This document shows positions 1 to 64,000 of a DNA stretch of 64,000 nucleotides, one piece after another. Location: NCBI RefSeq assembly GCF_008017535.1, contig NZ_VRUA01000007.1:1-64000 (forward strand), given 5' to 3'. The position numbers and the translations under genes are program-made. The stretch is from Ottowia flava. GTDB taxonomy: Bacteria; Pseudomonadota; Gammaproteobacteria; Burkholderiales; Burkholderiaceae_C. Under the pieces are notes generated by a model, which was given only the letters and a program-made list of their open reading frames with translations, was not told where the DNA came from and did no database searches. The first letter of the stretch is position 1. The number at the start of each line of letters is the position of its first letter.

Positions 1-199
<199 letters not shown>

Positions 200-217
200 C
201 TATCTATTCAGTAGCTG

Positions 218-242
218 CCCGCGCAAGTCTGGCTTGCGCGGG
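218..242 (-). other. Perfect hairpin in the fusA-tuf spacer
   Basis: A 10-bp perfect inverted repeat (CCCGCGCAAG / CTTGCGCGGG) with a 5-base loop lies just after the fusA stop codon. It is not followed by a T-run on the minus strand, so it is not a classical terminator. It could be an RNA processing site, a stabilising 3' hairpin for upstream mRNA, or a weak attenuator setting tuf levels. The role is inferred; the stem is seen directly. Confidence 0.5.
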
Positions 243-257
243 AGCCACTTTCTTCAC

Positions 258-2366
<2,109 letters not shown>

Positions 2367-2522
2367 GATCAATCCTTGGTTGTTCGCTCTTGTGAAGCTG
2401 GCCACGCCTTGCAAGCGTGGCAGAAATGTGGAGCCCTGAATCAGCACAAGGCCGCGGCGTGTTCAGAACACGCAGGCGGCCTTAGAAGCGCGGACGTCGA
2501 CTCCGGGGGTCTGACCGTCAGA

Positions 2523-2993
2523 TCAGAAACGGAAGTGGCTGAACGCCTTGTTGGCTTCGGCCATGCGGTGCACTTCGTCGCGCTTCTTCATGGCGCCGCC
2601 GCGGCCTTCGTTGGCCTCGAGCAGCTCGTTGGCCAGGCGCATGGCCATGGACTTCTCGCCACGCTTGCGGGCGGCTTCCTTGATCCAGCGCATCGACAGC
2701 GCCAGACGGCGCACGGGACGCACTTCAACGGGCACCTGGTAGTTGGCGCCACCGACGCGGCGGGATTTCACCTCGACCATCGGCTTGACGTTGTTGATGG
2801 CGGTGACGAAGAGCTCGAGCGGATCCTTGCCGCTCTTCTTCTCCATCTGCTCGAACGCACCGTAGATGATGCGTTCAGCGACCGCTTTCTTGCCGCCTTC
2901 CATGATCACGTTCATGAATTTGGACAGCTCGACGTTGCCGTACTTGGGATCCGGCAGGATTTCACGTTTAGGGACTTCGCGACGACGTGGCAT
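2523..2993 (-). CDS. rpsG: 30S ribosomal protein S7
   Basis: S7 nucleates assembly of the 3' domain of 16S rRNA and sits at the E site. The 156-residue protein begins [20 protein letters not shown], typical of bacterial S7, and the length matches the family. It lies between rpsL and fusA in the conserved str order, 160 bases after rpsL. In E. coli S7 represses its own operon by binding the rpsL-rpsG spacer; I did not identify that structure here. Confidence 0.97.
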
Positions 2994-3153
2994 GTTTCAC
3001 CTCAATTTGCTTCAGTTGGCCGGCGGAAACGTCCTGGTTTTCCGACTGCCGCACAGACCCATCGGGAGCCTGCACTTACTCGACCTTTGTTCAAGGTCAC
3101 TACGCTGGAATCGAAGCCAATCCGATTCGAGCACCGAAAAATGACAAAGGCGT

Positions 3154-3531
3154 TTAGGCCTTCTTGGGGCGCTTGGCGCCGTACTTGGAGCGCGACTGCT
3201 TGCGGTCTTTCACGCCTTGCAGGTCGAGCGAACCGCGTACGATGTGGTAACGCACACCGGGCAAGTCCTTGACACGGCCACCGCGCACGAGCACGACGCT
3301 GTGCTCCTGCAGGTTGTGGCCCTCACCGCCGATGTACGAGATGACCTCGAAACCGTTGGTCAGACGCACTTTGGCGACCTTACGAAGCGCCGAGTTCGGC
3401 TTCTTCGGCGTCGTGGTGTACACGCGGGTGCACACGCCACGACGCTGCGGCGAATTCTGCATCGCAGGGCTCTTGGATTTGGTCGTTTCGACCTTCCGCC
3501 CCTGACGCACCAGTTGACTGATGGTTGGCAT
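3154..3531 (-). CDS. rpsL: 30S ribosomal protein S12
   Basis: S12 lies at the decoding centre and helps set translational accuracy. The 125-residue sequence has the invariant [13 protein letters not shown] segment (the streptomycin-relevant lysine is wild type) and [13 protein letters not shown] near residue 90. AGGGAC upstream of the ATG at 3531 is the ribosome binding site. It is the first gene of the str operon, about 95 bases downstream of the predicted transcription start. Confidence 0.97.
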
Positions 3532-3632
3532 TGAAAAACGTCCCTAAACGTCAAAAACAAACCGGCGCGTGTGACCGTTGTGGCCCACGCGCACGGCAAG
3601 AAATTCCCGCCCCAAATGCGGAAAAGCTTTCA

Positions 3633-3661
3633 ATTATAGCCCGCTCGCCCTCGTCCCGCAA
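3633..3661 (-). promoter_or_regulatory. Sigma-70 promoter of the str operon
   Basis: On the minus strand TTGCGG (3661-3656), a 17-base spacer and a consensus TATAAT (3638-3633) form a near-ideal housekeeping promoter. Transcription would start near 3626, giving a leader of about 95 bases before rpsL. Placement directly upstream of a highly expressed operon supports the call. Confidence 0.8.
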
Positions 3662-3698
3662 TGTGTGCCGGGCCTGCGGGCCAGTAATGACCGCGCGC

Positions 3699-4871
3699 TT
3701 ACTGGATCCAGAGACGCATCGCGTCCCAGGCGCGGCCCATGAAGCCGGCTTCCTCGACCGGCTCCAGCGCCACCAGGGGCACTTCGGCCAGTTGCTGCTC
3801 ACCCAGCTTGACCTTCAGCGTGGCCACAGCCTGCCCCTGCTTGAATGGGGCGATCAGCGGCTCGGGGCGGGCCACCTCGGTCTTGACCTGCGCGGCCGAG
3901 CCGGTTGGCACCGCCACGATGATGGGGCCGCTGCTGCGTCCCAGCTTCAGCTCGGCCGTCTTGCCCTTCCAGACCTTGGGCGTGGCCACCGGCTTGCCGG
4001 CGTCGAACAGTTTCACGCCCTCGTAGGCCGTGTAGCCCCAGTTCAGCAGCTTCTGCGACTCGTTGGCGCGGGCGTTTTCGCTGGCCGCGCCGAGCACCAC
4101 CGACAGCAGACGCCGGCCCTGCATGTTGGGAAAGTCGCGCTTGGCGGTGGCCACCAGGCAGTAGCCGGCGGCGTTGGTGTGGCCGGTTTTCAGGCCGTCG
4201 ACCGTGGGGTCATGGAACAGCAGCGTGTTGCGGTTGGTGTCGTTGCTCGCGGGCGTGCCGGGATAGCGGTACTTTTTGATGCTGTAGTAGTGCATGTACT
4301 CCGGAAAATCGGTCATCAGGCGCGTCGACAGCGTGGCCAGATCGCGTGCCGTGGTGGCGTGGCCGGCTTCGGTCAGTCCTTCCGGGTTCTTGTACGACGT
4401 GTTCTTCATGCCCAGGGCCTTGGCCTGGTCGTTCATCAGCTGCACGAAGTGCTCCGCCGTGCCGCCCACGCCTTCGGCCAGCGCCATGGTGGCGTCGTTG
4501 CCGGACTGCACGATCATGCCCTTGATGAGATCTTCCACCGGCACCTGCATCTTCGGGTCGATGAACATGCGCGAGCCCGGCATCTTCCAGGCGCGCTGGC
4601 TGACCGGCAGCGTCTGGGTCAGGGTGATTTTCTTGGCTTTCAGCGCATCGAAAACCAGGTACTGAGTCATCAGCTTGGTGAGCGACGCCGGCTCGACCGG
4701 CGAGTCGATGTCCTTGTAAGCCAGGATCTGGTTGGCGCTGACGTCCATCAGCAGATAGGCCTTGGCGGCCACTTCGGGCGGCTGCGGTGCCTGAGCATGG
4801 GCCACGGGAGCGGCAGTGGCGACCACGGCGAGCAGCGCTGTGCCCAGGAAGCGGGAGATCTTGAAGAACAT
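3699..4871 (-). CDS. D-alanyl-D-alanine carboxypeptidase (class C low-mass PBP, PBP5/6 type)
   Basis: This periplasmic, membrane-tethered serine enzyme trims the terminal D-Ala of peptidoglycan pentapeptides. The three penicillin-binding motifs are present in order: SLTK (nucleophile Ser, about residue 64), SGN (about 124) and KTGHT (about 231). A signal peptide ends near AHAQA and a C-terminal beta-rich domain plus amphipathic tail follows, as in DacA/DacC. The length (390 aa) is normal. The start is uncertain: ATG 4871 is used, but an in-frame GTG at 4880 is possible and neither has a good Shine-Dalgarno. A copy of the TGCGCA repeat lies immediately upstream. Confidence 0.93.
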   Translation of the reverse strand: MFFKISRFLGTALLAVVATAAPVAHAQAPQPPEVAAKAYLLMDVSANQILAYKDIDSPVEPASLTKLMTQYLVFDALKAKKITLTQTLPVSQRAWKMPGSRMFIDPKMQVPVEDLIKGMIVQSGNDATMALAEGVGGTAEHFVQLMNDQAKALGMKNTSYKNPEGLTEAGHATTARDLATLSTRLMTDFPEYMHYYSIKKYRYPGTPASNDTNRNTLLFHDPTVDGLKTGHTNAAGYCLVATAKRDFPNMQGRRLLSVVLGAASENARANESQKLLNWGYTAYEGVKLFDAGKPVATPKVWKGKTAELKLGRSSGPIIVAVPTGSAAQVKTEVARPEPLIAPFKQGQAVATLKVKLGEQQLAEVPLVALEPVEEAGFMGRAWDAMRLWIQ

Positions 4872-4890
4872 GAATTTCACTACAAAAACA

Positions 4891-4934
4891 GGAGCTATTT
4901 GCGCAGACTGGGAAAGGGCTGACGCCCGATTTTT
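4891..4934 (+). repeat. TGCGCA dispersed repeat, copy 1
   Basis: This copy matches the window-wide pattern: AGCT-(2-4 nt)-TGCGCA-GA, a short spacer, AGGGC, then GCC CGATTT. It sits directly upstream of the D,D-carboxypeptidase start and may contribute to its leader. Confidence 0.75.
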
Positions 4935-4946
4935 CGATGATTCACT

Positions 4947-5588
4947 TCACGGACGCACATGGCGCGCCACCAGCCCCTTGAGCAGCGGCAATTGTCCGTG
5001 AAAGAAATGTTCGCCGCCCGGCACCACCGTCACCGGCAGGTGCTGGGCACGCGCCCAGTCCATCACGGAAGCCAGCGGCACCGTGTCGTCGGCCTCGCCA
5101 TGGATCACGAGCGTCCGCGGGTGCAGTTCGGTGGGCACCGGCGCCACGTTGAAACGCGAGGTCGCGGTGCCAACAAGCACCACGCTGTCGATCGCGCGCT
5201 GCTCGGCGTGCAGGCGAGCCACGACCTGACTGGCCACGTAGGCGCCGAACGAAAAACCAGCGATCAACAAGGGCGCATCTGGTGCGGCCTGGGCGGCGAC
5301 GACGGCGCGCATGTCGTCGATTTCGCCACGGCCTTCGTCGTAGGTGCCGGCGCTGGCGCCAATGCCGCGGAAGTTGAAGCGCAGCGCACGCCAGCCCTCC
5401 TGCACCACCGCGCGCGCCAGCGTCTGCACCACCTTGTTGGTCATGGTGCCGCCGAACAGCGGGTGCGGATGGGCGATGACGGCGGTGCCGCGCGGCGCGC
5501 CAAACTGCTCCGGATCGGGCAGATCGAGCATGGCTTCGATCGGGCCGACCGGGCCGTCGAGGGTCAGGGATTGCGTCTGGGCATTCAT
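4947..5588 (-). CDS. Alpha/beta hydrolase (serine hydrolase, CocE/dienelactone-like fold)
   Basis: This is a cytoplasmic alpha/beta hydrolase of unknown substrate, 213 residues. It shows a nucleophile elbow GFSFGAYVA (about residue 103), a downstream acidic segment HGEADDTVP (about 170) and GGEHFFHG carrying the likely catalytic His. The HPHPLFGG motif near residue 40 is typical of the short alpha/beta hydrolase group annotated in Burkholderiales. I use ATG 5588 because the longer reading frame only extends through a copy of the TGCGCA repeat. It is followed by the carboxypeptidase gene on the same strand. Confidence 0.85.
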   Translation of the reverse strand: MNAQTQSLTLDGPVGPIEAMLDLPDPEQFGAPRGTAVIAHPHPLFGGTMTNKVVQTLARAVVQEGWRALRFNFRGIGASAGTYDEGRGEIDDMRAVVAAQAAPDAPLLIAGFSFGAYVASQVVARLHAEQRAIDSVVLVGTATSRFNVAPVPTELHPRTLVIHGEADDTVPLASVMDWARAQHLPVTVVPGGEHFFHGQLPLLKGLVARHVRP

Positions 5589-5601
5589 TTCGCTACTTAA
5601 A

Positions 5602-5646
5602 TTATAGCTATCTGCGCAGACAGTTGTAGCGCCAGCGGCTGAAAAA
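5602..5646 (+). repeat. TGCGCA dispersed repeat, copy 2
   Basis: TATAGCTATCTGCGCAGA followed by GTTGTAGCGCCAGCGGC matches the consensus well. It begins 13 bases upstream of the hydrolase start codon and lies between the hydrolase and the ferredoxin-like gene. Confidence 0.85.
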
Positions 5647-5675
5647 CCCTGTAACACGGCATCGCCGTGCGGCGT

Positions 5676-6017
5676 TCAGCGACCGACGTCGGGCGGCGTC
5701 AGCAGGCGCTCGACCACCTGACCGTTCTTGAGGTGCGAATCGACGATTTCGTCGATGTCGTCCTTGTCGACGTAGGTGTACCAGACCGCTTCAGGATAGA
5801 CCACGCAGATCGGCCCGCCAGCGCAGCGGTCCAGGCAGCCGGCCTTGTTCACCCGCACCTTGCCGGGGCCCATGAGACCCTCTTTCTTGACGCGCGATTT
5901 GCAGTGGTCGAACGCGCCCTGCGCGTCGTGGTCGGCGCAGCAGGCCTCGCCGTTGTCGCGCTTGTTCAGGCAGAAAAAGATGTGGCGCTGGTAATAGGAC
6001 TTGGGCGTGTCGCTCAT
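5676..6017 (-). CDS. (2Fe-2S) ferredoxin domain protein, thioredoxin-like fold
   Basis: The 113-residue protein has cysteines arranged as in the thioredoxin-like [2Fe-2S] ferredoxin family (Cys16, CC near 26-27, Cys39, and GCLDRCAGG near 60-64), with a VVYPEAVWYTYV segment typical of the family. It is likely a cytoplasmic electron carrier or iron-sulfur protein; the partner is unknown. Its start overlaps the VanZ-like gene stop by four bases (ATGA), so the two are translationally coupled. Confidence 0.85.
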   Translation of the reverse strand: MSDTPKSYYQRHIFFCLNKRDNGEACCADHDAQGAFDHCKSRVKKEGLMGPGKVRVNKAGCLDRCAGGPICVVYPEAVWYTYVDKDDIDEIVDSHLKNGQVVERLLTPPDVGR

Positions 6018-7432
6018 GAATTCATTCTAGGCGGCGCTCCGTGCCCGTCGGGCAGTGGGGGCTCTTCGGTCGGCCCTGCGGTCAGCGGGGAGGCACCTTC
6101 CGCTGCGCCCGGCAACGGCGACGCCTGCGGCGTGGCCGGGGACGACGGGGCGGTCTCGGTGCCCGGCACTTCGGCAGGCGGTTGGTCGGGCACTGGCGCA
6201 GGCGCGACTGCTGCCTCGTCGATGGCGGGGCCCGCCGCTGGCGCGACTGGCGTGGAGGGCGATGGCGCTCCCGACGCCGGGCTGGCGGGCGATGGCGGCT
6301 GGCGTTGGCCGTGCGCCGGCAGCGGCTCAGGCTGTCCGCCGTCGGTGCGGCCGATGCGGCTGAGCAGATAGACGAAGGTCACGTAAGGCCACAGCCAACC
6401 AACCCACTGCGCCAGCCCATGGAAGTGGATGAAGCGGCCCTGCTCCCAGCTCTGCAGCGTGAGCGCGAAATAAGCGCTCTCTGGCGCGGCGTTGAGCAGC
6501 ACCACCTGCGCGACCAGCACGCCCAGCAGCAGCACCACGCACACGCGGCCGGGCACCAGCGCCAGCAACGCGGCGGCGAACACCGCGGCCAGCAGGCCCA
6601 GTTCCACCGGCCGGCTGATCCAGGCCCAGGCGTGGATCGGCCCGTAACTCAGGCCCGCCGACAAGGCCGTCACCAGCACCCCGCACACGAAGGACATGGC
6701 TGCAAACAGCAGCCGACGTCCGCGGTGGCGGATCACCGTGTAGCCCAACAGGCAGGGCACCAGCGCCCCCAGTGCCACACACACCAGCTCCACGCCCGGC
6801 AACAGCGGCTGCAGATCGAGCTCGCGCAGCGGCAGCCATTCAAGAAACGGGGTGCCGTCGAGCCACTCGGCCAGCCCTTCCTCGAGTCGCTCGTACACCT
6901 GACCCAGGCCGAAGGCCACCGGGGCCGGAAACAGCAACCCCACCGGCCACAGCGCCAGCAGCACCAACGCCCCGCGCGAGTCGCGCACAAACCAGCGCGC
7001 CCGGAAGCGCCGCCAGCGGTCGATCGCGCCCAGCCGCTCCAGCACCGCGGCGCTGAGCGCACCAATCAGGCCGCCCGCGGCGTTGAAGCCCAGATCGACG
7101 TTAGAGGCCACCCGCGCGGGCAGGTAGGACTGCAGGCACTCCATGGCAAAGGACAGCGCCGCCGCCGCCAGCGTTGCCAGTGTCAGCGCCAGCCACGGCT
7201 GCCGCGCCATGCGCAGCATCGCCAACGTCAGCAGAAAGCCCAGCGGCATGTAGCCGATCAGGTTGGAGATCAGGTCGAACCGCGTCCAGTACTGCGGCCA
7301 GGGAGCCTCGAGGTACGCCCACGGCGCGATCCCCTGGTCACGCCAACCCGAAAAAGGAAACAGGCTGGCGTAGACAATCAGCGCGGCGTACACCAGCGCC
7401 AAAGGCAAAGCGGCCGATTTGTAGCGGTTCAT
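6014..7432 (-). CDS. VanZ-like integral membrane protein with a Pro/Ala-rich tail
   Basis: The 472-residue protein has about ten hydrophobic segments. The N-terminal part (residues 1-130), with LVYAALIVYASLFPFSGW and later DLISNLIGYMPLGFLL, matches the VanZ-like family; a conserved NVDLGFNAAGG segment follows. The last 110 residues are a low-complexity Pro/Ala/Ser-rich tail, probably disordered. Function is unknown; VanZ relatives affect teicoplanin susceptibility in Gram-positives but that role does not carry over automatically. It lies 19 bases after hemJ in what looks like one operon. Confidence 0.8.
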   Translation of the reverse strand: MNRYKSAALPLALVYAALIVYASLFPFSGWRDQGIAPWAYLEAPWPQYWTRFDLISNLIGYMPLGFLLTLAMLRMARQPWLALTLATLAAAALSFAMECLQSYLPARVASNVDLGFNAAGGLIGALSAAVLERLGAIDRWRRFRARWFVRDSRGALVLLALWPVGLLFPAPVAFGLGQVYERLEEGLAEWLDGTPFLEWLPLRELDLQPLLPGVELVCVALGALVPCLLGYTVIRHRGRRLLFAAMSFVCGVLVTALSAGLSYGPIHAWAWISRPVELGLLAAVFAAALLALVPGRVCVVLLLGVLVAQVVLLNAAPESAYFALTLQSWEQGRFIHFHGLAQWVGWLWPYVTFVYLLSRIGRTDGGQPEPLPAHGQRQPPSPASPASGAPSPSTPVAPAAGPAIDEAAVAPAPVPDQPPAEVPGTETAPSSPATPQASPLPGAAEGASPLTAGPTEEPPLPDGHGAPPRMNS

Positions 7433-7451
7433 GCCTGTGGGTGAGCCCCAG

Positions 7452-7880
7452 TCAGAAGGGCTTGACCACCACCAGCACGACCGATGCGAGCAGCATCAGC
7501 ACCGGCGCCTCGTTGAACCAGCGAAACCACACGTGGCTGCGCCCCGGCTCGCCGCGCAGGAACTGCACCAGCAGACGTCCGCACCACGCGTGGTAGGCGA
7601 TCAGCAGCAGCACGACCAGCAGCTTCGCGTGCAGCCAGCCGTTGCCGGGCCCCCGGCCGATGCCGAACCCCAGCCACAGCCACAAGCCCAGCGCCACCGC
7701 CGGCACAGCCAACAGGGTCATGAAACGGTAGAGCTTGCGCGCCATCAAAAGCAAGCGCTCACGTTCGGCCACAGAGCCGGGGGGCACCATCGCCAGATTG
7801 ACGTAGATGCGCGGCAGGTAGAACAAGCCAGCGAACCAGCTGGCCACGAAAACGATGTGCAGTGCCTTCACCCAGAGCAT
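7452..7880 (-). CDS. hemJ: Protoporphyrinogen IX oxidase, HemJ family
   Basis: HemJ oxidises protoporphyrinogen IX to protoporphyrin IX in the inner membrane, the penultimate haem step, in bacteria lacking HemG and HemY. The 142-residue protein starts MLWVKALHIVFVASWFAGLF and has the family features: four hydrophobic segments, FYLPRIYVN, LYRFMTLLAVPAVALGLWLW, and GWLHAKLLVVLLLIAYHAWC. ATG 7880 is preferred to an upstream in-frame start nine codons earlier. Its position back-to-back with hemB supports a haem role. The structured RNA and terminator at 7953-8087 lie upstream on the same strand. Confidence 0.88.
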   Translation of the reverse strand: MLWVKALHIVFVASWFAGLFYLPRIYVNLAMVPPGSVAERERLLLMARKLYRFMTLLAVPAVALGLWLWLGFGIGRGPGNGWLHAKLLVVLLLIAYHAWCGRLLVQFLRGEPGRSHVWFRWFNEAPVLMLLASVVLVVVKPF

Positions 7881-7952
7881 GCACCGAGTGTAGCGAGCAC
7901 CTGGCATCCGGCATTAGTCCGAAAGCTGTCAAATCGCACAGCGCAACCGGCA

Positions 7953-7985
7953 TAAAAAACCCCGGCACGAGGCCGGGGTCAAAAA
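7953..7985 (-). terminator. Intrinsic terminator read on the minus strand
   Basis: An 8-bp perfect stem ACCCCGGC / GCCGGGGT (7959-7966 with 7972-7979) is followed on the minus strand by six Ts. It lies 73 bases before hemJ and closes the candidate small RNA starting near 8052. Confidence 0.85.
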
Positions 7986-8052
7986 GCCTGTCTGCTGTCA
8001 CACGTCAAGGCTCCCGCTCAGGGAGGAAAAGCGGGGGACGGCAAGCCGTCCG
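7953..8052 (-). ncRNA. Candidate structured small RNA or hemJ leader/attenuator
   Basis: A promoter (8059-8087) and terminator bracket about 100 bases with no plausible ORF. Predicted stems on the minus strand are GGACGG-CTTG-CCGTCC (8051-8036), CCCGCT / AGCGGG (8035-8030 with 8018-8013), GCCT / AGGC followed by TTTTT (8011-8008 with 7989-7986), then the terminator hairpin. I recognise no known family: it lacks the SRP RNA GGAAGNAGCC motif and does not resemble 6S RNA. Because hemJ is 73 bases downstream on the same strand, it could be a cis-acting attenuator instead of a free RNA. Confidence 0.6.
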
Positions 8053-8058
8053 AGGGGA

Positions 8059-9231
<1,173 letters not shown>

Positions 9232-9253
9232 CATCTAAAACAGCCGCCGCACC

Positions 9254-10426
9254 GTGTACATCGTCGAGTTCACCGCCGGGAGCCTGCGCTTCGTCGAGGA
9301 AGTGCCCGACCAGGCGCCGGCCGACGGCTTTGTCTGGATCTACCTCGACCGCGCGGACTACCTCGCCAACGCGCCGGCGCTGCAAACCGCGGCGCAGCGC
9401 CTGGGCGGATCGGCCCTGCTGGACGTGCACGTCAAGGACCTGGCCAGCGACGCCCACCCTTCGGGCTACGACGCCACCTCGGTCTACGACCTGATCATCT
9501 TCCGCCGCCTGGTCACGCCGCAGGAAGTCAGCGCCGGCGCAGCCAACCCGGCCGACGCTAAGGCGGCGGTGGCGGCCGAAGCACGCGCCGCGGCCGCCGT
9601 CGCGTCGGCCGATGACCTGCCGTCGACGGGTTCGGCCTTCGCCCGCATCGATTCACACCCGGTCGGCTTTGCCGTGTTCGACCGCCTGCTGATCAGCGTG
9701 CACCCGGGCGGCTGCTTCACCGCCAGAACCTTCGTGCAGCGCTTTCTGGACGACGCCAAGCTCAGCGTCGACGCGCTGGGCGCGCGCAGCCGCGCGCCGC
9801 AAAGCCCGGCCGATCTGGTGCTGCGCATGGTCAACACCATGGTCGACGGCTACCTGGATCTGCGCAAGGGCCTGACGGCCGCGCTGGAACACACACAAAG
9901 CGAGCTGCTCAAGCCCACCACGCCGCCGGACACCTGGAGCGAACTCATGTTCGCGCGCAAGCGCCTGCACGTGCTGGAGGACCTGTGCGAAGAGCAGCAG
10001 GACGCCATGCAGGAATGGCTGGACACGCTGCGCGAGCTGCCTTTGTCGACCTACCACACCGACAGCGCCCAGGCGCAGGCGCGGCGCGACCAGCTGGTGG
10101 CCCGCGCCCGCGACGTGATGGAACACATCGACCGGGTGCTGCACCACGCCCGCCGGCTTGAACAAACGGCGGAAACGGCGGTGCAGATCCACTTTGCTTC
10201 GCAGGGCCAGCGCACCAACGACATCATGCGCACGCTGACCGCGGTGACGGCCATCTTCCTGCCGCTGAACCTGTTCACCGGCTTCTTCGGCATGAACTTC
10301 GAGAGCCTGCCGCTGATTCACAGCAAGGAAGGCATGTGGCTGGCGCTCGGGCTGCTGGCGGCTCTGGCCATCGGCGTGTGGGCGCTGTTCCGCCGGCGCC
10401 GCTACATCACGCCCGAAGACCACTGA
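9254..10426 (+). CDS. CorA-family divalent cation (Mg2+/Co2+/Zn2+) transporter
   Basis: The 390-residue protein has a large cytoplasmic alpha/beta domain, a long helical stalk (about 200-320) and two C-terminal membrane helices. The family signature GFFGMNFESLP (GMN at about 337) follows the first helix. The C-terminus is basic (RRRRY). The start is GTG at 9254. A low-complexity Ala-rich insert sits around residues 95-120. CorA proteins are pentameric inner-membrane channels; whether this one imports Mg or exports Zn (ZntB-like) cannot be told from sequence alone. The LysR gene follows after 36 bases. Confidence 0.9.
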   Translation: MYIVEFTAGSLRFVEEVPDQAPADGFVWIYLDRADYLANAPALQTAAQRLGGSALLDVHVKDLASDAHPSGYDATSVYDLIIFRRLVTPQEVSAGAANPADAKAAVAAEARAAAAVASADDLPSTGSAFARIDSHPVGFAVFDRLLISVHPGGCFTARTFVQRFLDDAKLSVDALGARSRAPQSPADLVLRMVNTMVDGYLDLRKGLTAALEHTQSELLKPTTPPDTWSELMFARKRLHVLEDLCEEQQDAMQEWLDTLRELPLSTYHTDSAQAQARRDQLVARARDVMEHIDRVLHHARRLEQTAETAVQIHFASQGQRTNDIMRTLTAVTAIFLPLNLFTGFFGMNFESLPLIHSKEGMWLALGLLAALAIGVWALFRRRRYITPEDH

Positions 10427-10462
10427 AGCGCGCGCTTTCACCCACCGCATCCCGGGGCCGAC

Positions 10463-11428
10463 ATGGACTCACTCGATCTGATCCAGACCTTCCGCGAGGT
10501 GGCGCAGCGCGGCAGCTTCTCGGCCGCCGCGCGCGCGCTGGACATGTCGCCTGCCAACGCCAGCAAGTACGTGGCGCAGCTGGAAGAGCGCTTTGGCGTG
10601 CGGCTGTTCCACCGCACCACGCGCAAGGTGTCGCTGACCGACGCGGGCGAGCTGCTGTTCGAGCGCAGCGCCGCGCTGCTGGAGCTGATCGACATGACCG
10701 AGGGCGAGCTGCACGAGCGCGCCACCAAGCCCAGCGGCAGGCTGTCCATCACCGCGCCGCACGGGCTGATGCACTCGCAACTGCCCATCCTCATCGGCAA
10801 CTTCATGAAGGACCACCCGGCCGTCACCGTCAACCTGCACGTGACCAACCACGTCGTGGCCCTGGCGGAAGAAGGGGTGGACCTGGCGCTGCGCATCGGG
10901 CCGATCGAAGACGCCAACCTGATCGTGCGCCGCCTGGTGCCGATCGAGTACGCGGTCGCGGCATCGCCCGGCTACTGGGCCGAGCACGGCTTGCCCCAGC
11001 ACCCGGACGACCTGCTCGCGCACCGGCAGCTGGCCTATGCGCTGGCGGGCGAGGCGCCGCGCTGGTACTTTCACGTCGACGGCAAGACCAAGGACATTCC
11101 GCTGCAGCCGATCTTCTGCGCCACCGACCCGGCGCCCCTGCCCTCGCTGGCGGCCATGGGGCTGGGCGTGGTCTGGATGCCGCGGCTGGCGCTGCGCCCC
11201 CACATCGACAGCGGCGCGCTGGAGCCGGCGCTGCAAAAGTACTCGGTCCAGGGCGTCTGGGTCTACGCCGCCTACGCGCAGCGCCGCCACAACAGCGCTG
11301 CGCTGCGCGCCCTGCTCGAATACCTGGAAGTCAAACTGCGCGGGCGCGACGACGAAACCACGCAGACGCTCGCCCTGCCAGGGCCTCCCGCTCCGCGCAG
11401 CGCCAAGCGCAAGGCCGCCAGCACCTAG
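10463..11428 (+). CDS. LysR-family transcriptional regulator
   Basis: The 321-residue protein has an N-terminal winged HTH (residues 1-60, with GSFSAAARALDMSPANASKYV) and a periplasmic-binding-like effector domain (about 90-290). The Arg-containing RLFHRTTRKVSLTDAG segment is typical. The C-terminal 25 residues are a basic extension. It lies downstream of corA on the same strand and is separated from the convergent dienelactone hydrolase by a bidirectional terminator; target and effector are unknown. Confidence 0.9.
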   Translation: MDSLDLIQTFREVAQRGSFSAAARALDMSPANASKYVAQLEERFGVRLFHRTTRKVSLTDAGELLFERSAALLELIDMTEGELHERATKPSGRLSITAPHGLMHSQLPILIGNFMKDHPAVTVNLHVTNHVVALAEEGVDLALRIGPIEDANLIVRRLVPIEYAVAASPGYWAEHGLPQHPDDLLAHRQLAYALAGEAPRWYFHVDGKTKDIPLQPIFCATDPAPLPSLAAMGLGVVWMPRLALRPHIDSGALEPALQKYSVQGVWVYAAYAQRRHNSAALRALLEYLEVKLRGRDDETTQTLALPGPPAPRSAKRKAAST

Positions 11429-11540
11429 TCCGCGGCGCCCGGCAAGACGCCCTGCCCTCCGGATCTGCAGGACGGCGACACACGGAGCGGGCGCGCGTGC
11501 ACTGGACGCCGCGCGGACCACGCTTGGTGGCCGCGCCATG

Positions 11541-11568
11541 AAAAAACGGGGCCTGAGCCCCGTTTTTT
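11541..11568. terminator. Bidirectional intrinsic terminator
   Basis: AAAAAACGGGGC, a CTGA loop and GCCCCGTTTTTT form a perfect symmetric hairpin with A/T runs on both sides. It serves the LysR gene from the left and the dienelactone hydrolase gene from the right. Confidence 0.92.
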
Positions 11569-11587
11569 GGTCGGCAACACCGCTGGT

Positions 11588-12277
11588 TCAGCCGACGTGC
11601 TTGGTGAAGAAAGCCAGGCTGCGCGCCAGCGCCGCCTCGGCCGCCGCAGCGCTGTAGCTGCCGCGCTGGTCGCAGTTGAAGCCGTGGTCGGCCTCGTACA
11701 GGTGCACTTCGACGTCCGGGTGCGCCTTTTCAAACGCCTTGACCGAATCGACCGTGATCCAGTGGTCCTTCTCGCCGAAGTGCGCCAGCACCGGCACCTG
11801 GGGCTGACGCGCCGATTCCTCGGCCGTGGTCATGCCGCCGCCGTAGTAGGTGACGGCCGCCGACAAACCCTTGGCCAGCGCCGCCGCGCGCCAGCTGAGC
11901 AAGCCGCCCCAGCAGTAGCCGACGATGCCGACCTTGCCGCCGCTTTCCTTGGCCGCGTAGTCGATCGCGGCCTGGATGTCGGGCAGCAGGCCGGGCGCTG
12001 GCAGGGCCTCGGCCTTGCCCTTCAGCTCGAAGCCGGCCTTCATGTCGGCGTCGGTATAGCCCATGTCCACGCCGGGCTGCACGCGCTGGAAGGTGGCCGG
12101 AGCCACGGCCACGTAGCCTGCCTTGGCGTAGCCGTCGGCGACGCTGCGGATGTGTGAGTTGACGCCAAAGATTTCCTGCAGCACCACGATGCCGCCGCGC
12201 GGCGGGCCTTCGGGGCGTGCCACATAGGCGGGGATCTTCTGGCCATCGGCCGAAGTGAGGTCTACGAACTGTCCCAC
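11588..12277 (-). CDS. Dienelactone hydrolase family protein
   Basis: These alpha/beta hydrolases use a Cys-Asp-His triad to open lactones such as dienelactone (chlorocatechol/3-oxoadipate routes), though many homologues act on other esters. Visible motifs are GYCWGG (nucleophile Cys, about residue 122), HFGEKDHW (Asp, about 170) and ADHGFNCD (His, about 202). Length is 229 aa. I place the start at GTG 12277 because AAGGAG lies 9 bases upstream; the longer frame starts from TTG inside the repeat boundary. The isomerase-like gene lies upstream on the same strand. Confidence 0.9.
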   Translation of the reverse strand: MGQFVDLTSADGQKIPAYVARPEGPPRGGIVVLQEIFGVNSHIRSVADGYAKAGYVAVAPATFQRVQPGVDMGYTDADMKAGFELKGKAEALPAPGLLPDIQAAIDYAAKESGGKVGIVGYCWGGLLSWRAAALAKGLSAAVTYYGGGMTTAEESARQPQVPVLAHFGEKDHWITVDSVKAFEKAHPDVEVHLYEADHGFNCDQRGSYSAAAAEAALARSLAFFTKHVG

Positions 12278-12295
12278 GGGAATTTGCTCCTTATT

Positions 12296-12334
12296 CAATA
12301 GCTGTTTGCGCTGATGGTTGTAGGGCTAAATGCC
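12296..12334 (+). repeat. TGCGCA dispersed repeat, copy 4
   Basis: CAATAGCTGTTTGCGCTGATGG then TTGTAGGGCTAAATGCC. It fills the gap between the isomerase stop and the dienelactone hydrolase leader. Confidence 0.8.
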
Positions 12335-12336
12335 AA

Positions 12337-12936
12337 TCAGACACTCAGCCTGCGTTGCAGGAAGTCGAGCCGGTCCTGGCCCCAGAACATCTCGCCTTCG
12401 ACGATGTAGGTGGGCGCGCCGAACACGCCGGCGTCGATCGCCGCCTGCGTGTGCGCGTCGTAACGCGCCTGCGTCTCGGCGCCGCGCGATTGCGCCAGCC
12501 GCTCGGTCGGCAGGTCGGTCTCGTCCAGCAGCTCGGCCAGTGTGCCGTCGCTGGCAATATCGCGCTCTTCGCGCCAGCAGGCCGCGAACACCGCGCCCGA
12601 CAGGCGCATGGCCGCGTCCATGCCGTCGGCGTGCGCCACCAGCGTGATCAGCAGCGACGACGGCGCGGCGTCCGCCGGAAAGTACTTGGGCTCGGGGTTG
12701 AGCGCCATGCCCAGGTGCTCGGCAAAGCGGCGCAGCTCCAGCAGGCGGTAGGCCTGGCGCTGCGGCGCGCGCTTGGGCAGCGGCAGGCCGCCCGACGCGG
12801 CGAACACGCGGTTGAAGTCGACCGGCAACACGCGCACCTCGCGCCGGTGCGCCGCCAGCAGCGCCAACAGCCGGTCGTGACCCAGGTAGGTCCAGGGGCT
12901 GGGCGCAGAGAAGTAGTAGTCGATGGCACGGTTCAT
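12337..12936 (-). CDS. 2-hydroxychromene-2-carboxylate isomerase family protein (DsbA fold)
   Basis: The 199-residue protein is a kappa-class GST/DsbA-fold enzyme. It starts MNRAIDYYFSAPSPWTYLGH, where the Ser before PW is the usual glutathione-contacting residue, and has VFGAPTYIVEGEMFWGQDRL with the cis-Pro loop and the conserved FWGQDRL ending. Members isomerise 2-hydroxychromene-2-carboxylate in naphthalene degradation (NahD), but many catalyse other glutathione-dependent isomerisations. No other naphthalene genes are nearby, so the substrate is open. Confidence 0.87.
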   Translation of the reverse strand: MNRAIDYYFSAPSPWTYLGHDRLLALLAAHRREVRVLPVDFNRVFAASGGLPLPKRAPQRQAYRLLELRRFAEHLGMALNPEPKYFPADAAPSSLLITLVAHADGMDAAMRLSGAVFAACWREERDIASDGTLAELLDETDLPTERLAQSRGAETQARYDAHTQAAIDAGVFGAPTYIVEGEMFWGQDRLDFLQRRLSV

Positions 12937-13010
12937 GGCGGCTTTCCTGATCCTGATAATGCGTTGAGACTTTTTTACCCCGTTCCCCCCATTCTTGCAG
13001 GAGACAGGTT

Positions 13011-13760
13011 ATGAGCGACAAAGTGCTTCTGGTTACCGGTGGCAGCCGAGGTATCGGCGCCGCCACCGCGCGCCTGGCCGCCCGCGCCGGCTGGGCCGTG
13101 GCGGTGAACTACACCGCCAATTCGCTGGCCGCCGACGAAGTGGTGCGCGCCATCCGCGCCGGCGGCGGGCGTGCCATTGCGGTGCAGGCAGACGTCGCCG
13201 ACGAGGCGCAGGTGCTGAAGATGTACGAGCACATCGACGCCAAGCTGGGGCGCCTCACCGGCCTGGTCAACAACGCCGGCGTGGTCGACCGCGCCCAGCG
13301 CGTGGAAGACATGAGCGTGGCACGCTGGCGCCGCATGTTCGATATCAACGTGATCGGCGCCTTCCTGTGCGCGCGCGAGGCGGTGCGCCGCATGTCGACG
13401 AAGCACGGCGGCAGCGGCGGCGCCATCGTCAACCTCAGCAGCGCGGCCGCGCGCCTGGGGGCCCCCAACGAATACGTCGACTACGCCGCCGCCAAAAGCG
13501 CCATCGACGCCTTCACCATCGGCCTGGCCAAGGAAGTGGCCGGCGACGGCATCCGCGTGAACGCCGTGCGCCCCGGCCTGATCGACACCGAAATCCACGC
13601 CTCCGGCGGCCGCCCCGACCGCGTGGAAGCCCTGAAGCACCAGGTCCCCATGCAGCGCGGCGGCACCGCCGACGAAGTCGCACAAACCATCCTGTGGCTG
13701 CTGTCGGATGCGGCCAGCTACACGACGATGTCGCTGGTGGAGGTGTCGGGGGCGCGCTGA
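13011..13760 (+). CDS. SDR-family oxidoreductase (FabG/glucose dehydrogenase-like)
   Basis: This classical short-chain dehydrogenase has 249 residues, with TGGSRGIG (about residue 9, cofactor loop), NNAG (about 90), the catalytic Ser in NLSSA (about 142) and YAAAKS (Tyr/Lys, about 158). A strong AGGAGACAGGTT ribosome site precedes ATG 13011. It is divergent from the isomerase gene and followed by the MaoC-like gene after about 95 bases. The substrate is unknown. Confidence 0.92.
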   Translation: MSDKVLLVTGGSRGIGAATARLAARAGWAVAVNYTANSLAADEVVRAIRAGGGRAIAVQADVADEAQVLKMYEHIDAKLGRLTGLVNNAGVVDRAQRVEDMSVARWRRMFDINVIGAFLCAREAVRRMSTKHGGSGGAIVNLSSAAARLGAPNEYVDYAAAKSAIDAFTIGLAKEVAGDGIRVNAVRPGLIDTEIHASGGRPDRVEALKHQVPMQRGGTADEVAQTILWLLSDAASYTTMSLVEVSGAR

Positions 13761-13856
13761 GCACCTGCAGCATGAAACCTTGGCGACACGCGTTGCCGGC
13801 CACGCCCGCCGACTTGGCTATCCTCCCTTGACCCCTTTTTGCCACCTGGACCTGCC

Positions 13857-14354
13857 GTGACCGACACCGCTTCACCCACCATCAAGTACTACTGGGAAGA
13901 CCTGCCCGTGGGCACCACCATCGAGCTGGGCAGCCTGACCGTGGACCGCGCCGAGGTGATCGATTTCGCCAGCAAGTACGACCCGCAGCCGTTTCATCTG
14001 GACGACGAAGCCGCCGCCCGGTCGATGTTCGGGCGGCTGGCGGCGTCCGGCTGGCACACCTGCGCGATGGTGATGGGGCTGATGGCGCGCAACTTTCTGC
14101 AGCAGTCGTCGAGCCTCGGATCGCCGGGGCTGGAAAAGCTGAAGTGGCTGAAGCCGGTGTACCCCGACGACACGATCACGCTGCGCCAGCGGATCATTGA
14201 ATCGCGCCCGATGAATTCGCGGCCCGATGTGGGCCTGGTGCGCACGCTGTGGGAGGCGTTCAACCAGCACGGCGAGCAGGTGCTGATGATGGACGGCTAC
14301 GGCATGTTCCGGCGCCGCACGCCGGGCGCCGCAGCGCCCGAAGCACCGGTTTGA
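13857..14354 (+). CDS. MaoC-like (R)-hydratase / dehydratase, hot-dog fold
   Basis: The 165-residue protein has the MaoC hydratase signature: FASKYDPQPFHLDDEAA, whose Asp and His are the expected catalytic pair, and GWHTCAMVMGL. Such enzymes hydrate enoyl-CoA or related thioesters. I use GTG 13857; an earlier TTG at 13839 is unlikely. It follows the SDR gene, which suggests a reductase-hydratase pair, but no specific pathway is evident. Confidence 0.87.
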   Translation: MTDTASPTIKYYWEDLPVGTTIELGSLTVDRAEVIDFASKYDPQPFHLDDEAAARSMFGRLAASGWHTCAMVMGLMARNFLQQSSSLGSPGLEKLKWLKPVYPDDTITLRQRIIESRPMNSRPDVGLVRTLWEAFNQHGEQVLMMDGYGMFRRRTPGAAAPEAPV

Positions 14355-14648
14355 TGCGTTTTGGGGCGCCAGCCCTTGCCACCTCTGCGCAAGCAGCTCT
14401 GTTTTTGGCAGCAGTTATTGCTGATCTGTGCGTCGCCCTGGTTGGCGCGCTGGCAGCCGTCAGAGGCAACGCACGGCAGCCGGCCCGCAGGTGATCGTCC
14501 ACGCCAACGATCACATCATCCAGTTGCCTGCCAGCCCATGGCTGGTGCGCGCAGCCGGCTGCGAAATGATGAGCTTCCGTGCCGCCAGGCAGGCGCCTTG
14601 AGCAGGGCAGAGACGGCCATTGCCGCCGAGCGTTCGATCAACGGCGGG
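14355..14648. other. Intergenic stretch without a gene
   Basis: About 290 bases lie between the MaoC-like gene and the convergent lipoprotein gene. It contains one TGCGCA repeat copy (14363-14406). The short frames here do not resemble proteins. I see no RNA gene or clear terminator. Confidence 0.5.
14363..14406 (-). repeat. TGCGCA dispersed repeat, copy 5
   Basis: Read on the minus strand: AGAGCTGCTTGCGCAGAGG then AAGGGCTGGCGCCCC. It matches the consensus and lies just after the MaoC-like gene. Confidence 0.75.
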
Positions 14649-15305
14649 TTACCGCGGCGCAGGCGCCGGCACACTTTGTACCCAGGCCACGGCCTGCTTG
14701 ACGGCCTCGTCGGTGGCCGCGCGCAGGGCGCTGACGCCGCCGGCCGCATCGGCACTGGGCGCCGGCTTGCGCACCACGATGGTGTGCTGACCCAGCAGGC
14801 GCGTGGATTGTGCAGCGGGCGCGATCAGGGTCAGGCGCAGGCGCACCACACCTTCGCTGACGCCGGGCGCGCTGAAGATCTGCGCAAATTCGTCCAGGCG
14901 CGCGCGCAGCTCGACTGGGGCCAGGCCCATGCCGACGTCAACGACCGGGCGCGTGGCGGCCAGACCTTCGCGCAGGCGCTGGGTCACCAGCTGAGGCGGC
15001 GACATGGTCCAACGCGCCTGGGCGTAGGGGCGGGGTTGCTGGCCGTCGCCGCTGTACATCAGGCGGTAGACCACGGCGGTACCGTCGATGGCCTGCGTGG
15101 CCTCAATCGCGTCCAGCGCCAGGGCCGGGCCGCTCGCCGTGGTGCTGGACGCCAGCGCCAGCGGGGGGCCCAGGTCGTACGGCTCGGGGCGCGTGGGTTT
15201 GTCGGGCAGGGGCAGCGAGCAGGCGCTCAAAAACACCAGCACTGCCATCGAGCAAAATACGGCGCCATCCCTTGTCAGACGTGCGCAAGCAGCTATTGAT
15301 TTCAT
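14649..15305 (-). CDS. ABC-type transport auxiliary lipoprotein (PqiC/Mla-associated family)
   Basis: The 218-residue lipoprotein has a lipobox LSAC (Cys about residue 29) after a hydrophobic segment, then the YDLGPP strand typical of the family (YDL.G..). These outer-membrane lipoproteins partner MCE transporters that move phospholipids across the periplasm. GAGGAAACT precedes ATG 15305. It is the last gene of the MlaE-MlaF-MCE set, 7 bases after the MCE gene. Its signal peptide N-region (KSIAACAR) is encoded by a TGCGCA repeat. Confidence 0.85.
   Translation of the reverse strand: MKSIAACARLTRDGAVFCSMAVLVFLSACSLPLPDKPTRPEPYDLGPPLALASSTTASGPALALDAIEATQAIDGTAVVYRLMYSGDGQQPRPYAQARWTMSPPQLVTQRLREGLAATRPVVDVGMGLAPVELRARLDEFAQIFSAPGVSEGVVRLRLTLIAPAAQSTRLLGQHTIVVRKPAPSADAAGGVSALRAATDEAVKQAVAWVQSVPAPAPR
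15257..15301 (-). repeat. TGCGCA dispersed repeat, copy 6, inside a signal-peptide coding region
   Basis: On the minus strand TCAATAGCTGCTTGCGCA, then GACAAGGGATGGCGCCG, matches the consensus. It encodes SIAACAR at residues 3-9 of the lipoprotein signal peptide and beyond, in-frame. Confidence 0.8.
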
Positions 15306-15312
15306 AGTTTCC

Positions 15313-16281
15313 TCAGGGGCCACCGGGCGCTGTGGCGGGCTCATGGTAGCCAGGCTCGCCCGGCCCCGGCGGCACAGCGCCAGAGCCGTAGATGAAGGCC
15401 TGCGGGTTCTCGCTGAGCGAGTTGGCGATGCGGTCGAGCCGGCGGATGGTGCGGCTGGCGTCCTCGGTCAGGTTCTGGATGCGCGGCAGGGTATTGGTGG
15501 TGACGGTGTTGGCGCTCTCGCCAAGCCGGTCGACCACGCCACCCGGGCCGGTGACGCGCTTGAGGCCCTTGTCGAGCTCGCCCACGGTGCCGTCAAGGTT
15601 GGCGGCGGTGACACGCACCTGCGAGGCCGCCTTGTCGATGGTAGCGAGCGTGCCGCTGGTCTGCTTGACCAGGCTGTCCAGTTTGACGCTCTGGATCGTC
15701 TTGTCAGTGTTGGCGGCCAGCTGGTTGATGCTCTTGGCGGCAGAGCCGATTTCGGTCAGCGCGGTGGTCAGCGCGGCCTGGTTGTCGGCGCCCAGCATCT
15801 GGTTAATTCGGTCGGTCGCCTTACCGACTTTTTCGACCAGCTCGCTCGCCATGTCCTGCAGCTGGCCAAGCGCGTTGGGCTTGAGCGGGATGCGCGGCGG
15901 CCCGTTGGGCCCGGCGGGCGGCGGCGCAGTGGAACTGCCATCGTCGTCAAGCTGCACGAACGACAGGCCGGTGACGCCCTGGAAGGCGAGCGTGGCGAAG
16001 GTCGACTGGGTGACGGGGGCGTTGCGGTCGACGGCAATCTCGACCAGCACGTTGCCGGGCTTGGCGGGGTCAAAGTCGATGTCGAGCACCTTGCCGACGG
16101 CCACGCCCTTGAAGCGCACGGCCGCCTGCGGCTGCAGGCCGGTGACGGCGTCGCTGGTGGTCATCTCGTAGCGCGTGGTGCTGACGGTATCGCGCATCAG
16201 CCAACTGACCATGCCGACCAGCAGCGCAGTGACGACCAGCACGAAAATGCCGGCCGCGAAAGCGTGGGCTTTGTTTTCCAT
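15313..16281 (-). CDS. MCE/MlaD-family substrate-binding protein
   Basis: The 322-residue protein has one N-terminal membrane helix (residues 9-29) and an MCE domain (about 35-115, with VRFKGVAVGKVLDIDFD), then a long helical region (about 150-290) rich in Leu/Ala/Thr, as in MlaD/PqiB relatives that form hexameric lipid-transfer rings or tubes. The C-terminus is Pro/Gly-rich. It is six bases downstream of the ATPase gene, within a four-gene lipid transport operon. Confidence 0.92.
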   Translation of the reverse strand: MENKAHAFAAGIFVLVVTALLVGMVSWLMRDTVSTTRYEMTTSDAVTGLQPQAAVRFKGVAVGKVLDIDFDPAKPGNVLVEIAVDRNAPVTQSTFATLAFQGVTGLSFVQLDDDGSSTAPPPAGPNGPPRIPLKPNALGQLQDMASELVEKVGKATDRINQMLGADNQAALTTALTEIGSAAKSINQLAANTDKTIQSVKLDSLVKQTSGTLATIDKAASQVRVTAANLDGTVGELDKGLKRVTGPGGVVDRLGESANTVTTNTLPRIQNLTEDASRTIRRLDRIANSLSENPQAFIYGSGAVPPGPGEPGYHEPATAPGGP

Positions 16282-16287
16282 GGCGGC

Positions 16288-17190
16288 TTATTGTCCTTTC
16301 TGTGGCGTGGGCGCGCCGGCAACAGGGAGAGCAGGCGCATCGTCGCCGCGCCGGGCCTTGAGCAGTTCCATCGCGCGCAGGCCGCGCTCCCCCAGAAAAA
16401 AGTGCTTGATGAAGGGGTGATCGAAGGCCAGCACCTCCTGCACCGGCGCGTTGACGATAACGTGCTGGTCGGCCAGCACCGCCACCCGCGAGGACAGCTC
16501 GAACAGCGTGTCGAGATCGTGCGTGACCATCACCACGGTCAGGCCCAGTTGCTGATGCAGCGAACGCAGCAGGGTGACGAAGGCGTCGGAGCTGTCCGGG
16601 TCCAAGCCGGCCGTGGGCTCGTCGAGCATGAGCAGGGGCGGGTCCATGATCAGCGCGCGCGCCAGCGCCACGCGCTTGATCATGCCGCCCGACAGGTCGG
16701 ATGGCATCTTGGTGGCGTCCCCGGCTTTCAGGCCAACCATCTCCAGCTTGAGCATGGCCGCTTCGCGCACCAGCTCCTCGGGCAGCACACCGGTTTCGCG
16801 CAGCGGAAAGGCGATGTTGTCCAGCACGCTGAAGGCCGAGAACAGCGCGCCCTGCTGGAACAGCATGCCCACGCGCGCAGCCGCACCTTCGCGCGACAGT
16901 TCGCTGACCGGCCGGCCAAGCACCTCGATGGTGCCTTTGGCCGGGGTGTTCAAGCCCAGCATCTGGCGCAGCAGCACGGTCTTGCCGGTGCCGGAGCCGC
17001 CCACCAGCGTAAGCACCTCGCCGCGCAGCACGGTCAGGTTCAGGTCCTTGTGGACCACCACCTCGCCGGCGCCCACGACGGGAAAGACGCTCCACAGGCC
17101 GCGCACCTCGATCAGCGGCTGCCCCGGCGCCGGCAGGGCCGGCAGCGTGTCGTCTGCCAGGCCGGTGCGGGGTTCACGCATCAGGTTCAT
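16288..17190 (-). CDS. ABC transporter ATP-binding protein, MlaF type
   Basis: The 300-residue ATPase has Walker A GGSGTGKTV (about residue 64), Q-loop FQQGALFS, signature LSGGM (about 167), Walker B LLMLDEPTAGLDP (about 187) and the switch His in VTHDLD. The sequence following the signature (KRVALARAL) is typical of Mla/MCE importers. It pairs with the permease three bases upstream. The C-terminal 30 residues are an extension. It likely powers phospholipid movement across the inner membrane. Confidence 0.93.
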   Translation of the reverse strand: MNLMREPRTGLADDTLPALPAPGQPLIEVRGLWSVFPVVGAGEVVVHKDLNLTVLRGEVLTLVGGSGTGKTVLLRQMLGLNTPAKGTIEVLGRPVSELSREGAAARVGMLFQQGALFSAFSVLDNIAFPLRETGVLPEELVREAAMLKLEMVGLKAGDATKMPSDLSGGMIKRVALARALIMDPPLLMLDEPTAGLDPDSSDAFVTLLRSLHQQLGLTVVMVTHDLDTLFELSSRVAVLADQHVIVNAPVQEVLAFDHPFIKHFFLGERGLRAMELLKARRGDDAPALPVAGAPTPQKGQ

Positions 17191-17193
17191 GGT

Positions 17194-18315
17194 CTAGATA
17201 CCCACGCTCTTGAACATCACCGCGAACAGCGCGTCGATCAGGATCACCGCCGTGATCGAGGCGACCACGGATGAGGTCGTGCCCTGGCCAAGGCTTTCGG
17301 TGTTGGGCTTCACGCGCAGGCCATAGTGGCAGCCGATCAGCGCGATCGACAGGCCGAACACCACCGACTTGGCCATGGCCAGCGTCAGGTTGGCCACCGG
17401 CACGGCCTTGGGCATGGCTTCCATGAAATAGCTCGGCGTGATGCCGAGGGTGATGTCCGCCGCCAGCATGCCGCCGATCAGCGCGGCCAGCGTGGTCCAG
17501 GCCGAAATCAGCGGCATGACGATGGCCAGCGCCATGGCACGCGGCATGACCAGGCGGAACCCGGCGGGAATGCCCAGCACGCGCATGGCGTCCAGCTCTT
17601 CGGTGACGCGCATCACGCCAATCTGCGCCGTGATGGCCGAACCGGAGCGGCCGGCAATCAGGACCGCGGCCAGCAGCGGCCCGAGTTCGCGGATCAGCGC
17701 CAGCCCCAGGATGTTGACGATGAAAGTCTCGGCGCCGAACTGGCGCAGCACTTGGCTCATCAGGTAGGCCAGCACCACCCCGATCAGGAAACCCACCAGC
17801 GCCGTGATTGGCAGCGCCTGCGCGCCGATGTGGAACAGGTGGCCCGAGAAATCACGCCACGGCCCCTTGTGGGGACGCGCCAGCAGGCGCAGCAGGTCCA
17901 GCAGCAACTGCCCCATCAAGGCCACGAAATCGCGCACCTGGCCCATGGCCTGCACCACACCCAAGCCCAGCGCACCAACGCGGTCGCTGAGCGTGGTGCG
18001 TGGATGCGCTGGCGGCGGGTTTTCGCCGTATTGGGCTACCCGCTCGAGCACGGCGCGCTGGTCTTCGTCGACCTCCAGCCGTGTGGGCCAGCGGCGCCCC
18101 CAGTGGTCCCACAGCATCAACGCGCCCAGGTGATCGAGCAACTGGACAGGCCGGAGATCCCAGGCCGCGACGTCCTTCAACCCGGTCAGCGCACCTTCAG
18201 CCCGGCGCAGTTGCGCAGGCGTGGTCAACTGCAGCGCGTTCCACTGGCCGCGCAGCACGGCAATCCGCCCCTCGGGCGTCTGGTCGGTGGCGATGGTCGG
18301 CGATGTGTCGGGCAT
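17194..18315 (-). CDS. MlaE-family ABC permease with N-terminal STAS-like region
   Basis: The 373-residue permease has about five membrane segments from residue 145 onward and the MlaE signature around RELGPLLAAVLIAGRSGSAITA and ELDAMRVLGI. The first 110 residues are soluble and resemble the STAS-like extension of the longer MlaE group (as in YrbE-like proteins with a fused MlaB-type domain). First gene of the Mla-like operon (permease, ATPase, MCE, lipoprotein); no separate MlaB or MlaC gene is seen. Confidence 0.9.
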   Translation of the reverse strand: MPDTSPTIATDQTPEGRIAVLRGQWNALQLTTPAQLRRAEGALTGLKDVAAWDLRPVQLLDHLGALMLWDHWGRRWPTRLEVDEDQRAVLERVAQYGENPPPAHPRTTLSDRVGALGLGVVQAMGQVRDFVALMGQLLLDLLRLLARPHKGPWRDFSGHLFHIGAQALPITALVGFLIGVVLAYLMSQVLRQFGAETFIVNILGLALIRELGPLLAAVLIAGRSGSAITAQIGVMRVTEELDAMRVLGIPAGFRLVMPRAMALAIVMPLISAWTTLAALIGGMLAADITLGITPSYFMEAMPKAVPVANLTLAMAKSVVFGLSIALIGCHYGLRVKPNTESLGQGTTSSVVASITAVILIDALFAVMFKSVGI

Positions 18316-18670
18316 GCGTTGCGCAGACGGCGATGGCTACGGGGCTGAAAGACTCGAAAGCAAGGGCAGGCGTTTGTTGGCGCAGGGTTCAAGGTGCCGG
18401 AGCCTCAGCATCTGGCCGGGCTCCAGCCCGATGTCCATCCGGGCGCAAACCGCGATGGTAGCGCCCGCCAGACGTGCTACTGTCCACCGCTTTGACGCGA
18501 GCGGCTGTAGGCGCGCGCCTGACGCACCGACGCGGCAAGCGCGCGCGGCGGGGCCTGGACCAAGCTGATGGCTGCATCAGGCAGGCCTCATTGGTTACGA
18601 ATTTTTCCTCTTGTATGTGGAAAATGTCACGGCCGCCGTTAGGATCAACAGATTGTCACAAGGAGAAAGC
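18316..18670. other. Divergent intergenic region, Mla operon and bactofilin
   Basis: This 355-base region separates the divergent Mla-like operon and bactofilin gene and should hold both promoters. A TTTTCC / GGAAAA inverted repeat lies at 18603-18624, near the bactofilin start. A degraded TGCGCA-like segment may be present near 18320. No convincing gene is seen; the small frames lack coding character. Confidence 0.5.
18603..18624. promoter_or_regulatory. Dyad upstream of bactofilin
   Basis: TTTTCC (18603-18608) and GGAAAA (18619-18624) are inverted with a 10-base gap, in an AT-rich patch 47 bases before the bactofilin start. It could be an operator or part of the promoter. Low certainty. 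Confidence 0.3.
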
Positions 18671-19234
18671 ATGGCACTGCAAGGACCGTTTTTTGGCAAG
18701 CGCGACGAACCCACTCCCGCGCGTGCACCTGGCAGCTCTTCACTGGGCGGCACCAGTTCACTCGGTTCGGCGGGATCGTCTTCCAGCGCACAGCCGTTCA
18801 ACGCACCTGCGCCCGCAGCCGCCACCGCAGTACCAGCCGGTGCAGCGGAAAGCGGCGCCAAGCTGACCGTCGGTCCCAACATCAAGTTGAAGGGCGTCGA
18901 GATCACCGATTGCGACACGCTGGTTGTCGAGGGCACAGTGGAAGCCACCATGAATTCGCGCGTGATCCAGATCGCCGAACAAGGCGCCTTCAAGGGGTCG
19001 GCCGAGATCGACATCGCAGAAGTGCGCGGGGTATTTGACGGCAACCTGACAGTGCGCCAGAAGCTCGTGATCTTTTCCACCGGCAAGGTGACCGGCAAGA
19101 TCCGCTATGGCAAGATCGTGATCGAAGAAGGGGGACAACTCTCCGGTGAAATCACGTTCGGCACTTCCGGCGACAACGCCTCATCCACCAAAACCAGCGG
19201 CGCCAAGGGCGAGCAGATGGCCGTCGCGGCCTGA
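18671..19234 (+). CDS. Bactofilin (polymer-forming cytoskeletal protein)
   Basis: Bactofilins self-assemble into nucleotide-independent filaments that organise envelope enzymes and cell shape. The 187-residue protein has a Ser/Ala/Pro-rich N-terminal tail (1-70) and a DUF583 beta-helix core (about 70-165) with repeated hydrophobic strands such as LVVEGTVEATMNSRVIQI and GVFDGNLTVRQKL. AGGAGAAAGC precedes ATG 18671. A peptidoglycan link is common for the family; here the next gene encodes a lipoprotein of unknown role. Confidence 0.9.
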   Translation: MALQGPFFGKRDEPTPARAPGSSSLGGTSSLGSAGSSSSAQPFNAPAPAAATAVPAGAAESGAKLTVGPNIKLKGVEITDCDTLVVEGTVEATMNSRVIQIAEQGAFKGSAEIDIAEVRGVFDGNLTVRQKLVIFSTGKVTGKIRYGKIVIEEGGQLSGEITFGTSGDNASSTKTSGAKGEQMAVAA

Positions 19235-19289
19235 GCGCGAGCCGGCTACAGAGAGCTTTTCATTTCGCGGCGCCCCGGCGTCGCGCCCC

Positions 19290-20036
19290 ATGGCCGTTTC
19301 GACGGTCTTTTTCATGCCCATCGGGTATGCATTCGCGGCGCTGTGCCTGATGCTGCAAGTCGGGTGCATCAGCGATGCTTCGATCACGCGCGGCACTGTC
19401 CAGGGCGCCGATTTCCATCCTGGGGAGTTTCTGCAGAGCGAAGGCAACCGGGTGACCCAAGCGGGCATGCACGCCAACCAACTGAGCCTGGTACTGCTGG
19501 CCGACAAGCTTTACCGCCGCAACCCGACCGAATGGCGCAAGAGCGCACCGAGCCGTGAGGCCGCCCTGGCCCGGATCGAGGCGGCCATGCAATCGGGCGA
19601 AGCCTGGCCACCCCTGGCCGGGCGGCGCGATGTGGCGGCGCTGTCGCTGGCGCTGTCGCCCGAGTTCGCCGGCGACCGCGTCGCCGCCTTCATTTTGGGG
19701 TGCCAGGACACGATCGTGACCGCGCACGGCGGCAAGCGCGAGTTCTACTACCTCGACGGCGTGGACCCGCAGCACATCTACAACGCCGCCCGCAACATGG
19801 AAACCGCGCTGTGGGTGTTGAACACGCGGCGCGGCGCCAGTGGCCAGCCACTGCTGCTGTCCAACGAGATCGGCGGCGATCAGCGCAACCTGAGCTTCGA
19901 ACGGGAGTTCGGCAAGATCATCGGCCGGCTCGACCTGCTGGCCAGCTACATGACCGAGCGCTACCGCCGCGCCGCCATCAGCTATGCGCAAGGCGTGATC
20001 GCGGCGCCCATTCTGGCCTTCCTGCCGGTGAAGTGA
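19290..20036 (+). CDS. Putative lipoprotein of unknown function
   Basis: I do not recognise the family. The 248-residue frame has an N-terminal hydrophobic stretch and a lipobox-like LQVGC (Cys about residue 28), so it is probably lipid-anchored. The mature part is alpha-helical looking, with VTQAGMHANQLSLVLLADKLYRRNP, ILGCQDTIVTAHGGKREFYYLDG and a C-terminal hydrophobic stretch (GVIAAPILAFLP). The start is uncertain (ATG 19290 or 19314). It lies 55 bases after bactofilin on the same strand. Confidence 0.6.
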   Translation: MAVSTVFFMPIGYAFAALCLMLQVGCISDASITRGTVQGADFHPGEFLQSEGNRVTQAGMHANQLSLVLLADKLYRRNPTEWRKSAPSREAALARIEAAMQSGEAWPPLAGRRDVAALSLALSPEFAGDRVAAFILGCQDTIVTAHGGKREFYYLDGVDPQHIYNAARNMETALWVLNTRRGASGQPLLLSNEIGGDQRNLSFEREFGKIIGRLDLLASYMTERYRRAAISYAQGVIAAPILAFLPVK

Positions 20037-20173
20037 CCGCGCCGGTCATTCGCTGGGCAGCCCAAGGCTGCTGCCCACGGGCTGGCCTGGCTGTCCAACC
20101 CGCTACCATCGGCCGCAAGGGCACCTGACGGTGACCACCTCTTCCCTCTTTTTTGATCCCGGAGAACATACCA

Positions 20174-21031
20174 ATGAGCATCAGCACCGTAGGCATCGTC
20201 GGCGCCGGCACCATGGGCAATGGCATTGCCCAGGCTTGTGCCGTCTCGGACATCAACGTCGTGATGGTCGACATCAACCAGGCTGCCGTCGACAAGGGCC
20301 TGGCCACCATCGGCAAGAGCCTGGATCGCCTGCTGCAGAAGGAAAAAATCACCGAAGCCGACAAGGCCGCCGCGCTGCGCCGCATCAACGGCTCGACCAG
20401 CTACGACGACCTGAAGGGCGCCCAGCTGGTGATCGAAGCCGCGACCGAGAACCACGAACTGAAGAACAAGATCCTGAAGCAGCTGGACGAGCTGCTGCCG
20501 CCCGAGGTGATCATCGCCACCAACACCTCGTCCATCTCGATCACGCAGTTGGCTGCGGCGACCAAGCGCCCTGAGAAGTTCGTCGGCATGCATTTCTTCA
20601 ACCCGGTGCCGATGATGGCGCTGGTCGAGATCATCCGCGGTCTGCAGACCAGCGACGCCACGCACGACGCCGTTCACGCACTGGCCAAGACGCTGGGCAA
20701 GTCGCCCATCACAGTCAAGAACGCGCCCGGCTTCGTCGTCAACCGCATCCTGGTGCCGATGATCAACGAAGCCTTCTTCGTGCTGGCCGAAGGCCTGGCC
20801 ACGCCGGAAGACATCGACGCGGGCATGCGCCTGGGTTGCAACCACCCCATCGGCCCGCTGGCGCTGGCCGACATGATCGGCCTGGACGTCTGCCTGGCGG
20901 TGATGGAGGTGTATCTGGACGAGTTCGGCGACAGCAAGTACCGCCCCTGCCACCTGCTGCGCGAGTACGTGGCTGCCGGCCGCCTGGGCCGCAAGACCGG
21001 CCGCGGCGTATACGACTACGCCGGCAAATAA
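20174..21031 (+). CDS. 3-hydroxybutyryl-CoA dehydrogenase
   Basis: This enzyme oxidises or reduces (S)-3-hydroxyacyl-CoA with NAD(P). The 285-residue protein has the Rossmann loop GIVGAGTMGNGIAQ (about residue 7), the NTSS motif with SISI (about 119), the catalytic His in GMHFFNPVPMM (about 139) and NAPGFVVNRI with GLGCNHPIGPLALADMIGLD-like ending. GGAG precedes ATG 20174. It is a single-copy standalone gene here, typically part of butanoate/PHB or phenylacetate metabolism. Confidence 0.94.
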   Translation: MSISTVGIVGAGTMGNGIAQACAVSDINVVMVDINQAAVDKGLATIGKSLDRLLQKEKITEADKAAALRRINGSTSYDDLKGAQLVIEAATENHELKNKILKQLDELLPPEVIIATNTSSISITQLAAATKRPEKFVGMHFFNPVPMMALVEIIRGLQTSDATHDAVHALAKTLGKSPITVKNAPGFVVNRILVPMINEAFFVLAEGLATPEDIDAGMRLGCNHPIGPLALADMIGLDVCLAVMEVYLDEFGDSKYRPCHLLREYVAAGRLGRKTGRGVYDYAGK

Positions 21032-21184
21032 GCGTTCACGGGCCAGCGCCCCTGCCTGCGCAAGGGCTTGCGTGAGGGGCTAGCATGCGCAAGGGTTGCG
21101 GCAACGCCGTGCAGACGGCGGGTCGCGGCTCAGGGCGCTGTCGCCTGTTGCGGCGGCGTGATCGTCTCCTCATCAGGAATTCGC

Positions 21185-21604
21185 ATGACCACATCGCTCG
21201 ACAAAGTCCTCTATACCGCGCACGCCCACACCACCGGCGGCCGCGATGGCGCCTCGCGCAGCGACGATGGGCGCCTGGACATCCAGCTCACGCCTCCCGG
21301 TCAGGCCGGCAACGGCACCAACCCCGAGCAACTGTTTGCCTCCGGCTATTCCGCCTGCTTCATGGGCGCCATGAAAGCGGTGGCCGGCAGATTGCAGGTC
21401 GCGGTGCCAGCGGACGCCGCGATCGACGCCGAAGTCGACCTCGGCCCTACTTCACACGGCTACGGCGTCGCCGTGCGCATGAAGATCAGCCTGCCGGGCC
21501 TTGAGCGCGACAAGGCACAGGCGCTGATCGACGCCGCGCACCAAGTCTGCCCCTACTCCAACGCCACGCGCGGCAACATCCCGGTCACGTTGACGCTGGC
21601 CTGA
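21185..21604 (+). CDS. Organic hydroperoxide resistance protein (Ohr, OsmC family)
   Basis: Ohr is a thiol peroxidase reducing organic and fatty-acid hydroperoxides through two reactive cysteines. The 139-residue protein has the first in YSACFMGAMK (about 57) and the second in VCPYSNATRGN (about 122), with NPEQLFASGYS. AGGAAT precedes ATG 21185. It is convergent with dsbD, with only 15 bases between stops. No OhrR gene is adjacent. Confidence 0.93.
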   Translation: MTTSLDKVLYTAHAHTTGGRDGASRSDDGRLDIQLTPPGQAGNGTNPEQLFASGYSACFMGAMKAVAGRLQVAVPADAAIDAEVDLGPTSHGYGVAVRMKISLPGLERDKAQALIDAAHQVCPYSNATRGNIPVTLTLA

Positions 21605-21619
21605 GGCCGGCCAGGGCGT

Positions 21620-23890
21620 TCACAGTGCGGCGAGCGCCTGGGTCACATCGGACACGCTGAGCACTTCGCTCAGCACGACGGGCGCCTTCCCAGGCGCCTG
21701 CAGCACATAGACCGGCACACCCGCGCGGCCGAGCTTCTGCAGCTCGGCGCTGATGGTCGGGTCGCGCCGCGTCCAGTCGGCGCGGAAGGTTTGCACCTGG
21801 GCGTCGTCCAGCGCCTGCAGTACTTCGGCATTGGCCAACGTGGTCTTCTTGTTGTATTGGCATGTCACGCACCAGGCGGCCGTGAAATCCACGAACACGG
21901 GCTTGCCCGATGCCAGCGTGGACTGCACCGCCTGCGCAGTCCAAGGCTGCCAGCGCGCGCCAGCGTCCTGTGCCGCCGACGCCATCTCCGTTGCGGCAGG
22001 CATGCGCGTCACGTTGGGCCCCACGTTCCAGAGCAGGAAAGCCCCAAACGCCAACGACAGCGTGCCCACCACCCAGCGCGCGCGGCCGCCCAGGCCAAGT
22101 GCCCAGAGCAGAAGCGCGAGCGCAACCAACAACGCGAGCAGCGCCCCCGCGCCGTCGATACCGCTTTGCTGTCCCAGCACCCACAGCAGCCAGACCACCG
22201 TGCCGAACATCGGGAAAGCCATGAACTTGCGCAACACGTCCATCCACGCGCCCGGACGCGGCAGCATGCGCGCGAAGGCCGGCACCCAACTGGCCAGCAG
22301 GTAGGGCAGCGCCATGCCAACGCCCAACGCGGCGAAGATGGCCAGCGCCTGCCACGCGGGTAGGCCCATCGCCAGCCCCAGCGATGCGCCCATGAACGGC
22401 GCCGTGCAAGGCGACGCCACCGCCACCGCGAGCACGCCCGACAGCAGGGAGTTGACCACCGGGTGGCGCGCCTCCATCGAAGCCACGCTGCTCGGCAAGA
22501 AGTGGCCAAACTCGAACACGCCCGCCAGGTTCAGCCCGATCACGGTGAACAACACCGCCAGTGCCGCGACCACACCCGGTGACTGCAGCTGAAAACCCCA
22601 GCCCAGCTGCTGGCCGGCCGCGCGTAGCGCCAGCACCAGCGCGCCCAGCGCCAGAAAGGACAGCACCACGCCCGCGCTGTAGGCCACGCCGCTGATGCGG
22701 TGGGCGCGCCGGTCGTCGGCGTGCTGCGTGAAGCCCAGCACCTTGATCGCCAGCACCGGGAACACGCAGGGCATCAGGTTCAGCACCAGGCCGCCCAGCA
22801 GGGCGCCGAGCAGCGCCAGCGCGAACGTGCTGGCGGGCACCGCCGTGACCGCCGTGACCGGCGTGGCCGGCGCCTTGGCCGCGCCCCCACCCGCGGCGGC
22901 GCTTTCGGCGTTGGCGCGTAGCGCCGCCTCCAGCGCAGGCGAAACGACCGCGGCCTGCGCCAGCGCTGGCCAGGCGCCTTCGACCGGCGCTTCTGCCCGC
23001 CAGCCCTGCTCCCCCGCCACCAGCACCAGGGGCATCGTTTGGGGCGACTCGGCCCGCTCGGGCGAGACCGGAAAGTCGGCCGTCCAGACCTCGCCGTCCC
23101 AGCGCTGGCTCCAGGTGCGCGGGCCCGTCGGCTCGCCCTGTGCCGCCAGCTTGGCAGCGGTCAGCAGCACGTTGGGCGTTTCAGGGAACAACTCCAGCGT
23201 CTGGTTCCTGACGCTGGCCGGCAGGCCGCTGATGCGCACCGCGATGCGCTGGCCGCCATCCTTGAGGCTGACCTGCTGGCTGCCGGCCAGCGCCTGGGGC
23301 TGATGCTTCAGCGCCGCATCGAACGCCGCGCCGTGCAAGCCGGTCGAGCTGCGCAGCGGCAGCTTGAGGGCAAATTCGCCGTCCTGCGGAATGCATTCCT
23401 GCCGGCAGACCAGCCAGGTGGCCTTCAGGCGGATGTCCATCGCCTCGTCCAGCACGCCGGGCTTGTATTCGGGGGTGATGATCAGCGGCACCGGCAGCAG
23501 CACCGTGTCGCCATAACCGTAGTTGGCCAGCTCGCCGATCGGGAATTTGCTGGGCAGCGGCCAGGCGATGTCGCCGGCCATCACGCCAGGCGGCAGCGTC
23601 CATTCCAGCTCGGTCGGCATGCCGGAGTCGCCGGCGTTCTTCCAGTAGGTGTGCCAGTCCGGCGCATGCGTGATCTGCAGGCCGACCCACACCGGCTGGC
23701 CGGCCGCGGCTTCCGGCGTCAACCCGAGGGGAACGCCCTGCGGCGCGTGCGCCAACAGCGTGGCCTGCACCTGGTCGGTGCGGACTTCGTTTTTGGGAAG
23801 AATATTGGCTCTGGCGCCCGTCAGAAAAGCGCAGGCAGCTATAAAAACAATAGCCACCAGAAAGAACGGGGACGCACGCAGACGGGACAT
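21620..23890 (-). CDS. Thiol:disulfide interchange protein DsbD/ScsB family
   Basis: This transmembrane reductase passes electrons from cytoplasmic thioredoxin to periplasmic proteins. The 756-residue protein has a signal peptide, an N-terminal periplasmic DsbD-type domain (about 30-290), an eight-helix central domain with MPCVFPVLA and SPCTAPFMG cysteines (about 400-640), and a C-terminal thioredoxin-like domain with WCVTCQ (about 670). ATG 23890 is chosen because the upstream extension lacks signal features. The signal-peptide segment FIAACAFLTGARA is encoded by a TGCGCA repeat. Confidence 0.93.
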   Translation of the reverse strand: MSRLRASPFFLVAIVFIAACAFLTGARANILPKNEVRTDQVQATLLAHAPQGVPLGLTPEAAAGQPVWVGLQITHAPDWHTYWKNAGDSGMPTELEWTLPPGVMAGDIAWPLPSKFPIGELANYGYGDTVLLPVPLIITPEYKPGVLDEAMDIRLKATWLVCRQECIPQDGEFALKLPLRSSTGLHGAAFDAALKHQPQALAGSQQVSLKDGGQRIAVRISGLPASVRNQTLELFPETPNVLLTAAKLAAQGEPTGPRTWSQRWDGEVWTADFPVSPERAESPQTMPLVLVAGEQGWRAEAPVEGAWPALAQAAVVSPALEAALRANAESAAAGGGAAKAPATPVTAVTAVPASTFALALLGALLGGLVLNLMPCVFPVLAIKVLGFTQHADDRRAHRISGVAYSAGVVLSFLALGALVLALRAAGQQLGWGFQLQSPGVVAALAVLFTVIGLNLAGVFEFGHFLPSSVASMEARHPVVNSLLSGVLAVAVASPCTAPFMGASLGLAMGLPAWQALAIFAALGVGMALPYLLASWVPAFARMLPRPGAWMDVLRKFMAFPMFGTVVWLLWVLGQQSGIDGAGALLALLVALALLLWALGLGGRARWVVGTLSLAFGAFLLWNVGPNVTRMPAATEMASAAQDAGARWQPWTAQAVQSTLASGKPVFVDFTAAWCVTCQYNKKTTLANAEVLQALDDAQVQTFRADWTRRDPTISAELQKLGRAGVPVYVLQAPGKAPVVLSEVLSVSDVTQALAAL
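23804..23846 (-). repeat. TGCGCA dispersed repeat, copy 7, inside the dsbD signal peptide
   Basis: On the minus strand TTTATAGCTGCCTGCGC, then TTCTGACGGGCGCCAGAGCC, follows the consensus and encodes FIAACAFLTGARA in-frame at the end of the DsbD signal peptide. Confidence 0.8.
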
Positions 23891-24093
23891 GGGAGCAGCC
23901 GGAACACCAAACGACGTAGGAGCCCGACGCACCCCAATGGTTCCGCCAGGCCAGACGGTGTCGCGGGAATGGCACGCGACACCGGCAAATGTCGCACAAA
24001 CGTGGTAATTTTTAAGGACATCCCGTGTCATGCCCTTGCGCGCCCGGTGCAATGCCGGTCCGTCAGGTTCACGAGCTCAGGAGCCCGGCTGCC

Positions 24094-25374
24094 ATGCGTC
24101 TGTCCTTTTCGTCTGCCTCCAGCGACCCCGATGGATCCCTGCTGAGCCCTTGGGCGCTGCGTCTGCGCCAACGCTTCAACCTGCCGCTGCTGGTGCGCTG
24201 GAACGGCGGCAAAAGCCTGCGCCTGGGCGAGTTCGAGCAGCCCCGCGTCACCGTTGACGTGCGCGACGCCGCAGGCGCCGCGGCGCTGCTCTCGCCATCG
24301 CTCGACAACCTGGGCCAGGCTTATGTGGAAGGCCACATCGACGTTACCGGGACGGTGCAGGACGTCATGGACGTGGCCCACCGCTTGGCTGAAGCGGGCT
24401 CGCAGATGGACACCAGCGGGCGCTGGGTGCGCCGCATCGTGCACCAGTTGGCCGACGCGAGCAGCCACAGCAAGAAGGTGGACCGCGAGTCGATCCACTA
24501 CCACTACGACGTCTCCAACGCCTTCTACGCCGAGTGGCTGGACCCGGCCATGGTCTATTCCTGCGCCTACTTCGAGCACGGTGACGAAACCCTGGCCGAG
24601 GCGCAGACCAGGAAGATCGACCACATCCTCACCAAGCTGCGCATCGAGCCCGGCCAGCGCCTGCTCGACGTCGGCTGCGGCTGGGGCGCGCTGGTGCTGC
24701 GTGCGGCCGAGCGCTTCGGCGCGCGCTGCGTGGGCATCACGCTGTCGCAGAACCAGGCCGACCTGGCCAACGAACGGGTGCGCGCCGCCGGCCTGCAAGA
24801 CCGGATCGAGATTCGCCTGCAGGACTACCGCGACGTGAAGGAAACGTTCGACCGCATCAGCAGCGTCGGCATGTTCGAGCACGTGGGGCTGAAGAACCTG
24901 GCGGGCTACTTCCGCATCCTCCACGACCTGCTGGTGCCCGGCGGCTGGGCGCTCAACCACGGCATTACCTCCAGCGACCCGCAGAACGGCGAAACCCGCC
25001 ATGGCGGCGGCCGCTTTATCGACCGCTACGTCTTCCCCAACGGTGAATTGCCCCACATCGGCACCGTGCTGACCACCATGCAGGAAGGCGGCCTGGAAGC
25101 CATCGACGCAGAAAACCTACGCCGCCACTACGCCCGCACCCTGCGCTGCTGGAGCGACGCCTTCGAAGCCAAGGCCGCGCACCTGAAGACCCTGGTCGAC
25201 AACAAAACATGGCGCATCTGGCGCATGTACCTAGTCGGCAGCCAATGGGCGTTTGAAAACGACGACATTGCGCTGTTCCAGGTGTTGTGCCACCGCGCGG
25301 GACAAGATGCCACGGGGCTGCCTTGGTCGCGCCGATGGATGTACGTGGGCGAGCCCGGGCGCACCAACAATTGA
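24094..25374 (+). CDS. cfa: Cyclopropane-fatty-acyl-phospholipid synthase
   Basis: Cfa transfers a methylene from S-adenosylmethionine to unsaturated acyl chains in membrane phospholipids. The 426-residue protein has IHYHYDVSNAFY (about 144), VYSCAYFEHGDETL (about 161), the SAM site LLDVGCGWGALV (about 195) and the YVFPNGELPHI segment with the catalytic acidic/His cluster downstream. ATG 24094 follows AGGAG by 10 bases. It is divergent from dsbD. Confidence 0.94.
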   Translation: MRLSFSSASSDPDGSLLSPWALRLRQRFNLPLLVRWNGGKSLRLGEFEQPRVTVDVRDAAGAAALLSPSLDNLGQAYVEGHIDVTGTVQDVMDVAHRLAEAGSQMDTSGRWVRRIVHQLADASSHSKKVDRESIHYHYDVSNAFYAEWLDPAMVYSCAYFEHGDETLAEAQTRKIDHILTKLRIEPGQRLLDVGCGWGALVLRAAERFGARCVGITLSQNQADLANERVRAAGLQDRIEIRLQDYRDVKETFDRISSVGMFEHVGLKNLAGYFRILHDLLVPGGWALNHGITSSDPQNGETRHGGGRFIDRYVFPNGELPHIGTVLTTMQEGGLEAIDAENLRRHYARTLRCWSDAFEAKAAHLKTLVDNKTWRIWRMYLVGSQWAFENDDIALFQVLCHRAGQDATGLPWSRRWMYVGEPGRTNN

Positions 25375-25449
25375 GGGCATGCAACGCGCCCACGCCAATG
25401 ATGCCCCCACAGGTATTGCCAAAACTCTGCGCCTGCCTATGATGCACCA

Positions 25450-25642
25450 GTCAGTTCGGGAGAGACCGACGCTTGCACGAGCGCCGGCGCCGAAGGAGCA
25501 ACCGCCCCGGAAACTCTCAGGCCAAAGGACCGAACCGACCATCGCACTCTGAAGAGCGGATCGCTTCGTCAGCATCCCACCGCAGGAGCAAGCGTCTGTC
25601 CCGGCGACACGACGTGAATCTCTCAGGTTCCAAACAGAGGGG
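25450..25642 (+). promoter_or_regulatory. Tandem glycine riboswitch
   Basis: Two consecutive glycine aptamers are visible. Aptamer 1 is closed by GTTCGG / CCGAAC (25454-25459 with 25530-25535) and has GGGAGAGACC, GCGCCGAAGGAGCAA and GAAACTCTCAGGCCAAAGG. Aptamer 2 is closed by CTCTG / CAGAG (25547-25551 with 25635-25639) and has CACCGCAGGAGCAAGC and GAATCTCTCAGGTTCCAAAC. These are the hallmark motifs of the gcvT element. The downstream gene starts 56 bases later and encodes a DadA-like FAD oxidase; glycine riboswitches usually switch expression on with glycine. Confidence 0.93.
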
Positions 25643-25697
25643 GCATGTGGCGCACCCGCGCCGGCATACCCATCCCTCGACGTTTTGGAGCTTCATC

Positions 25698-26963
25698 ATG
25701 AAATCGATCGCTGTCATCGGCGGCGGCATCACGGGCGTGACCACCGCCTACGCCCTGGCCGTGCGCGGCTTTGCCGTCACCCTTTTCGAAAAGCACCGTT
25801 ATGCGGCCATGGAAACCTCGTTCGCCAATGGCGGACAGCTGTCGGCCTCGAACGCGGAGGTGTGGACGCACCCGTCCACGCTGGTCAAGGGTCTGAAGTG
25901 GATGCTCAAGCCCGATGCTCCGCTGCTGGTCAACCCAAAACCCAGCTGGCACAAGCTGTCGTGGTTTGCGCAGTTCGTGGCGAACATCCCGCGCTACGAG
26001 CACAACACCACGCAGACCACACGCATGGCCATCGCCGCGCGTGAGCACCTGTTCCAGTGGGGCGAGGCCGAAGGCATTAATTTCGATCTGGTGCGGCGCG
26101 GCATCCTGCACATCTACCGCGACCGCGAGAGCTTCGAGCACGCAGGGCGTGTCTCCGGACTGCTGGCCGCTGGCGGTCTGGAGCGACGTGCGGTCACACC
26201 CGAAGAAATCCGCGCCCTGGAACCCACGCTGTCCGGCAGCTACTACGGCGGCTACTTCACCGAAAGCGACTCGACCGGGGACATCCACAAGTTCACCCTC
26301 GGCATGGCGGCGGCCATCGAACGGCACGGCGTGACCACCGTGTATGGCGCGAACGTGCGGGAGGTGGCGAGCAGCGGTGGTGAAGCCACGGTTGCTTTCG
26401 AGCGCGACGGTGAGCGCAGCGTGCACTTCTTCGATGCGGTTGTGGTCGCCGCCGGGGTGGCCAGCCGCAAGCTGGCGGCCCAATTGGGCGACCGCGTCAA
26501 CATCTACCCCGTCAAGGGCTATTCGATCACGGTGAGCCTGACGGACGAGGCCAGCCAGAACGCAGCGCCCACCGTCAGTCTGCTCGATGATGCGACCAAG
26601 ATCGTCACCAGCCGCCTGGGACCCGACCGCTTCCGCGTGGCGGGCACGGCCGAGTTCAATGGCGACAACAAGGACATCCGATCGGACCGCATCCGGCCGC
26701 TCGTCAACTGGGTGGAGCGCTGCTTCCCCGGCGTCAGCACGCGCCAGGTGGTGCCCTGGGCCGGTTTGCGACCGATGATGCCGGACATGATGCCGCGCGT
26801 GGGCCGAGGCAAGAAGCCCAATGTCTTCTACAACACCGGACACGGCCACCTGGGCTGGACGCTGTCGGCCGCCACGGCAGAGCAGATTGCCGAAGTGGTC
26901 TCGGCCGAGGCGGCTGGCAATGGCGCGCGGCCCGTCCGCGTTCCGCAACAGCTTGCGGTCTGA
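25698..26963 (+). CDS. D-amino acid dehydrogenase / glycine-oxidising FAD enzyme (DadA family)
   Basis: The 421-residue flavoprotein begins MKSIAVIGGGITGVTTAYAL, an FAD-binding Rossmann motif, and ends with NVFYNTGHGHLGWTLS, as in DadA-type dehydrogenases that deaminate D-amino acids and pass electrons to the respiratory chain. SFANGGQLSASNAEVW near residue 42 is typical of DadA. GGAG precedes ATG 25698. The tandem glycine riboswitch upstream suggests glycine is a substrate or signal; the exact substrate is inferred. Confidence 0.9.
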   Translation: MKSIAVIGGGITGVTTAYALAVRGFAVTLFEKHRYAAMETSFANGGQLSASNAEVWTHPSTLVKGLKWMLKPDAPLLVNPKPSWHKLSWFAQFVANIPRYEHNTTQTTRMAIAAREHLFQWGEAEGINFDLVRRGILHIYRDRESFEHAGRVSGLLAAGGLERRAVTPEEIRALEPTLSGSYYGGYFTESDSTGDIHKFTLGMAAAIERHGVTTVYGANVREVASSGGEATVAFERDGERSVHFFDAVVVAAGVASRKLAAQLGDRVNIYPVKGYSITVSLTDEASQNAAPTVSLLDDATKIVTSRLGPDRFRVAGTAEFNGDNKDIRSDRIRPLVNWVERCFPGVSTRQVVPWAGLRPMMPDMMPRVGRGKKPNVFYNTGHGHLGWTLSAATAEQIAEVVSAEAAGNGARPVRVPQQLAV

Positions 26964-27094
26964 AGCTGCAAATCATTCGGCTGCTCGACGCCGCTCCTCT
27001 GACTCTATAGTTGTGGCTGTGCGCGCAGCCACCCCTTGTGCAGGCGGTGGTTCGACATGGCGGATGGGCTGGCCGGGTTTGACAGGGGAACGCC

Positions 27095-27652
27095 ATGGGA
27101 CTTCTGACCTTCAGCATCAACGTCACCTTGGATGGTTGTGTCGACCACCGCGAAGGCATTGCCGATGACGAGACGCACGACTACTTCACCCGGCTGATGG
27201 ACGAGCACGGCGCGATGCTCTGGGGCCGCGTTACCTACGAACTGATGGAGAGCTACTGGCCGGCGGTCGCCCGCGGTGACGCAGAGGCACCGACGGCCCT
27301 GCGCGAGTGGGCGATCAAGCTGGACGCCAAACCGAAGCACGTGGTGTCTTCGACCAGAAAGGATTTCCCCTGGTCGCACAGCCACCTTGTCGCCGGCGAT
27401 CTGTGCGCCGGCGTACAGGCGCTGAAAGACGCCACCCCGGAAGGCGTGCTCCTGGGCAGCGGCAAGCTCGCGGCCGAACTGGACAGACAAAATCTGATCG
27501 ACGAGTACCGCTTGCTCGTCCACCCCAGAATCGCCGGCCATGGCCCAGCGCTGTATGAGGGCGGGCTGCCCTGCACGCGGCAGTTGACGCTGATTTCCGC
27601 GAGTCCGCTGCGCAACGGCGTGCTCGCCCTCCACTATCGGCGCGCGCGCTGA
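27095..27652 (+). CDS. Dihydrofolate reductase family protein (RibD C-terminal-like)
   Basis: The 185-residue protein has the RibD_C/DHFR-like fold: LTFSINVTLDGCVDHREG near the N-terminus, MLWGRVTYELMESYW (about 41-55), HVVSSTRK and VLLGSGKLAAEL, then LLVHPRIAGHGPALYEGG. Members are NADPH-dependent reductases; most stand-alone ones have unknown substrates. A good AGGGGAACGCC site precedes ATG 27095. It lies alone between the DadA gene and a convergent Bug gene. Confidence 0.85.
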   Translation: MGLLTFSINVTLDGCVDHREGIADDETHDYFTRLMDEHGAMLWGRVTYELMESYWPAVARGDAEAPTALREWAIKLDAKPKHVVSSTRKDFPWSHSHLVAGDLCAGVQALKDATPEGVLLGSGKLAAELDRQNLIDEYRLLVHPRIAGHGPALYEGGLPCTRQLTLISASPLRNGVLALHYRRAR

Positions 27653-27773
27653 GATCAGTCATCTGGTGTTCCAGCGACTCGGCAAGGGCTTTGTCCCGTC
27701 TCTGCTCGTCGGCTGGATCGGCCATGCCGGTGGTCGGCGGACTCAAGGCAAGTACTGCTGTGCCGTCGACCAT

Positions 27774-27806
27774 GAAAAAAAACGGCGCTTCAAACGAAGC
27801 GCCGTT
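27774..27806 (-). terminator. Intrinsic terminator after the Bug-family gene
   Basis: AACGGCGCTTC and GAAGCGCCGTT (11-bp perfect stem, 4-base loop) are followed on the minus strand by an eight-T run. It lies 33 bases past the Bug gene stop. Confidence 0.92.
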
Positions 27807-27838
27807 TCGTCCGTCGAGCGCCCTTGGCGCTGCCCCAG

Positions 27839-28810
27839 TCAGTCCAACGTGATCTTCAGGTCCTTGATCAACCGGTGCCAGCGCGCGGTTTCGGACTTGA
27901 TCAGGGCGGCGTAGGCCGCCGAGCTGCTGCCCACCGGCTCAATGCCGAATTCGATCAGCTTCTGCTTAATCGCCGGCTGCTGGATGACCGCCGACACCTG
28001 CTTTTGCAGCGCGGCTTTCACGTCGGCGGGCAGGTTGGCGGGGCCAACCAGGCCAACCTGGGCGGCGGCTTCCACGCCCTGGATGCCCAGCTCGGCAAAC
28101 GTGGGCACGTCCGGCAACTGCGGCAGGCGCTTGTCGTTGGCGACGGCCAGCGGACGCACCTTGCCGGACTTGATGAAGCCCGCGCCGGCGGCCATATCGA
28201 CCATCATCGCGGGAATCTGCCCACCCACCAGGTCGCCCAGCGCGGGCGCAGCACCCCGGTAGGGAATGTGCACCAGGTGCAGGCCCATGCGGTTTTTCAG
28301 CATTTCCATGGCCAGGTGGTGCGGGCTGCCTGCGCCAGCCGAGCCATAGCTGATCTTGCCGGGCTGCGCCTTGGCCTTGGCGAGAAAGTCCTTGGCGTCC
28401 TTGGCATCGACCTGCGGGCCGACCACCAGAATCATCGGAAAGCGCCCCATCAGCGTGATGGGCGTCAGGTCTTTTTCGGGGTTGTAGCTGAGCTTGCTGT
28501 ACAGCGCCGAGTTGAAGACCATGGTGCCGTTGTCGGCCGACATGACGGTGTAGCCATCGGGCGCCGAACGCGCGACCTCGGCCGCCGCGATGGCGGTGTT
28601 GGCCCCTGGCTTGTTGTCGACCAGCACCGGCTGCCCCACCTGCGTGGACAGCGCCTGGCCGATGGTGCGCGCCAGAAAGTCGGAGCCGCCGCCCGCCGGG
28701 TAGGGTACCAGCCAGCGGATCGGTTTGGACGGGTACGACTGCGCCAACGCAGCACCGCTGGCCACCGTGAAGGACAGACCCAGAACGAGGGCAGACACAA
28801 ATGGTTTCAT
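27839..28810 (-). CDS. Tripartite tricarboxylate transporter substrate-binding protein (Bug/TctC family)
   Basis: The 323-residue periplasmic binding protein has a signal peptide ending ALAQ, then YPSKPIRWLVPYPAGGGSDFLAR (split as IRWLVPYPAGGGSD) and GQPVLVDNKPGANTAIAA, the Bug ligand-loop signatures. These proteins bind carboxylates; TctA/TctB membrane partners are usually encoded elsewhere, and none is present here. It is divergent from an IclR regulator, 87 bases apart, which probably controls it. Confidence 0.93.
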   Translation of the reverse strand: MKPFVSALVLGLSFTVASGAALAQSYPSKPIRWLVPYPAGGGSDFLARTIGQALSTQVGQPVLVDNKPGANTAIAAAEVARSAPDGYTVMSADNGTMVFNSALYSKLSYNPEKDLTPITLMGRFPMILVVGPQVDAKDAKDFLAKAKAQPGKISYGSAGAGSPHHLAMEMLKNRMGLHLVHIPYRGAAPALGDLVGGQIPAMMVDMAAGAGFIKSGKVRPLAVANDKRLPQLPDVPTFAELGIQGVEAAAQVGLVGPANLPADVKAALQKQVSAVIQQPAIKQKLIEFGIEPVGSSSAAYAALIKSETARWHRLIKDLKITLD

Positions 28811-28897
28811 GATCTTGATTCCGTTAAGGCGCGTAATCGTACTTCCCATTGCGCAATACTCTCTCCGGATTTCCACCCATGCACCCGTCGATTCCAC

Positions 28898-29710
28898 ATG
28901 CCCACTGCTGCCCCTGAACCTTCCGCCCGCCGCCGCCGCGTCCAGTCGGCCGAGACCGGCATGGCCATCCTGAAGGCGCTGGCCCGGCTGGGCGGCGCTG
29001 CCAGCCTGACGGCGCTGGCACAGGCGGTGGAAGAAAGCACGGCCAAGGTCCACCGCTACCTGGCCAGCATGGTCGAAGAAGGTCTGGTGGTGCAGGACGT
29101 GACCAGCCAGCGCTACGTGCTCGGGCCTGAAGCCATTCACATCGGCCTGGCCGCGCTGCGCCAGTGCGACCCCATCCGCGCGGGCGAACCGGCCCTGCTG
29201 CGCCTGCAAGCCGAGCTGGGCGTGACCTGCTTCATCGCCGTGATGGGCAACCGCGGCCCGACCATCCTGCGCATTGAAGAACCGCCACTGCCCGTGGTGG
29301 TGAACGTGCGCGCGGGCTCGGTGCTGCCCCTGCTGTGGTCGGCCACCGGGCAAGCGTTTCTGGGCTGGATGGAAGGCGAGGCGATCGATCAGCAGGCGCA
29401 GTCCGACTGGGATGCCGCCAGCGCGGCGCAGCGCATGCTGCTGACCGACCTCGACGCCACTACCGCGTCACCCATCGACGTCCTGCGCGCGCGCGTGCGG
29501 GCTCAGGGGTGCGCCACCGTGCGCGACCTGCTCACCGCCGGCATCAGCGCCGTGGCCGCGCCGATCCTGCAGCACGACGGGCACGTGGTGGCGGTGCTGA
29601 CGGCGTTGGGGGCATCGGGTGGGTTTGACCCAGCGCCGGACGGGCGCATTGCGGTGCGCGTGGTGCGAGAGGCAGGGGAGATCAGTCGGGCGTTGGGGTG
29701 GGTTGGATAG
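28898..29710 (+). CDS. IclR-family transcriptional regulator
   Basis: The 270-residue protein has an N-terminal winged HTH (about 17-80, SLTALAQAVEESTAKVHRYL) and a C-terminal IclR effector domain (about 90-265). It is divergently arranged with the Bug gene. The shared region contains a 10-bp palindrome ATTGCGCAAT at 28848-28857, a candidate operator. The ligand is likely an aromatic or carboxylate compound, but this is inferred. Confidence 0.9.
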   Translation: MPTAAPEPSARRRRVQSAETGMAILKALARLGGAASLTALAQAVEESTAKVHRYLASMVEEGLVVQDVTSQRYVLGPEAIHIGLAALRQCDPIRAGEPALLRLQAELGVTCFIAVMGNRGPTILRIEEPPLPVVVNVRAGSVLPLLWSATGQAFLGWMEGEAIDQQAQSDWDAASAAQRMLLTDLDATTASPIDVLRARVRAQGCATVRDLLTAGISAVAAPILQHDGHVVAVLTALGASGGFDPAPDGRIAVRVVREAGEISRALGWVG

Positions 29711-29772
29711 AGGTCGGGTGGGCGGCCGCACGCCGCAGGCGCTGCGTTTGGTGATACATGGTTATTGAGATC

Positions 29773-29816
29773 AAATCGGCCTCTAACCCAAGCTGGATTT
29801 GCGCAAGCAGCTATTG
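29773..29816 (-). repeat. TGCGCA dispersed repeat, copy 8
   Basis: On the minus strand CAATAGCTGCTTGCGCAAA, then AGCTTGGGTTAGAGGCCGATTTGA. This is one of the best matches to the consensus. It lies downstream of the IclR gene. Confidence 0.85.
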
Positions 29817-29872
29817 ACTTTGTAGTTGATTGTTCTCTGCGCACACGTTTTGCTTCAGTGACTGAACGACGT

Positions 29873-30500
29873 TGAGAGGCCGGGACATGCGCCCGGCGGC
29901 GCACCTTCTTTTCTTGACTCGCCAAGAAAAGAAGGCAAAAGAAGGCGACCCCACTGGCCGTGTCCCCGCAGCGATGCTGCGGGGCAACCTGCGATGCTCG
30001 ATCGGGCGGTGGCGCTGCAGAACTCGCTTTGCTGCTGCGCAGCGCCGCTCAGACAGCTGCAGCGAGTCAGAGCACGCAGCGCGGGCATCCTTCGGTGCCC
30101 GCGCCCACCGCCCGCTCTGCGCTTCTCGGCACGTCCACAGGGGAGTGAAGACGAGTCGGGCCATCGCTGCGCTCGGCCCTGGATTCGCGGCCGAGCGCAG
30201 CGATGGCCCGACTCGGGTATTCCAGCCCCTTGAGGCTGCGCCTGCGGCGTGGTTCTGGCGGGGTGGCGCGTGCAGCGCAGCATGCACGCGCTTCGTGCAC
30301 TGACTGGTCGCAGCTGTTTGAACGAAGCGCTATCAGCGCGAAGTGAGTTCTGCGGCCCACCCCGCCAGAGCCGCGACGCAGGTCTGCCCCGCTGCGCAGC
30401 AGCGGGGTCGCAGACGTGGGGTCGCCTTTCTTTTGGGGACTTTTCTTTGGCGAAGCAAAGAAAAGTGCCTCGGCCGCCGGGCCGAGACCCGGCCTCCCAC
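29873..30500. repeat. Giant imperfect palindrome (two inverted halves of about 310 bp)
   Basis: This gene-free stretch is two inverted copies of one sequence. The ends match as inverted repeats (GAGGCCGGG...GCCCGGCGGC on both sides, then TTTTCTT hairpins 29904-29935 and 30439-30466, then AAAAGAAGGCGACCCC). The centre is a perfect 26-bp inverted repeat (30153-30178 with 30189-30214, 10-base loop). Each half holds a nested stem, GGGCGGTGG / CCACCGCCC (30004-30012, 30105-30113) versus GGCGGGGTGG / CCACCCCGCC (30257-30266, 30357-30366), whose differences are compensatory. It encodes no transposase. Short frames in it look like artefacts. Confidence 0.8.
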
Positions 30501-30555
30501 CGTAGTTCAAGCTCCGAAAATCAACGAGCACGGAGCGAACGGATCACTACAAATT

Positions 30556-30601
30556 CAATAGCTGCTCGCGCAATCCTATCTAGCGCCAACGCCCCAAAAC
30601 C
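30556..30601 (+). repeat. TGCGCA dispersed repeat, copy 9
   Basis: TCAATAGCTGCTCGCGCAAT followed by CTAGCGCCAACGCCC is a slightly diverged copy, placed directly after the P450 gene. Confidence 0.65.
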
Positions 30602-30616
30602 CTCAAATCCACAACC

Positions 30617-32974
30617 TCACAACTCCAACACCAACTTCCCACTCTTCGCCCGCGAACAGCACACCATCATCCGATCCTGCGCATCCCGCTCGGTGCGTGT
30701 CAGCACCACGTCGCGGTGGTCCACGGTCCCGTCCAGCACGCGCACTTCGCAGGAACCGCACAGGCCTTCGCAGCAGTCGCTTTGCACGTCGATGTTGGCG
30801 GCTTTCAGCGCGGCCAGCACCGTCTGGTCGGCCGGGACTTGCAGGGTGATGCCGGAATCTTTCAGCTCGACTTCAAACGCGTGCTCCTTGCTGGGGTCCA
30901 GCGTGGGCGCGTCGGTCTGGAAGCGCTCGGTGCGCAGGCTGTCGTCGGGCCAGTGGACGGTGGCGGCGTCCAGCGCGTCCAGCATGCGGATCGGGCCGCA
31001 GGCGTAAATGCGGGTGCCGTCTTCGGGTGTGGCCAGCAGCGCGGCCAGGTCGGCGCGCTGGCCTTCGTCCTTGGCGTGGACGACCAGGTGCTCGCCGTGG
31101 CGCGCGGCCAGGGCTTGCAGCAGCGGCATGGTGCGGCGGCTGCGGCCGCTGTAGTGCAGCGTGTAGGGCAGGCCAAGCGCCTGCGCGCGCTGCGCCATGG
31201 CAGCGATGGGGGTGATGCCGATGCCGCCGGCGATAAAGACCAGACGGCGCGCGCCTTCGTCAAAACGGAAATGGTTGCGCGGGCCGCGCACGCGCAGGGT
31301 CTGGCCTTGCGCCAAATGCTGGTGCACCCAGGCCGAACCGCCGCGGCTGTCTTCGTCACGCAGCACGGCGATTTCAAACGCGTGGGTGTCGGCCGGGTCG
31401 CCGCACAGCGAGTACTGGCGCGACAGCCCGGTGTCGCCGCATTCGATGTCGATGTGCGCGCCGGGCTGCCAGCGCGGCAGGGGCTGGCCGTGCGGGCTGA
31501 CCAGGCGCAGCTGCACCACGTCGTCGGTCAGGCGCGTGATGCGCTCGACCACCATGGGGCGCGACAGCGTGTGGCGCGAGGGTTCGCCGATGCGCACCGG
31601 CTGCTCGCGCGTCAGGACCTCGGGCTGGGTGCGCTCGGGGTTGCGCGCCGGGTCCCATTCGACCCACAGGTGCTCCGGCCCGCGGAAGGACGTGTTGGGC
31701 ACGTAGCTGAAGGTCTGCTCGGCCAGCCGCATGTGCGGCAGGCGGCGCGTGAATTCCTCCAGAAAGATCTGCATCTCCATGCGCGCCAGGTTCTTGCCCA
31801 TGCACTGGTGCGAGCCGTAGCCGAAGGTCAGGTGGTCGCTGGCGTTGTCGCGGCGGATGTCGAACAGGTCGGCGTCGGCAAAGTGGCGTTCGTCGTGGTT
31901 GGCCGACGAGGTGACGATCAGCAGCTTGCTGCCCGCCGGGATGGCGATGCCGCCGACCTGAGCGTCGGCCGTGACCAGACGCCGCCAAGCCGCGACCGAG
32001 CCGTTGTGGCGCAGGCACTCTTCCACCGCGTTGGGGATCAGGCTGGGGTCGTCGCAGATTTCCTGCCACACGGCCGGGTGCTGCAGCAGCAGCTTCATGG
32101 CGTTGGCGGTGGCGTTGGCCGTGGTCTCGTGCGCGGCAACGATGCCGGCCATCATCATCGAATGCAGGTACGAATCGGTCACCACCTCGGGGTGCTCGCG
32201 CTGCTTGCGGATGCCGTACTGCATCCAGCCCGCGGCCTCGGGGTTCAGGCGCATCTTGTCCAGGATTTGCCCGGCCAGCTGCCAGAAGTTGCCGACCGCG
32301 TGCGCCACGGCCACCTGCTCTTCCGGCTTGGGCCGGCCCCAAGTGTTAACGGTGTGCGCGATGCTGTATTCGCGCAGCTTGTCCATGTCTTCTTCCGGCA
32401 CGCCCAGAAAGTGCAGCGCCACCGTCAGCGGCACTTCCCACAGCATCTGGTCGACCAGGTCGGCGCGGCCGTCGTTCACGAAGCGGTCCACGTACTCGCG
32501 CGCCAGCTGGCGCACCAGCGGCTCGTGCGCCTTCAGGTGTTCGGGCGTGAAAGGCTCCATCAGCACGCGGCGGCGCGGCATGTGGGCGGGCTCGTCTTCG
32601 TTGACCAGCGTGCGGTTCAGCGCGAAGCCGTATTGCTCGAGCACCGCGTTGGCCTCCGGCCCGGTGGGCGTGATCTTCTCCAGCGCGATGGCGGGGCTGA
32701 AGGTGATGTTGTCGCGGAAGATCGCCTTGATGTCGTCGTAGCGCGTCACCACCCAGTAGCCCAGCTTGGGGCTGTAGAACACCGGCTCCTGATCGCGCGC
32801 CCAGCGCACGTAGTCGGGCGGGTCTTGCTGGTAGCCGTCTTCGAACGGGTCAAACGCGGCCGCACCCGCCGTCACCGGGCAGCCGGTCGGCCCTTTGGCC
32901 GCGGTCAGCGCGGTGGGGTCAAACGGACAGCGGGCGCTGTCCGCGGAAGCGGTGTCGGCTTGGGGCGTGGTCAT
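30617..32974 (-). CDS. Self-sufficient cytochrome P450 fused to a phthalate-dioxygenase-type reductase (CYP116B-like)
   Basis: The 785-residue fusion has three modules in order: a P450 haem domain (about 1-455; I-helix MMAGIVAAHETTAN, ExxR region ECLRHNG, haem Cys391 in FGYGSHQCMG), an FMN/NADH reductase (about 465-690; SRQYSLCGDP, GGIGITP) and a plant-type [2Fe-2S] ferredoxin (about 700-785; DCCEGLCGSCEV, VCCS). Order and length match P450RhF/CYP116B2, a monooxygenase needing no separate redox partners. ATG 32974 is used; the longer frame starts at TTG. The natural substrate of this group is unsettled. An AT-rich dyad lies just upstream. Confidence 0.94.
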   Translation of the reverse strand: MTTPQADTASADSARCPFDPTALTAAKGPTGCPVTAGAAAFDPFEDGYQQDPPDYVRWARDQEPVFYSPKLGYWVVTRYDDIKAIFRDNITFSPAIALEKITPTGPEANAVLEQYGFALNRTLVNEDEPAHMPRRRVLMEPFTPEHLKAHEPLVRQLAREYVDRFVNDGRADLVDQMLWEVPLTVALHFLGVPEEDMDKLREYSIAHTVNTWGRPKPEEQVAVAHAVGNFWQLAGQILDKMRLNPEAAGWMQYGIRKQREHPEVVTDSYLHSMMMAGIVAAHETTANATANAMKLLLQHPAVWQEICDDPSLIPNAVEECLRHNGSVAAWRRLVTADAQVGGIAIPAGSKLLIVTSSANHDERHFADADLFDIRRDNASDHLTFGYGSHQCMGKNLARMEMQIFLEEFTRRLPHMRLAEQTFSYVPNTSFRGPEHLWVEWDPARNPERTQPEVLTREQPVRIGEPSRHTLSRPMVVERITRLTDDVVQLRLVSPHGQPLPRWQPGAHIDIECGDTGLSRQYSLCGDPADTHAFEIAVLRDEDSRGGSAWVHQHLAQGQTLRVRGPRNHFRFDEGARRLVFIAGGIGITPIAAMAQRAQALGLPYTLHYSGRSRRTMPLLQALAARHGEHLVVHAKDEGQRADLAALLATPEDGTRIYACGPIRMLDALDAATVHWPDDSLRTERFQTDAPTLDPSKEHAFEVELKDSGITLQVPADQTVLAALKAANIDVQSDCCEGLCGSCEVRVLDGTVDHRDVVLTRTERDAQDRMMVCCSRAKSGKLVLEL

Positions 32975-32988
32975 GGTGGGCGATAGCA

Positions 32989-33033
32989 GCAATTGCGTTA
33001 TGCGTAATTTAACTACGCAAAGCGCAATTGCGC
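32989..33033. promoter_or_regulatory. Dyad-symmetric operator candidate upstream of the P450 gene
   Basis: TGCGTA (33001-33006) and TACGCA (33014-33019) flank a 7-base AT spacer, and CAATTGCG occurs on both sides (32990-32997 and 33025-33032). The AT-rich block stands out from its GC-rich surroundings and lies about 15 bases before the P450 start codon, where a repressor would act. No regulator gene is adjacent. Confidence 0.5.
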
Positions 33034-33075
33034 AAGATCAAGAACCCGTTTCTGCCCGCCGCAGCCCCTCGCCCC

Positions 33076-33621
33076 TCAGCGCGCCGCCCGCGCCTGCGCG
33101 TTGATCTGGTCATGCTGCGCCCGCACCTCGGCTGGCCACTGCGCCTTGATGTACGAGAGCACGGCGACGATGTCGGTGTCGCTCAGCACGCCTGCGTAGG
33201 CCGGCATGGCGGTTTGGTAGTCGGGCTGGCCGATGACGGCGGCCAAGCCGCGCTTCGTGATGTCGAACAGCTGCTCGTCCGGGTGGTGCCAGGTGTGGCC
33301 ACTGGCGTCGTGCGGCGGCGCGGGCAGCAGGCCGGTAGGGCCGCGTTCGCGCCAGTCGGGCTGGCCTTCGCCGTGCGCACCGTGGCAGGCGGCGCATTGC
33401 TGGGCGTAGACGGCGGCGCCACGCGCGACCAGCTGCGGGTCGTCCGGCCGCAGCGCGTGGGGCGACGGCGCCGATGCGGGTTGCGCCGCGCCGCGGAAGA
33501 ACCAGACCACACCGCCCGCCAAGCCGAGCAGCACGAGCGCCCGCGCCGCCCAGCGCGCCCAGGGGCTGGCGGCGTGACGGGTCGCCGGGCCAGCGGGTGC
33601 GGCGGGCGTTGGCCCGCTCAT
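33076..33621 (-). CDS. Membrane-anchored cytochrome c
   Basis: The 181-residue protein has one N-terminal hydrophobic anchor (about 27-42) and a class I cytochrome c domain with haem motif CAACH (about 76-80) and a likely distal Met in QTAMPAYAG (about 139). The haem faces the periplasm. The start is ATG 33621 (MSGPTPAAPAG); a longer frame runs through a TGCGCA repeat. It lies last in the copper-resistance set, before the P450 gene, and may accept electrons from the copper oxidase system or act generally. Confidence 0.88.
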   Translation of the reverse strand: MSGPTPAAPAGPATRHAASPWARWAARALVLLGLAGGVVWFFRGAAQPASAPSPHALRPDDPQLVARGAAVYAQQCAACHGAHGEGQPDWRERGPTGLLPAPPHDASGHTWHHPDEQLFDITKRGLAAVIGQPDYQTAMPAYAGVLSDTDIVAVLSYIKAQWPAEVRAQHDQINAQARAAR

Positions 33622-33679
33622 GCGGCGCCCACCCGCATGGGGAAGCGCCGCACACGCAGCGCCGTTATACGCTCTTCTT

Positions 33680-33726
33680 TCAATAGCTGTTTGCGCAGAC
33701 GGTTGTAGCGCCACAGGCCGATTTGG
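33680..33726 (+). repeat. TGCGCA dispersed repeat, copy 10
   Basis: CAATAGCTGTTTGCGCAGACGG then TTGTAGCGCCACAGGCCGATTT is close to the full consensus. It lies between the DUF411 gene stop and the cytochrome c start. Confidence 0.88.
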
Positions 33727-33742
33727 CTTGAAATTGCTGTGT

Positions 33743-34243
33743 TCAACGGTGGCTCTGGAACACCCGGCTGCTGCCGTCGCGCAGCACCAGCACGGTGTCG
33801 TACGCATCGCGCCGTCCGCCGTAGACCGGACCGTCCATGCCGGGTGAGCCGACGGGCATGCCGGGCACGGCCACGCCCAGGGCTGGCGGCTTTTCCTTCA
33901 GCAGGCGCTTGACGTCAGCGGCCGGCACGTGGCCTTCGACCAGGTAGCCGCCGACCAGCGCGGTGTGGCAGGAGCCGTACTTTTCCGGCAGGCCCAGGCG
34001 CTTACGCACGGCGTTGTTGCCGACGTCGTGCGTGGTGACCTTGAAGCCGTTCTCCTGCATGTGGTCGATCCAGTCGCCGCAGCAGCCGCAACTCGGGTCC
34101 TTCCACACCTCGACGGCCATCGGGTCAATGGCGCCGGGTTGTTTCTGCGCCCACAACGGCGCGCCGATGCCGGCGGCAGCGCCCGCGGCCAGCCAGCGCA
34201 TGGCGTGGCGGCGTTGGGGAAGTTGAGAGGGGGTGGTGATCAT
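33743..34243 (-). CDS. DUF411 metal-binding protein, copper-associated
   Basis: The 166-residue protein has an N-terminal export signal with an RR pair (about 11-33, ending APLWAQ), then VWKDPSCGCCGDWIDHMQENG, the family Cys cluster, and GSCHTALVGGYLVEGHVPAADVKRLL. DUF411 proteins occur next to copper-resistance genes and are presumed periplasmic copper-binding proteins. AAGGAG precedes ATG 34243. It follows copB in the same strand set. Confidence 0.9.
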   Translation of the reverse strand: MITTPSQLPQRRHAMRWLAAGAAAGIGAPLWAQKQPGAIDPMAVEVWKDPSCGCCGDWIDHMQENGFKVTTHDVGNNAVRKRLGLPEKYGSCHTALVGGYLVEGHVPAADVKRLLKEKPPALGVAVPGMPVGSPGMDGPVYGGRRDAYDTVLVLRDGSSRVFQSHR

Positions 34244-34352
34244 CGCGAAACTCCTTGCGTGTTCTGTAGGGCGGGGCGGTGCGTGCGGCGACGACACTCT
34301 GGCCCCCAATGGCTCGATCGGCCCATGGTAGAGGCCCGGCGGCGTGGCAAGT

Positions 34353-35666
34353 TCAGAACCAGAAGCTCAGCCCCGCCACCCAGCGCGTGTGGCTGGCGCG
34401 TTCGCCCCCGGCGCGCAGCAGCTCGGCGGTGCGGCCGAAGCCGCGCTGCCATTCCACGCCGACGTACGGCGCGATCTGCGGCGTGACCTCGTAGCGCAGG
34501 CGCAGCCCGGCGCTGACGCTGGTCAGGCCCTTGCCGATGCCGCGTTCCACGTCGTCCTTGGCGTACAGCTGCCATTCGGTGCGCGGCTGCAGCACCAGCT
34601 TTTGCGTCAGGTAGGCGTCGTAGGCCAGCTCCAGCCGCAGCGCCGCGCGGCCGCTGCTGCCCAGGTAGGCGGTGGCGCGCGTTTCGATGTTGTAGGGCGC
34701 CGTGCCTTCGACCCCGAACGACAGCCAGCTGCGGTTGGGGCCGTCGCCGCCGTCGACGCGCAAGCCGAGCTGCGTATTCCAGAACGGCGCGACGGCGTAG
34801 CCCCACAGCAACTCGGTGTGCGCTTCGTGCAGGCGCCCGCGGGCGACCTCTCCTTCGGCCTTCAGCACGGCCTGGTGCGCGCCGTGACCGACGCGCAGTT
34901 CGCCTTCGAAGGTGGTGAAGCTGCGGCCGTGGCGCGGCGAGGCGTGCTCCAACCGCTCGACGTGCAGGCTGGCGAAGCTGTGCTGGTCGTGTAGGTGCAG
35001 CGGCGGCACACCCGGCAGGCTGTAGGGGCCGCTGCCGCGTTGTGCGCCATCGGCGTACGCATCGGGGTCGCGCGCGTCGGCGGGCGGTCGGCCACCCTGC
35101 ATGCGGCCGTGGTCCATCGGCGCAGGGGCAGCGGATGCCCCAGCGGGTGGCGCGGGGTGGGCCGAGTGGTCGGTCGCGGCGGACGTCGGCGCGGGTGCTG
35201 CGCCGTGGTCTGCAGGGGACGCATCCGCCTTGGGCGCGACAGCGGGCGTCGCGCCATGGTTCATTGGGCTGTGGTCCATGCCCTCGTGGTTCATGCCGCC
35301 GGGCTTGGCGCTTTGGGGGGCGCTGGCGGGCGCGGCCGGTGCCGACTTGGGCGACGGCGGGGCACCGTGGTTCATTTGCCCGTGGCTCATTGACCCAGGG
35401 TCCATGCCCGAATGATTCATCCCACCGGGCGCGGCGCCCTGGGCTGCGCCAGCGGGTCCGGCAGGCGCCGCCTGGGGCGCCGAGGGTGAGGACGGCGCGG
35501 GTGATGGACCGTGGCGCATCTGGCCATGGTCCATCTGGCTGTGGTTCATGCCTTGCGCCGTCACAGCGGCAGGCAGCGTGAGAGCCGTAATCGCTACAAC
35601 AAACATAGCTACTTGCGCAGATGGTTGTATGGCCAGAAGGCGATTTTTCTTGAAACGCGCGTTCAT
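34353..35666 (-). CDS. copB: Copper resistance outer-membrane protein CopB with Met/His-rich N-terminus
   Basis: The 437-residue protein has a signal peptide (about 1-38), a 150-residue Met/His-rich region (repeated GMNH, MDHG, MNHG units) that should bind copper in the periplasm, and a C-terminal beta-barrel domain (about 205-437) ending WVAGLSFWF, an outer-membrane signature. Its ATG overlaps the copA stop by four bases. The signal-peptide N-region (RLLAIQPSAQVAM) is encoded by a TGCGCA repeat. A much longer open frame upstream reads copA in another frame and is not real. Confidence 0.9.
   Translation of the reverse strand: MNARFKKNRLLAIQPSAQVAMFVVAITALTLPAAVTAQGMNHSQMDHGQMRHGPSPAPSSPSAPQAAPAGPAGAAQGAAPGGMNHSGMDPGSMSHGQMNHGAPPSPKSAPAAPASAPQSAKPGGMNHEGMDHSPMNHGATPAVAPKADASPADHGAAPAPTSAATDHSAHPAPPAGASAAPAPMDHGRMQGGRPPADARDPDAYADGAQRGSGPYSLPGVPPLHLHDQHSFASLHVERLEHASPRHGRSFTTFEGELRVGHGAHQAVLKAEGEVARGRLHEAHTELLWGYAVAPFWNTQLGLRVDGGDGPNRSWLSFGVEGTAPYNIETRATAYLGSSGRAALRLELAYDAYLTQKLVLQPRTEWQLYAKDDVERGIGKGLTSVSAGLRLRYEVTPQIAPYVGVEWQRGFGRTAELLRAGGERASHTRWVAGLSFWF
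35603..35649 (+). repeat. TGCGCA dispersed repeat, copy 11, inside the copB signal peptide
   Basis: CATAGCTACTTGCGCAGATGG then TTGTATGGCCAGAAGGCGATTT is near-consensus. Read on the opposite strand it encodes RLLAIQPSAQVAM of CopB, in-frame. Confidence 0.88.
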
Positions 35667-37507
35667 GACACCAGCACCTCCCGGAACATGCCCATGTCCA
35701 TGTGGAACATCAGATGGCAGTGCCAGACCCAGCGACCGAGCGCGTCGGCCGTGACCAGGAAGCTGATGCGCTGCGCGGGCTGCACGGGGATGGTGTGCAG
35801 GCGGGCCTGGAAGGCGCCGCTGGGCGTTTCCAGCTCGGACCACAGGCCGTGCAGGTGCATCGGGTGGGTCATCATGGTGTCGTTGTGCAGGATGACGCGC
35901 AGGCGCTCGCCGTGGCGGAAGTGCACGGGTTGGCTGTCGGCAAACGGCTGGCCGTCCATCGACCAGTCGTAACGCGCCATGTTGCCGGTCAGGTGCAATT
36001 CGACCTCGCGGCCAGGGCCGCGGGGGTCCAGCGGGCCGCCGATCGTATGCAGATCGGCCAGGGTCAGCACGCGCCGGCCGTTGCCGCGCAGGCCGACGCC
36101 GGGGTCGTCCAGATTGGTGCGCGGCATGTCGACGCGCATGTCGGTGGTGTACGACCACTCGGTGCGGGCGTGGCGCACCTGCTGGCTGGGGCGTGCGAGG
36201 GGGCCAGATGGCGCAGCGGCGGGCGACGCGTCTGGGTTGCCGTGGCCCATGGCGGCGTGGTTCATCCCGCCGTGGTTCATGCTGCCCTGACCCATCGCGC
36301 TGTGGTCCATGCTCCCGGCGGCGGCTGCCGCCGCGCCATGCCCCATCGCATCGTGGTCCATCGCGCCCATCATGTCGGCCATGGACAGGCGCTGCACCGG
36401 GTCCAGCGGCGGCACGGGCGCGGCCAGGCCTTCGCGCACGGCCAGCGTGCCGCGGGCGTAGCCGGTGCGGTCCATCGACTGGGCGTAGAGAGTGCAGGCG
36501 TCGGCTTGCGGGGTCACCAGCAAGTCGCAGGTCTGGCCGGGGCCGAAGCGGAATTCGTCGACGGTGACGGGCTCGACGTTCTGCCCATCCGTCTGCACCA
36601 CGGTGAGTTGGTGGCCCGGGATGCGCACGTCGTAGAAGGTGTTGCCCGAGCCGTTGACGCAGCGCAGGCGCACGCGTTCGCCGGCGCGGAACAGGCCGGT
36701 CCAGTTCTGGCCCGGGCCTCGGCCGTTGACCAGGTAGCTGAGCACGCTGGACGACAAGTCCGCCAGATCGGTCGAGCTCATGCGCATCGCGTTCCACATC
36801 TGGCGGTCGGCCAGCGCGGCGGCGGTGCCGTTTTGGCGTGCGTCGTGCAGGAACTGGGCGACGGTGGGCTTGTGCTGGTTGTACTGGTGCGCCTCGGCCT
36901 TGAGCTTGGTCAGCACGCGCATCGGGTCGTCGCCGGTCCAGTCGGACAGCATCAGCACGTGCTCGCGGTCGGCGCGGATGGTTTCGCCGCCGCGCGGCTC
37001 GACGATAAGCGTGCCGTACAGGCCCGTCAGCTCCTGCATGCCCGAGTGCGAGTGGTACCAGTAGGTGCCGCTCTGGCGCAGGGTGAACTGGTAGGTGAAG
37101 GTTTCGCCCGGCGCGATGCCGGCAAAGCTGACGCCCGGCACGCCGTCCATCTGGAACGGCAGGAGGATCCCGTGCCAGTGGATCGACGTGGTTTCGCGCA
37201 GGCGGTTGGTCACGCGGATCGTCACCGTGTCGCCTTCGCGCATGCGCAGCGTGGGCGCGGGCAAGCTGCCGTTGACGGTGGTGGCGATGCCGGCGCGGCC
37301 GTCGAAGTCGACGCGTGTAGTGTCGATTACCAGGTCGAACTCGGTCCCGCGCAGCTCGGGCGGCGTGCCGGTGCGGGCGGCGGGCAACTGCTGCGCCCAG
37401 GCCGGCAGGCCTGCGCCCAAGGCGCCGGTCGCGCCCAGCGCCGCCAGCGACTGCAGAAAGCGCCGGCGCGGGGCGGCCGCCAAGCCATGAAAAGGGAAAG
37501 GGTCCAT
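35663..37507 (-). CDS. copA: Copper-resistance multicopper oxidase CopA
   Basis: CopA/PcoA oxidises Cu(I) to less toxic Cu(II) in the periplasm. The 614-residue protein has a Tat signal (PRRRFLQSL), three cupredoxin domains and all copper-site motifs: HWHGIL (about 128), HSHSGM (about 170), HPMHLHG and HCHLMFHMDMG near the C-terminus. A Met/His-rich insert (MDHDAMGHG, MNHGGMNH repeats, about 415-455) is typical. It leads the copA-copB-DUF411-cytochrome c set and is divergent from copRS; a CopR-box-like dyad lies at 37554-37569. Confidence 0.95.
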   Translation of the reverse strand: MDPFPFHGLAAAPRRRFLQSLAALGATGALGAGLPAWAQQLPAARTGTPPELRGTEFDLVIDTTRVDFDGRAGIATTVNGSLPAPTLRMREGDTVTIRVTNRLRETTSIHWHGILLPFQMDGVPGVSFAGIAPGETFTYQFTLRQSGTYWYHSHSGMQELTGLYGTLIVEPRGGETIRADREHVLMLSDWTGDDPMRVLTKLKAEAHQYNQHKPTVAQFLHDARQNGTAAALADRQMWNAMRMSSTDLADLSSSVLSYLVNGRGPGQNWTGLFRAGERVRLRCVNGSGNTFYDVRIPGHQLTVVQTDGQNVEPVTVDEFRFGPGQTCDLLVTPQADACTLYAQSMDRTGYARGTLAVREGLAAPVPPLDPVQRLSMADMMGAMDHDAMGHGAAAAAAGSMDHSAMGQGSMNHGGMNHAAMGHGNPDASPAAAPSGPLARPSQQVRHARTEWSYTTDMRVDMPRTNLDDPGVGLRGNGRRVLTLADLHTIGGPLDPRGPGREVELHLTGNMARYDWSMDGQPFADSQPVHFRHGERLRVILHNDTMMTHPMHLHGLWSELETPSGAFQARLHTIPVQPAQRISFLVTADALGRWVWHCHLMFHMDMGMFREVLVS

Positions 37508-37553
37508 GCGGCGCAGTCTGCCGCGCGGGCCCCGACGGGCGGGTGACCCGAAG

Positions 37554-37569
37554 ATTACTTTTCCGTCAT
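37554..37569. promoter_or_regulatory. Candidate CopR box between copA and copR
   Basis: ATTACTTTTCCGTCAT is a near-inverted repeat (ATTAC / GTCAT, with ATGAC as the reverse of GTCAT) resembling the cop/cus boxes bound by CopR/CusR regulators. It lies in the 102-base divergent region. Confidence 0.5.
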
Positions 37570-37609
37570 CTGGCGGCGCGGCGGGCGGGCGCAGGGCACA
37601 CTGCGGGGC

Positions 37610-38311
37610 ATGAAGCTGCTGATCGTCGAGGACGAGCCCAAGACCGGCGACTACCTGCGCCAGGGCCTGCAGGAGGCCGGCTACACCGTGCTGCTGGCGC
37701 GCAACGGCCCGGACGGCCTGCACCTGGCGCTGACCGAGTCGCCCGATCTGATCGTGCTGGACGTGATGCTGCCCGGCCTGGACGGCTGGCAGGTGCTGAG
37801 CGCGCTGCGCCAGGCGGGGCGCGAGCTGCCGGTGCTCTTCCTCACCGCCAAGGACACGGTCGACGACCGCGTCAAGGGACTGGAGCTGGGCGCCGACGAC
37901 TATCTGGTCAAACCCTTTGCGTTTGCCGAACTGCTGGCGCGCGTGCGCACCCTTCTGCGGCGCGGGCGCAGCGGCGCCGGGCCGGGCGCGGCCGAGCCGA
38001 CGGTGCTGGACGCCGCCGACCTGTCGCTGGACCTGCTGCGCCGCCGCGCCACGCGCGCCGGCCAGCGCATCGACCTGACGGCCAAGGAATTCGCCCTGCT
38101 CGAATTGCTGCTGCGCCGGCGCGGCGAGGTGCTGCCGCGTTCGCTGATCGCGTCGCAGGTGTGGGACATGAATTTCGACAGCGACACCAACGTGGTTGAA
38201 GTTGCCGTGCGCCGCCTGCGCGCCAAGGTCGACGATGCGTTCGAGCCCAAGCTGATCCAGACCGTGCGCGGCATGGGCTACGTGCTGGACGAGGCGCCAC
38301 GCCAGCCATGA
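37610..38311 (+). CDS. copR: Heavy-metal response regulator (CopR/CusR type)
   Basis: This OmpR-family regulator has 233 residues. The receiver domain has the acidic pair E7/D8 and phosphoacceptor D51 ([14 protein letters not shown]), then a C-terminal winged helix (about 135-230) with [21 protein letters not shown] and [10 protein letters not shown]. It overlaps copS by four bases. It probably activates the divergent copA set in response to copper. Confidence 0.92.
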
Positions 38312-39735
38312 CGCGCCGCCGCTCTGCTCCGGCGCCGCGCGGCGCTTCGCTCACCACGCGGCTGACACTGCTGTTCGCGCTGGTGGCCAGCGTGGCGTTG
38401 GCGCTGCTGGGCGGCGTGACGCTGCTGGCGCTGAACCTGCACTTCGAGGCGCAGGACCGCGCCATCCTCCACGCCCACCTGCAGCAGGCGCGCAGCCTGC
38501 TGGCGCGGGTCGACAACACCGGCGCGCTGGCCACGCTGCCGTATGAATTGAACGCCGCCTTCGCCACCCAGAAGGACTTGGCCGTGCGCGTGCAAGGCGC
38601 CTACGGCCAGCCGCTGTTCGAGCAGCGCGCCGAGGCCCAGATGCCCGCCGGCCTGCTGGCCCGTCCGGCCACCGCACCGCCCGTGCCGCTGGTCACCTGG
38701 CACGAAGGCCATGACGTATGGCGCGGCAGCGCCATGGTGATGCCGCTGCCCATGCCCGGCGCCGCGCCACTCACGGTGGCGATGGCGCTGGACATTCACC
38801 ACCACGAGGCCTTTGTCATCAGCTTTCGGCGCGCGCTGATCGGCTTCGTGCTGCTGGCTTCCGCGGCCTGCGCGCTGTTGGGCGGCTGGGTGGTGCGGCG
38901 CGGGCTGCGGCCGTTGGCGCGCATGCGCGCGCAGGCCGAACGCATCGGTGCCGGCCAGCTGGACGCGCGCATGCCGGTGGACGAAGCGCCGGTCGAACTG
39001 GCCGAGCTGGCCGCCACGCTGAACGCCATGCTGGCGCGGCTGGAAAGCGCGTTTGCGCGCCTGTCGACCTACTCGTCCGACATCGCACACGAGCTGCGCA
39101 CACCGCTGTCCAACCTGATGACACAGACCCACGTCGCCCTGAGCCAGCCGCGCGACGGCGCCGCCTACCGCGAAGTGCTGGCCAGCAACGCCGAGGAGCT
39201 GGAGCGCCTGTCGCGCACCGTGGCCGACATGCTGTTTCTTGCGCAGGCCGAGCACGGCGAGCTGCTGCCCACGCGCCAGCCCGTGGCCTTGGGCGATGAA
39301 GTGCGCGCGCTGTTCGACTTCTATGAAGCCCTGGCCGACGACCGCCAGATCGCCTTGCGCCTGACCGGCGAAGGCACGGCGCTGGGCGACGCGCTGATGC
39401 TGCGCCGCGCCATCGGCAACCTGCTGTCCAACGCGCTGCGCTACACGCCCGCCGGTGGCGCCATCGACGTGCACATCGCACGGCGCGGGAAAGATGTTGT
39501 CTTGCAGGTGCGCAACGACGGCACGCCGATCGCGCCCGAGGAGCTGCCGCGCCTGTTTGAGCGCTTTTACCGCGCCGAAAAAGACCGCAGCCACGCCAGC
39601 GGGGAAGGCGACGGCGCGGGGCTCGGACTGGCGATTACCCAGGCCATCGTTCACAGCCACGGCGGTCAGATCGCCGCCCATGCGGACGGCGCGGGGAACG
39701 TGTTTGAGGTGGTGTTGCCGGCGGCGGGCACCTAG
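38308..39735 (+). CDS. copS: Heavy-metal sensor histidine kinase (CopS/CusS type)
   Basis: The 475-residue kinase has two membrane helices (about 15-37 and 167-190) framing a periplasmic sensor, a HAMP segment, an H-box [14 protein letters not shown] (about 254), an N-box [12 protein letters not shown] (about 372) and G-box [10 protein letters not shown] (about 435). It senses periplasmic copper or silver and phosphorylates the adjacent regulator. The metal specificity is inferred from the neighbouring copAB genes. Confidence 0.92.
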
Positions 39736-39757
39736 CGCGGTGCCTCAATCGCTATTG

Positions 39758-39804
39758 AATAGGTAGCTGCCTGCGCAGATGGCTGTAGGGCCAACGGCCG
39801 ATTT
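39758..39804 (+). repeat. TGCGCA dispersed repeat, copy 12
   Basis: ATAGGTAGCTGCCTGCGCAG, then ATGGCTGTAGGGCCAACGGCC and GATTT, is the most complete copy and best shows the consensus. It lies between copS and the convergent editing-protein gene. Confidence 0.9.
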
Positions 39805-39809
39805 AACTC

Positions 39810-40565
39810 TTATTCCAAAAACCCCAACACCACCCGCCGCGAGTTCGCGCTTTTCTTCTCGATCTTGGTCACGGCCATGGCGCCGATGTCGGCGGTGTTG
39901 GCCACGTGCGTGCCGCCGCAGGGTTGCAGGTCGATCAGCGCGCCGCCGTGCAAGCCGATACGGATGGTGCGCACCACGCCGCTGCCGCGCGGCGGTTGCA
40001 CGCTCATGCTCTTGATCAGTTCGGGCTGGGCGTCCAGCTCGGCGTCGGTGATGCTGCCGACGACGACCGGCAGCGCGTCGGCCACCAGCCGCGCCAGGCC
40101 GTCGGTCAGCTGCTGCTTGTCCAGCGGCTCGGTCATGTGGAAGTCGATGCGCGCGTAGTCTGGCGTGATGGAGCAGCCGTTGACCGGCACGCCGACCAAG
40201 TGGCACAGCAGGTGCGACGCGGTGTGAAAGCGCATCAGCCGCTGGCGCCGCGCGGCATCGATGCGCGCGGTAACGGTGTCACCCTGCTTCAATTGGGATA
40301 GCTGCTCGCGCTGACCGGGTGCGGCCTGGTGGGTGATTCGACCTGTCACCTGGCCGTCGGCGTCCTTCTCCTTGCGCGTGTCGGCGATGGCGATCTGCGT
40401 GCCGCCTGCCAGCACCAGCCACCCGGCGTCGCCAGCCTGACCCCCGCCCAGCGGGTAGAACACCGTGCGGTCCAGCACGACCACGCCCTGCGCTTCATCG
40501 ACGGCCAGCACGCGGGCGCTGCATTCGTTGAGGGTTGCGTCGGCGCGAAACAATTCTTCGGTCAT
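39810..40565 (-). CDS. Alanyl-tRNA editing protein (AlaX type)
   Basis: AlaX proteins hydrolyse mischarged Ser- or Gly-tRNA(Ala) in trans. The 251-residue protein has the zinc-binding pair HTASHLL (about 119) and CGGTHVANT (about 218) that define the AlaRS editing domain, plus an N-terminal beta domain with FYPLGGGQAGD. The start could be ATG 40565 or one three codons earlier. A diverged TGCGCA repeat (40291-40325) encodes GQREQLSQL in a loop near residue 83. It is divergent from the creatininase-like gene. Confidence 0.88.
   Translation of the reverse strand: MTEELFRADATLNECSARVLAVDEAQGVVVLDRTVFYPLGGGQAGDAGWLVLAGGTQIAIADTRKEKDADGQVTGRITHQAAPGQREQLSQLKQGDTVTARIDAARRQRLMRFHTASHLLCHLVGVPVNGCSITPDYARIDFHMTEPLDKQQLTDGLARLVADALPVVVGSITDAELDAQPELIKSMSVQPPRGSGVVRTIRIGLHGGALIDLQPCGGTHVANTADIGAMAVTKIEKKSANSRRVVLGFLE
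40291..40325 (+). repeat. TGCGCA dispersed repeat, copy 13 (diverged), inside the AlaX gene
   Basis: AATTGGGATAGCTGCTCGCG CTGACC resembles the 5' half of the consensus. It is inside the coding sequence and in-frame, but read in a different frame from most coding copies. Confidence 0.5.
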
Positions 40566-40612
40566 GCAAACCATGATAGTGGGCGAGCGCAAGTGCGCAT
40601 TAACATCGCGCC

Positions 40613-41458
40613 ATGCCCGACAAACTGCCCCCGCTGCCGCCGCGGTCACGCCAGTGGTCCGATCTGGTGACGACCGACTTCGCCACGCTCGATCAGGCGC
40701 GCGCCATCGCGGTGCTGCCGCTGGGCGCGACCGAGCAGCACGGCCCGCACCTGCCGCTGTCGGTGGATGCCAACCTGGCGCACAGCATGGTGCAGGCGGC
40801 CACGCACCACCTGCCGCCCAGCCTGCCGGTGCTGTTCCTGCCGGTGCAGCGCATCGGCTACAGCCCCGAACACACGGCTTTTCCCGGCACCCTGAGCCTG
40901 AAGGCCGAGACGGTGATCCGCCTATGGACCGACATCGCCGAAAGCGTGGCGGCCAGTGGCGTGAACAAGCTGGTGCTGTTCAATACGCACGGCGGCAACG
41001 TCGGCCTGCTCGACGTGGTGGCGCGCGACCTGCGCATGCGCCTGGGCATGCTGGTGTACGGGGTGAGCTGGTTCAACCTGCCGCTGATGGATGGCGACGG
41101 CGTCGACGTGATGGCGCGCTTTTCCGCCGAGGAGCAGCGCTTTGGCGTGCACGGCGGCGAGGTCGAGACGGCGATGATGCTGGCGCTCAAGCCGCGCCTG
41201 GTGCGCACGTCGAAGGCGCAGGCGTTCGCGTCCAGCTCGCAGACGCGCGCGCAGAATTTCGCGATCCTGGGCAACGGCCGCAGCGCCAAACTGGCCTGGG
41301 CCGCGCAGGACCTCAACGCAGAAGGCGCCACCGGCAACGCCGCGGCCGCCAAGGTGGATGACGGTCTGGCCCTGATTGAGGCGGCAGGGCGCTCTCTGGC
41401 CCAGCTGCTGGAAGAAATCGACCGTTTGCCGCCCGACACGCTGCGCGGGATGGCTTGA
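40613..41458 (+). CDS. Creatininase family protein
   Basis: These metal-dependent amidohydrolases include creatininase and enzymes of other amide cleavages. The 281-residue protein has GATEQHGPHLPLSVD (metal ligands, about 37-51), LVLFNTHGGNVG (about 118-129) and GVHGGEVETAMML (about 179-191), in the family order. Length is normal. The substrate cannot be assigned; most genomic members do not act on creatinine. It may share the downstream Bug gene's pathway. Confidence 0.88.
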   Translation: MPDKLPPLPPRSRQWSDLVTTDFATLDQARAIAVLPLGATEQHGPHLPLSVDANLAHSMVQAATHHLPPSLPVLFLPVQRIGYSPEHTAFPGTLSLKAETVIRLWTDIAESVAASGVNKLVLFNTHGGNVGLLDVVARDLRMRLGMLVYGVSWFNLPLMDGDGVDVMARFSAEEQRFGVHGGEVETAMMLALKPRLVRTSKAQAFASSSQTRAQNFAILGNGRSAKLAWAAQDLNAEGATGNAAAAKVDDGLALIEAAGRSLAQLLEEIDRLPPDTLRGMA

Positions 41459-41490
41459 TTCGAAGCTGCGCCTCGGCACGCCCCGCGCTT

Positions 41491-41540
41491 TCAATTTGCT
41501 AGCTGCTTGCGCTTGTCTGGCAAGCGCTGCAGCTGCATTT
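41491..41540 (+). repeat. TGCGCA dispersed repeat, copy 14
   Basis: CTAGCTGCTTGCGCTTGTCTGG, then CAAGCGCTGCAGCTGCATTT, is the subtype with a GCGCTTG...CAAGCGC hairpin. It lies between the creatininase and Bug genes. Confidence 0.85.
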
Positions 41541-41595
41541 CTTTTCCAAGACTTAGAATCCGAGGTTTCCCCAGCACTTGCACCGATTCACCGCC

Positions 41596-42582
41596 ATGCT
41601 CCAGCTCCTGTCGCGCCGCCAGTTCACCGCCCGCCTTGCCGCCACCCTCGCCGCACCTGCCGGCATGGGCGCCGCCTGGGCCGCGCCGGACGAGCGGGCG
41701 ATCCGCATCATCGTGGGCTTTCCGCCGGGCGGCGGCTCGGACGCGATTGCGCGTCTGCTTGCTGAAAAGCTCAAGGACGAGCTGAAGCGCCCGGTGCTGG
41801 TGGACAACCGTCCCGGCGCCGGTGGCCAGCTGGCGGCCCAGCTGCTGAAGGCCGCGCCCGCCGACGGCACAACGGTGTTCCTGTCGCACGACCACACCAT
41901 CTCGATCCTGCCGCAGGTGGTGGCGCGCCCGGGCTTTCAGCCGCACACCGACTTCGTCGCGCTGGGCGGCTTTGCCACCTTCGTCAATGGCCTGGCGGTG
42001 TCGCCCGGCACGCCGGTCAAGTCGATCCCCGAGTACGTGGCGTGGGTCAAGGGCCAAGGCGGCAAGAGTTCCGTGGGCATTCCCGCGCCGGCCTCGACGC
42101 CTGAGTTTCTGGTGCAGCTGCTGGCCAGGAAATACGGGCTGGACCTGGTGCCGGTGCCCTACAAGGGCAGCGCCCCGATGATCGGCGACATGCTGGGCAA
42201 CCAGATTCCGGCCGGCATCGGCTCGGTGCAGGACTTCATCGAATACCAGCGCACCGGGCGGCTGCGCACCATCGCGGTGCTGGGTGCCAAGCGCCAGGCC
42301 GCCATACCGGACGTGCCCACGCTGAGCGAGCTGGGCTTCAAGGGGCTGGAAGACACGCCGTTCTACGGCATCTGGGCGCCCAAGGGCACGCCGGCGGATT
42401 TCATTAACGCCTTCACGCACGCGCTGGACAAGGTCGTGGCCCTGCCCGACGTGCACAAGCAGCTGACCGAGCTGGGGCTGACTGTGGGCTACATGACGCC
42501 GCGGCAGCTCGATACGCGCGAGCGCGCGTACACGCAGGTGTGGTCGAAGATCATCCGGGACAGCGGGTTCAAGCCGCAGTAG
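41596..42582 (+). CDS. Tripartite tricarboxylate transporter substrate-binding protein (Bug/TctC family), second copy
   Basis: The 328-residue periplasmic binding protein has a twin-arginine-like signal (SRRQFTARLAATLAAPAG), then IRIIVGFPPGGGSDAIARLL and PVLVDNRPGAGGQLAAQLL, typical Bug motifs. It is 36% or so alike in layout to the Bug protein at 27839 by eye but I cannot compute identity. ATG 41596 is used; an earlier TTG is unlikely. It follows the creatininase gene and a dispersed repeat. Confidence 0.9.
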   Translation: MLQLLSRRQFTARLAATLAAPAGMGAAWAAPDERAIRIIVGFPPGGGSDAIARLLAEKLKDELKRPVLVDNRPGAGGQLAAQLLKAAPADGTTVFLSHDHTISILPQVVARPGFQPHTDFVALGGFATFVNGLAVSPGTPVKSIPEYVAWVKGQGGKSSVGIPAPASTPEFLVQLLARKYGLDLVPVPYKGSAPMIGDMLGNQIPAGIGSVQDFIEYQRTGRLRTIAVLGAKRQAAIPDVPTLSELGFKGLEDTPFYGIWAPKGTPADFINAFTHALDKVVALPDVHKQLTELGLTVGYMTPRQLDTRERAYTQVWSKIIRDSGFKPQ

Positions 42583-42586
42583 AAGG

Positions 42587-42648
42587 GCACCCCCCTGAGC
42601 CGCTGACGCGGCTTCCCCCCTCTCTCTTCGGGAGGGGGGACAACGCCG
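42587..42648 (+). repeat. Poly-C hairpin repeat, copy A
   Basis: GCACCCCCCTGAGCCGCTGA, then CGCGGCTTCCCCCC, a short loop and GGAGGGGGGACAACGCC, forms a hairpin. A second copy in reverse orientation is at 55139-55191. It follows the Bug gene stop after four bases and may act in transcript termination or stability. A further stem GTCGCCGC / GCGGCGAC lies at 42649-42671. Confidence 0.8.
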
Positions 42649-42837
42649 GTCGCCGCCGCAGGTGCGGCGACGGCGTTCGCTGGGTTGGCCTGCTCCGCGG
42701 CCGTGCGATCTCGGGTGGCGCAGGACGGATCGGGCTGAACCAGCCACCGCTGGATACTGCACTCCGCGACGTTTTCGCAAGATGGTGCGCGTTGAACCGC
42801 GGACTTCATGCGGTGCGCGCACCGCACTGTCAAACGG

Positions 42838-43521
42838 TCACGCGTACGTCACCCAATCCTCATACTCGGGCCCATTCAGGTGCGGCAGCGTGTTGTAGGT
42901 CAGCAGCTGATGGCGCTTGGGGTTGAACAGGAATTCGGTGATGGCCGTGTTGCGGATGCGCAGGTTCAGCTCGATGCTGGCGATTGTGGGCGCGCCCAGG
43001 ACGTGGCCGACGGCGGTGGCGATGGGGCCGCCGCTGCTGACGATCAGCACCTGGCCGTCACCGCCGTGCAGGCCGCGCACATGGTCCAGCGCGCCGACCA
43101 CGCCGGCCAGAAAGTCGGCGTAGCTCGGCATGCCGACGGGTTGGATGCGCCCGTCCATCCAGGCCTGCAGGCCTTCGCGCAACAGGCGGAAATGCTGGCG
43201 GTACCGCTCGGGCGTGTCGGGCTTGGGCAAGGGCTCGGGATGGATGGCGGCGATGACGGCGTGGCTGTCGTACTCGTTCAGCCCCGGCCATTCGGTGCGC
43301 GCCGTATCCAGCCCGGCGCCGGCGGCGATGCCATCCCAGGTCTGGCGCTGGCGGCGCAGTGTGCCGGTGAGCACCGCGTTCAGCCGCAACCCGTCACCGT
43401 GCCGCGCGCGCAGGTACTCGCCCAGCCGCACGCTCTGGCGCTGCCCCAGATCGCTCAGCTGGTCGTAGTCGGCGGCGCCAAAGCTGGCCTGCCCGTGGCG
43501 CACGAGGTAGAGGGTTCCCAT
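42838..43521 (-). CDS. Histidine phosphatase family protein
   Basis: The 227-residue protein has the phosphohistidine motif LYLVRHGQAS (His about 9), an internal Arg/Glu pair and a second catalytic His region, near VIVSSGGPI. Such proteins act as phosphoglycerate mutases, phosphatases or SixA-like signalling phosphatases; the substrate is unknown. In most members the second motif is GH; here it reads SSGG, so catalytic competence is uncertain. It follows the threonine dehydratase gene on the same strand after 144 bases. Confidence 0.82.
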   Translation of the reverse strand: MGTLYLVRHGQASFGAADYDQLSDLGQRQSVRLGEYLRARHGDGLRLNAVLTGTLRRQRQTWDGIAAGAGLDTARTEWPGLNEYDSHAVIAAIHPEPLPKPDTPERYRQHFRLLREGLQAWMDGRIQPVGMPSYADFLAGVVGALDHVRGLHGGDGQVLIVSSGGPIATAVGHVLGAPTIASIELNLRIRNTAITEFLFNPKRHQLLTYNTLPHLNGPEYEDWVTYA

Positions 43522-43627
43522 GCGCGCATTGTGTGGGTGCGGTCGCGGCGCAGGCGCCGCGTGGGCGACACCGGGTGGGGTTCCGCACGCAGCTGGAGAC
43601 GTCTCTTTATTCGCCGCGCTTCAAGCA

Positions 43628-43672
43628 AAAACTAGCCAAAAGCTACACCACAGCTGCGCAGGCAGCTATTCT
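43628..43672 (-). repeat. TGCGCA dispersed repeat, copy 15 (supplies the dehydratase stop)
   Basis: On the minus strand GAATAGCTGCCTGCGCAGC, then GGTGTAGCTTTTGGC. Its TAG (43668-43666) is the stop codon of the threonine dehydratase gene. Confidence 0.75.
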
Positions 43673-44667
43673 TTCTGAAGCATTTCGACCATCAGTGGTG
43701 CGTCCACGTTGCCGCCGGTCAGGGCCACGCCCACGTTCAGGCCGCGCAGCGCGTCGCGCTCCTGCCACGCCGCGGCGAAGGCGGCGGCGCCCGCGCCTTC
43801 GGCCACGTTGTGGGTGTCGACGTAAATGGCGTGCACGGCCTGGGCAACTTCGTCGTCGGTGACTTGCACCACGTGGTCCAGCCCTTCGGCCAGCGCCTGA
43901 AGCGCGCCAGCGTCGGCGCGGCGCACGGCCATGCCGTCGGCCAGGCGGGTGGTGACGGCGGCTTCGACCACCTCGCCCGCGGCCAGCGAATCGGCGTAGG
44001 TGGTGGCGTGCGCGCTGACCACGCCGACGATGCGTGCGCGGTGCCCGAGCGCGTTACGCGCGGCGATGGCCGACACCGCGCCGGAGCCCAGGCCGATCGG
44101 CACGTAAACAACATCCAGCTGCGGCACGGCGCGCAGGAATTCCCACCAGTACGTGGCCACGCCGCGCAGCAGGTCGGCGTGGAAGCTGGGCACCATTTGG
44201 GCGCCGCGCTCGGCCGCGAGCTGGCGCGCGAATTCGGCGCTGGCGGTGAAGTCGTCGCCGTGCTCGATCAGTTCGACCCCGAGCGCGCGCATGGCGGCGT
44301 TCTTTTCGACCGAGTTGCCGCGCGGCACGACGATGGTGCAGGCCACGCCGTGGGCGCGCGCCGCCCAGCCGATGCTTTGGCCGTGGTTGCCACGCGTGGC
44401 GCTGACCACGGCGCGCGGCAGCGCGCCCTGCGCCGCCATCTGCGCGAAGTAGGTCAGGCCGCCGCGGATCTTGAAGGCGCCAACCGGCGTGTGGTTCTCG
44501 TGCTTGACCCAGCAGTCGGTGCCCAGGCGTTCGGACAGCAGGGCCCAGCGGTACTGCGGCGTGGCCGGGAAGTCGCGGTAGACGACGTCGGCGGCGGCTT
44601 CGATCTCGGCCAGCGTGGGCAGGTGCACGGCCGGTGTCGCGGTGTGGGAGGCGGTGGCGGTGTTCAT
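43666..44667 (-). CDS. Threonine/serine dehydratase (PLP-dependent, fold II)
   Basis: These enzymes deaminate threonine or serine to 2-oxobutyrate or pyruvate. The 333-residue protein has the PLP lysine in GAFKIRGGL (about 66), SATRGNHGQSIGWAA (about 89-102) and a C-terminal VALTGGNVD glycine-rich loop. There is no ACT regulatory domain, so this is the catabolic type. It overlaps the LysE gene by four bases and ends the nine-gene operon. Its stop is inside a dispersed repeat. Confidence 0.9.
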   Translation of the reverse strand: MNTATASHTATPAVHLPTLAEIEAAADVVYRDFPATPQYRWALLSERLGTDCWVKHENHTPVGAFKIRGGLTYFAQMAAQGALPRAVVSATRGNHGQSIGWAARAHGVACTIVVPRGNSVEKNAAMRALGVELIEHGDDFTASAEFARQLAAERGAQMVPSFHADLLRGVATYWWEFLRAVPQLDVVYVPIGLGSGAVSAIAARNALGHRARIVGVVSAHATTYADSLAAGEVVEAAVTTRLADGMAVRRADAGALQALAEGLDHVVQVTDDEVAQAVHAIYVDTHNVAEGAGAAAFAAAWQERDALRGLNVGVALTGGNVDAPLMVEMLQKE

Positions 44668-45305
44668 GAGGGACGTTTTTCGGTCAACAAGCGCAGGGCC
44701 AGCGCGGCGAGCACGGTGCCCATGAACCAGCGCTGCGCGGCGATCCAGCGCGGGCTGCGGTTCAGAAAGCGCGACACACCGCCCGCGCCCAGCACCAGCA
44801 GGGCGTTGACGCCGCCGCTGATGCCGATCTGCAGCGCGCCCAACACCAGGCATTGCAGCAGCCAGTGGCCGCGCTCGGGGTGCAGAAACTGCGGGAAGAA
44901 GGACAGGTAGAACATGGCCACCTTGGGGTTCAGCAGGTTGGTCATGAAGCCCATGGCGAACAGCTTGCGCGGGCCGTCGTGCGGCAGCGCGCGGGTCTGG
45001 AACGGGGCGCTGCCGCCGGGGCGGACGGCCTGCCAGGCCATCCACAACAGGTACAGCGCACCGGCGATGCGGATCGCGTCAAACGCCATCGGCACGGCCA
45101 GCAGCAAGGCCGTGAGGCCGAGCGACGCCGCCAGCAGATGCACGACGAACGCCAGCACCACGCCGGCCAGCGAGGTCAGCCCCGCGCGCGGCCCCTGCGT
45201 CAGGCTGCGCGACACGCAGTAAATCATGTTGGGGCCGGGCGTCAGCACCAGCACCAGCGCGGCCAGCGCGAACAGCAGCAGTTCCTGCGGCGAGAACACC
45301 GTCAT
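44664..45305 (-). CDS. LysE-family amino acid exporter
   Basis: The 213-residue membrane protein has six hydrophobic segments and LTPGPNMIYCVSRSL (about 22-36), the LysE/RhtB signature. LysE/RhtB proteins export amino acids such as lysine, threonine, homoserine or leucine. It overlaps both neighbours by four bases, so translation is coupled. Its placement next to a threonine dehydratase suggests a threonine or serine handling role. Confidence 0.9.
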   Translation of the reverse strand: MTVFSPQELLLFALAALVLVLTPGPNMIYCVSRSLTQGPRAGLTSLAGVVLAFVVHLLAASLGLTALLLAVPMAFDAIRIAGALYLLWMAWQAVRPGGSAPFQTRALPHDGPRKLFAMGFMTNLLNPKVAMFYLSFFPQFLHPERGHWLLQCLVLGALQIGISGGVNALLVLGAGGVSRFLNRSPRWIAAQRWFMGTVLAALALRLLTEKRPS

Positions 45306-46066
45306 GGCGGCGACGGCGACAAGGAGGAGGAAGACAGCGTGACCAGCCCGCGCGGCGTGCGCAGCGTGGCGCGCAACTCGGCCACCGGCGCGGCGTCGAC
45401 CCGCAGGCGTGCGTCCTTCAACGGCGCGGCCAGGCCGGCGGCGCGCAGCGCGGCTTCAAGTGCCGGTGCTTGCGGGTGGGCGAGCGCCAGTTGCTGCAAT
45501 TGCACGCCACTGTCGGGCATCGTGGCAGCAGGGTGCGCCGCGCCCCATTCGATCAGCGTGGGCAGGCAACCATCCAGCAGGCGCTGGCCGTCGTCCCGCA
45601 CGGTGATCTGCCAGCGCAACTCGCCTGCGGGCGTCATGCGGGTGGCGGCGCGCACTGGCCCACGGTCCAGGCCGAGCGCGGCCAGTTGCGCGCTGGCGGC
45701 GGCCACGCCGGGCACGCGCGCAACCCAGTGGATCAGCCGTGGGCCGCTCTGGCGCACCTGCGCCTGCAGCGCCGCATCGTCCATGTCAAACCAGCGTTTT
45801 GTGCCTCCAGCCCTAGAGCTATCAGCGCGGGCAGCTTCTGGACTGATAGCAATGATCTCCAGGTAGCAGCAGGCAAAGCCCGGCCCGCTCAAGGCCAACA
45901 AGCGGTTGTGCGTGCCGAACATCGGGTGCTCGCCACCCGGGCCGGGCGTGACGCCCAGCGTGGCTTCGGCCCAGGCCACGCCCTGGTCCAGCGTGTCGGC
46001 CAGGATCACCAGATGGTCGACGGCGGCGTGGTCGAAGCCGTCGCCTTCGGACGGCGCGGTGCTCAC
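45302..46066 (-). CDS. VOC-family protein (glyoxalase-like domain)
   Basis: The 254-residue protein starts at GTG 46066, overlapping the PhzF stop by four bases. It has two VOC-type half domains: VDHLVILADTLDQGVAWAEATLGV (about 15-38) and later repeats with LEIIAISPEA and LDRGPVRA. The function is unknown; VOC proteins catalyse isomerisation, dioxygenation or lyase reactions. A 17-codon segment (IAISPEAARADSSRAG) is a TGCGCA repeat lying inside the coding sequence. Confidence 0.8.
   Translation of the reverse strand: MSTAPSEGDGFDHAAVDHLVILADTLDQGVAWAEATLGVTPGPGGEHPMFGTHNRLLALSGPGFACCYLEIIAISPEAARADSSRAGGTKRWFDMDDAALQAQVRQSGPRLIHWVARVPGVAAASAQLAALGLDRGPVRAATRMTPAGELRWQITVRDDGQRLLDGCLPTLIEWGAAHPAATMPDSGVQLQQLALAHPQAPALEAALRAAGLAAPLKDARLRVDAAPVAELRATLRTPRGLVTLSSSSLSPSPP
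45803..45853 (-). repeat. TGCGCA dispersed repeat, copy 16 (diverged), inside the VOC gene
   Basis: On the minus strand GAAGCTGCCCGCGCTGATAG, then CTCTAGGGCTGGAGGC resembles the consensus. It encodes EAARADSSRAG in-frame. Confidence 0.55.
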
Positions 46067-46977
46067 AGCGTGACCTCGCCGCGGACCACGCCGACGCAGT
46101 CGCCACCGACCCAGACCTGGCCGTCGCCGGCCTGCGCGATGTGCACCCGCCCGGCGCGGCCCAGCGCCGTGCCTTGCGCCGCGACGTACTGCGCGGGCAG
46201 GTCGCCGGTGCCGATCAGCCACTGCGCCAGGCTGGCGTTCAGGCTGCCGGTGACGGGGTCTTCGTTCACCCCGATCGGGGCGGCAAAGGCCCGCACCTCG
46301 ATCGCGGGCGCGTCTGCCGCGGCGCCGAAGGCACGCGCCTCGCGGTTTGAACGCGATATCAATTGTGTAGCGCCTTGCGCTTGATGGACGCCCGCTACAC
46401 CCACTTTTTGCCCTAAATCGGCGAGCACCGAGTGCTGGGGCTCCAGCGCCAGCACGGCATCGGCGTCGTGCAGCAGCAAGCCGAGCCACACCGGCCCGTT
46501 GTCCAGCAGCTGCGCCTTGGCGATCTGCGCCGCCTTCAGCCCCAGCGCGGCAGCCACCTGCGCCAGCACGGCGGGGCTGGGTGCGCTCATGGCAACGGGC
46601 GGCGCGGCGAAGGCCAGGCGTTCACCCCCGCCCACAGCCTCGCGCCGGATCGGCACCAGGCCTTTGGCGCACTGCTGCACGATGACGTCGGCGCGCTTCG
46701 GCTGCCCGCCCGCCGCCAGCCAGGCGTGGCACGAACCCAGCGTGGGGTGACCGGCGAACGGCAGCTCGCCCCCCGGCGTGAAGATGCGCAGCTGGTAGTC
46801 GGCCTGCGCGTCGGTCGGCGGCAGTACGAAGGTGGTTTCGGACAGGTTGGTCCAGCGCGCAAAGTGCTGCATGGCCGCGTCATCCAGGCCGGTGCCGTCC
46901 AGCACCACGGCGACCGGGTTGCCGTAGCCGGGCGCGGCGGTGAAGACGTCGATTTGCTGGAAGGGGCGGTTGCGCAT
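46063..46977 (-). CDS. PhzF-family isomerase/epimerase
   Basis: PhzF relatives share a diaminopimelate-epimerase-like two-domain fold and a catalytic Glu. The 304-residue protein begins MRNRPFQQIDVFTAAPGYGNPVAVV and has LSETTFVLPP (the catalytic Glu, about 47), FTPGGELPFAGHPTLGSCHA (about 66-85) and NEDPVTGSLNASLAQWL (about 239-255). Function beyond phenazine synthesis is rarely known. A TGCGCA repeat encodes a segment near residues 190-205 (AGVHQAQGATQLIS). Confidence 0.88.
   Translation of the reverse strand: MRNRPFQQIDVFTAAPGYGNPVAVVLDGTGLDDAAMQHFARWTNLSETTFVLPPTDAQADYQLRIFTPGGELPFAGHPTLGSCHAWLAAGGQPKRADVIVQQCAKGLVPIRREAVGGGERLAFAAPPVAMSAPSPAVLAQVAAALGLKAAQIAKAQLLDNGPVWLGLLLHDADAVLALEPQHSVLADLGQKVGVAGVHQAQGATQLISRSNREARAFGAAADAPAIEVRAFAAPIGVNEDPVTGSLNASLAQWLIGTGDLPAQYVAAQGTALGRAGRVHIAQAGDGQVWVGGDCVGVVRGEVTL
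46360..46412 (+). repeat. TGCGCA dispersed repeat, copy 17, inside the PhzF gene
   Basis: CAATTGTGTAGCGCCTTGCG CTTGATGG, then GCCCGCTACACCCAC, resembles the GCGCTTGATGG subtype. It encodes GVHQAQGATQL in-frame on the other strand. Confidence 0.6.
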
Positions 46978-47008
46978 GGCAGGTCAAGGAATGACAAGAG
47001 GATCAGGA

Positions 47009-47431
47009 TCAGGGCGTGGGCGACGCAAAGCCGTCCTGGTCGCCCCGGTAGACGAAATGCAGCTTGTTGCCGTCCGGATCGCGCAGGTAGGCGCCGTAGT
47101 AGCCGGCGCCGTAGCGTGCGCGTTCGCCGGGCGCCCCCTCGTCTTGGCCGCCAGCGCGCAGACCGTTGTCGTACGCGCGGTGCACTGCAGCAGCCGACGG
47201 GGCCAGAAAAGCCACCATGCTCCCGTTGCCTGCGCTGGCAAGCTGGCCGTCGAAGGGCTCGTAAACGTAAAAGCGCGGCAGCGCGCTGCCGGGCTGAACC
47301 CAGCAGGCCGCCGCTGGGCCGCCGTCGGGCGCCACGGCGCGACGACACAGGCCGATCGGTGCCAGCACCGCGTCGTAGAACGCGGCGGCGCGCTCGAGGT
47401 CGCGGGTGCCGACGCTCACATGACTGAACAT
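47009..47431 (-). CDS. VOC-family (glyoxalase/bleomycin resistance-like) protein
   Basis: The 140-residue protein is a compact VOC member starting MFSHVSVGTRDLERAAAFYDAVLAP, with GAYLRDPDGNKLHFVY near the end, the typical metal-site region. The function is unknown; similar proteins are often annotated as glyoxalase-like. It lies between the aminotransferase and PhzF genes in the nine-gene operon. Confidence 0.88.
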   Translation of the reverse strand: MFSHVSVGTRDLERAAAFYDAVLAPIGLCRRAVAPDGGPAAACWVQPGSALPRFYVYEPFDGQLASAGNGSMVAFLAPSAAAVHRAYDNGLRAGGQDEGAPGERARYGAGYYGAYLRDPDGNKLHFVYRGDQDGFASPTP

Positions 47432-47444
47432 GGCATGCGCCGGG

Positions 47445-48659
47445 TCAGCGCCCCGCACCACGCACCACCTTCGCCAGCGCCGCCATGCCGCGGTCGATCT
47501 GCTCGGGCGTGGAAGTGACGAAGGACAGGCGCAGCGTGCGCGGGTCGGCGTTTTCAGCGTAGAAGGGCGCACCGGGGACGAAGGCCATGCCGGCGTCCAC
47601 CGCGGCGGGGAGCAGGTCCTTGGCGATCAGGCCTTCGGGCAGACGCACCCAGATGAACATGCCGCCCACCGGGCGCGTCCATTCAGCGCCGGTGTCGCCC
47701 AGCTCGCGCTGCAGCGCGGCCAGCATGGCGTCGCGCTGCTGGTGGTAGCGGTCGCGGATGGTGGGCACATGGCGGTCCAGGAAGCCATCCTTGATGACCT
47801 CGGCGACCACGCGCTGGTTGAAGCCGGGGGTGTGCAGGTCGGCCGCCTGCTTGGCCTGCAGCAGCTTGGGGTACAGCTCGGGCGGGGCGATGACGTAGCC
47901 CAGGCGCAGGCCGGGCGCCAGGATCTTGCTGAACGAGCCCAGGTACAGCACGCCTTCGGGCCAGCGCGCCAGCAGGGGCGCGGGCGGCTGCGACTCAAAC
48001 CACAGTTCGCCGTACGGGTTGTCTTCGACGATGGGCAGGCCGAATTCGCGGCAGACGGCGATCACGTCGTTGCGGCGCGCTTCGTCCATGGTCCGGCCGG
48101 TGGGGTTCTGGAAGTTGGGCAGCAGGTAGATGAAGCGCGGGCGCTCACCTTTTTCTAGCGCCTTGCGCAGAGCGGGCGCGGACACACCGCCAAAATCGCT
48201 TTCAACGCTTTCGATGCTCGGCTGCATGGGCGTGAAGGCCTGCAGCGCGCCCAGGTAGGTGGGCGACTCGACCAGCATGCGGCTGCCTTTGTCGAGCAGC
48301 ACCTTGGCGATCAGATCCAGGCCCTGCTGGCTGCCGGTGGTGATCAGCACCTGGTCGGGCGAAATGTGCGCGCCCTGCTTGGCCATTTGGGCGGCGACCC
48401 ATTGGCGCAGCTCTGGCAGGCCTTCGCTGGACGCGTACTGCAGCGAGGCGCGCGCGACGTTCAGGTCTTCGCCCAGCACGGCGGCGCAGGCGGCGTGCAT
48501 GGCCTCGACGGGAAAGGTCTCGGGCGAAGGCAGGCCACCGGCGAAGTTGAGGATGCCGGGGCGCTCAGTCACCTTCAGGATTTCGCGGATGGCGGAGGGG
48601 TTCATGGCGTGGGCGCGCTCGGCCAGTTGCCAGGGGGAAAGCGTTTCGCGGGTGTTCAT
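47445..48659 (-). CDS. PLP-dependent aminotransferase (class I/II, LysN/2-aminoadipate type)
   Basis: The 404-residue enzyme has the PLP lysine in YLGSFSKILAPGLRLGYVIAP (split: GSFSKILAPG, about 240), an NPTGR motif (NFQNPTGR, about 181) and the family N-terminus with AIREILKVTERPGILNFAGGLPSPE. Members transaminate aliphatic amino acids such as 2-aminoadipate, leucine or aromatic ones. AAGGAACTTCCAG precedes ATG 48659; a start six codons earlier is less likely. It is preceded by the cupin gene. Confidence 0.92.
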   Translation of the reverse strand: MNTRETLSPWQLAERAHAMNPSAIREILKVTERPGILNFAGGLPSPETFPVEAMHAACAAVLGEDLNVARASLQYASSEGLPELRQWVAAQMAKQGAHISPDQVLITTGSQQGLDLIAKVLLDKGSRMLVESPTYLGALQAFTPMQPSIESVESDFGGVSAPALRKALEKGERPRFIYLLPNFQNPTGRTMDEARRNDVIAVCREFGLPIVEDNPYGELWFESQPPAPLLARWPEGVLYLGSFSKILAPGLRLGYVIAPPELYPKLLQAKQAADLHTPGFNQRVVAEVIKDGFLDRHVPTIRDRYHQQRDAMLAALQRELGDTGAEWTRPVGGMFIWVRLPEGLIAKDLLPAAVDAGMAFVPGAPFYAENADPRTLRLSFVTSTPEQIDRGMAALAKVVRGAGR

Positions 48660-48685
48660 CTGGAAGTTCCTTGTCAATCTCTCGG

Positions 48686-49015
48686 TCAGTCAACCACAAA
48701 CAACAGGGCGCCCTGGGGCGCGCGCGAGCGGTGCGGCTCGGCACCGTCGGCCACCTGGTAGCTCCTGCGGGGGCGCAGCACGAACTGGCGCCCATCCTTC
48801 AATTCGGTGTGCAGCTCGCCCGCCAGACAGTACAGGATGTGGCCCTTTTCGCACCAGTGGTCGGACACGTAGCCGGGCGTGTATTCGACCATGCGCACGC
48901 GCACGTCGCCCTGCTGCTGGGTGCGCCAGAAGGCCTGCCCGGCTTCGGCCGAATGTTCGACGCGCTCGACGGTCGGCCAGTCGGTGACGTTGAAGGGAAT
49001 GTCGGTCATTTTCAT
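48686..49015 (-). CDS. DHCW-motif cupin fold protein
   Basis: The 109-residue single-domain cupin has the family motif SDHWCEKGHILYCLAGELHTEL (the DHWCEKGH core, about 52-59) and a C-terminal LLFVVD. The family is named for its DHCW-like core; its function is unknown but cupin proteins often bind metals or act as isomerases. It lies 15 bases after the EamA gene and 26 before the aminotransferase gene. Confidence 0.85.
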   Translation of the reverse strand: MKMTDIPFNVTDWPTVERVEHSAEAGQAFWRTQQQGDVRVRMVEYTPGYVSDHWCEKGHILYCLAGELHTELKDGRQFVLRPRRSYQVADGAEPHRSRAPQGALLFVVD

Positions 49016-49030
49016 GCGTTCGGCTCGGGT

Positions 49031-49948
49031 TCAGCGCAGCTTGCGGCTCAAGAACACCGTGGCGACCACCGCCAGCGCGAAGGCGATCGACAGAAGATCG
49101 GGCCGCTCGCCCAGCAGCGGCCAGGCGAACAGCATGGCAAGGAACGGCTGCAGCAGCTGCGTCTGGCTGACGCGCAGCGCGCCGCCCCAATCCAGACCGC
49201 GGTACCAAGCGAAAAAGCCGGCCCACATCGACACCGAGCCGACGTAGACGAAGCCTGCCCAGGCGGACGGCCGGATGTCGGCCGCGTTGGCCGGCCACAG
49301 CCACCACGCCAGCGGCAGTGTGACCGGCAGCGCGCCCAGGCAGACCCAGCAGATGACCTGCTCGGCGCCCAGCTCGGGCGTGACCTTGGCGCCGTAAACG
49401 TAGCCGACCGATGCCGCCACCATGGCGCCGACCAGCAGCAGGTCGGCCGGCTCGAAGCCAAAGCCGCCGTGCCCACCCGCGCGCAGCCACGCGAACAGCA
49501 CGACCAGACCGCTGCCCAGCACGGCGCAGACCCAGAAGGCCGGGCGCGCGCGCTGGTGCAGCACCCACGCGGCGACCATCGCCGTCGTCAACGGGAGCAG
49601 CGCAGTGATCACGGCGGCGTGCGTGGCCGTCACGCTGCGCAGCGCCCAGGCCAACAGCAAGGGAAAGCCCACCGCGTTGCCCAGCATCGACATCGACAGC
49701 ATGCGCCATTGCCGCGCCGTCGGCCAAGGTGAGCGCACCACCAGCAGGAATAACGCCGACAGCAGGCCCGCCATGGCGGCGCGGCCGAAGGTGACGAAGG
49801 CGGGCGCCAGTTGGGGGTCGTCCACCGTGCCGGTGGCCAGGCGCGTCGCAGGCAGGGTGACGGCAAAGCAGGCCGTGCCCAGCACGCCCAGCCAGAAGCC
49901 GGCCAGGCGGCGCGCGTCGTCGTGGGGAGAAACGGTGGCGGTGCTCAT
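49031..49948 (-). CDS. EamA/DMT-family exporter
   Basis: The 305-residue protein has ten hydrophobic segments forming two EamA repeats, e.g. GVLGTACFAVTLPATRLATG and later AEQVICWVCLGALPVTLPL. These transporters export amino acids or metabolites. It overlaps the LysE stop by four bases at 49945-49948. A longer frame upstream is spurious. Confidence 0.87.
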   Translation of the reverse strand: MSTATVSPHDDARRLAGFWLGVLGTACFAVTLPATRLATGTVDDPQLAPAFVTFGRAAMAGLLSALFLLVVRSPWPTARQWRMLSMSMLGNAVGFPLLLAWALRSVTATHAAVITALLPLTTAMVAAWVLHQRARPAFWVCAVLGSGLVVLFAWLRAGGHGGFGFEPADLLLVGAMVAASVGYVYGAKVTPELGAEQVICWVCLGALPVTLPLAWWLWPANAADIRPSAWAGFVYVGSVSMWAGFFAWYRGLDWGGALRVSQTQLLQPFLAMLFAWPLLGERPDLLSIAFALAVVATVFLSRKLR

Positions 49949-50553
49949 CGCAGCGCCGTCCAGGCCATCCAGCCTGCCGTTATGACCAGGGCCAGGGCCA
50001 TCAGTCGGTTGAACCAGAGCAAGCGGCTGCCCTGCGCCAGCCAGTCGCGCAGCAGCGAGCCGACCATGGCGTAGGTGAAGTTGCTGGCAAAGCCGAAGAC
50101 GACCATCACGGGCACGACCAGCAAGAGGCGGCCCCCTGCATCGGGGCGACCAGCGATCCACCCGGCCACCACCGACAGGGCCAGCATCCAGGCCTTGATG
50201 TTCAGAAACTGCAGCAGCACGCCCTGCCAGAAGGTGACGTCGAGCTTGCGTTCATCCGCTTGCGACAGCGTGCCGCTGCGCGCCAGCTTGGAGGCCAGCC
50301 ACAGCATGTAGCCCAGGCCCACCGTCAGCACGGCCCAACGCAGCGCCGGCACAGCGACGATCAGCGCGCCCACGCCCAGCGCACAGGCCAAGAACAGCAG
50401 CCCCCAACCCACCGGCACCGCGCAGACGAAGCGCATCGCGCCGCGCAGGCCCCGGTTGGCGGCGATGGCGGTGGACAAGGTGGTGTTCGGCCCGGGCGTG
50501 AAGCTGGCGGCGGTGGCCATCAGCAGCAGGGCGGTGAATTCCGTCAGGGGCAT
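49945..50553 (-). CDS. LysE-family exporter, first gene of the MocR-divergent operon
   Basis: The 202-residue membrane protein has six hydrophobic segments with ASFTPGPNTTLSTAIAANRG (about 16-35), the LysE motif. It is the first gene of the nine-gene operon, divergent from the MocR regulator with 67 bases between start codons, and probably exports an amino acid controlled by it. Confidence 0.9.
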   Translation of the reverse strand: MPLTEFTALLLMATAASFTPGPNTTLSTAIAANRGLRGAMRFVCAVPVGWGLLFLACALGVGALIVAVPALRWAVLTVGLGYMLWLASKLARSGTLSQADERKLDVTFWQGVLLQFLNIKAWMLALSVVAGWIAGRPDAGGRLLLVVPVMVVFGFASNFTYAMVGSLLRDWLAQGSRLLWFNRLMALALVITAGWMAWTALR

Positions 50554-50576
50554 GGTGGCACTCTAGCGCCGAACAG

Positions 50577-50624
50577 CCATACACTACCAATACAGTTAAC
50601 CGAATCAGATCAAGAACTGTATGG
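50577..50624. promoter_or_regulatory. Candidate MocR operator
   Basis: The 67-base divergent region holds three related half-sites: CCATACACT (50577-50585), CCAATACAGTT (50587-50597), and the inverted AACTGTATGG (50615-50624). Direct plus inverted repeats are the usual pattern bound by MocR/GabR-type regulators. The last half-site overlaps the regulator start codon (ATG 50621), implying autoregulation. Confidence 0.65.
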
Positions 50625-52126
50625 TTTCGGAGCACCCGATCGACCCGGCGCCCATGCTGCAGCGCGCCGCCACGCAAACGCTGACGGAGCAGCTGGCAGC
50701 GCGCTTTGCCATGCGCATCCGCGACCGGCTGATGGCGCCCGGCAGCCGCCTGCCCAGCGTGCGCCAGTGCGCCGCGCTGCACGCGGTCAGCCCGTCCACC
50801 GTGGTGGCCGCTTACGACCACCTGCTGGCGCAAGGCCTGGTCGAAGCGCGGCGCAACCGCGGCTTCTACGTGCGCGACTGGGCAAAGAAACTGCATCCAG
50901 CCGGCGCTGGATCTGCGCAAGCAGATTCTCTTTCCATAGCATCCACCGACCCGGCGGAAGCGCGCCGGTTGAACGCGCCCATCAGCGCGGCCACGCTGAT
51001 GCGCGGCATGTTCCACAGCGGCGGCAGCGACCGGCCGCAGCCCGGCATGGGCGTGTTGCCGCCCGAATGGCTGGACAACGACTTCATGGCCGCGGCGCTG
51101 CAGCGCGTCAGCAGCGGCCACGGCTTGCGCGACGCCACCGTGCGCTACGGCGACCCGCAGGGCGACCCGGCGCTGCGCCGCGCGCTGGCCGACCGCCTGG
51201 CCGAGCAAGGCATCGCCGCCGTGCCGGCGCAGATCGTCACCACCGTGGGTGCCACGCAGGCGCTGGACATTGTCAGCCGCACGCTGCTCAAGCCTGGCGA
51301 CACGGTGATGGTGGAAGAGCCTGGTTGGTCGGTGGAGTTCGCCCGCCTCTCGGCCTTGGGCATGCGCCTGCTGCCGGTCCCACGCGGCCCCGACGGGCCC
51401 GACCTGGCGGTGATGGCCCGCTATTGCGAAGCCCACGCCGGCACGCGCGACGCGCCGCGCCTGTTCGTCAGCGTCAGCGTGCTGCACAACCCGACCGGCT
51501 ACAGCCTGAGCCCGGCCAGCGCGCACCAGCTGCTGAAGCTGGCGCAGCGGCACGACTTTTACGTGGTGGAAGACGACACCTACCACCACCTGGTGCCCGA
51601 CCACGCCACGCGCGTGTCGCAGCTGGACGGACTGCAGCGCACCATTTATGTCAGCGGCTTCGCCAAGATCCTGGCGCCGGCGTGGCGCATCGGCTTTTTG
51701 GCGGCCCCGCCGGCCCTGGTGGAGCCGCTGCTGGACACCAAGCTGCTGACCACACTGACCACGCCCGCGCTGCTGGAGCGTGCGCTGGCCCAGTGCATCG
51801 AAAGCGAGCAGCTGCAGCACCACGCCGAGCGGGTGCGCACGCGCCTGGCGCTGGCGCGCGCGCGCAGTGTGCACCACGCGCGCGCCGCCGGCTGCCGCTT
51901 CGTCACCGACCCGGCCGGTCTGTTCGGCTGGGTCGACACCGGCGTGGACACGGACGCGTTGGCGCTGCGCCTGCTGGACGTCGGTTACCTGCTGGCGCCG
52001 GGCGCGCTGTTCCACGCCACGCGCGCCCCCAGCACGCTGATGCGCATCAACTTCGCGTCGGCGCAGGACGGCGAGTTCTGGCGCCAGTTTCAGCAAGCAC
52101 GTGACGCGATGGCGAAAAGCGCATGA
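50621..52126 (+). CDS. MocR-family PLP-dependent transcriptional regulator
   Basis: MocR proteins fuse a GntR-type winged HTH to a PLP aminotransferase-like sensing domain. The 501-residue protein has the HTH at about 20-90 (SRLPSVRQCAALHAVSPSTVV) and a fold I aminotransferase domain from about 130, with the PLP lysine in YVSGFAKILAPAWRIG. The linker between domains (AGSAQADSLSIAST, about 95-110) is encoded by a TGCGCA repeat. It is divergent from the LysE-led operon and coupled by a 4-base overlap to an EamA exporter gene. Confidence 0.92.
   Translation: MVSEHPIDPAPMLQRAATQTLTEQLAARFAMRIRDRLMAPGSRLPSVRQCAALHAVSPSTVVAAYDHLLAQGLVEARRNRGFYVRDWAKKLHPAGAGSAQADSLSIASTDPAEARRLNAPISAATLMRGMFHSGGSDRPQPGMGVLPPEWLDNDFMAAALQRVSSGHGLRDATVRYGDPQGDPALRRALADRLAEQGIAAVPAQIVTTVGATQALDIVSRTLLKPGDTVMVEEPGWSVEFARLSALGMRLLPVPRGPDGPDLAVMARYCEAHAGTRDAPRLFVSVSVLHNPTGYSLSPASAHQLLKLAQRHDFYVVEDDTYHHLVPDHATRVSQLDGLQRTIYVSGFAKILAPAWRIGFLAAPPALVEPLLDTKLLTTLTTPALLERALAQCIESEQLQHHAERVRTRLALARARSVHHARAAGCRFVTDPAGLFGWVDTGVDTDALALRLLDVGYLLAPGALFHATRAPSTLMRINFASAQDGEFWRQFQQARDAMAKSA
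50896..50942 (-). repeat. TGCGCA dispersed repeat, copy 18, inside the MocR linker
   Basis: On the minus strand GAGAATCTGCTTGCGCAGAT, then CCAGCGCCGGCTGGATGC, matches the core. On the plus strand it encodes GSAQADSLSIAS, the inter-domain linker of the MocR protein. Confidence 0.65.
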
Positions 52127-52983
52127 GCGGCTCCGTCCTGGCGCTGGTGCTGCTCGGCGCCCTGCTGCACGCGGGCTGGAATTCGGCCATCAAGGCCGGC
52201 GCCGACAAGGCCGTCGAGATGGCGCTGATGCGGGTGGCCGGGCTGGTGCTGGCCCTGCCGGTGCTGGCCTGGACCGGTTGGCCCAACTCAGCTGCCTGGC
52301 CATGGCTTTTGTTGTCGGGCACGATTCACTTCGCGTACTACTGGCTGCTGGCCACGGCGTACGAACGCGGTCACCTGAGCGTGGTCTATCCCGTGATGCG
52401 CGGCGTGGCGCCGGTGCTGGTGGCGCTGCTGGGCTGGACCTGGCTGGGTGAAGCGTTTTCACCCTGGGCCGCAGCCGGCGTGGCGGCCGTGGCCGGCGGC
52501 GTGCTGTGGCTGGGTCTGATCGGGCGCGCACCGGCTTCGTCCGGCACGCACGGGAGCGGTGTCGGCTGGGCGCTGTTGAACGCTGGCGTCATCGCCGCCT
52601 ACACGCTGGCCGACGCGCAAGGCGTGCGCGCCAGCGGCAACGCGCTCGCCTACGTGATGAGCCTGGCGCTGCTGGAAGCGCTGCCGTTTTCGCTGTGGGT
52701 GCTGTGGCGGCGCCGCGGCCAGGGTCCGGACTTGCGCGCCATGGCCCGGCAGCGCTGGCCGTGGGCGCTCGGCGGCGCGGCGGCCTCACTGGCGAGCTAC
52801 GGCATTGCGCTGTGGGCGATGACCCAAGCGCCTGTCCCGCTGGTGGCGGCCGCGCGCGAAACATCGGTCCTGTTCGCCGTGCTGATCGGCGGCTGGTTCC
52901 TACGCGAACCGATCGGCCCGCGGACTTGGCTCGCGGCGGTGTGCGTGCTGCTGGGCCTGGGGCTGCTGCGCTTGGCGCACTGA
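52123..52983 (+). CDS. EamA/DMT-family exporter, coupled to MocR
   Basis: The 286-residue protein has ten hydrophobic segments in two EamA repeats (LVLLGALLHAGWNSAIKAG at the start; YPVMRGVAPVLVALLGW). Its ATG overlaps the MocR stop by four bases. It likely exports a metabolite sensed by MocR, with the second EamA protein at 49031. Confidence 0.88.
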   Translation: MSGSVLALVLLGALLHAGWNSAIKAGADKAVEMALMRVAGLVLALPVLAWTGWPNSAAWPWLLLSGTIHFAYYWLLATAYERGHLSVVYPVMRGVAPVLVALLGWTWLGEAFSPWAAAGVAAVAGGVLWLGLIGRAPASSGTHGSGVGWALLNAGVIAAYTLADAQGVRASGNALAYVMSLALLEALPFSLWVLWRRRGQGPDLRAMARQRWPWALGGAAASLASYGIALWAMTQAPVPLVAAARETSVLFAVLIGGWFLREPIGPRTWLAAVCVLLGLGLLRLAH

Positions 52984-53012
52984 GCGCTGGCCGCAGCCCG
53001 TCGCACGGTAAG

Positions 53013-53414
53013 TCAGGCCGCGTCGGGCACCACCGCCGTCACTTCGATCTCCACCTTGGCCCGATCTTCCATCAGCGCCGCGACCTGCACGCACGTCATG
53101 GCGGGGAAGTGGCGGCCGATGACGTCGCGGTAGACCGGGCCCAGCTCCTTCAGGCGGGCGTTGTATTCCACGCGGTCGATCACGTACCAGGTCATGCGAA
53201 CCATGTGCTCGGGCCCGGCGCCACCGGCCTTGAGCACGGCCACCACGTTCTGCAGCGTCTGACGGCACTGCTCGATGAAGTCGTCGGTCTCGAACTGTTG
53301 CTGGGCGTTCCAGCCGATCTGGCCACCGACGTAGATCTGCGTGCCGCGCGCGGCAACGCCGTTGGCGTAGCCCTTCGGCGCGGTCCAGCCTTCGGGTTGG
53401 AGGGATTGGTTCAT
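53013..53414 (-). CDS. RidA/YjgF family protein without the catalytic arginine
   Basis: The 133-residue protein has the RidA fold (VYVGGQIGWN-like strand, RMTWYVID, FPAMTCVQVAAL, KVEIEVTAVV). RidA proteins are enamine/imine deaminases, but the position of the usual catalytic Arg (before CVEV) is Met here, while the Glu in VEIE is retained, placing it in a Rid subfamily of unproven activity. It is the last gene of the 2-aminobenzoyl-CoA operon, overlapping the ligase stop by four bases. Confidence 0.88.
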   Translation of the reverse strand: MNQSLQPEGWTAPKGYANGVAARGTQIYVGGQIGWNAQQQFETDDFIEQCRQTLQNVVAVLKAGGAGPEHMVRMTWYVIDRVEYNARLKELGPVYRDVIGRHFPAMTCVQVAALMEDRAKVEIEVTAVVPDAA

Positions 53415-55036
53415 GCGTTCTGCCTCAGCTTGAAGCGCTGCAGCTTGCCGGTTTCGGTGCGCGGCAGCGCGGTGACGAACTCCACTTCACGTGGGTACTT
53501 GTATGGGGCGATGGTCTGCTTGACGTAGTCCTGCAGCGCCTTGGCCATGGCGGCGTCGCCGTGGTGGCCGGGTTTGAGCACGACCACCGCCTTGATGATC
53601 ATGCCGCGCTCGTCGTCGGGTTTGCCGACCACGCCGCACTCGGCCACGGCTGGGTGCGCCATCAGGCAATCCTCGACCTCGGGGCCGCCAACGTTGTAGC
53701 CCGACGTGATGATCATGTCGTCGTCGCGCGCCTGGTAATGGAAATAGCCATCCTCGTCCTGCGTGAAGGCGTCGCCCGGGCGGTTCCAGCCATGCTGCAC
53801 ATAGGTGGTCTGGCGCTCGTCCTGCATGTAGCGGCAACCGGTCGGGCCGATCACGGCCAGCTTGCCGATCTGCCCGCGCGGCAGCTCGGCGCCGTCCTCG
53901 CCCACCACCTTGGCCAGATAGCCGGGCACCACCTTTCCGATGGCGCCGCGCCTGACCTCGGCACCGGCAGACGAGATGAAGATGTGGAACATCTCGGTGG
54001 CGCCGATGCCGTCCAGCATCTCGATGCCGCTGGCTTCCTTCCACAGCTGGCGCGTGGCGTCGGGCAGGGCTTCACCCGCGCTGGCGCAGATGCGCAGGCT
54101 GGGGATGCCGATGGCCTTGGCGTGCGGCGCCAGCTGGCGGTAGAAGGTGGGCGAGGTGTAGCAGATGGTGACGCCGTGCTCGCCCATCTGGCGCACCATG
54201 GTTTCGGGGTTGTACGGCACGTCGGGGTAGTAGATGCTGGCGCCCGCCCACATCGGGAACAGCAGCAGCCCTCCCAAGCCAAAGGTGAAGGCCAGGGGCG
54301 GCGAGCCGGTGACGATGTCGTCCGGCGTGGCCTTGAGCACATGGCGCGGCCACGCCTCACACGCGGCCAGCACATCGCGGTGGCTGTGTACCGCCGCCTT
54401 GGGGCTGCCGGTGGTGCCGCTGGTGAAGGCCAGCAACGCGATGTCGTCCGCGGCGGTGGGGCAAGCGCTGAATTCGGCCGGCTGGCTGGCGACCAGCGCG
54501 CCCAGGTCCTGGTCGTCGCCCGGCGCGTTGAACTTCAGCACGTGGCGCAGGGTGTCCGGGTGCTGCTTTTGCGCGGCCAGCAGTTCGTCCAACAGCTTGG
54601 CGTCGCAGATCGCCGCCACCGGCTCGCCCTTAGCGATGACCTTGGCCAGTTCTGGCGCGCGCAGCAGCGGCATGGTGGCCACGGCGATCAGGCCGGCCTT
54701 GACCACGGCCAGCCACGCCAGCGCCATGCCGATCGAGTTGCCCCCGCGCAGCAGCACGCGGTTGCCCGGCACCAGCTTCAATTCGTTCACGAGGTAGTGC
54801 GCGATGCGGTCGACCCGCTCGCGCGCCTGGGCGTAGGTGAAAGTGACCTGGGGCGAACGCAGCATCGGCCGGTCGGCCCAGCCCTTGTCTGCCGCGTCAT
54901 CCAGCAGGCGCTGCACCAGGTTGACCTGGTCGGGAATCTGCAGCTCGGGCAGGTCGTAGCGAAACTCAGGCCACTGCGCTCGCGGCGGCAGGCGGTCGTG
55001 CACGAAGCGGTCGGTCTGGGCGCTGGGCGTGGTCAT
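53411..55036 (-). CDS. 2-aminobenzoate-CoA ligase-like AMP-binding protein
   Basis: This acyl-CoA synthetase activates a carboxylate with ATP and CoA. The 541-residue protein has the P-loop-like FTSGTTGSPKAAVH (about 187-200), A5-like GIGATEMFHIF (about 340-350), and the C-terminal catalytic Lys in TETGKLQRFKLR. It lies in an operon with a 2-aminobenzoyl-CoA monooxygenase/reductase-like gene, which makes 2-aminobenzoate (or benzoate/salicylate) the likely substrate. CGGAGTTGAC precedes ATG 55036. Confidence 0.88.
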   Translation of the reverse strand: MTTPSAQTDRFVHDRLPPRAQWPEFRYDLPELQIPDQVNLVQRLLDDAADKGWADRPMLRSPQVTFTYAQARERVDRIAHYLVNELKLVPGNRVLLRGGNSIGMALAWLAVVKAGLIAVATMPLLRAPELAKVIAKGEPVAAICDAKLLDELLAAQKQHPDTLRHVLKFNAPGDDQDLGALVASQPAEFSACPTAADDIALLAFTSGTTGSPKAAVHSHRDVLAACEAWPRHVLKATPDDIVTGSPPLAFTFGLGGLLLFPMWAGASIYYPDVPYNPETMVRQMGEHGVTICYTSPTFYRQLAPHAKAIGIPSLRICASAGEALPDATRQLWKEASGIEMLDGIGATEMFHIFISSAGAEVRRGAIGKVVPGYLAKVVGEDGAELPRGQIGKLAVIGPTGCRYMQDERQTTYVQHGWNRPGDAFTQDEDGYFHYQARDDDMIITSGYNVGGPEVEDCLMAHPAVAECGVVGKPDDERGMIIKAVVVLKPGHHGDAAMAKALQDYVKQTIAPYKYPREVEFVTALPRTETGKLQRFKLRQNA

Positions 55037-55138
55037 GTCAACTCCGAAGCGGTCAATCGCGTGGACGCGTGGCGGTGCAATGGGCGAGCGGTACGCGGCC
55101 GGGTTCAGCAAGCGCCGACGCCGGACCCGCGCCGGCGT

Positions 55139-55191
55139 CTGGCGCTGTCCCCCCTTGGGGGGAAGACGCGCAGCGGCTCAGGGGGGTCATG
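55139..55191 (-). repeat. Poly-C hairpin repeat, copy B
   Basis: On the minus strand GACCCCCCTGAGCCGCTGCG, then CTTCCCCCCAAGGGGGGACAGCGCC. It is the reverse-orientation relative of 42587-42648 and lies between the acyl-CoA dehydrogenase stop and the ligase start. Confidence 0.8.
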
Positions 55192-56413
55192 TCAGACTCG
55201 CTTTGCCGATGATCAGCTGCTGCACTTCGGTCGCGCCTTCGTAAATGCGCAGCGAGCGGATGTCGCGGTACAGCGATTCGACCTTGGTGCCCACCTGCAC
55301 ACCCAGGCCACCGTGCATCTGCAGCGCCATGTCGATCACGCGCTGCGCGTTTTCGGTGGCGGTCATCTTGGCCATGGCGGCGGCCACGCTGCGCTCCTTC
55401 ATGGTGCCGTGGCCGGTGTCGCGCATCCAGGCGGCGCGGTAGGTCAGCAGCGCGCCGGCGTCGATCAGCGCGGCCATCTCGCCCAGCTTGGCCTGCGTCA
55501 ACTGAAAGTCGGCCAGCGTCTGGCCGAACATCTTGCGTTGGCGCGCGTGGTCGATCGCCTCGGCCAGCGCGCGGCGCGCCATGCCCAGCGCGGCGCCGGC
55601 GACGCTGGCGCGGAAGATGTCCAGCGTCTGCATCGCCAGCTTGAAGCCGCCGTTGACCTCGCCCAGTGGCGCGTCGCCCGACACCTGGCAGTCCGTCAGG
55701 CGCAGCGTGGCCAGCGGGTGCGGCGCCATCACGTGGATGTGGGCGCTGTCGTCCAGGCCCGGCGCGCCCTTGTCGACGATGAAGGCGGTGATACCGCGCG
55801 CGCCGGCCTGCGGGTCGGTCTTGGCGAACACGCAGTAGAAATCGGCGATGCCGCCGTTGCTGATCCAGGTCTTGGTGCCGTTCAGGCGCCAGAGCGAAGA
55901 ATTTGAATGATTCTGGCCTGCAGGCCTACTGTCATCTGCGCAAGCAGCTACCGTTTGCATAGCAGCCACATCGGACCCTGCGTCCGGCTCCGACAACGCA
56001 AAGGCCGCGATCTTCTGCCCGCTGGCCACCGCCGGCAGGTACGCGGCCTGCTGCGCCGGCGTGCCGCCGAGCGAGATGGCGCCGCTGCCCAGGCCCTGCA
56101 TGGCGAAGGCGAAATCGGCCAAGGGCGAATAGAAGGCCAACGTCTCGCGCAGCACCACCAGCGCGCGCGAATCAAGCTGCGCAAGCGCCCCGCCGTGCGC
56201 CGCCGCCACGCCATAGCGCAACCAACCGCCGTCGCCCAGGCGCTTGACCCAGTCGCGGCAGGCGGCGCGGTCGTCGGCTTCATCCACGCGCTGCGCATTG
56301 GCCCAGTCGGGCAGGCGCGCGGCGATGTCGCGGTGGGCCGCGTCAAAAAACGGCAACGCAAGATGCGCGCTGGACGGCACCAGGGCCGTGGCTTGCATGA
56401 CGCCGGCGCTCAT
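55187..56413 (-). CDS. Acyl-CoA dehydrogenase
   Basis: This FAD enzyme of 408 residues has [17 protein letters not shown] (about 140-156), [14 protein letters not shown] (about 179-192), an FGQTLADFQ flavin segment and a catalytic-Glu-type ending [22 protein letters not shown] (split: IYEGATEVQ). It should introduce a double bond in the ring-derived acyl-CoA. A TGCGCA repeat encodes about 18 extra residues ([18 protein letters not shown]) between the two motifs, where related enzymes have a shorter loop. It overlaps the hydratase stop by one base. Confidence 0.9.
55914..55966 (-). repeat. TGCGCA dispersed repeat, copy 19, inside the acyl-CoA dehydrogenase gene
   Basis: On the minus strand GGTAGCTGCTTGCGCAGATG, then ACAGTAGGCCTGCAGGCCAG, matches the consensus. 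It encodes [13 protein letters not shown] in-frame. Confidence 0.8.
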
Positions 56414-57270
56414 CAATCGCCCCCGAACACCGGCTTTTGCTTGGCCACGAAGGCTTCGTAGGCGCGGCGGAAATCCTGCGTCTGCATGCAGATGGCCTGA
56501 GCCTGCGCTTCGGCCTCGATCGCCTGGTCGATGGTCATCGCCCATTCCTGGCTCAGCATGGTCTTGGTCATGCCGTGCGCAAAGGTCGGGCCGGCGGCCA
56601 GCTCGCGCGCCATGGCCTGGGCTTTTTCGACCAGCTCGCCGGGCGCGTGCAGCGCATTAAAGAAGCCCCAAGCCAGGCCTTCGCTGGCCGTCATGGCGCG
56701 TCCCGTGAACAGCAGCTCGCTGGCGCGGCCCTGGCCGATCACCCGCGGCAGCAGCGCGCAGGCGCCCATGTCGGCGCCGGCCAGGCCCACGCGGGTGAAC
56801 AGGAAGGCGGTCTTCGTGCCTTCGGTGCCGTAGCGGATGTCGCAAGCCAGCGCCATCATGGCGCCGGCGCCGGCGCAGATCCCGTCGATGGCGCCAATGA
56901 TGGGCTGCGGGCAGTTGCGCATGGCCTTGACCAGGTCGCCCGTCATGCGGGTGAACTCCAGCAGCTCGGGCATGGTCATCTTGGTCAGTGGGCCAATGAT
57001 GTCGTGCACGTCACCGCCGGACGAGAAATTGCCGCCCGCGCCGGTGACCACGATGGTCTTGACGTCGGTGGCGTAGCGCAGGCCGTTGAACAGGTCGCGC
57101 ATCTCGCCGTAGCTGTCGAAGGTCAGCGGGTTCTTGCGCTCCGGCCGGTTGAGCATGACGGTGCCGACGCCATCTTCGCTGCACGACCAGCTGAAGTGCT
57201 GGGCCTTGTACGGTGCGCGCGCGTCGAACTGCGGGCGCATGGGGTTGCTGCTGCCGATGTAGTGTTTCAT
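56413..57270 (-). CDS. Enoyl-CoA hydratase/crotonase-family protein lacking both usual catalytic glutamates
   Basis: The 285-residue crotonase-fold protein has [14 protein letters not shown] (oxyanion segment, about 83-96), [21 protein letters not shown] (split: [11 protein letters not shown], about 138-148) and [16 protein letters not shown] (about 160-175). The two catalytic Glu positions of crotonase read Met and Arg. It probably performs a ring-opening or hydration step in the 2-aminobenzoate pathway. It overlaps the MarR stop by four bases. Confidence 0.88.
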
Positions 57271-57731
57271 GCGGTTTCCTGAAAGTGTTCCTTGACCTTG
57301 CCGAGCAGCTGGTGCATGGCATCGATGTCCTGCGGTGACAGCGCGGCGAAGGCGTGGACGATCCACTCTTCGTGCGCCTGCGCCATGGCGCTGAACTGGC
57401 GCCGACCCTTGGGTGTCAGGCGCACGCGGTAGGCGCGCCGGTCGCCTTCGACCACCAGGCGCTCCACCAGGCCTTCGCCTTCCAGCTGGTCGGTGATCCC
57501 GGTCACGTTGCCGCCCGTCACCATCATGCGGCGCGACAGCTCGTTCATGCGCAGCCCCTCGGGTGCACGCTCCAGTTGGGCCATCAGGTCGAAGCGCGGC
57601 AGCGAGGTATCGAACTGGTCGCGCAGATCGCTGCGGATCTGCTTTTCGATCAGCTGGGTGCAGGTCAGCAGGCGCAGCCAGAGGCGCAGCTCCTCCGGGT
57701 GTTCTGAATGGGCGCGGGCTTCCAGGTCCAT
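57267..57731 (-). CDS. MarR-family regulator of the 2-aminobenzoate operon
   Basis: The 154-residue protein has a winged HTH (about 30-120) with [32 protein letters not shown] (split: [17 protein letters not shown]) and [15 protein letters not shown] in the wing. MarR proteins in such operons sense aromatic acids or CoA thioesters. It starts one base after the monooxygenase stop. An ATATTTTAGATAT element at 60124-60136 overlaps the operon promoter, a candidate target. Confidence 0.9.
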
Positions 57732-57732
57732 G

Positions 57733-60117
57733 TCAGGCCACCACACGCCGCGCTTCGGCCTTGAAGTCGTTCAGCTCCTTGTCGGCCGCGTCGGCGATCG
57801 CCTTGTGGCGGGCCAGCTCGCGGTACATCTGGTCGCGCCCGCTCAGGTAGGGCTGCGGCCAGTGGATGGCCTGCGACTGCAGCTTGGCGGTTTCATGCAG
57901 CGTCCAGGCCGGGTCCGCCAGGTGCGGGCGGCCGACGGCGCACAGGTCGGCACGGCCGGCGGCGATGATGCTGTTGGCGTGGTCGGCCTCGGAAATCGCC
58001 CCTACAGCCATGGTGGCGATGCCGGCTTCGTTGCGGATCCGGTCGGCAAACGGCGTCTGGTACATGCGGCCATAGACCGGGCGCGCATCGCGCGTGGTCT
58101 GACCCGATGACACGTCGATGACGTCGCAGCCGGCGGCTTTGAACAGGCGCGCGATTTCCAGCGCGTCGGCCGGCGTGTTGCCGCCGGGCGCCCAATCGTG
58201 CGCGGAGATGCGCACGCTCATCGGCTTGTCGGCGGGCCACGCGGCGCGCATGGCGCGGAAGACTTCCAGCGGGTAGCGGCAGCGGTTCTCCAGCGAGCCA
58301 CCGTACTCGTCGGTGCGCTGGTTGGTCAACGGACTGATGAAAGACGCCAGCAGGTAGCCGTGCGCGCAGTGCAGTTCGAGCCAGTCGAAGCCGGCCGCAT
58401 CCGCACGGCGCGTGGCGGCCACGAAGGCGTCGCGCAGCGCATCCATTTCGGCGCGGGAAAGTTCGGCCGGCACCTGGTTCTGCTCACCGTACGGCACCGC
58501 GCTGGCAGCGGCCAGCGGCCAGTTGCCGCTGGGCAGGGGCTCGTCCATTTCTTGCCAGCCCAATTGGGTCGAGCCCTTGGGCCCGCTGTGGCCCAGCTGC
58601 AGGCCGATCTTGGCGTCGCTCTGCGCGTGCACGAAGTCGACGATGCGCTTGAACGCGGCTTGTTGCGCGTCGTTCTCGAGCGCCGGGCAGCCGGGGGTGA
58701 TGCGGCCGTCGTAGCCCAGCGCCATGGTGGGCGAAGTCATCTCCACCATCACCATGGCCGCGCCGCCGACGGCGCGCGCGCCCAGGTGCACCATGTGCCA
58801 GTCGCCCACGACGCCGTCGACCGACTTGTACTGGGCCATGGGCGAGACGACGATGCGGTTCTTGAGCGTGAGGCCGCGCACCGTGAACGGCGTGAGCATC
58901 GGCGGCGGCGGGTGGCTAACGGCGTCTACCGTCAAGCCATCGCGCTCGGCAATCCAGCGTTCGTAGCCTTCCAGCCACCCGGCATCGCGCAGGCGCAGGT
59001 TCTCGTGGCTGATGCGCTGGCTGCGTGTCAGCATGCTGTACATGAATTGCGGCGGCTCCATGGTGTTGCAGTAGCGTTCGCCACACACTTCAAACCATTC
59101 CATGGCGTTCCAGGCGGCGTTTTGCAGCTTCAGCGCCTCGACGCTGCGCAGCGCCTGGTAGCGCGTGAGCACTTCGCCGATGTGTGCCGGCGCGTCGCCC
59201 ATTTCCTTGAAAAGGCGGGTGAGTTCGATGGCGTCTTCGATCGCCAGCTTGGTGCCCGAGCCGATGGCGAAGTGCGCTGTGTGCACCGCGTCGCCCATCA
59301 GCACGACGTGGCTGCCGTGGTCGTTGCGCAGCCACCATTGGTCGCACTTGACGCGCGTGAAGTTGAGCCAGGCCGAGCCGCGCAGGTGGCGCGCGTTGGT
59401 CATCAGCTGGGCGCCCTGCAGGTTGTTGGCGAAAAGCTTTTCGCAGAAGGCGATGGATTCGTCCTGCGTGGCCTTGTCCAGACCGTGGGCCAGCCAGACA
59501 TGCTCCGGGCATTCGACGATGAAGGTGGTGGTGTTCTCGTCGAACTTGTAGATGTGGGCCTGAAACCAGCCGTGCTCGGTCTGCTCGAACAGGAAGGTGA
59601 AGGCGTCGTACAGCTTGTGCGTGCCCAGCCAGATGTAACGGTTGGGGCGAACCACCAACTCGGGCTTGAACACGTCCTGGTGCAGGGTCCGGATCTTGGA
59701 GTTGATGCCGTCGCTGGCAATGATCAGGTCGGCATCGGGGTACTGCGCGTCCGAATCCGCGTCGGTCTCGAACACCAGCTTGACGCCCAACTGCTCGCAA
59801 CGCGCCTGCAAGATATTGAGCAGCTTCTTGCGGCCGATGCCGACAAAGCCGTGGCCACCTGAGCGGATCACTTCGCCCTTGAAGTGCAGCTCGATGTCGT
59901 CCCAGTGGTTGAACGCCTGCTCGATCTCGGCCGCGGTCACCGGATCCCAGGCGCGCATGTTGTCCATGGTGGCGTCCGAAAAGACCACCCCCCAGCCGAA
60001 CGTGTCGTAGGGCTTGTTGCGCTCGACGACGGTGATGTCGTGCGCGGGGTTGTGCTGCTTCATCAGCAGTGCGAAGTACAGGCCGGCGGGCCCACCGCCG
60101 ATGCAGACAATGTTCAT
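57733..60117 (-). CDS. Two-domain flavoprotein: 2-aminobenzoyl-CoA monooxygenase/reductase type (salicylyl-CoA 5-hydroxylase-like)
   Basis: The 794-residue protein fuses an N-terminal FAD monooxygenase (about 1-395; [38 protein letters not shown]) to a C-terminal old yellow enzyme domain (about 405-780; [24 protein letters not shown] split, with [17 protein letters not shown]). This arrangement is known from 2-aminobenzoyl-CoA monooxygenase/reductase of Azoarcus and salicylyl-CoA 5-hydroxylases. It hydroxylates and reduces the aromatic ring. It leads the six-gene operon. ATG 60117 is nearly at the predicted transcription start. Confidence 0.92.
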
Positions 60118-60118
60118 G

Positions 60119-60153
60119 ATTGGATATTTTAGATATGAACGATTCGCTGTCAA
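60119..60153 (-). promoter_or_regulatory. Strong promoter for the 2-aminobenzoate operon, near-leaderless
   Basis: On the minus strand TTGACA (60153-60148), a 16-base spacer and TAAAAT (60131-60126) give a near-consensus sigma-70 promoter. The start would fall near 60119, only about two bases before the ATG at 60117, and no Shine-Dalgarno precedes that ATG. The ATATTTTAGATAT element (60124-60136) overlaps the -10, a possible MarR site. Confidence 0.7.
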
Positions 60154-60292
60154 CCGTGTTTTTACGAGGCGCCGCAAGCGCCGTTTCCAGCGAAAAGAAG
60201 CCGCTGGCCCGCTTCATGCCTCCTAGGCAAGCGCAGCGAGCGCGGCTCGACGGATTGGACAGCGCGGGGGCGCGCCGTCCATGATGGCCTGC

Positions 60293-61447
60293 CTACTTCA
60301 GCAGGACGAACTTGCCGTTCTTGACAGTGATCAGTTCGCGACCACGCTGGTCAAAACCGCTGTGGTCCTGCGGCGTCATGTTGTAGACGCCCTGCGTGGC
60401 CACCAGCTCCCTAGTCTGCTCAAGCGCGTCTCGCAGTGCCGATCGAAACTCTTTCGTCCCGGGCTTGCCAGCTTTGGCGGCGAGCGGAATGGCGCGCTGC
60501 AGCAACAAGCCCGCGTCGTACACGTTGGCGCCAAACGTGGCAGGCTTATTGCCGTTCAGCTTCTCATAGGCCGCAATGTAGTCGGACGCCATTTTCTTAG
60601 ACGGGTTGCTGTCGGCGATTTCTGGCAGCACCAGCATCAAGCTGGCTGCGAGGATCGTGCCCTCGACCTTCTTGCCACCCAGCTTCAGGAAATCCGGTAG
60701 CGCAGCACCATGGGTCTGGTACACCTTGCCGGCGTAGCCTTGATCAGCCATGGTGATCTGCGGCAGCACCGATGGTCCGCCGGGTGCTGCAATCAAGACG
60801 GCGTCTGGCTTGGCACCTACCAGCTTCAAACCTTGCCCGGTCACCGACGTGTCCGAGCGCTGGAAGCGCTCGTTCGCCACGATCCGAATGTTGTGCTTGG
60901 CGACGAGGCCGCTGACGACCTTGTACCAGTTCTCGCCGTAGGGGTCTGACAAGCCGATGAAGCCCAACGTCTTGACGCCAGTCTTGACCATGTGGTCCAC
61001 CAGCGCCTCGGCAATGATGTCGTCGTTCTGCGTGGTCTTGAAGACCCACTTCTTCTTGTCGTCCATGGGCAGCACAACGGCAGCGGTGCCCACCGGCGCC
61101 AGCAGCGGCACACCGGCATCGGCAATGAACTGGATGACGCCCATGGCATTCGGCGAACCCGATGGGCCGATGATCGCGTCCACGTTGTTTTCGGCGATCA
61201 ACTTGCGCACCGAAGTCACGGACGTGGTTGGATCACTGGCATCGTCGAGCGCGATGTATTCGACGCTCAAGCCATCGATCTGCTTGGGCAGCAACGGAAC
61301 GGTGTTCTTCTGCGGAATGCCCACGAGGGCCGTCGGACCGGTGGCAGACGATACGACGCCCACCTTGACCTGGGCCGACGCGACTGAAGCCAGGCCAAGA
61401 GCCATGGCCACGGTGGCCATGGAACGAATTCGATGCGCTAACTTCAT
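60293..61447 (-). CDS. Branched-chain-amino-acid-type ABC transporter substrate-binding protein
   Basis: The 384-residue periplasmic binding protein of the Leu/Ile/Val family has a signal peptide ending ASAQ, then VKVGVVSSATGPTALVG and later GPSGSPNAMGVIQFIADAGVPLLAP and HGAALPDFLKLGGKKVEG, as in LivJ relatives binding amino acids or aromatics. No permease or ATPase genes are visible in the window. Codon usage and GC look slightly lower than in the neighbouring operon. It lies upstream of the 2-aminobenzoate operon on the same strand, so it may bind an aromatic acid for it. Confidence 0.92.
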   Translation of the reverse strand: MKLAHRIRSMATVAMALGLASVASAQVKVGVVSSATGPTALVGIPQKNTVPLLPKQIDGLSVEYIALDDASDPTTSVTSVRKLIAENNVDAIIGPSGSPNAMGVIQFIADAGVPLLAPVGTAAVVLPMDDKKKWVFKTTQNDDIIAEALVDHMVKTGVKTLGFIGLSDPYGENWYKVVSGLVAKHNIRIVANERFQRSDTSVTGQGLKLVGAKPDAVLIAAPGGPSVLPQITMADQGYAGKVYQTHGAALPDFLKLGGKKVEGTILAASLMLVLPEIADSNPSKKMASDYIAAYEKLNGNKPATFGANVYDAGLLLQRAIPLAAKAGKPGTKEFRSALRDALEQTRELVATQGVYNMTPQDHSGFDQRGRELITVKNGKFVLLK

Positions 61448-61495
61448 GGGATGCTCCTTCGGTGCAAGTCAGGGGTTGGGGAAATCCGTTGGCCT

Positions 61496-62227
61496 TCAGA
61501 TCGTGAGCGAACCCACACTGGAGCCGCCGCAAACGAACAAGGTCTGGCCGGTAATGAATCCGTTGTCAGGATCGATGAAAAAGTCCACTGCGCGCGCGAC
61601 GTCCGCCGGTTCGCCCAGGCGCTTGACCGGCAGCGCCGCAGCGAGCGCACGTTCGCGCTCGCTGCCGGCTTCAACCACGTCGTAGAACATGTCGGTGCGG
61701 ATTGGGCCCGGTGCGACCACGTTGACCGTGATGCCTTCCGGCGCCAGCTCCAGCGCCCAGGTGCGGGCCATGCCCAGCATGCCGGACTTGGTCGCCGAAT
61801 ACGCGGTGCGTGTCGCCAAGCCCTGGGCGGCCCTTGACGACAGCAACACGATTCGCCCGAACCGCTGTGCTCGCATGGCGGGCAACGCCGCCTGCACGAG
61901 TTGGATCGCGCACGCCAGGTGCAAATTGACCAGTGCATCGACGTCCGCCAACTGGACTTCCGGCAGCAATGCGGCGCGGATCACACCGGCGTTGTGAACA
62001 ACGGTGGTGACATCACCCCGTTGGGCGATGGCGCTGGCCGCTGCGGTGGTGGCCGCGCGATCGCTCAGGTCGACCTGCATGTGGATCAAGCGCGGATGCA
62101 CCAGCTCGCCTGCACGCCGCGCCATCGAGATGACCTCATAGCCGTCCCGCAGCAGGTGTTCGCAGATCGTTCTGCCAATGCCTGCGCTGCCACCCGTGAC
62201 CACTGCAACCTTGGAAGGTTCGTCCAT
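61496..62227 (-). CDS. SDR-family oxidoreductase
   Basis: The 243-residue classical SDR has TGGSAGIG (about 12-19), NAG (HNAGVI, about 79-84), a catalytic Ser in LLSSRAA (about 129) and YSATKSG (Tyr/Lys about 142-146). The C-terminal FVCGGSSVGS is typical. It lies between the binding protein and cyclase genes on the same strand. The substrate is unknown. Confidence 0.92.
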   Translation of the reverse strand: MDEPSKVAVVTGGSAGIGRTICEHLLRDGYEVISMARRAGELVHPRLIHMQVDLSDRAATTAAASAIAQRGDVTTVVHNAGVIRAALLPEVQLADVDALVNLHLACAIQLVQAALPAMRAQRFGRIVLLSSRAAQGLATRTAYSATKSGMLGMARTWALELAPEGITVNVVAPGPIRTDMFYDVVEAGSERERALAAALPVKRLGEPADVARAVDFFIDPDNGFITGQTLFVCGGSSVGSLTI

Positions 62228-62260
62228 AGGGTTGTTCCTTTGCTCCAGTCTGCGGCAAGC

Positions 62261-63058
62261 TCAGGACGAAGCCATGACCATGGCCAGCACGCGCAAGGGA
62301 CTGCCGCTGCCATGGCGAATCTTGAGCGGAGGACAGATCAGCACGGCACCGACCGGCGGCAGAAGGTGAAGATTGGTCAGGCACTGCAGGCCATACTTGC
62401 CCGCACCGTGCATGTAGTAGTGGCAGGGATACGGTGGCCGCAGGTGATAGCCTTGGCCCGCGTCGGTGCCGATGGCCTCTGAACCGAAGCCCAGCACATC
62501 ACGCTCTTCCACCAGAAACCGCACCGCTTCGGTGCTGGGGCCTGGCGTGTGTTGACCCGTTTCATCGAAGTTCTGGTAAGCGACGGGATCACTTCGCTGT
62601 GACCAATCGGTGCGCATCAGCACCCACGCACCCCGGGGAATGCGCCCGTGCAGCGCCTCGAAGTCAAGAATGTCTTGCACGCTGAGGAGATAGTCCGGAT
62701 CCTCATTTGCCTGCTGGCTGCAGTCGATGACGCAAGCCGGCGCCACGAAATGCTCCGGCGGAATGGTGTCGACCGAATTGTTGGGCAGATCGCGCCCGGA
62801 AATCCAGTGGATCGGCGCGTCGAAATGCGTTCCCGTGTGCTCTCCGCAAGAGAAATTGTTCCAGTACCAGCCCGGGCCGCGATCGTCATAGCGTGAAACC
62901 TCCTCGATCCGAAACGGCCAGCATTGACCCATTTCCGGCGGGAGTGCGATTTGCGGAAACTCGGGCGTGAGCGCTTGGGTAAGGTCGACCACACGCAATT
63001 GGCCCGCGGCCAGTGCACCAACCAATGCGGTCAACGGACACGTCGTCAAAGCTTCCAT
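62261..63058 (-). CDS. Cyclase-family (kynurenine formamidase/isatin hydrolase-like) metal hydrolase
   Basis: The 265-residue protein has the family motif GEHTGTHFDAPIHW (about 73-86, metal-binding His/Asp) and a later VEERDVLGFGSEAIGTDAGQGY segment. Relatives include arylformamidase (KynB), which yields a kynurenine leading to anthranilate, and isatin hydrolase. Length (265) fits isatin-hydrolase-like members better than KynB (about 210). Its proximity to a 2-aminobenzoate-CoA operon makes an anthranilate-producing role tempting but unproven. Confidence 0.85.
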   Translation of the reverse strand: MEALTTCPLTALVGALAAGQLRVVDLTQALTPEFPQIALPPEMGQCWPFRIEEVSRYDDRGPGWYWNNFSCGEHTGTHFDAPIHWISGRDLPNNSVDTIPPEHFVAPACVIDCSQQANEDPDYLLSVQDILDFEALHGRIPRGAWVLMRTDWSQRSDPVAYQNFDETGQHTPGPSTEAVRFLVEERDVLGFGSEAIGTDAGQGYHLRPPYPCHYYMHGAGKYGLQCLTNLHLLPPVGAVLICPPLKIRHGSGSPLRVLAMVMASS

Positions 63059-63061
63059 CGT

Positions 63062-63856
63062 TCAACCTCCGCTCAAAGAGAGCTCGCGCTCGAGCACCTT
63101 GGGATTGCTCCGCCAACGCTCCAACCACTCTTGCGCCACGTCGCCGGGGTACACGTCCTCCACCCCGTCACGCAGCGCCGAGACGACCGCCTTGGCCAGC
63201 GCCTCGGGCGCCAGTTTGGGCGGTGGCATCTGCTGATTCCACTCGTCGTCAACAGGACCAGGAAAAACGTTGACGACACGGATGCCTGCCGGTCGCATCT
63301 CCGCGCGCAGACACTGCGCCAATGAGAAGGCCGCTGCCTTCGACGCCGAGAACGTCCCATGTGCCGGAAAGTTGGACAGTGCGTAGATGGACAGCAGGTT
63401 GACCCAGGCCGTCGCATGGGCGGCTCCGTCCGCGGAGCGTCCTTTCAGCGCCGGGCCGAACTCTTGAGCCAGGCGCAGCAGCCCCAGGTAGTTCACCTCC
63501 ATCTCGGCCCTGGCCACATCGGTGCCACGCCGCGCCGAGATGCCAAAGCTCCGATGCACTTCGGCGTTATTGATGACGATATCCACCTTGCCACCGATCT
63601 CGCCCGCAAGCTCCGCTACCGAGCGACCGTCGGTCACATCCAGCGGTACCCAGCTGACCTGAGGCAATGCCGTCAACTCGTCGCTGCTCGGCATCTTCTT
63701 CCAGGCTTCGGCGCGGCCGACCCATACCAGTTCGGCCCCCGCCTTGACAAGCGCGCGCACCAGCGCCTGGCCAACCGGCGTCTTTCCATCGGTCACGAGC
63801 ACCTTGCGGTGATGGGGGTCGGATGTCATCTCGCGCAGCATGCGGTCGTCTGCCAT
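63062..63856 (-). CDS. SDR-family oxidoreductase, start uncertain, possibly a larger fused protein
   Basis: The SDR part (264 residues from ATG 63856) has the cofactor loop region VTDGKTPVGQAL (about 19-30), an NNAE segment (about 99), a catalytic Ser in NLLSIYALS (about 154) and FSASKAAAF, where the usual Tyr of YxxxK is Phe. ATG 63856 follows GAGG by five bases. However, the reading frame stays open without a stop to the window end and encodes a plausible extra sequence (HLHAAVGHAPCAVRLGARLD), so the protein may be longer or fused to another domain. Confidence 0.75.
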   Translation of the reverse strand: MADDRMLREMTSDPHHRKVLVTDGKTPVGQALVRALVKAGAELVWVGRAEAWKKMPSSDELTALPQVSWVPLDVTDGRSVAELAGEIGGKVDIVINNAEVHRSFGISARRGTDVARAEMEVNYLGLLRLAQEFGPALKGRSADGAAHATAWVNLLSIYALSNFPAHGTFSASKAAAFSLAQCLRAEMRPAGIRVVNVFPGPVDDEWNQQMPPPKLAPEALAKAVVSALRDGVEDVYPGDVAQEWLERWRSNPKVLERELSLSGG

Positions 63857-64000
63857 GTGTGCCTCGTCATGTTCAGGAAATGCGATCAGAACCGCCTGGC
63901 CCGATCGGTCCAGACGCGCCCCCAGGCGAACCGCGCACGGCGCATGGCCAACCGCGGCATGCAAATGCACCATCAGACTCGGCCCGGCTTCAAGCTGAAC

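Follow-up and report, generated by a model that had tools for sequence, protein, structure and literature searches.

A multicopy palindromic repeat of Burkholderiales whose unlike arms share a conserved fold and a predicted triple-helix pseudoknot

In the window (the whole stretch of DNA analysed, 64,000 nucleotides of Ottowia flava contig NZ_VRUA01000007.1) a large palindrome is flanked by two convergent genes, whose ends lie at 29710 and 30617, raising the question of what its two unlike halves encode and why they are paired. Open reading frames and gene calls place on its left a plus-strand gene at 28961..29710, presumed to be that of an iclR-type regulator, and on its right a minus-strand gene at 30617..32974, likewise presumed to be a P450-reductase fusion-like gene. 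A sequence-only reading had described the region as a gene-free palindrome at 29873-30500 made of two diverged inverted copies of a ~310-bp unit, with matching outer ends, a hairpin at each end, a stem within each half and a perfect central repeat of 26 bp, and apart from this last length the layout is borne out. The left half occupies 29878..30178 (minus strand; strand test of G-U and A-C appositions over 118 aligned halves) and the right half, inverted with respect to it, 30189..30494 (plus strand; tree), each matching profile positions 1-305. The inverted-repeat search returns the outer ends as 29891-29915/30458-30482 and the inner stems as 30000-30012/30105-30117 and 30241-30266/30357-30382; the central inverted repeat (30152..30215) is indeed perfect, with arms at 30152-30178/30189-30215 and a 10-nt spacer, and is 27 bp long. 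This central spacer differs between copies in both length and sequence. The codon-usage gene caller called no gene in the interior, though mechanical open frames are present there.

In the left half we take the minus strand as the structured one, and in the right half the plus strand, both being read from the centre outward. In that direction each half has a core domain, delimited by covariance model and covariation (model R1; left 29998..30119, minus; right 30251..30372, plus), and, beyond it, a set of short segments that can be read directly in the sequence and in tests across the family. In the left half these are a segment S1a (TCGC on the minus strand, 29945-29948) and a putative third strand L1 (TTCTTTT on the minus strand, 29937-29943), together 29937..29948, followed by the end hairpin S2 (29904..29935, minus), which has a 13-bp perfect stem and a 6-nt loop to which S1a is complementary. 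In the right half (30422..30434, plus) S1a (TCGC, 30422-30425) is separated by one C from L1 (TTTCTTTT, 30427-30434), and the loop GCGAAG of the end hairpin S2 (30440..30465, plus) is again complementary to S1a. The right half is closed by a 3' GC-rich box (30466..30494, plus) in which two overlapping hairpins, TCGGCC..GGCCGA and CCGGG..CCCGG, were recognised by eye; they possibly form a second pseudoknot, and the box differs between copies as a module, again by eye. Beyond the halves, and also by eye, an outer left module (29770..29872; ..AGCTATTGACTTTGTAGT..) is the inverse of an outer right module (30500..30590; ACTACAAATTCAATAGCTGC..). The symmetry runs on into such flanking modules for most of the 10 O. 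flava copies. The outer inverted module (AGCTATTGAATTTGTAGT / ACTACAAATTCAATAGCT), which flanks most copies in that genome, is probably a distinct repeat family, often found next to the unit.

The palindrome is a member of an unnamed family of multicopy repeats in Burkholderiales, to which repeats in other Gammaproteobacteria are related. The O. flava genome has 10 copies including that of the window; the remaining nine share 83-91% identity with it, and in one of them, C52, there is no left end hairpin. Matches occur in 20/29 genomes of the genus; the 9/29 without a match, including 3 of the 17 good ones, indicate that the element is not essential. In the window's family 101/200 genomes have matches, many of them end pieces only. 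A check proposed with the sequence-only reading, the search for halves elsewhere, shows that single halves and inverted pairs both occur in relatives. A first set of 185 sequences (168 non-redundant) gave 94 clusters, namely 37 '+-' pairs, two '+--' arrangements and 55 singles, one of these last being a short Paraburkholderia match; one half that is split by an insert is counted twice (the insert, of ~1.16 kb, interrupts the half after profile position 59 at L141:3503-4662 in genome G003). When all loci are counted, 47 of the 48 unique adjacent pairs lie face to face (inward), the exception being one '++', and a separate, overlapping count gave 24 '+-' and one '--'; in a larger sample single halves are commoner than multi-half clusters (108 vs 25). 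Pair spacers range from -4 to 421 bp.

The two halves of one pair are 62 to 90% identical (median 74). As judged by eye in the tree, most pairs combine halves of different classes, as does the window copy, singles belong mostly to one class, and there is a tendency for copies from the same genome to cluster. Near-perfect palindromes of such length are unstable (SbcCD), which is perhaps why paired arms diverge by 10-38%. In one 7-Mb genome (G028) several contigs (e.g. C1, C28, C51, C53 and C63) end just past a half, pointing to assembly breaks near repeats.

Which strand is selected for structure was evaluated with an alignment of 118 unique full halves, with structures predicted also without G-U pairs in order to avoid a bias toward them. 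Under the G-U-free prediction the outward strand has 272 G-U and 68 A-C appositions, and the inward strand 67 and 281, respectively. By this asymmetry, selection appears to act on the single strand that runs outward from the centre; that strand is most likely RNA, and less likely single-stranded DNA. In the core alignment (A1; 116 of the 118 sequences) 97.3% of cells are paired vs 82.4% in shuffled alignments, with 539 double changes vs 137 and a covariation of 0.438 vs 0.158, and 0/500 shuffles attain the observed values. The earlier claims that compensatory changes keep the structure, and that the unit encodes RNA, are in keeping with these results, the latter as likely, from strand asymmetry and covariation together. 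Slid versions of the core structure reach a covariation of at most 0.076, a comparison that favours the true register because the structure was derived from the same alignment; the margin over the shuffles is very large. Folding of the individual halves, another of the checks proposed earlier, shows both halves of the window copy, on each strand, to be more stable than all 100 shuffles (z -3.8 to -7.0). In the right half the outward strand is the more stable (-181.9 vs -165.3 inward), whereas for the left half the outward strand is not favoured (-163.8, z -3.8, vs -164.7, z -5.3, inward).

The outer end of the unit repeats the segment arrangement seen in the window. Among 127 halves that include an outer end, 102 (82 unique) have a perfect end hairpin and 25 do not, many of these having an interrupted stem. 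Upstream of the hairpin lies the short segment S1a and then the pyrimidine tract L1. S1a forms four Watson-Crick pairs with the hairpin loop in 89/97 sequences, in types that include TCGC/GCGA, CCGC/GCGG, CGCA/TGCG and CGTG/CACG. Between L1 and the purine arm there is a parallel match with a run of at least 7 in 71/82 hairpins, the mean run being 7.12 vs 5.69 after shuffling (highest of 300 shuffles, 6.11). A further test uses register: the position of C in L1 corresponds to the position of G in the purine arm in 76/92 informative sequences (97 of the 118 halves were retained by length and uniqueness, and five have no C), and 10,000 shuffles reach at most 47, i.e. none attains the observed count. 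These sequences are related and the counts not independent; when they are collapsed to distinct modules 43/57 agree. Seven of the 16 misses have an extra leading C and come into register once it is skipped. Treating L1 as a plain direct repeat or as one arm of an alternative hairpin was rejected, the antiparallel run averaging 5.83 vs 7.12 for the parallel one and the C being rarely mirrored.

From these regularities L1 is predicted to be a parallel Hoogsteen-type third strand in a major-groove triple helix. The segments follow one another as S1a-L1-S2a-S1b-L3-S2b, the order of an H-type pseudoknot, at the 3' end of the outward strand; at ~2 nt L3 is short for spanning S1. Telomerase RNA and other H-type pseudoknots form major-groove triples with this same topology, and the comparison, made on topology alone, extends to a U-rich L1 that runs parallel to the S2 purine strand and in register from the junction; the palindrome differs from telomerase RNA in being a bacterial repeat and in its very short L3, and we know of no link between its family and a reverse transcriptase.

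The prediction was put to a blind test by searching with the end hairpin alone. Matches were obtained in 19/398 phylum-sample genomes, all of them in the window's class, and in 8/274 class-sample genomes. Outside the window's family this leaves 26 unique sites with 18 distinct loops, and at 26/26 one of the two strands carries a third strand of 7 or more positions, compared with 0.94% per strand for shuffled upstream sequence. The S1 run at the same sites averages 3.62 vs 2.02 when the loops are shuffled (2,000 shuffles, highest 2.73) and is at least 3 in 22/26. Loop pairing, L1 register and the blind sites thus all have the form expected of an H-type triplex pseudoknot, so far as sequence can indicate one. 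The core model gives few and weak matches on these outside loci (L279, L287 and L292, at E 0.35-0.48), indicating that the knot reaches further than the recognisable core. In Pasteurella multocida (L295; NZ_CP020346.1 244831-244881) the end hairpin occurs by itself and adjoins the 3' end of dapF, in a record that is labelled a plasmid and carries seemingly chromosomal genes.

Core and knot together recur in distant Gammaproteobacteria. With the core model copies are found in at least 11/300 genomes of the order sample, at least 6 of these in three other families, and in 5/299 genomes of the phylum sample, all from the window's own family. A core signature pattern matches 7/369 class genomes, two of which have 16 and 13 copies; its reversed-pattern control gives one match, and the window's own genome has none to the pattern. 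Sixteen of 25 signature loci (three of the 16 being identical and collapsed) have downstream a pseudoknot in which S1 has 4 or more pairs and the triples number 4 or more, three have poor pseudoknots only and six have none (L358, L360, L361, L369, L375 and L381). One distant group builds the arrangement from different letters, with S1 AAGCAT/ATGCTT and a T tract against an A tract. Neighbouring pairs of these distant copies, compiled from model matches and signature, face outward in 10/10 cases (eight in G1168, one each in G989 and G907); nine of the ten have one arm with the exact signature, and the tenth (L279) consists of two weak model matches at E ~0.4. A further 13/13 face outward among pairs hand-picked from the order-sample coordinates, a selection that leaves out one same-direction extra arm and pairs >700 bases apart.

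The T/C-rich form of the knot is found in just 4/25 loci drawn from related records and core copies at a greater distance, and on reading it is absent from the pairs in G118 (the window's own family) and G489 (another family); its rarity there suggests that the 3' domain is modular or much changed in these copies. The sequence-only reading holds in part: what it did not contain is the strand-specific structure, the outer-end pseudoknot with its predicted triplex, and the spread beyond Comamonadaceae. Near one distant copy, outside the matched core and on the other strand, there is a group I intron match (RF00028, 66 bits; L363:1815-2065).

Gene context was determined from per-genome calls by the codon-usage caller for 133 clusters, 14 of which, at contig edges, were dropped; gaps from the same loci served as background. 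The clusters lie between convergent genes in 60/119 cases vs 76/608 background gaps, and between divergent genes in 8/119 vs 160/608. Singles between co-directional genes are sense-oriented in 25/38 (p=0.073), a weak bias that the enlarged sample leaves unchanged. Avoidance of promoters alone could give the gene-end position.

The history of individual sites was followed in relatives. One pair site is common to six species, with different spacers. Six orthologous sites without the element came up, as a further check proposed with the earlier reading had sought, and three were read in four comparisons; in 3/4 of these, other palindromic repeats stand in the element's place. The window site carries other palindromic repeats in what is presumed to be Ottowia beijingensis (L009) and a small ORF with a terminator-like hairpin in G003; where G016 has a pair, G001 has a different inverted repeat, and where G001 has a single, G025 and G016 have a short hairpin repeat. 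The repeat that fills the orthologous empty site at L009:6344-6706, GTGGGAGCGGGCTTGCCCGCGA..TCGCGGGCAAGCCCGCTCCCAC (with variants), is found likewise in the pair spacers at L098 and L155. At the three empty sites read no target-site duplication is visible, the flanks there having diverged, and no sharp boundary was seen. A half lies within ~1.5 kb of a Y1 transposase at 0/30 Y1 loci, and the transposase was undetected in four genomes that have matches (G005, G006, G007 and G011); a Y1/RAYT mobiliser was rejected on this lack of association. A phage origin was likewise rejected, with no match in 50,697 phage records. The MITE-like mobility suggested earlier gains no support from the sites read or from the Y1 loci, and the pair site common to six species and the clustering of copies by genome also bear on it.

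What the element does can be approached from the strand that is folded. Each arm encodes a ~300-nt fold consisting of the conserved core, the 3' H-type pseudoknot and a final box of GC hairpins. Of the functions considered, a two-way transcript-end element, in which the folded strand is RNA produced by read-through from the flanking genes and protects 3' ends, is put forward tentatively, as somewhat short of an even chance. A polymerase leaving either gene would transcribe the first arm that it meets as antisense and the second as sense; the palindrome would accordingly work for polymerase arriving from either side, and the transcript of either gene would end in one sense arm, whose knot and hairpins may terminate or process the transcript and protect its 3' end against 3'-5' exonucleases. 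Strand asymmetry, the 3'-terminal position of the knot, location at gene ends and palindromic pairing fit such an element, read through from either side. Neither a sigma-70-like promoter, within 29600-30800 of the window, nor a T-tract after the outward 3' end is present; a general proposal in the literature is that clusters of hairpins can terminate transcription with no U tract (PMC8355165). The fuller claim, that the family represents an undescribed large structured RNA of Gammaproteobacteria with a telomerase-type triplex pseudoknot, selected as a two-way transcript-end palindrome, is more doubtful. If it is true, a large RNA fold containing a natural triple helix, one found by three-strand covariation, is encoded by palindromes that stand unannotated in many proteobacteria, and these offer both a testable case of orientation-independent control of transcript ends and a rich alignment for RNA triplexes.

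Close behind in probability, and itself well below even, stands the possibility that the palindrome is a selfish, giant REPIN-like repeat, non-autonomous and copied by a trans-acting enzyme that reads structure in single-stranded DNA or RNA, with gene ends as the places where insertion is tolerated. Its multiple copies and their clusters within genomes, presence and absence at orthologous sites, avoidance of divergent promoters and the occupation of the same niches by other palindromic repeats all agree with such an origin, as do the inverted doublets with spacers, which resemble REPINs (PMC3116915); against it stand the retention of one site in six species, the missing target-site duplication and sharp boundary at the sites read, the lack of halves near Y1 loci together with the four genomes in which Y1 is undetected, and a covarying 300-nt fold with a predicted triplex that far exceeds REP size. 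Even if selfish, these would be repeats whose structured arms go far beyond REP size and which are kept as pairs of unlike halves. The remaining explanations are all improbable. Under one of them the element is a plain two-way terminator, in which the stem of the outer GC box followed by a T/C tract stops inward-reading polymerase at each end and the rest is secondary. Convergent gene ends are indeed preferred, and terminator-like sites occur at both outer ends, reading inward (29888-29903, plus; 30488-30467, minus). However, the window (to which this test was confined) has three such sites vs a shuffled mean of 1.2, a weak excess, the T tract doubles as a hairpin arm, and covariation along the whole outward strand of the arm and the third strand are left unexplained.

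An element acting as DNA, forming an intrastrand triplex or cruciform with effects on replication or genome stability in the manner of the BoxC triplex motif, is unlikely to a similar degree. The same third-strand geometry is possible in DNA, many single halves have a BoxC-like motif next to them, and BoxC loci have been linked to instability (PMC4666352), but a double-stranded role predicts no asymmetry of G-U and A-C where one of ~4:1 is seen, and an intrastrand DNA triplex needs neither the core fold nor the pairing of S1 with the loop. An independent trans-acting small RNA gene, present in many copies with a promoter for each arm, would account for the strong RNA-like covariation; it is nevertheless very improbable, given that the window copy has no promoter-like site and that spacers of 10-13 bp in many pairs leave no room for promoters outside the arms. 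Coincidental symmetry, which the sequence-only reading had named as the alternative for this GC-rich sequence, can be dismissed almost entirely in view of the 10 copies, the core covariation, the L1 register and the blind sites.

Like REPs, REPINs and BIMEs, the members of the family are intergenic, multicopy, hairpin-forming inverted doublets with variable spacers; REPINs are inverted doublets of REPs (PMC3116915), an arrangement matched by the 47 of 48 inward adjacent pairs, although in the larger sample singles outnumber pairs. The family differs from them in its arms of ~305 nt (a unit of 305 profile positions) against 20-40 nt for REPs, in its predicted triple-helix pseudoknot, in the unlike arms of each pair and in having no nearby Y1 transposase, since none of the 30 Y1 loci is flanked by halves as a RAYT would be. 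As regards MITEs, inverted ends are present, and no duplication is visible at the three sites read, where flanks have diverged. The terminator search, run on the window, gave the three matches already mentioned, two of them the inward-reading ones at the outer ends. BRE is similarly an intergenic repeat of Bordetella and Comamonadaceae, and is set apart by its published description as a ~90-bp repeat that is sometimes in head-to-tail tandem (PMC3110155). Among the 250 mobile or repeat candidates counted in a structured-RNA survey (PMC11109978), which as characterised there are structured, multicopy and inconsistently oriented to genes, the family may already have been seen. No Rfam 15 family reaches its gathering score on the unit in the copies tested, and sub-threshold microRNA matches were rejected as GC-hairpin noise; a literature search by motif strings gave no relevant title among the matches listed.

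The closest described parallel to the third strand is that of the BoxC and ITxF triplex motifs (PMC4666352), which likewise have an intrastrand third strand in repeated bacterial DNA. The motif of the palindrome differs in being T/C-rich and parallel, in its S1 helix with the loop and in lying within a covarying, strand-asymmetric fold of 300 nt, and it does not follow the BoxC / TM_ECO pattern CCCTCNCCC-GGGNGAGGG-GGGNGAGGG as given in that survey, whose main text contains none of Acidovorax, Variovorax, Xanthomonas, Comamonad- or Burkholderiales. BoxC-like motifs near the halves are, by eye, separate neighbours. At the inner end of many singles (in G001, G025 and G027; e.g. L145 10190-10270) a conserved GC hairpin, CCGCTGCTTCGCGCGG, often comes next, and the same inner flanks often carry a BoxC-like triplex motif, CCCTCTCCC..GGGAGAGGG..GGGTGAGGG, followed by a AATAGCTGC-type repeat.
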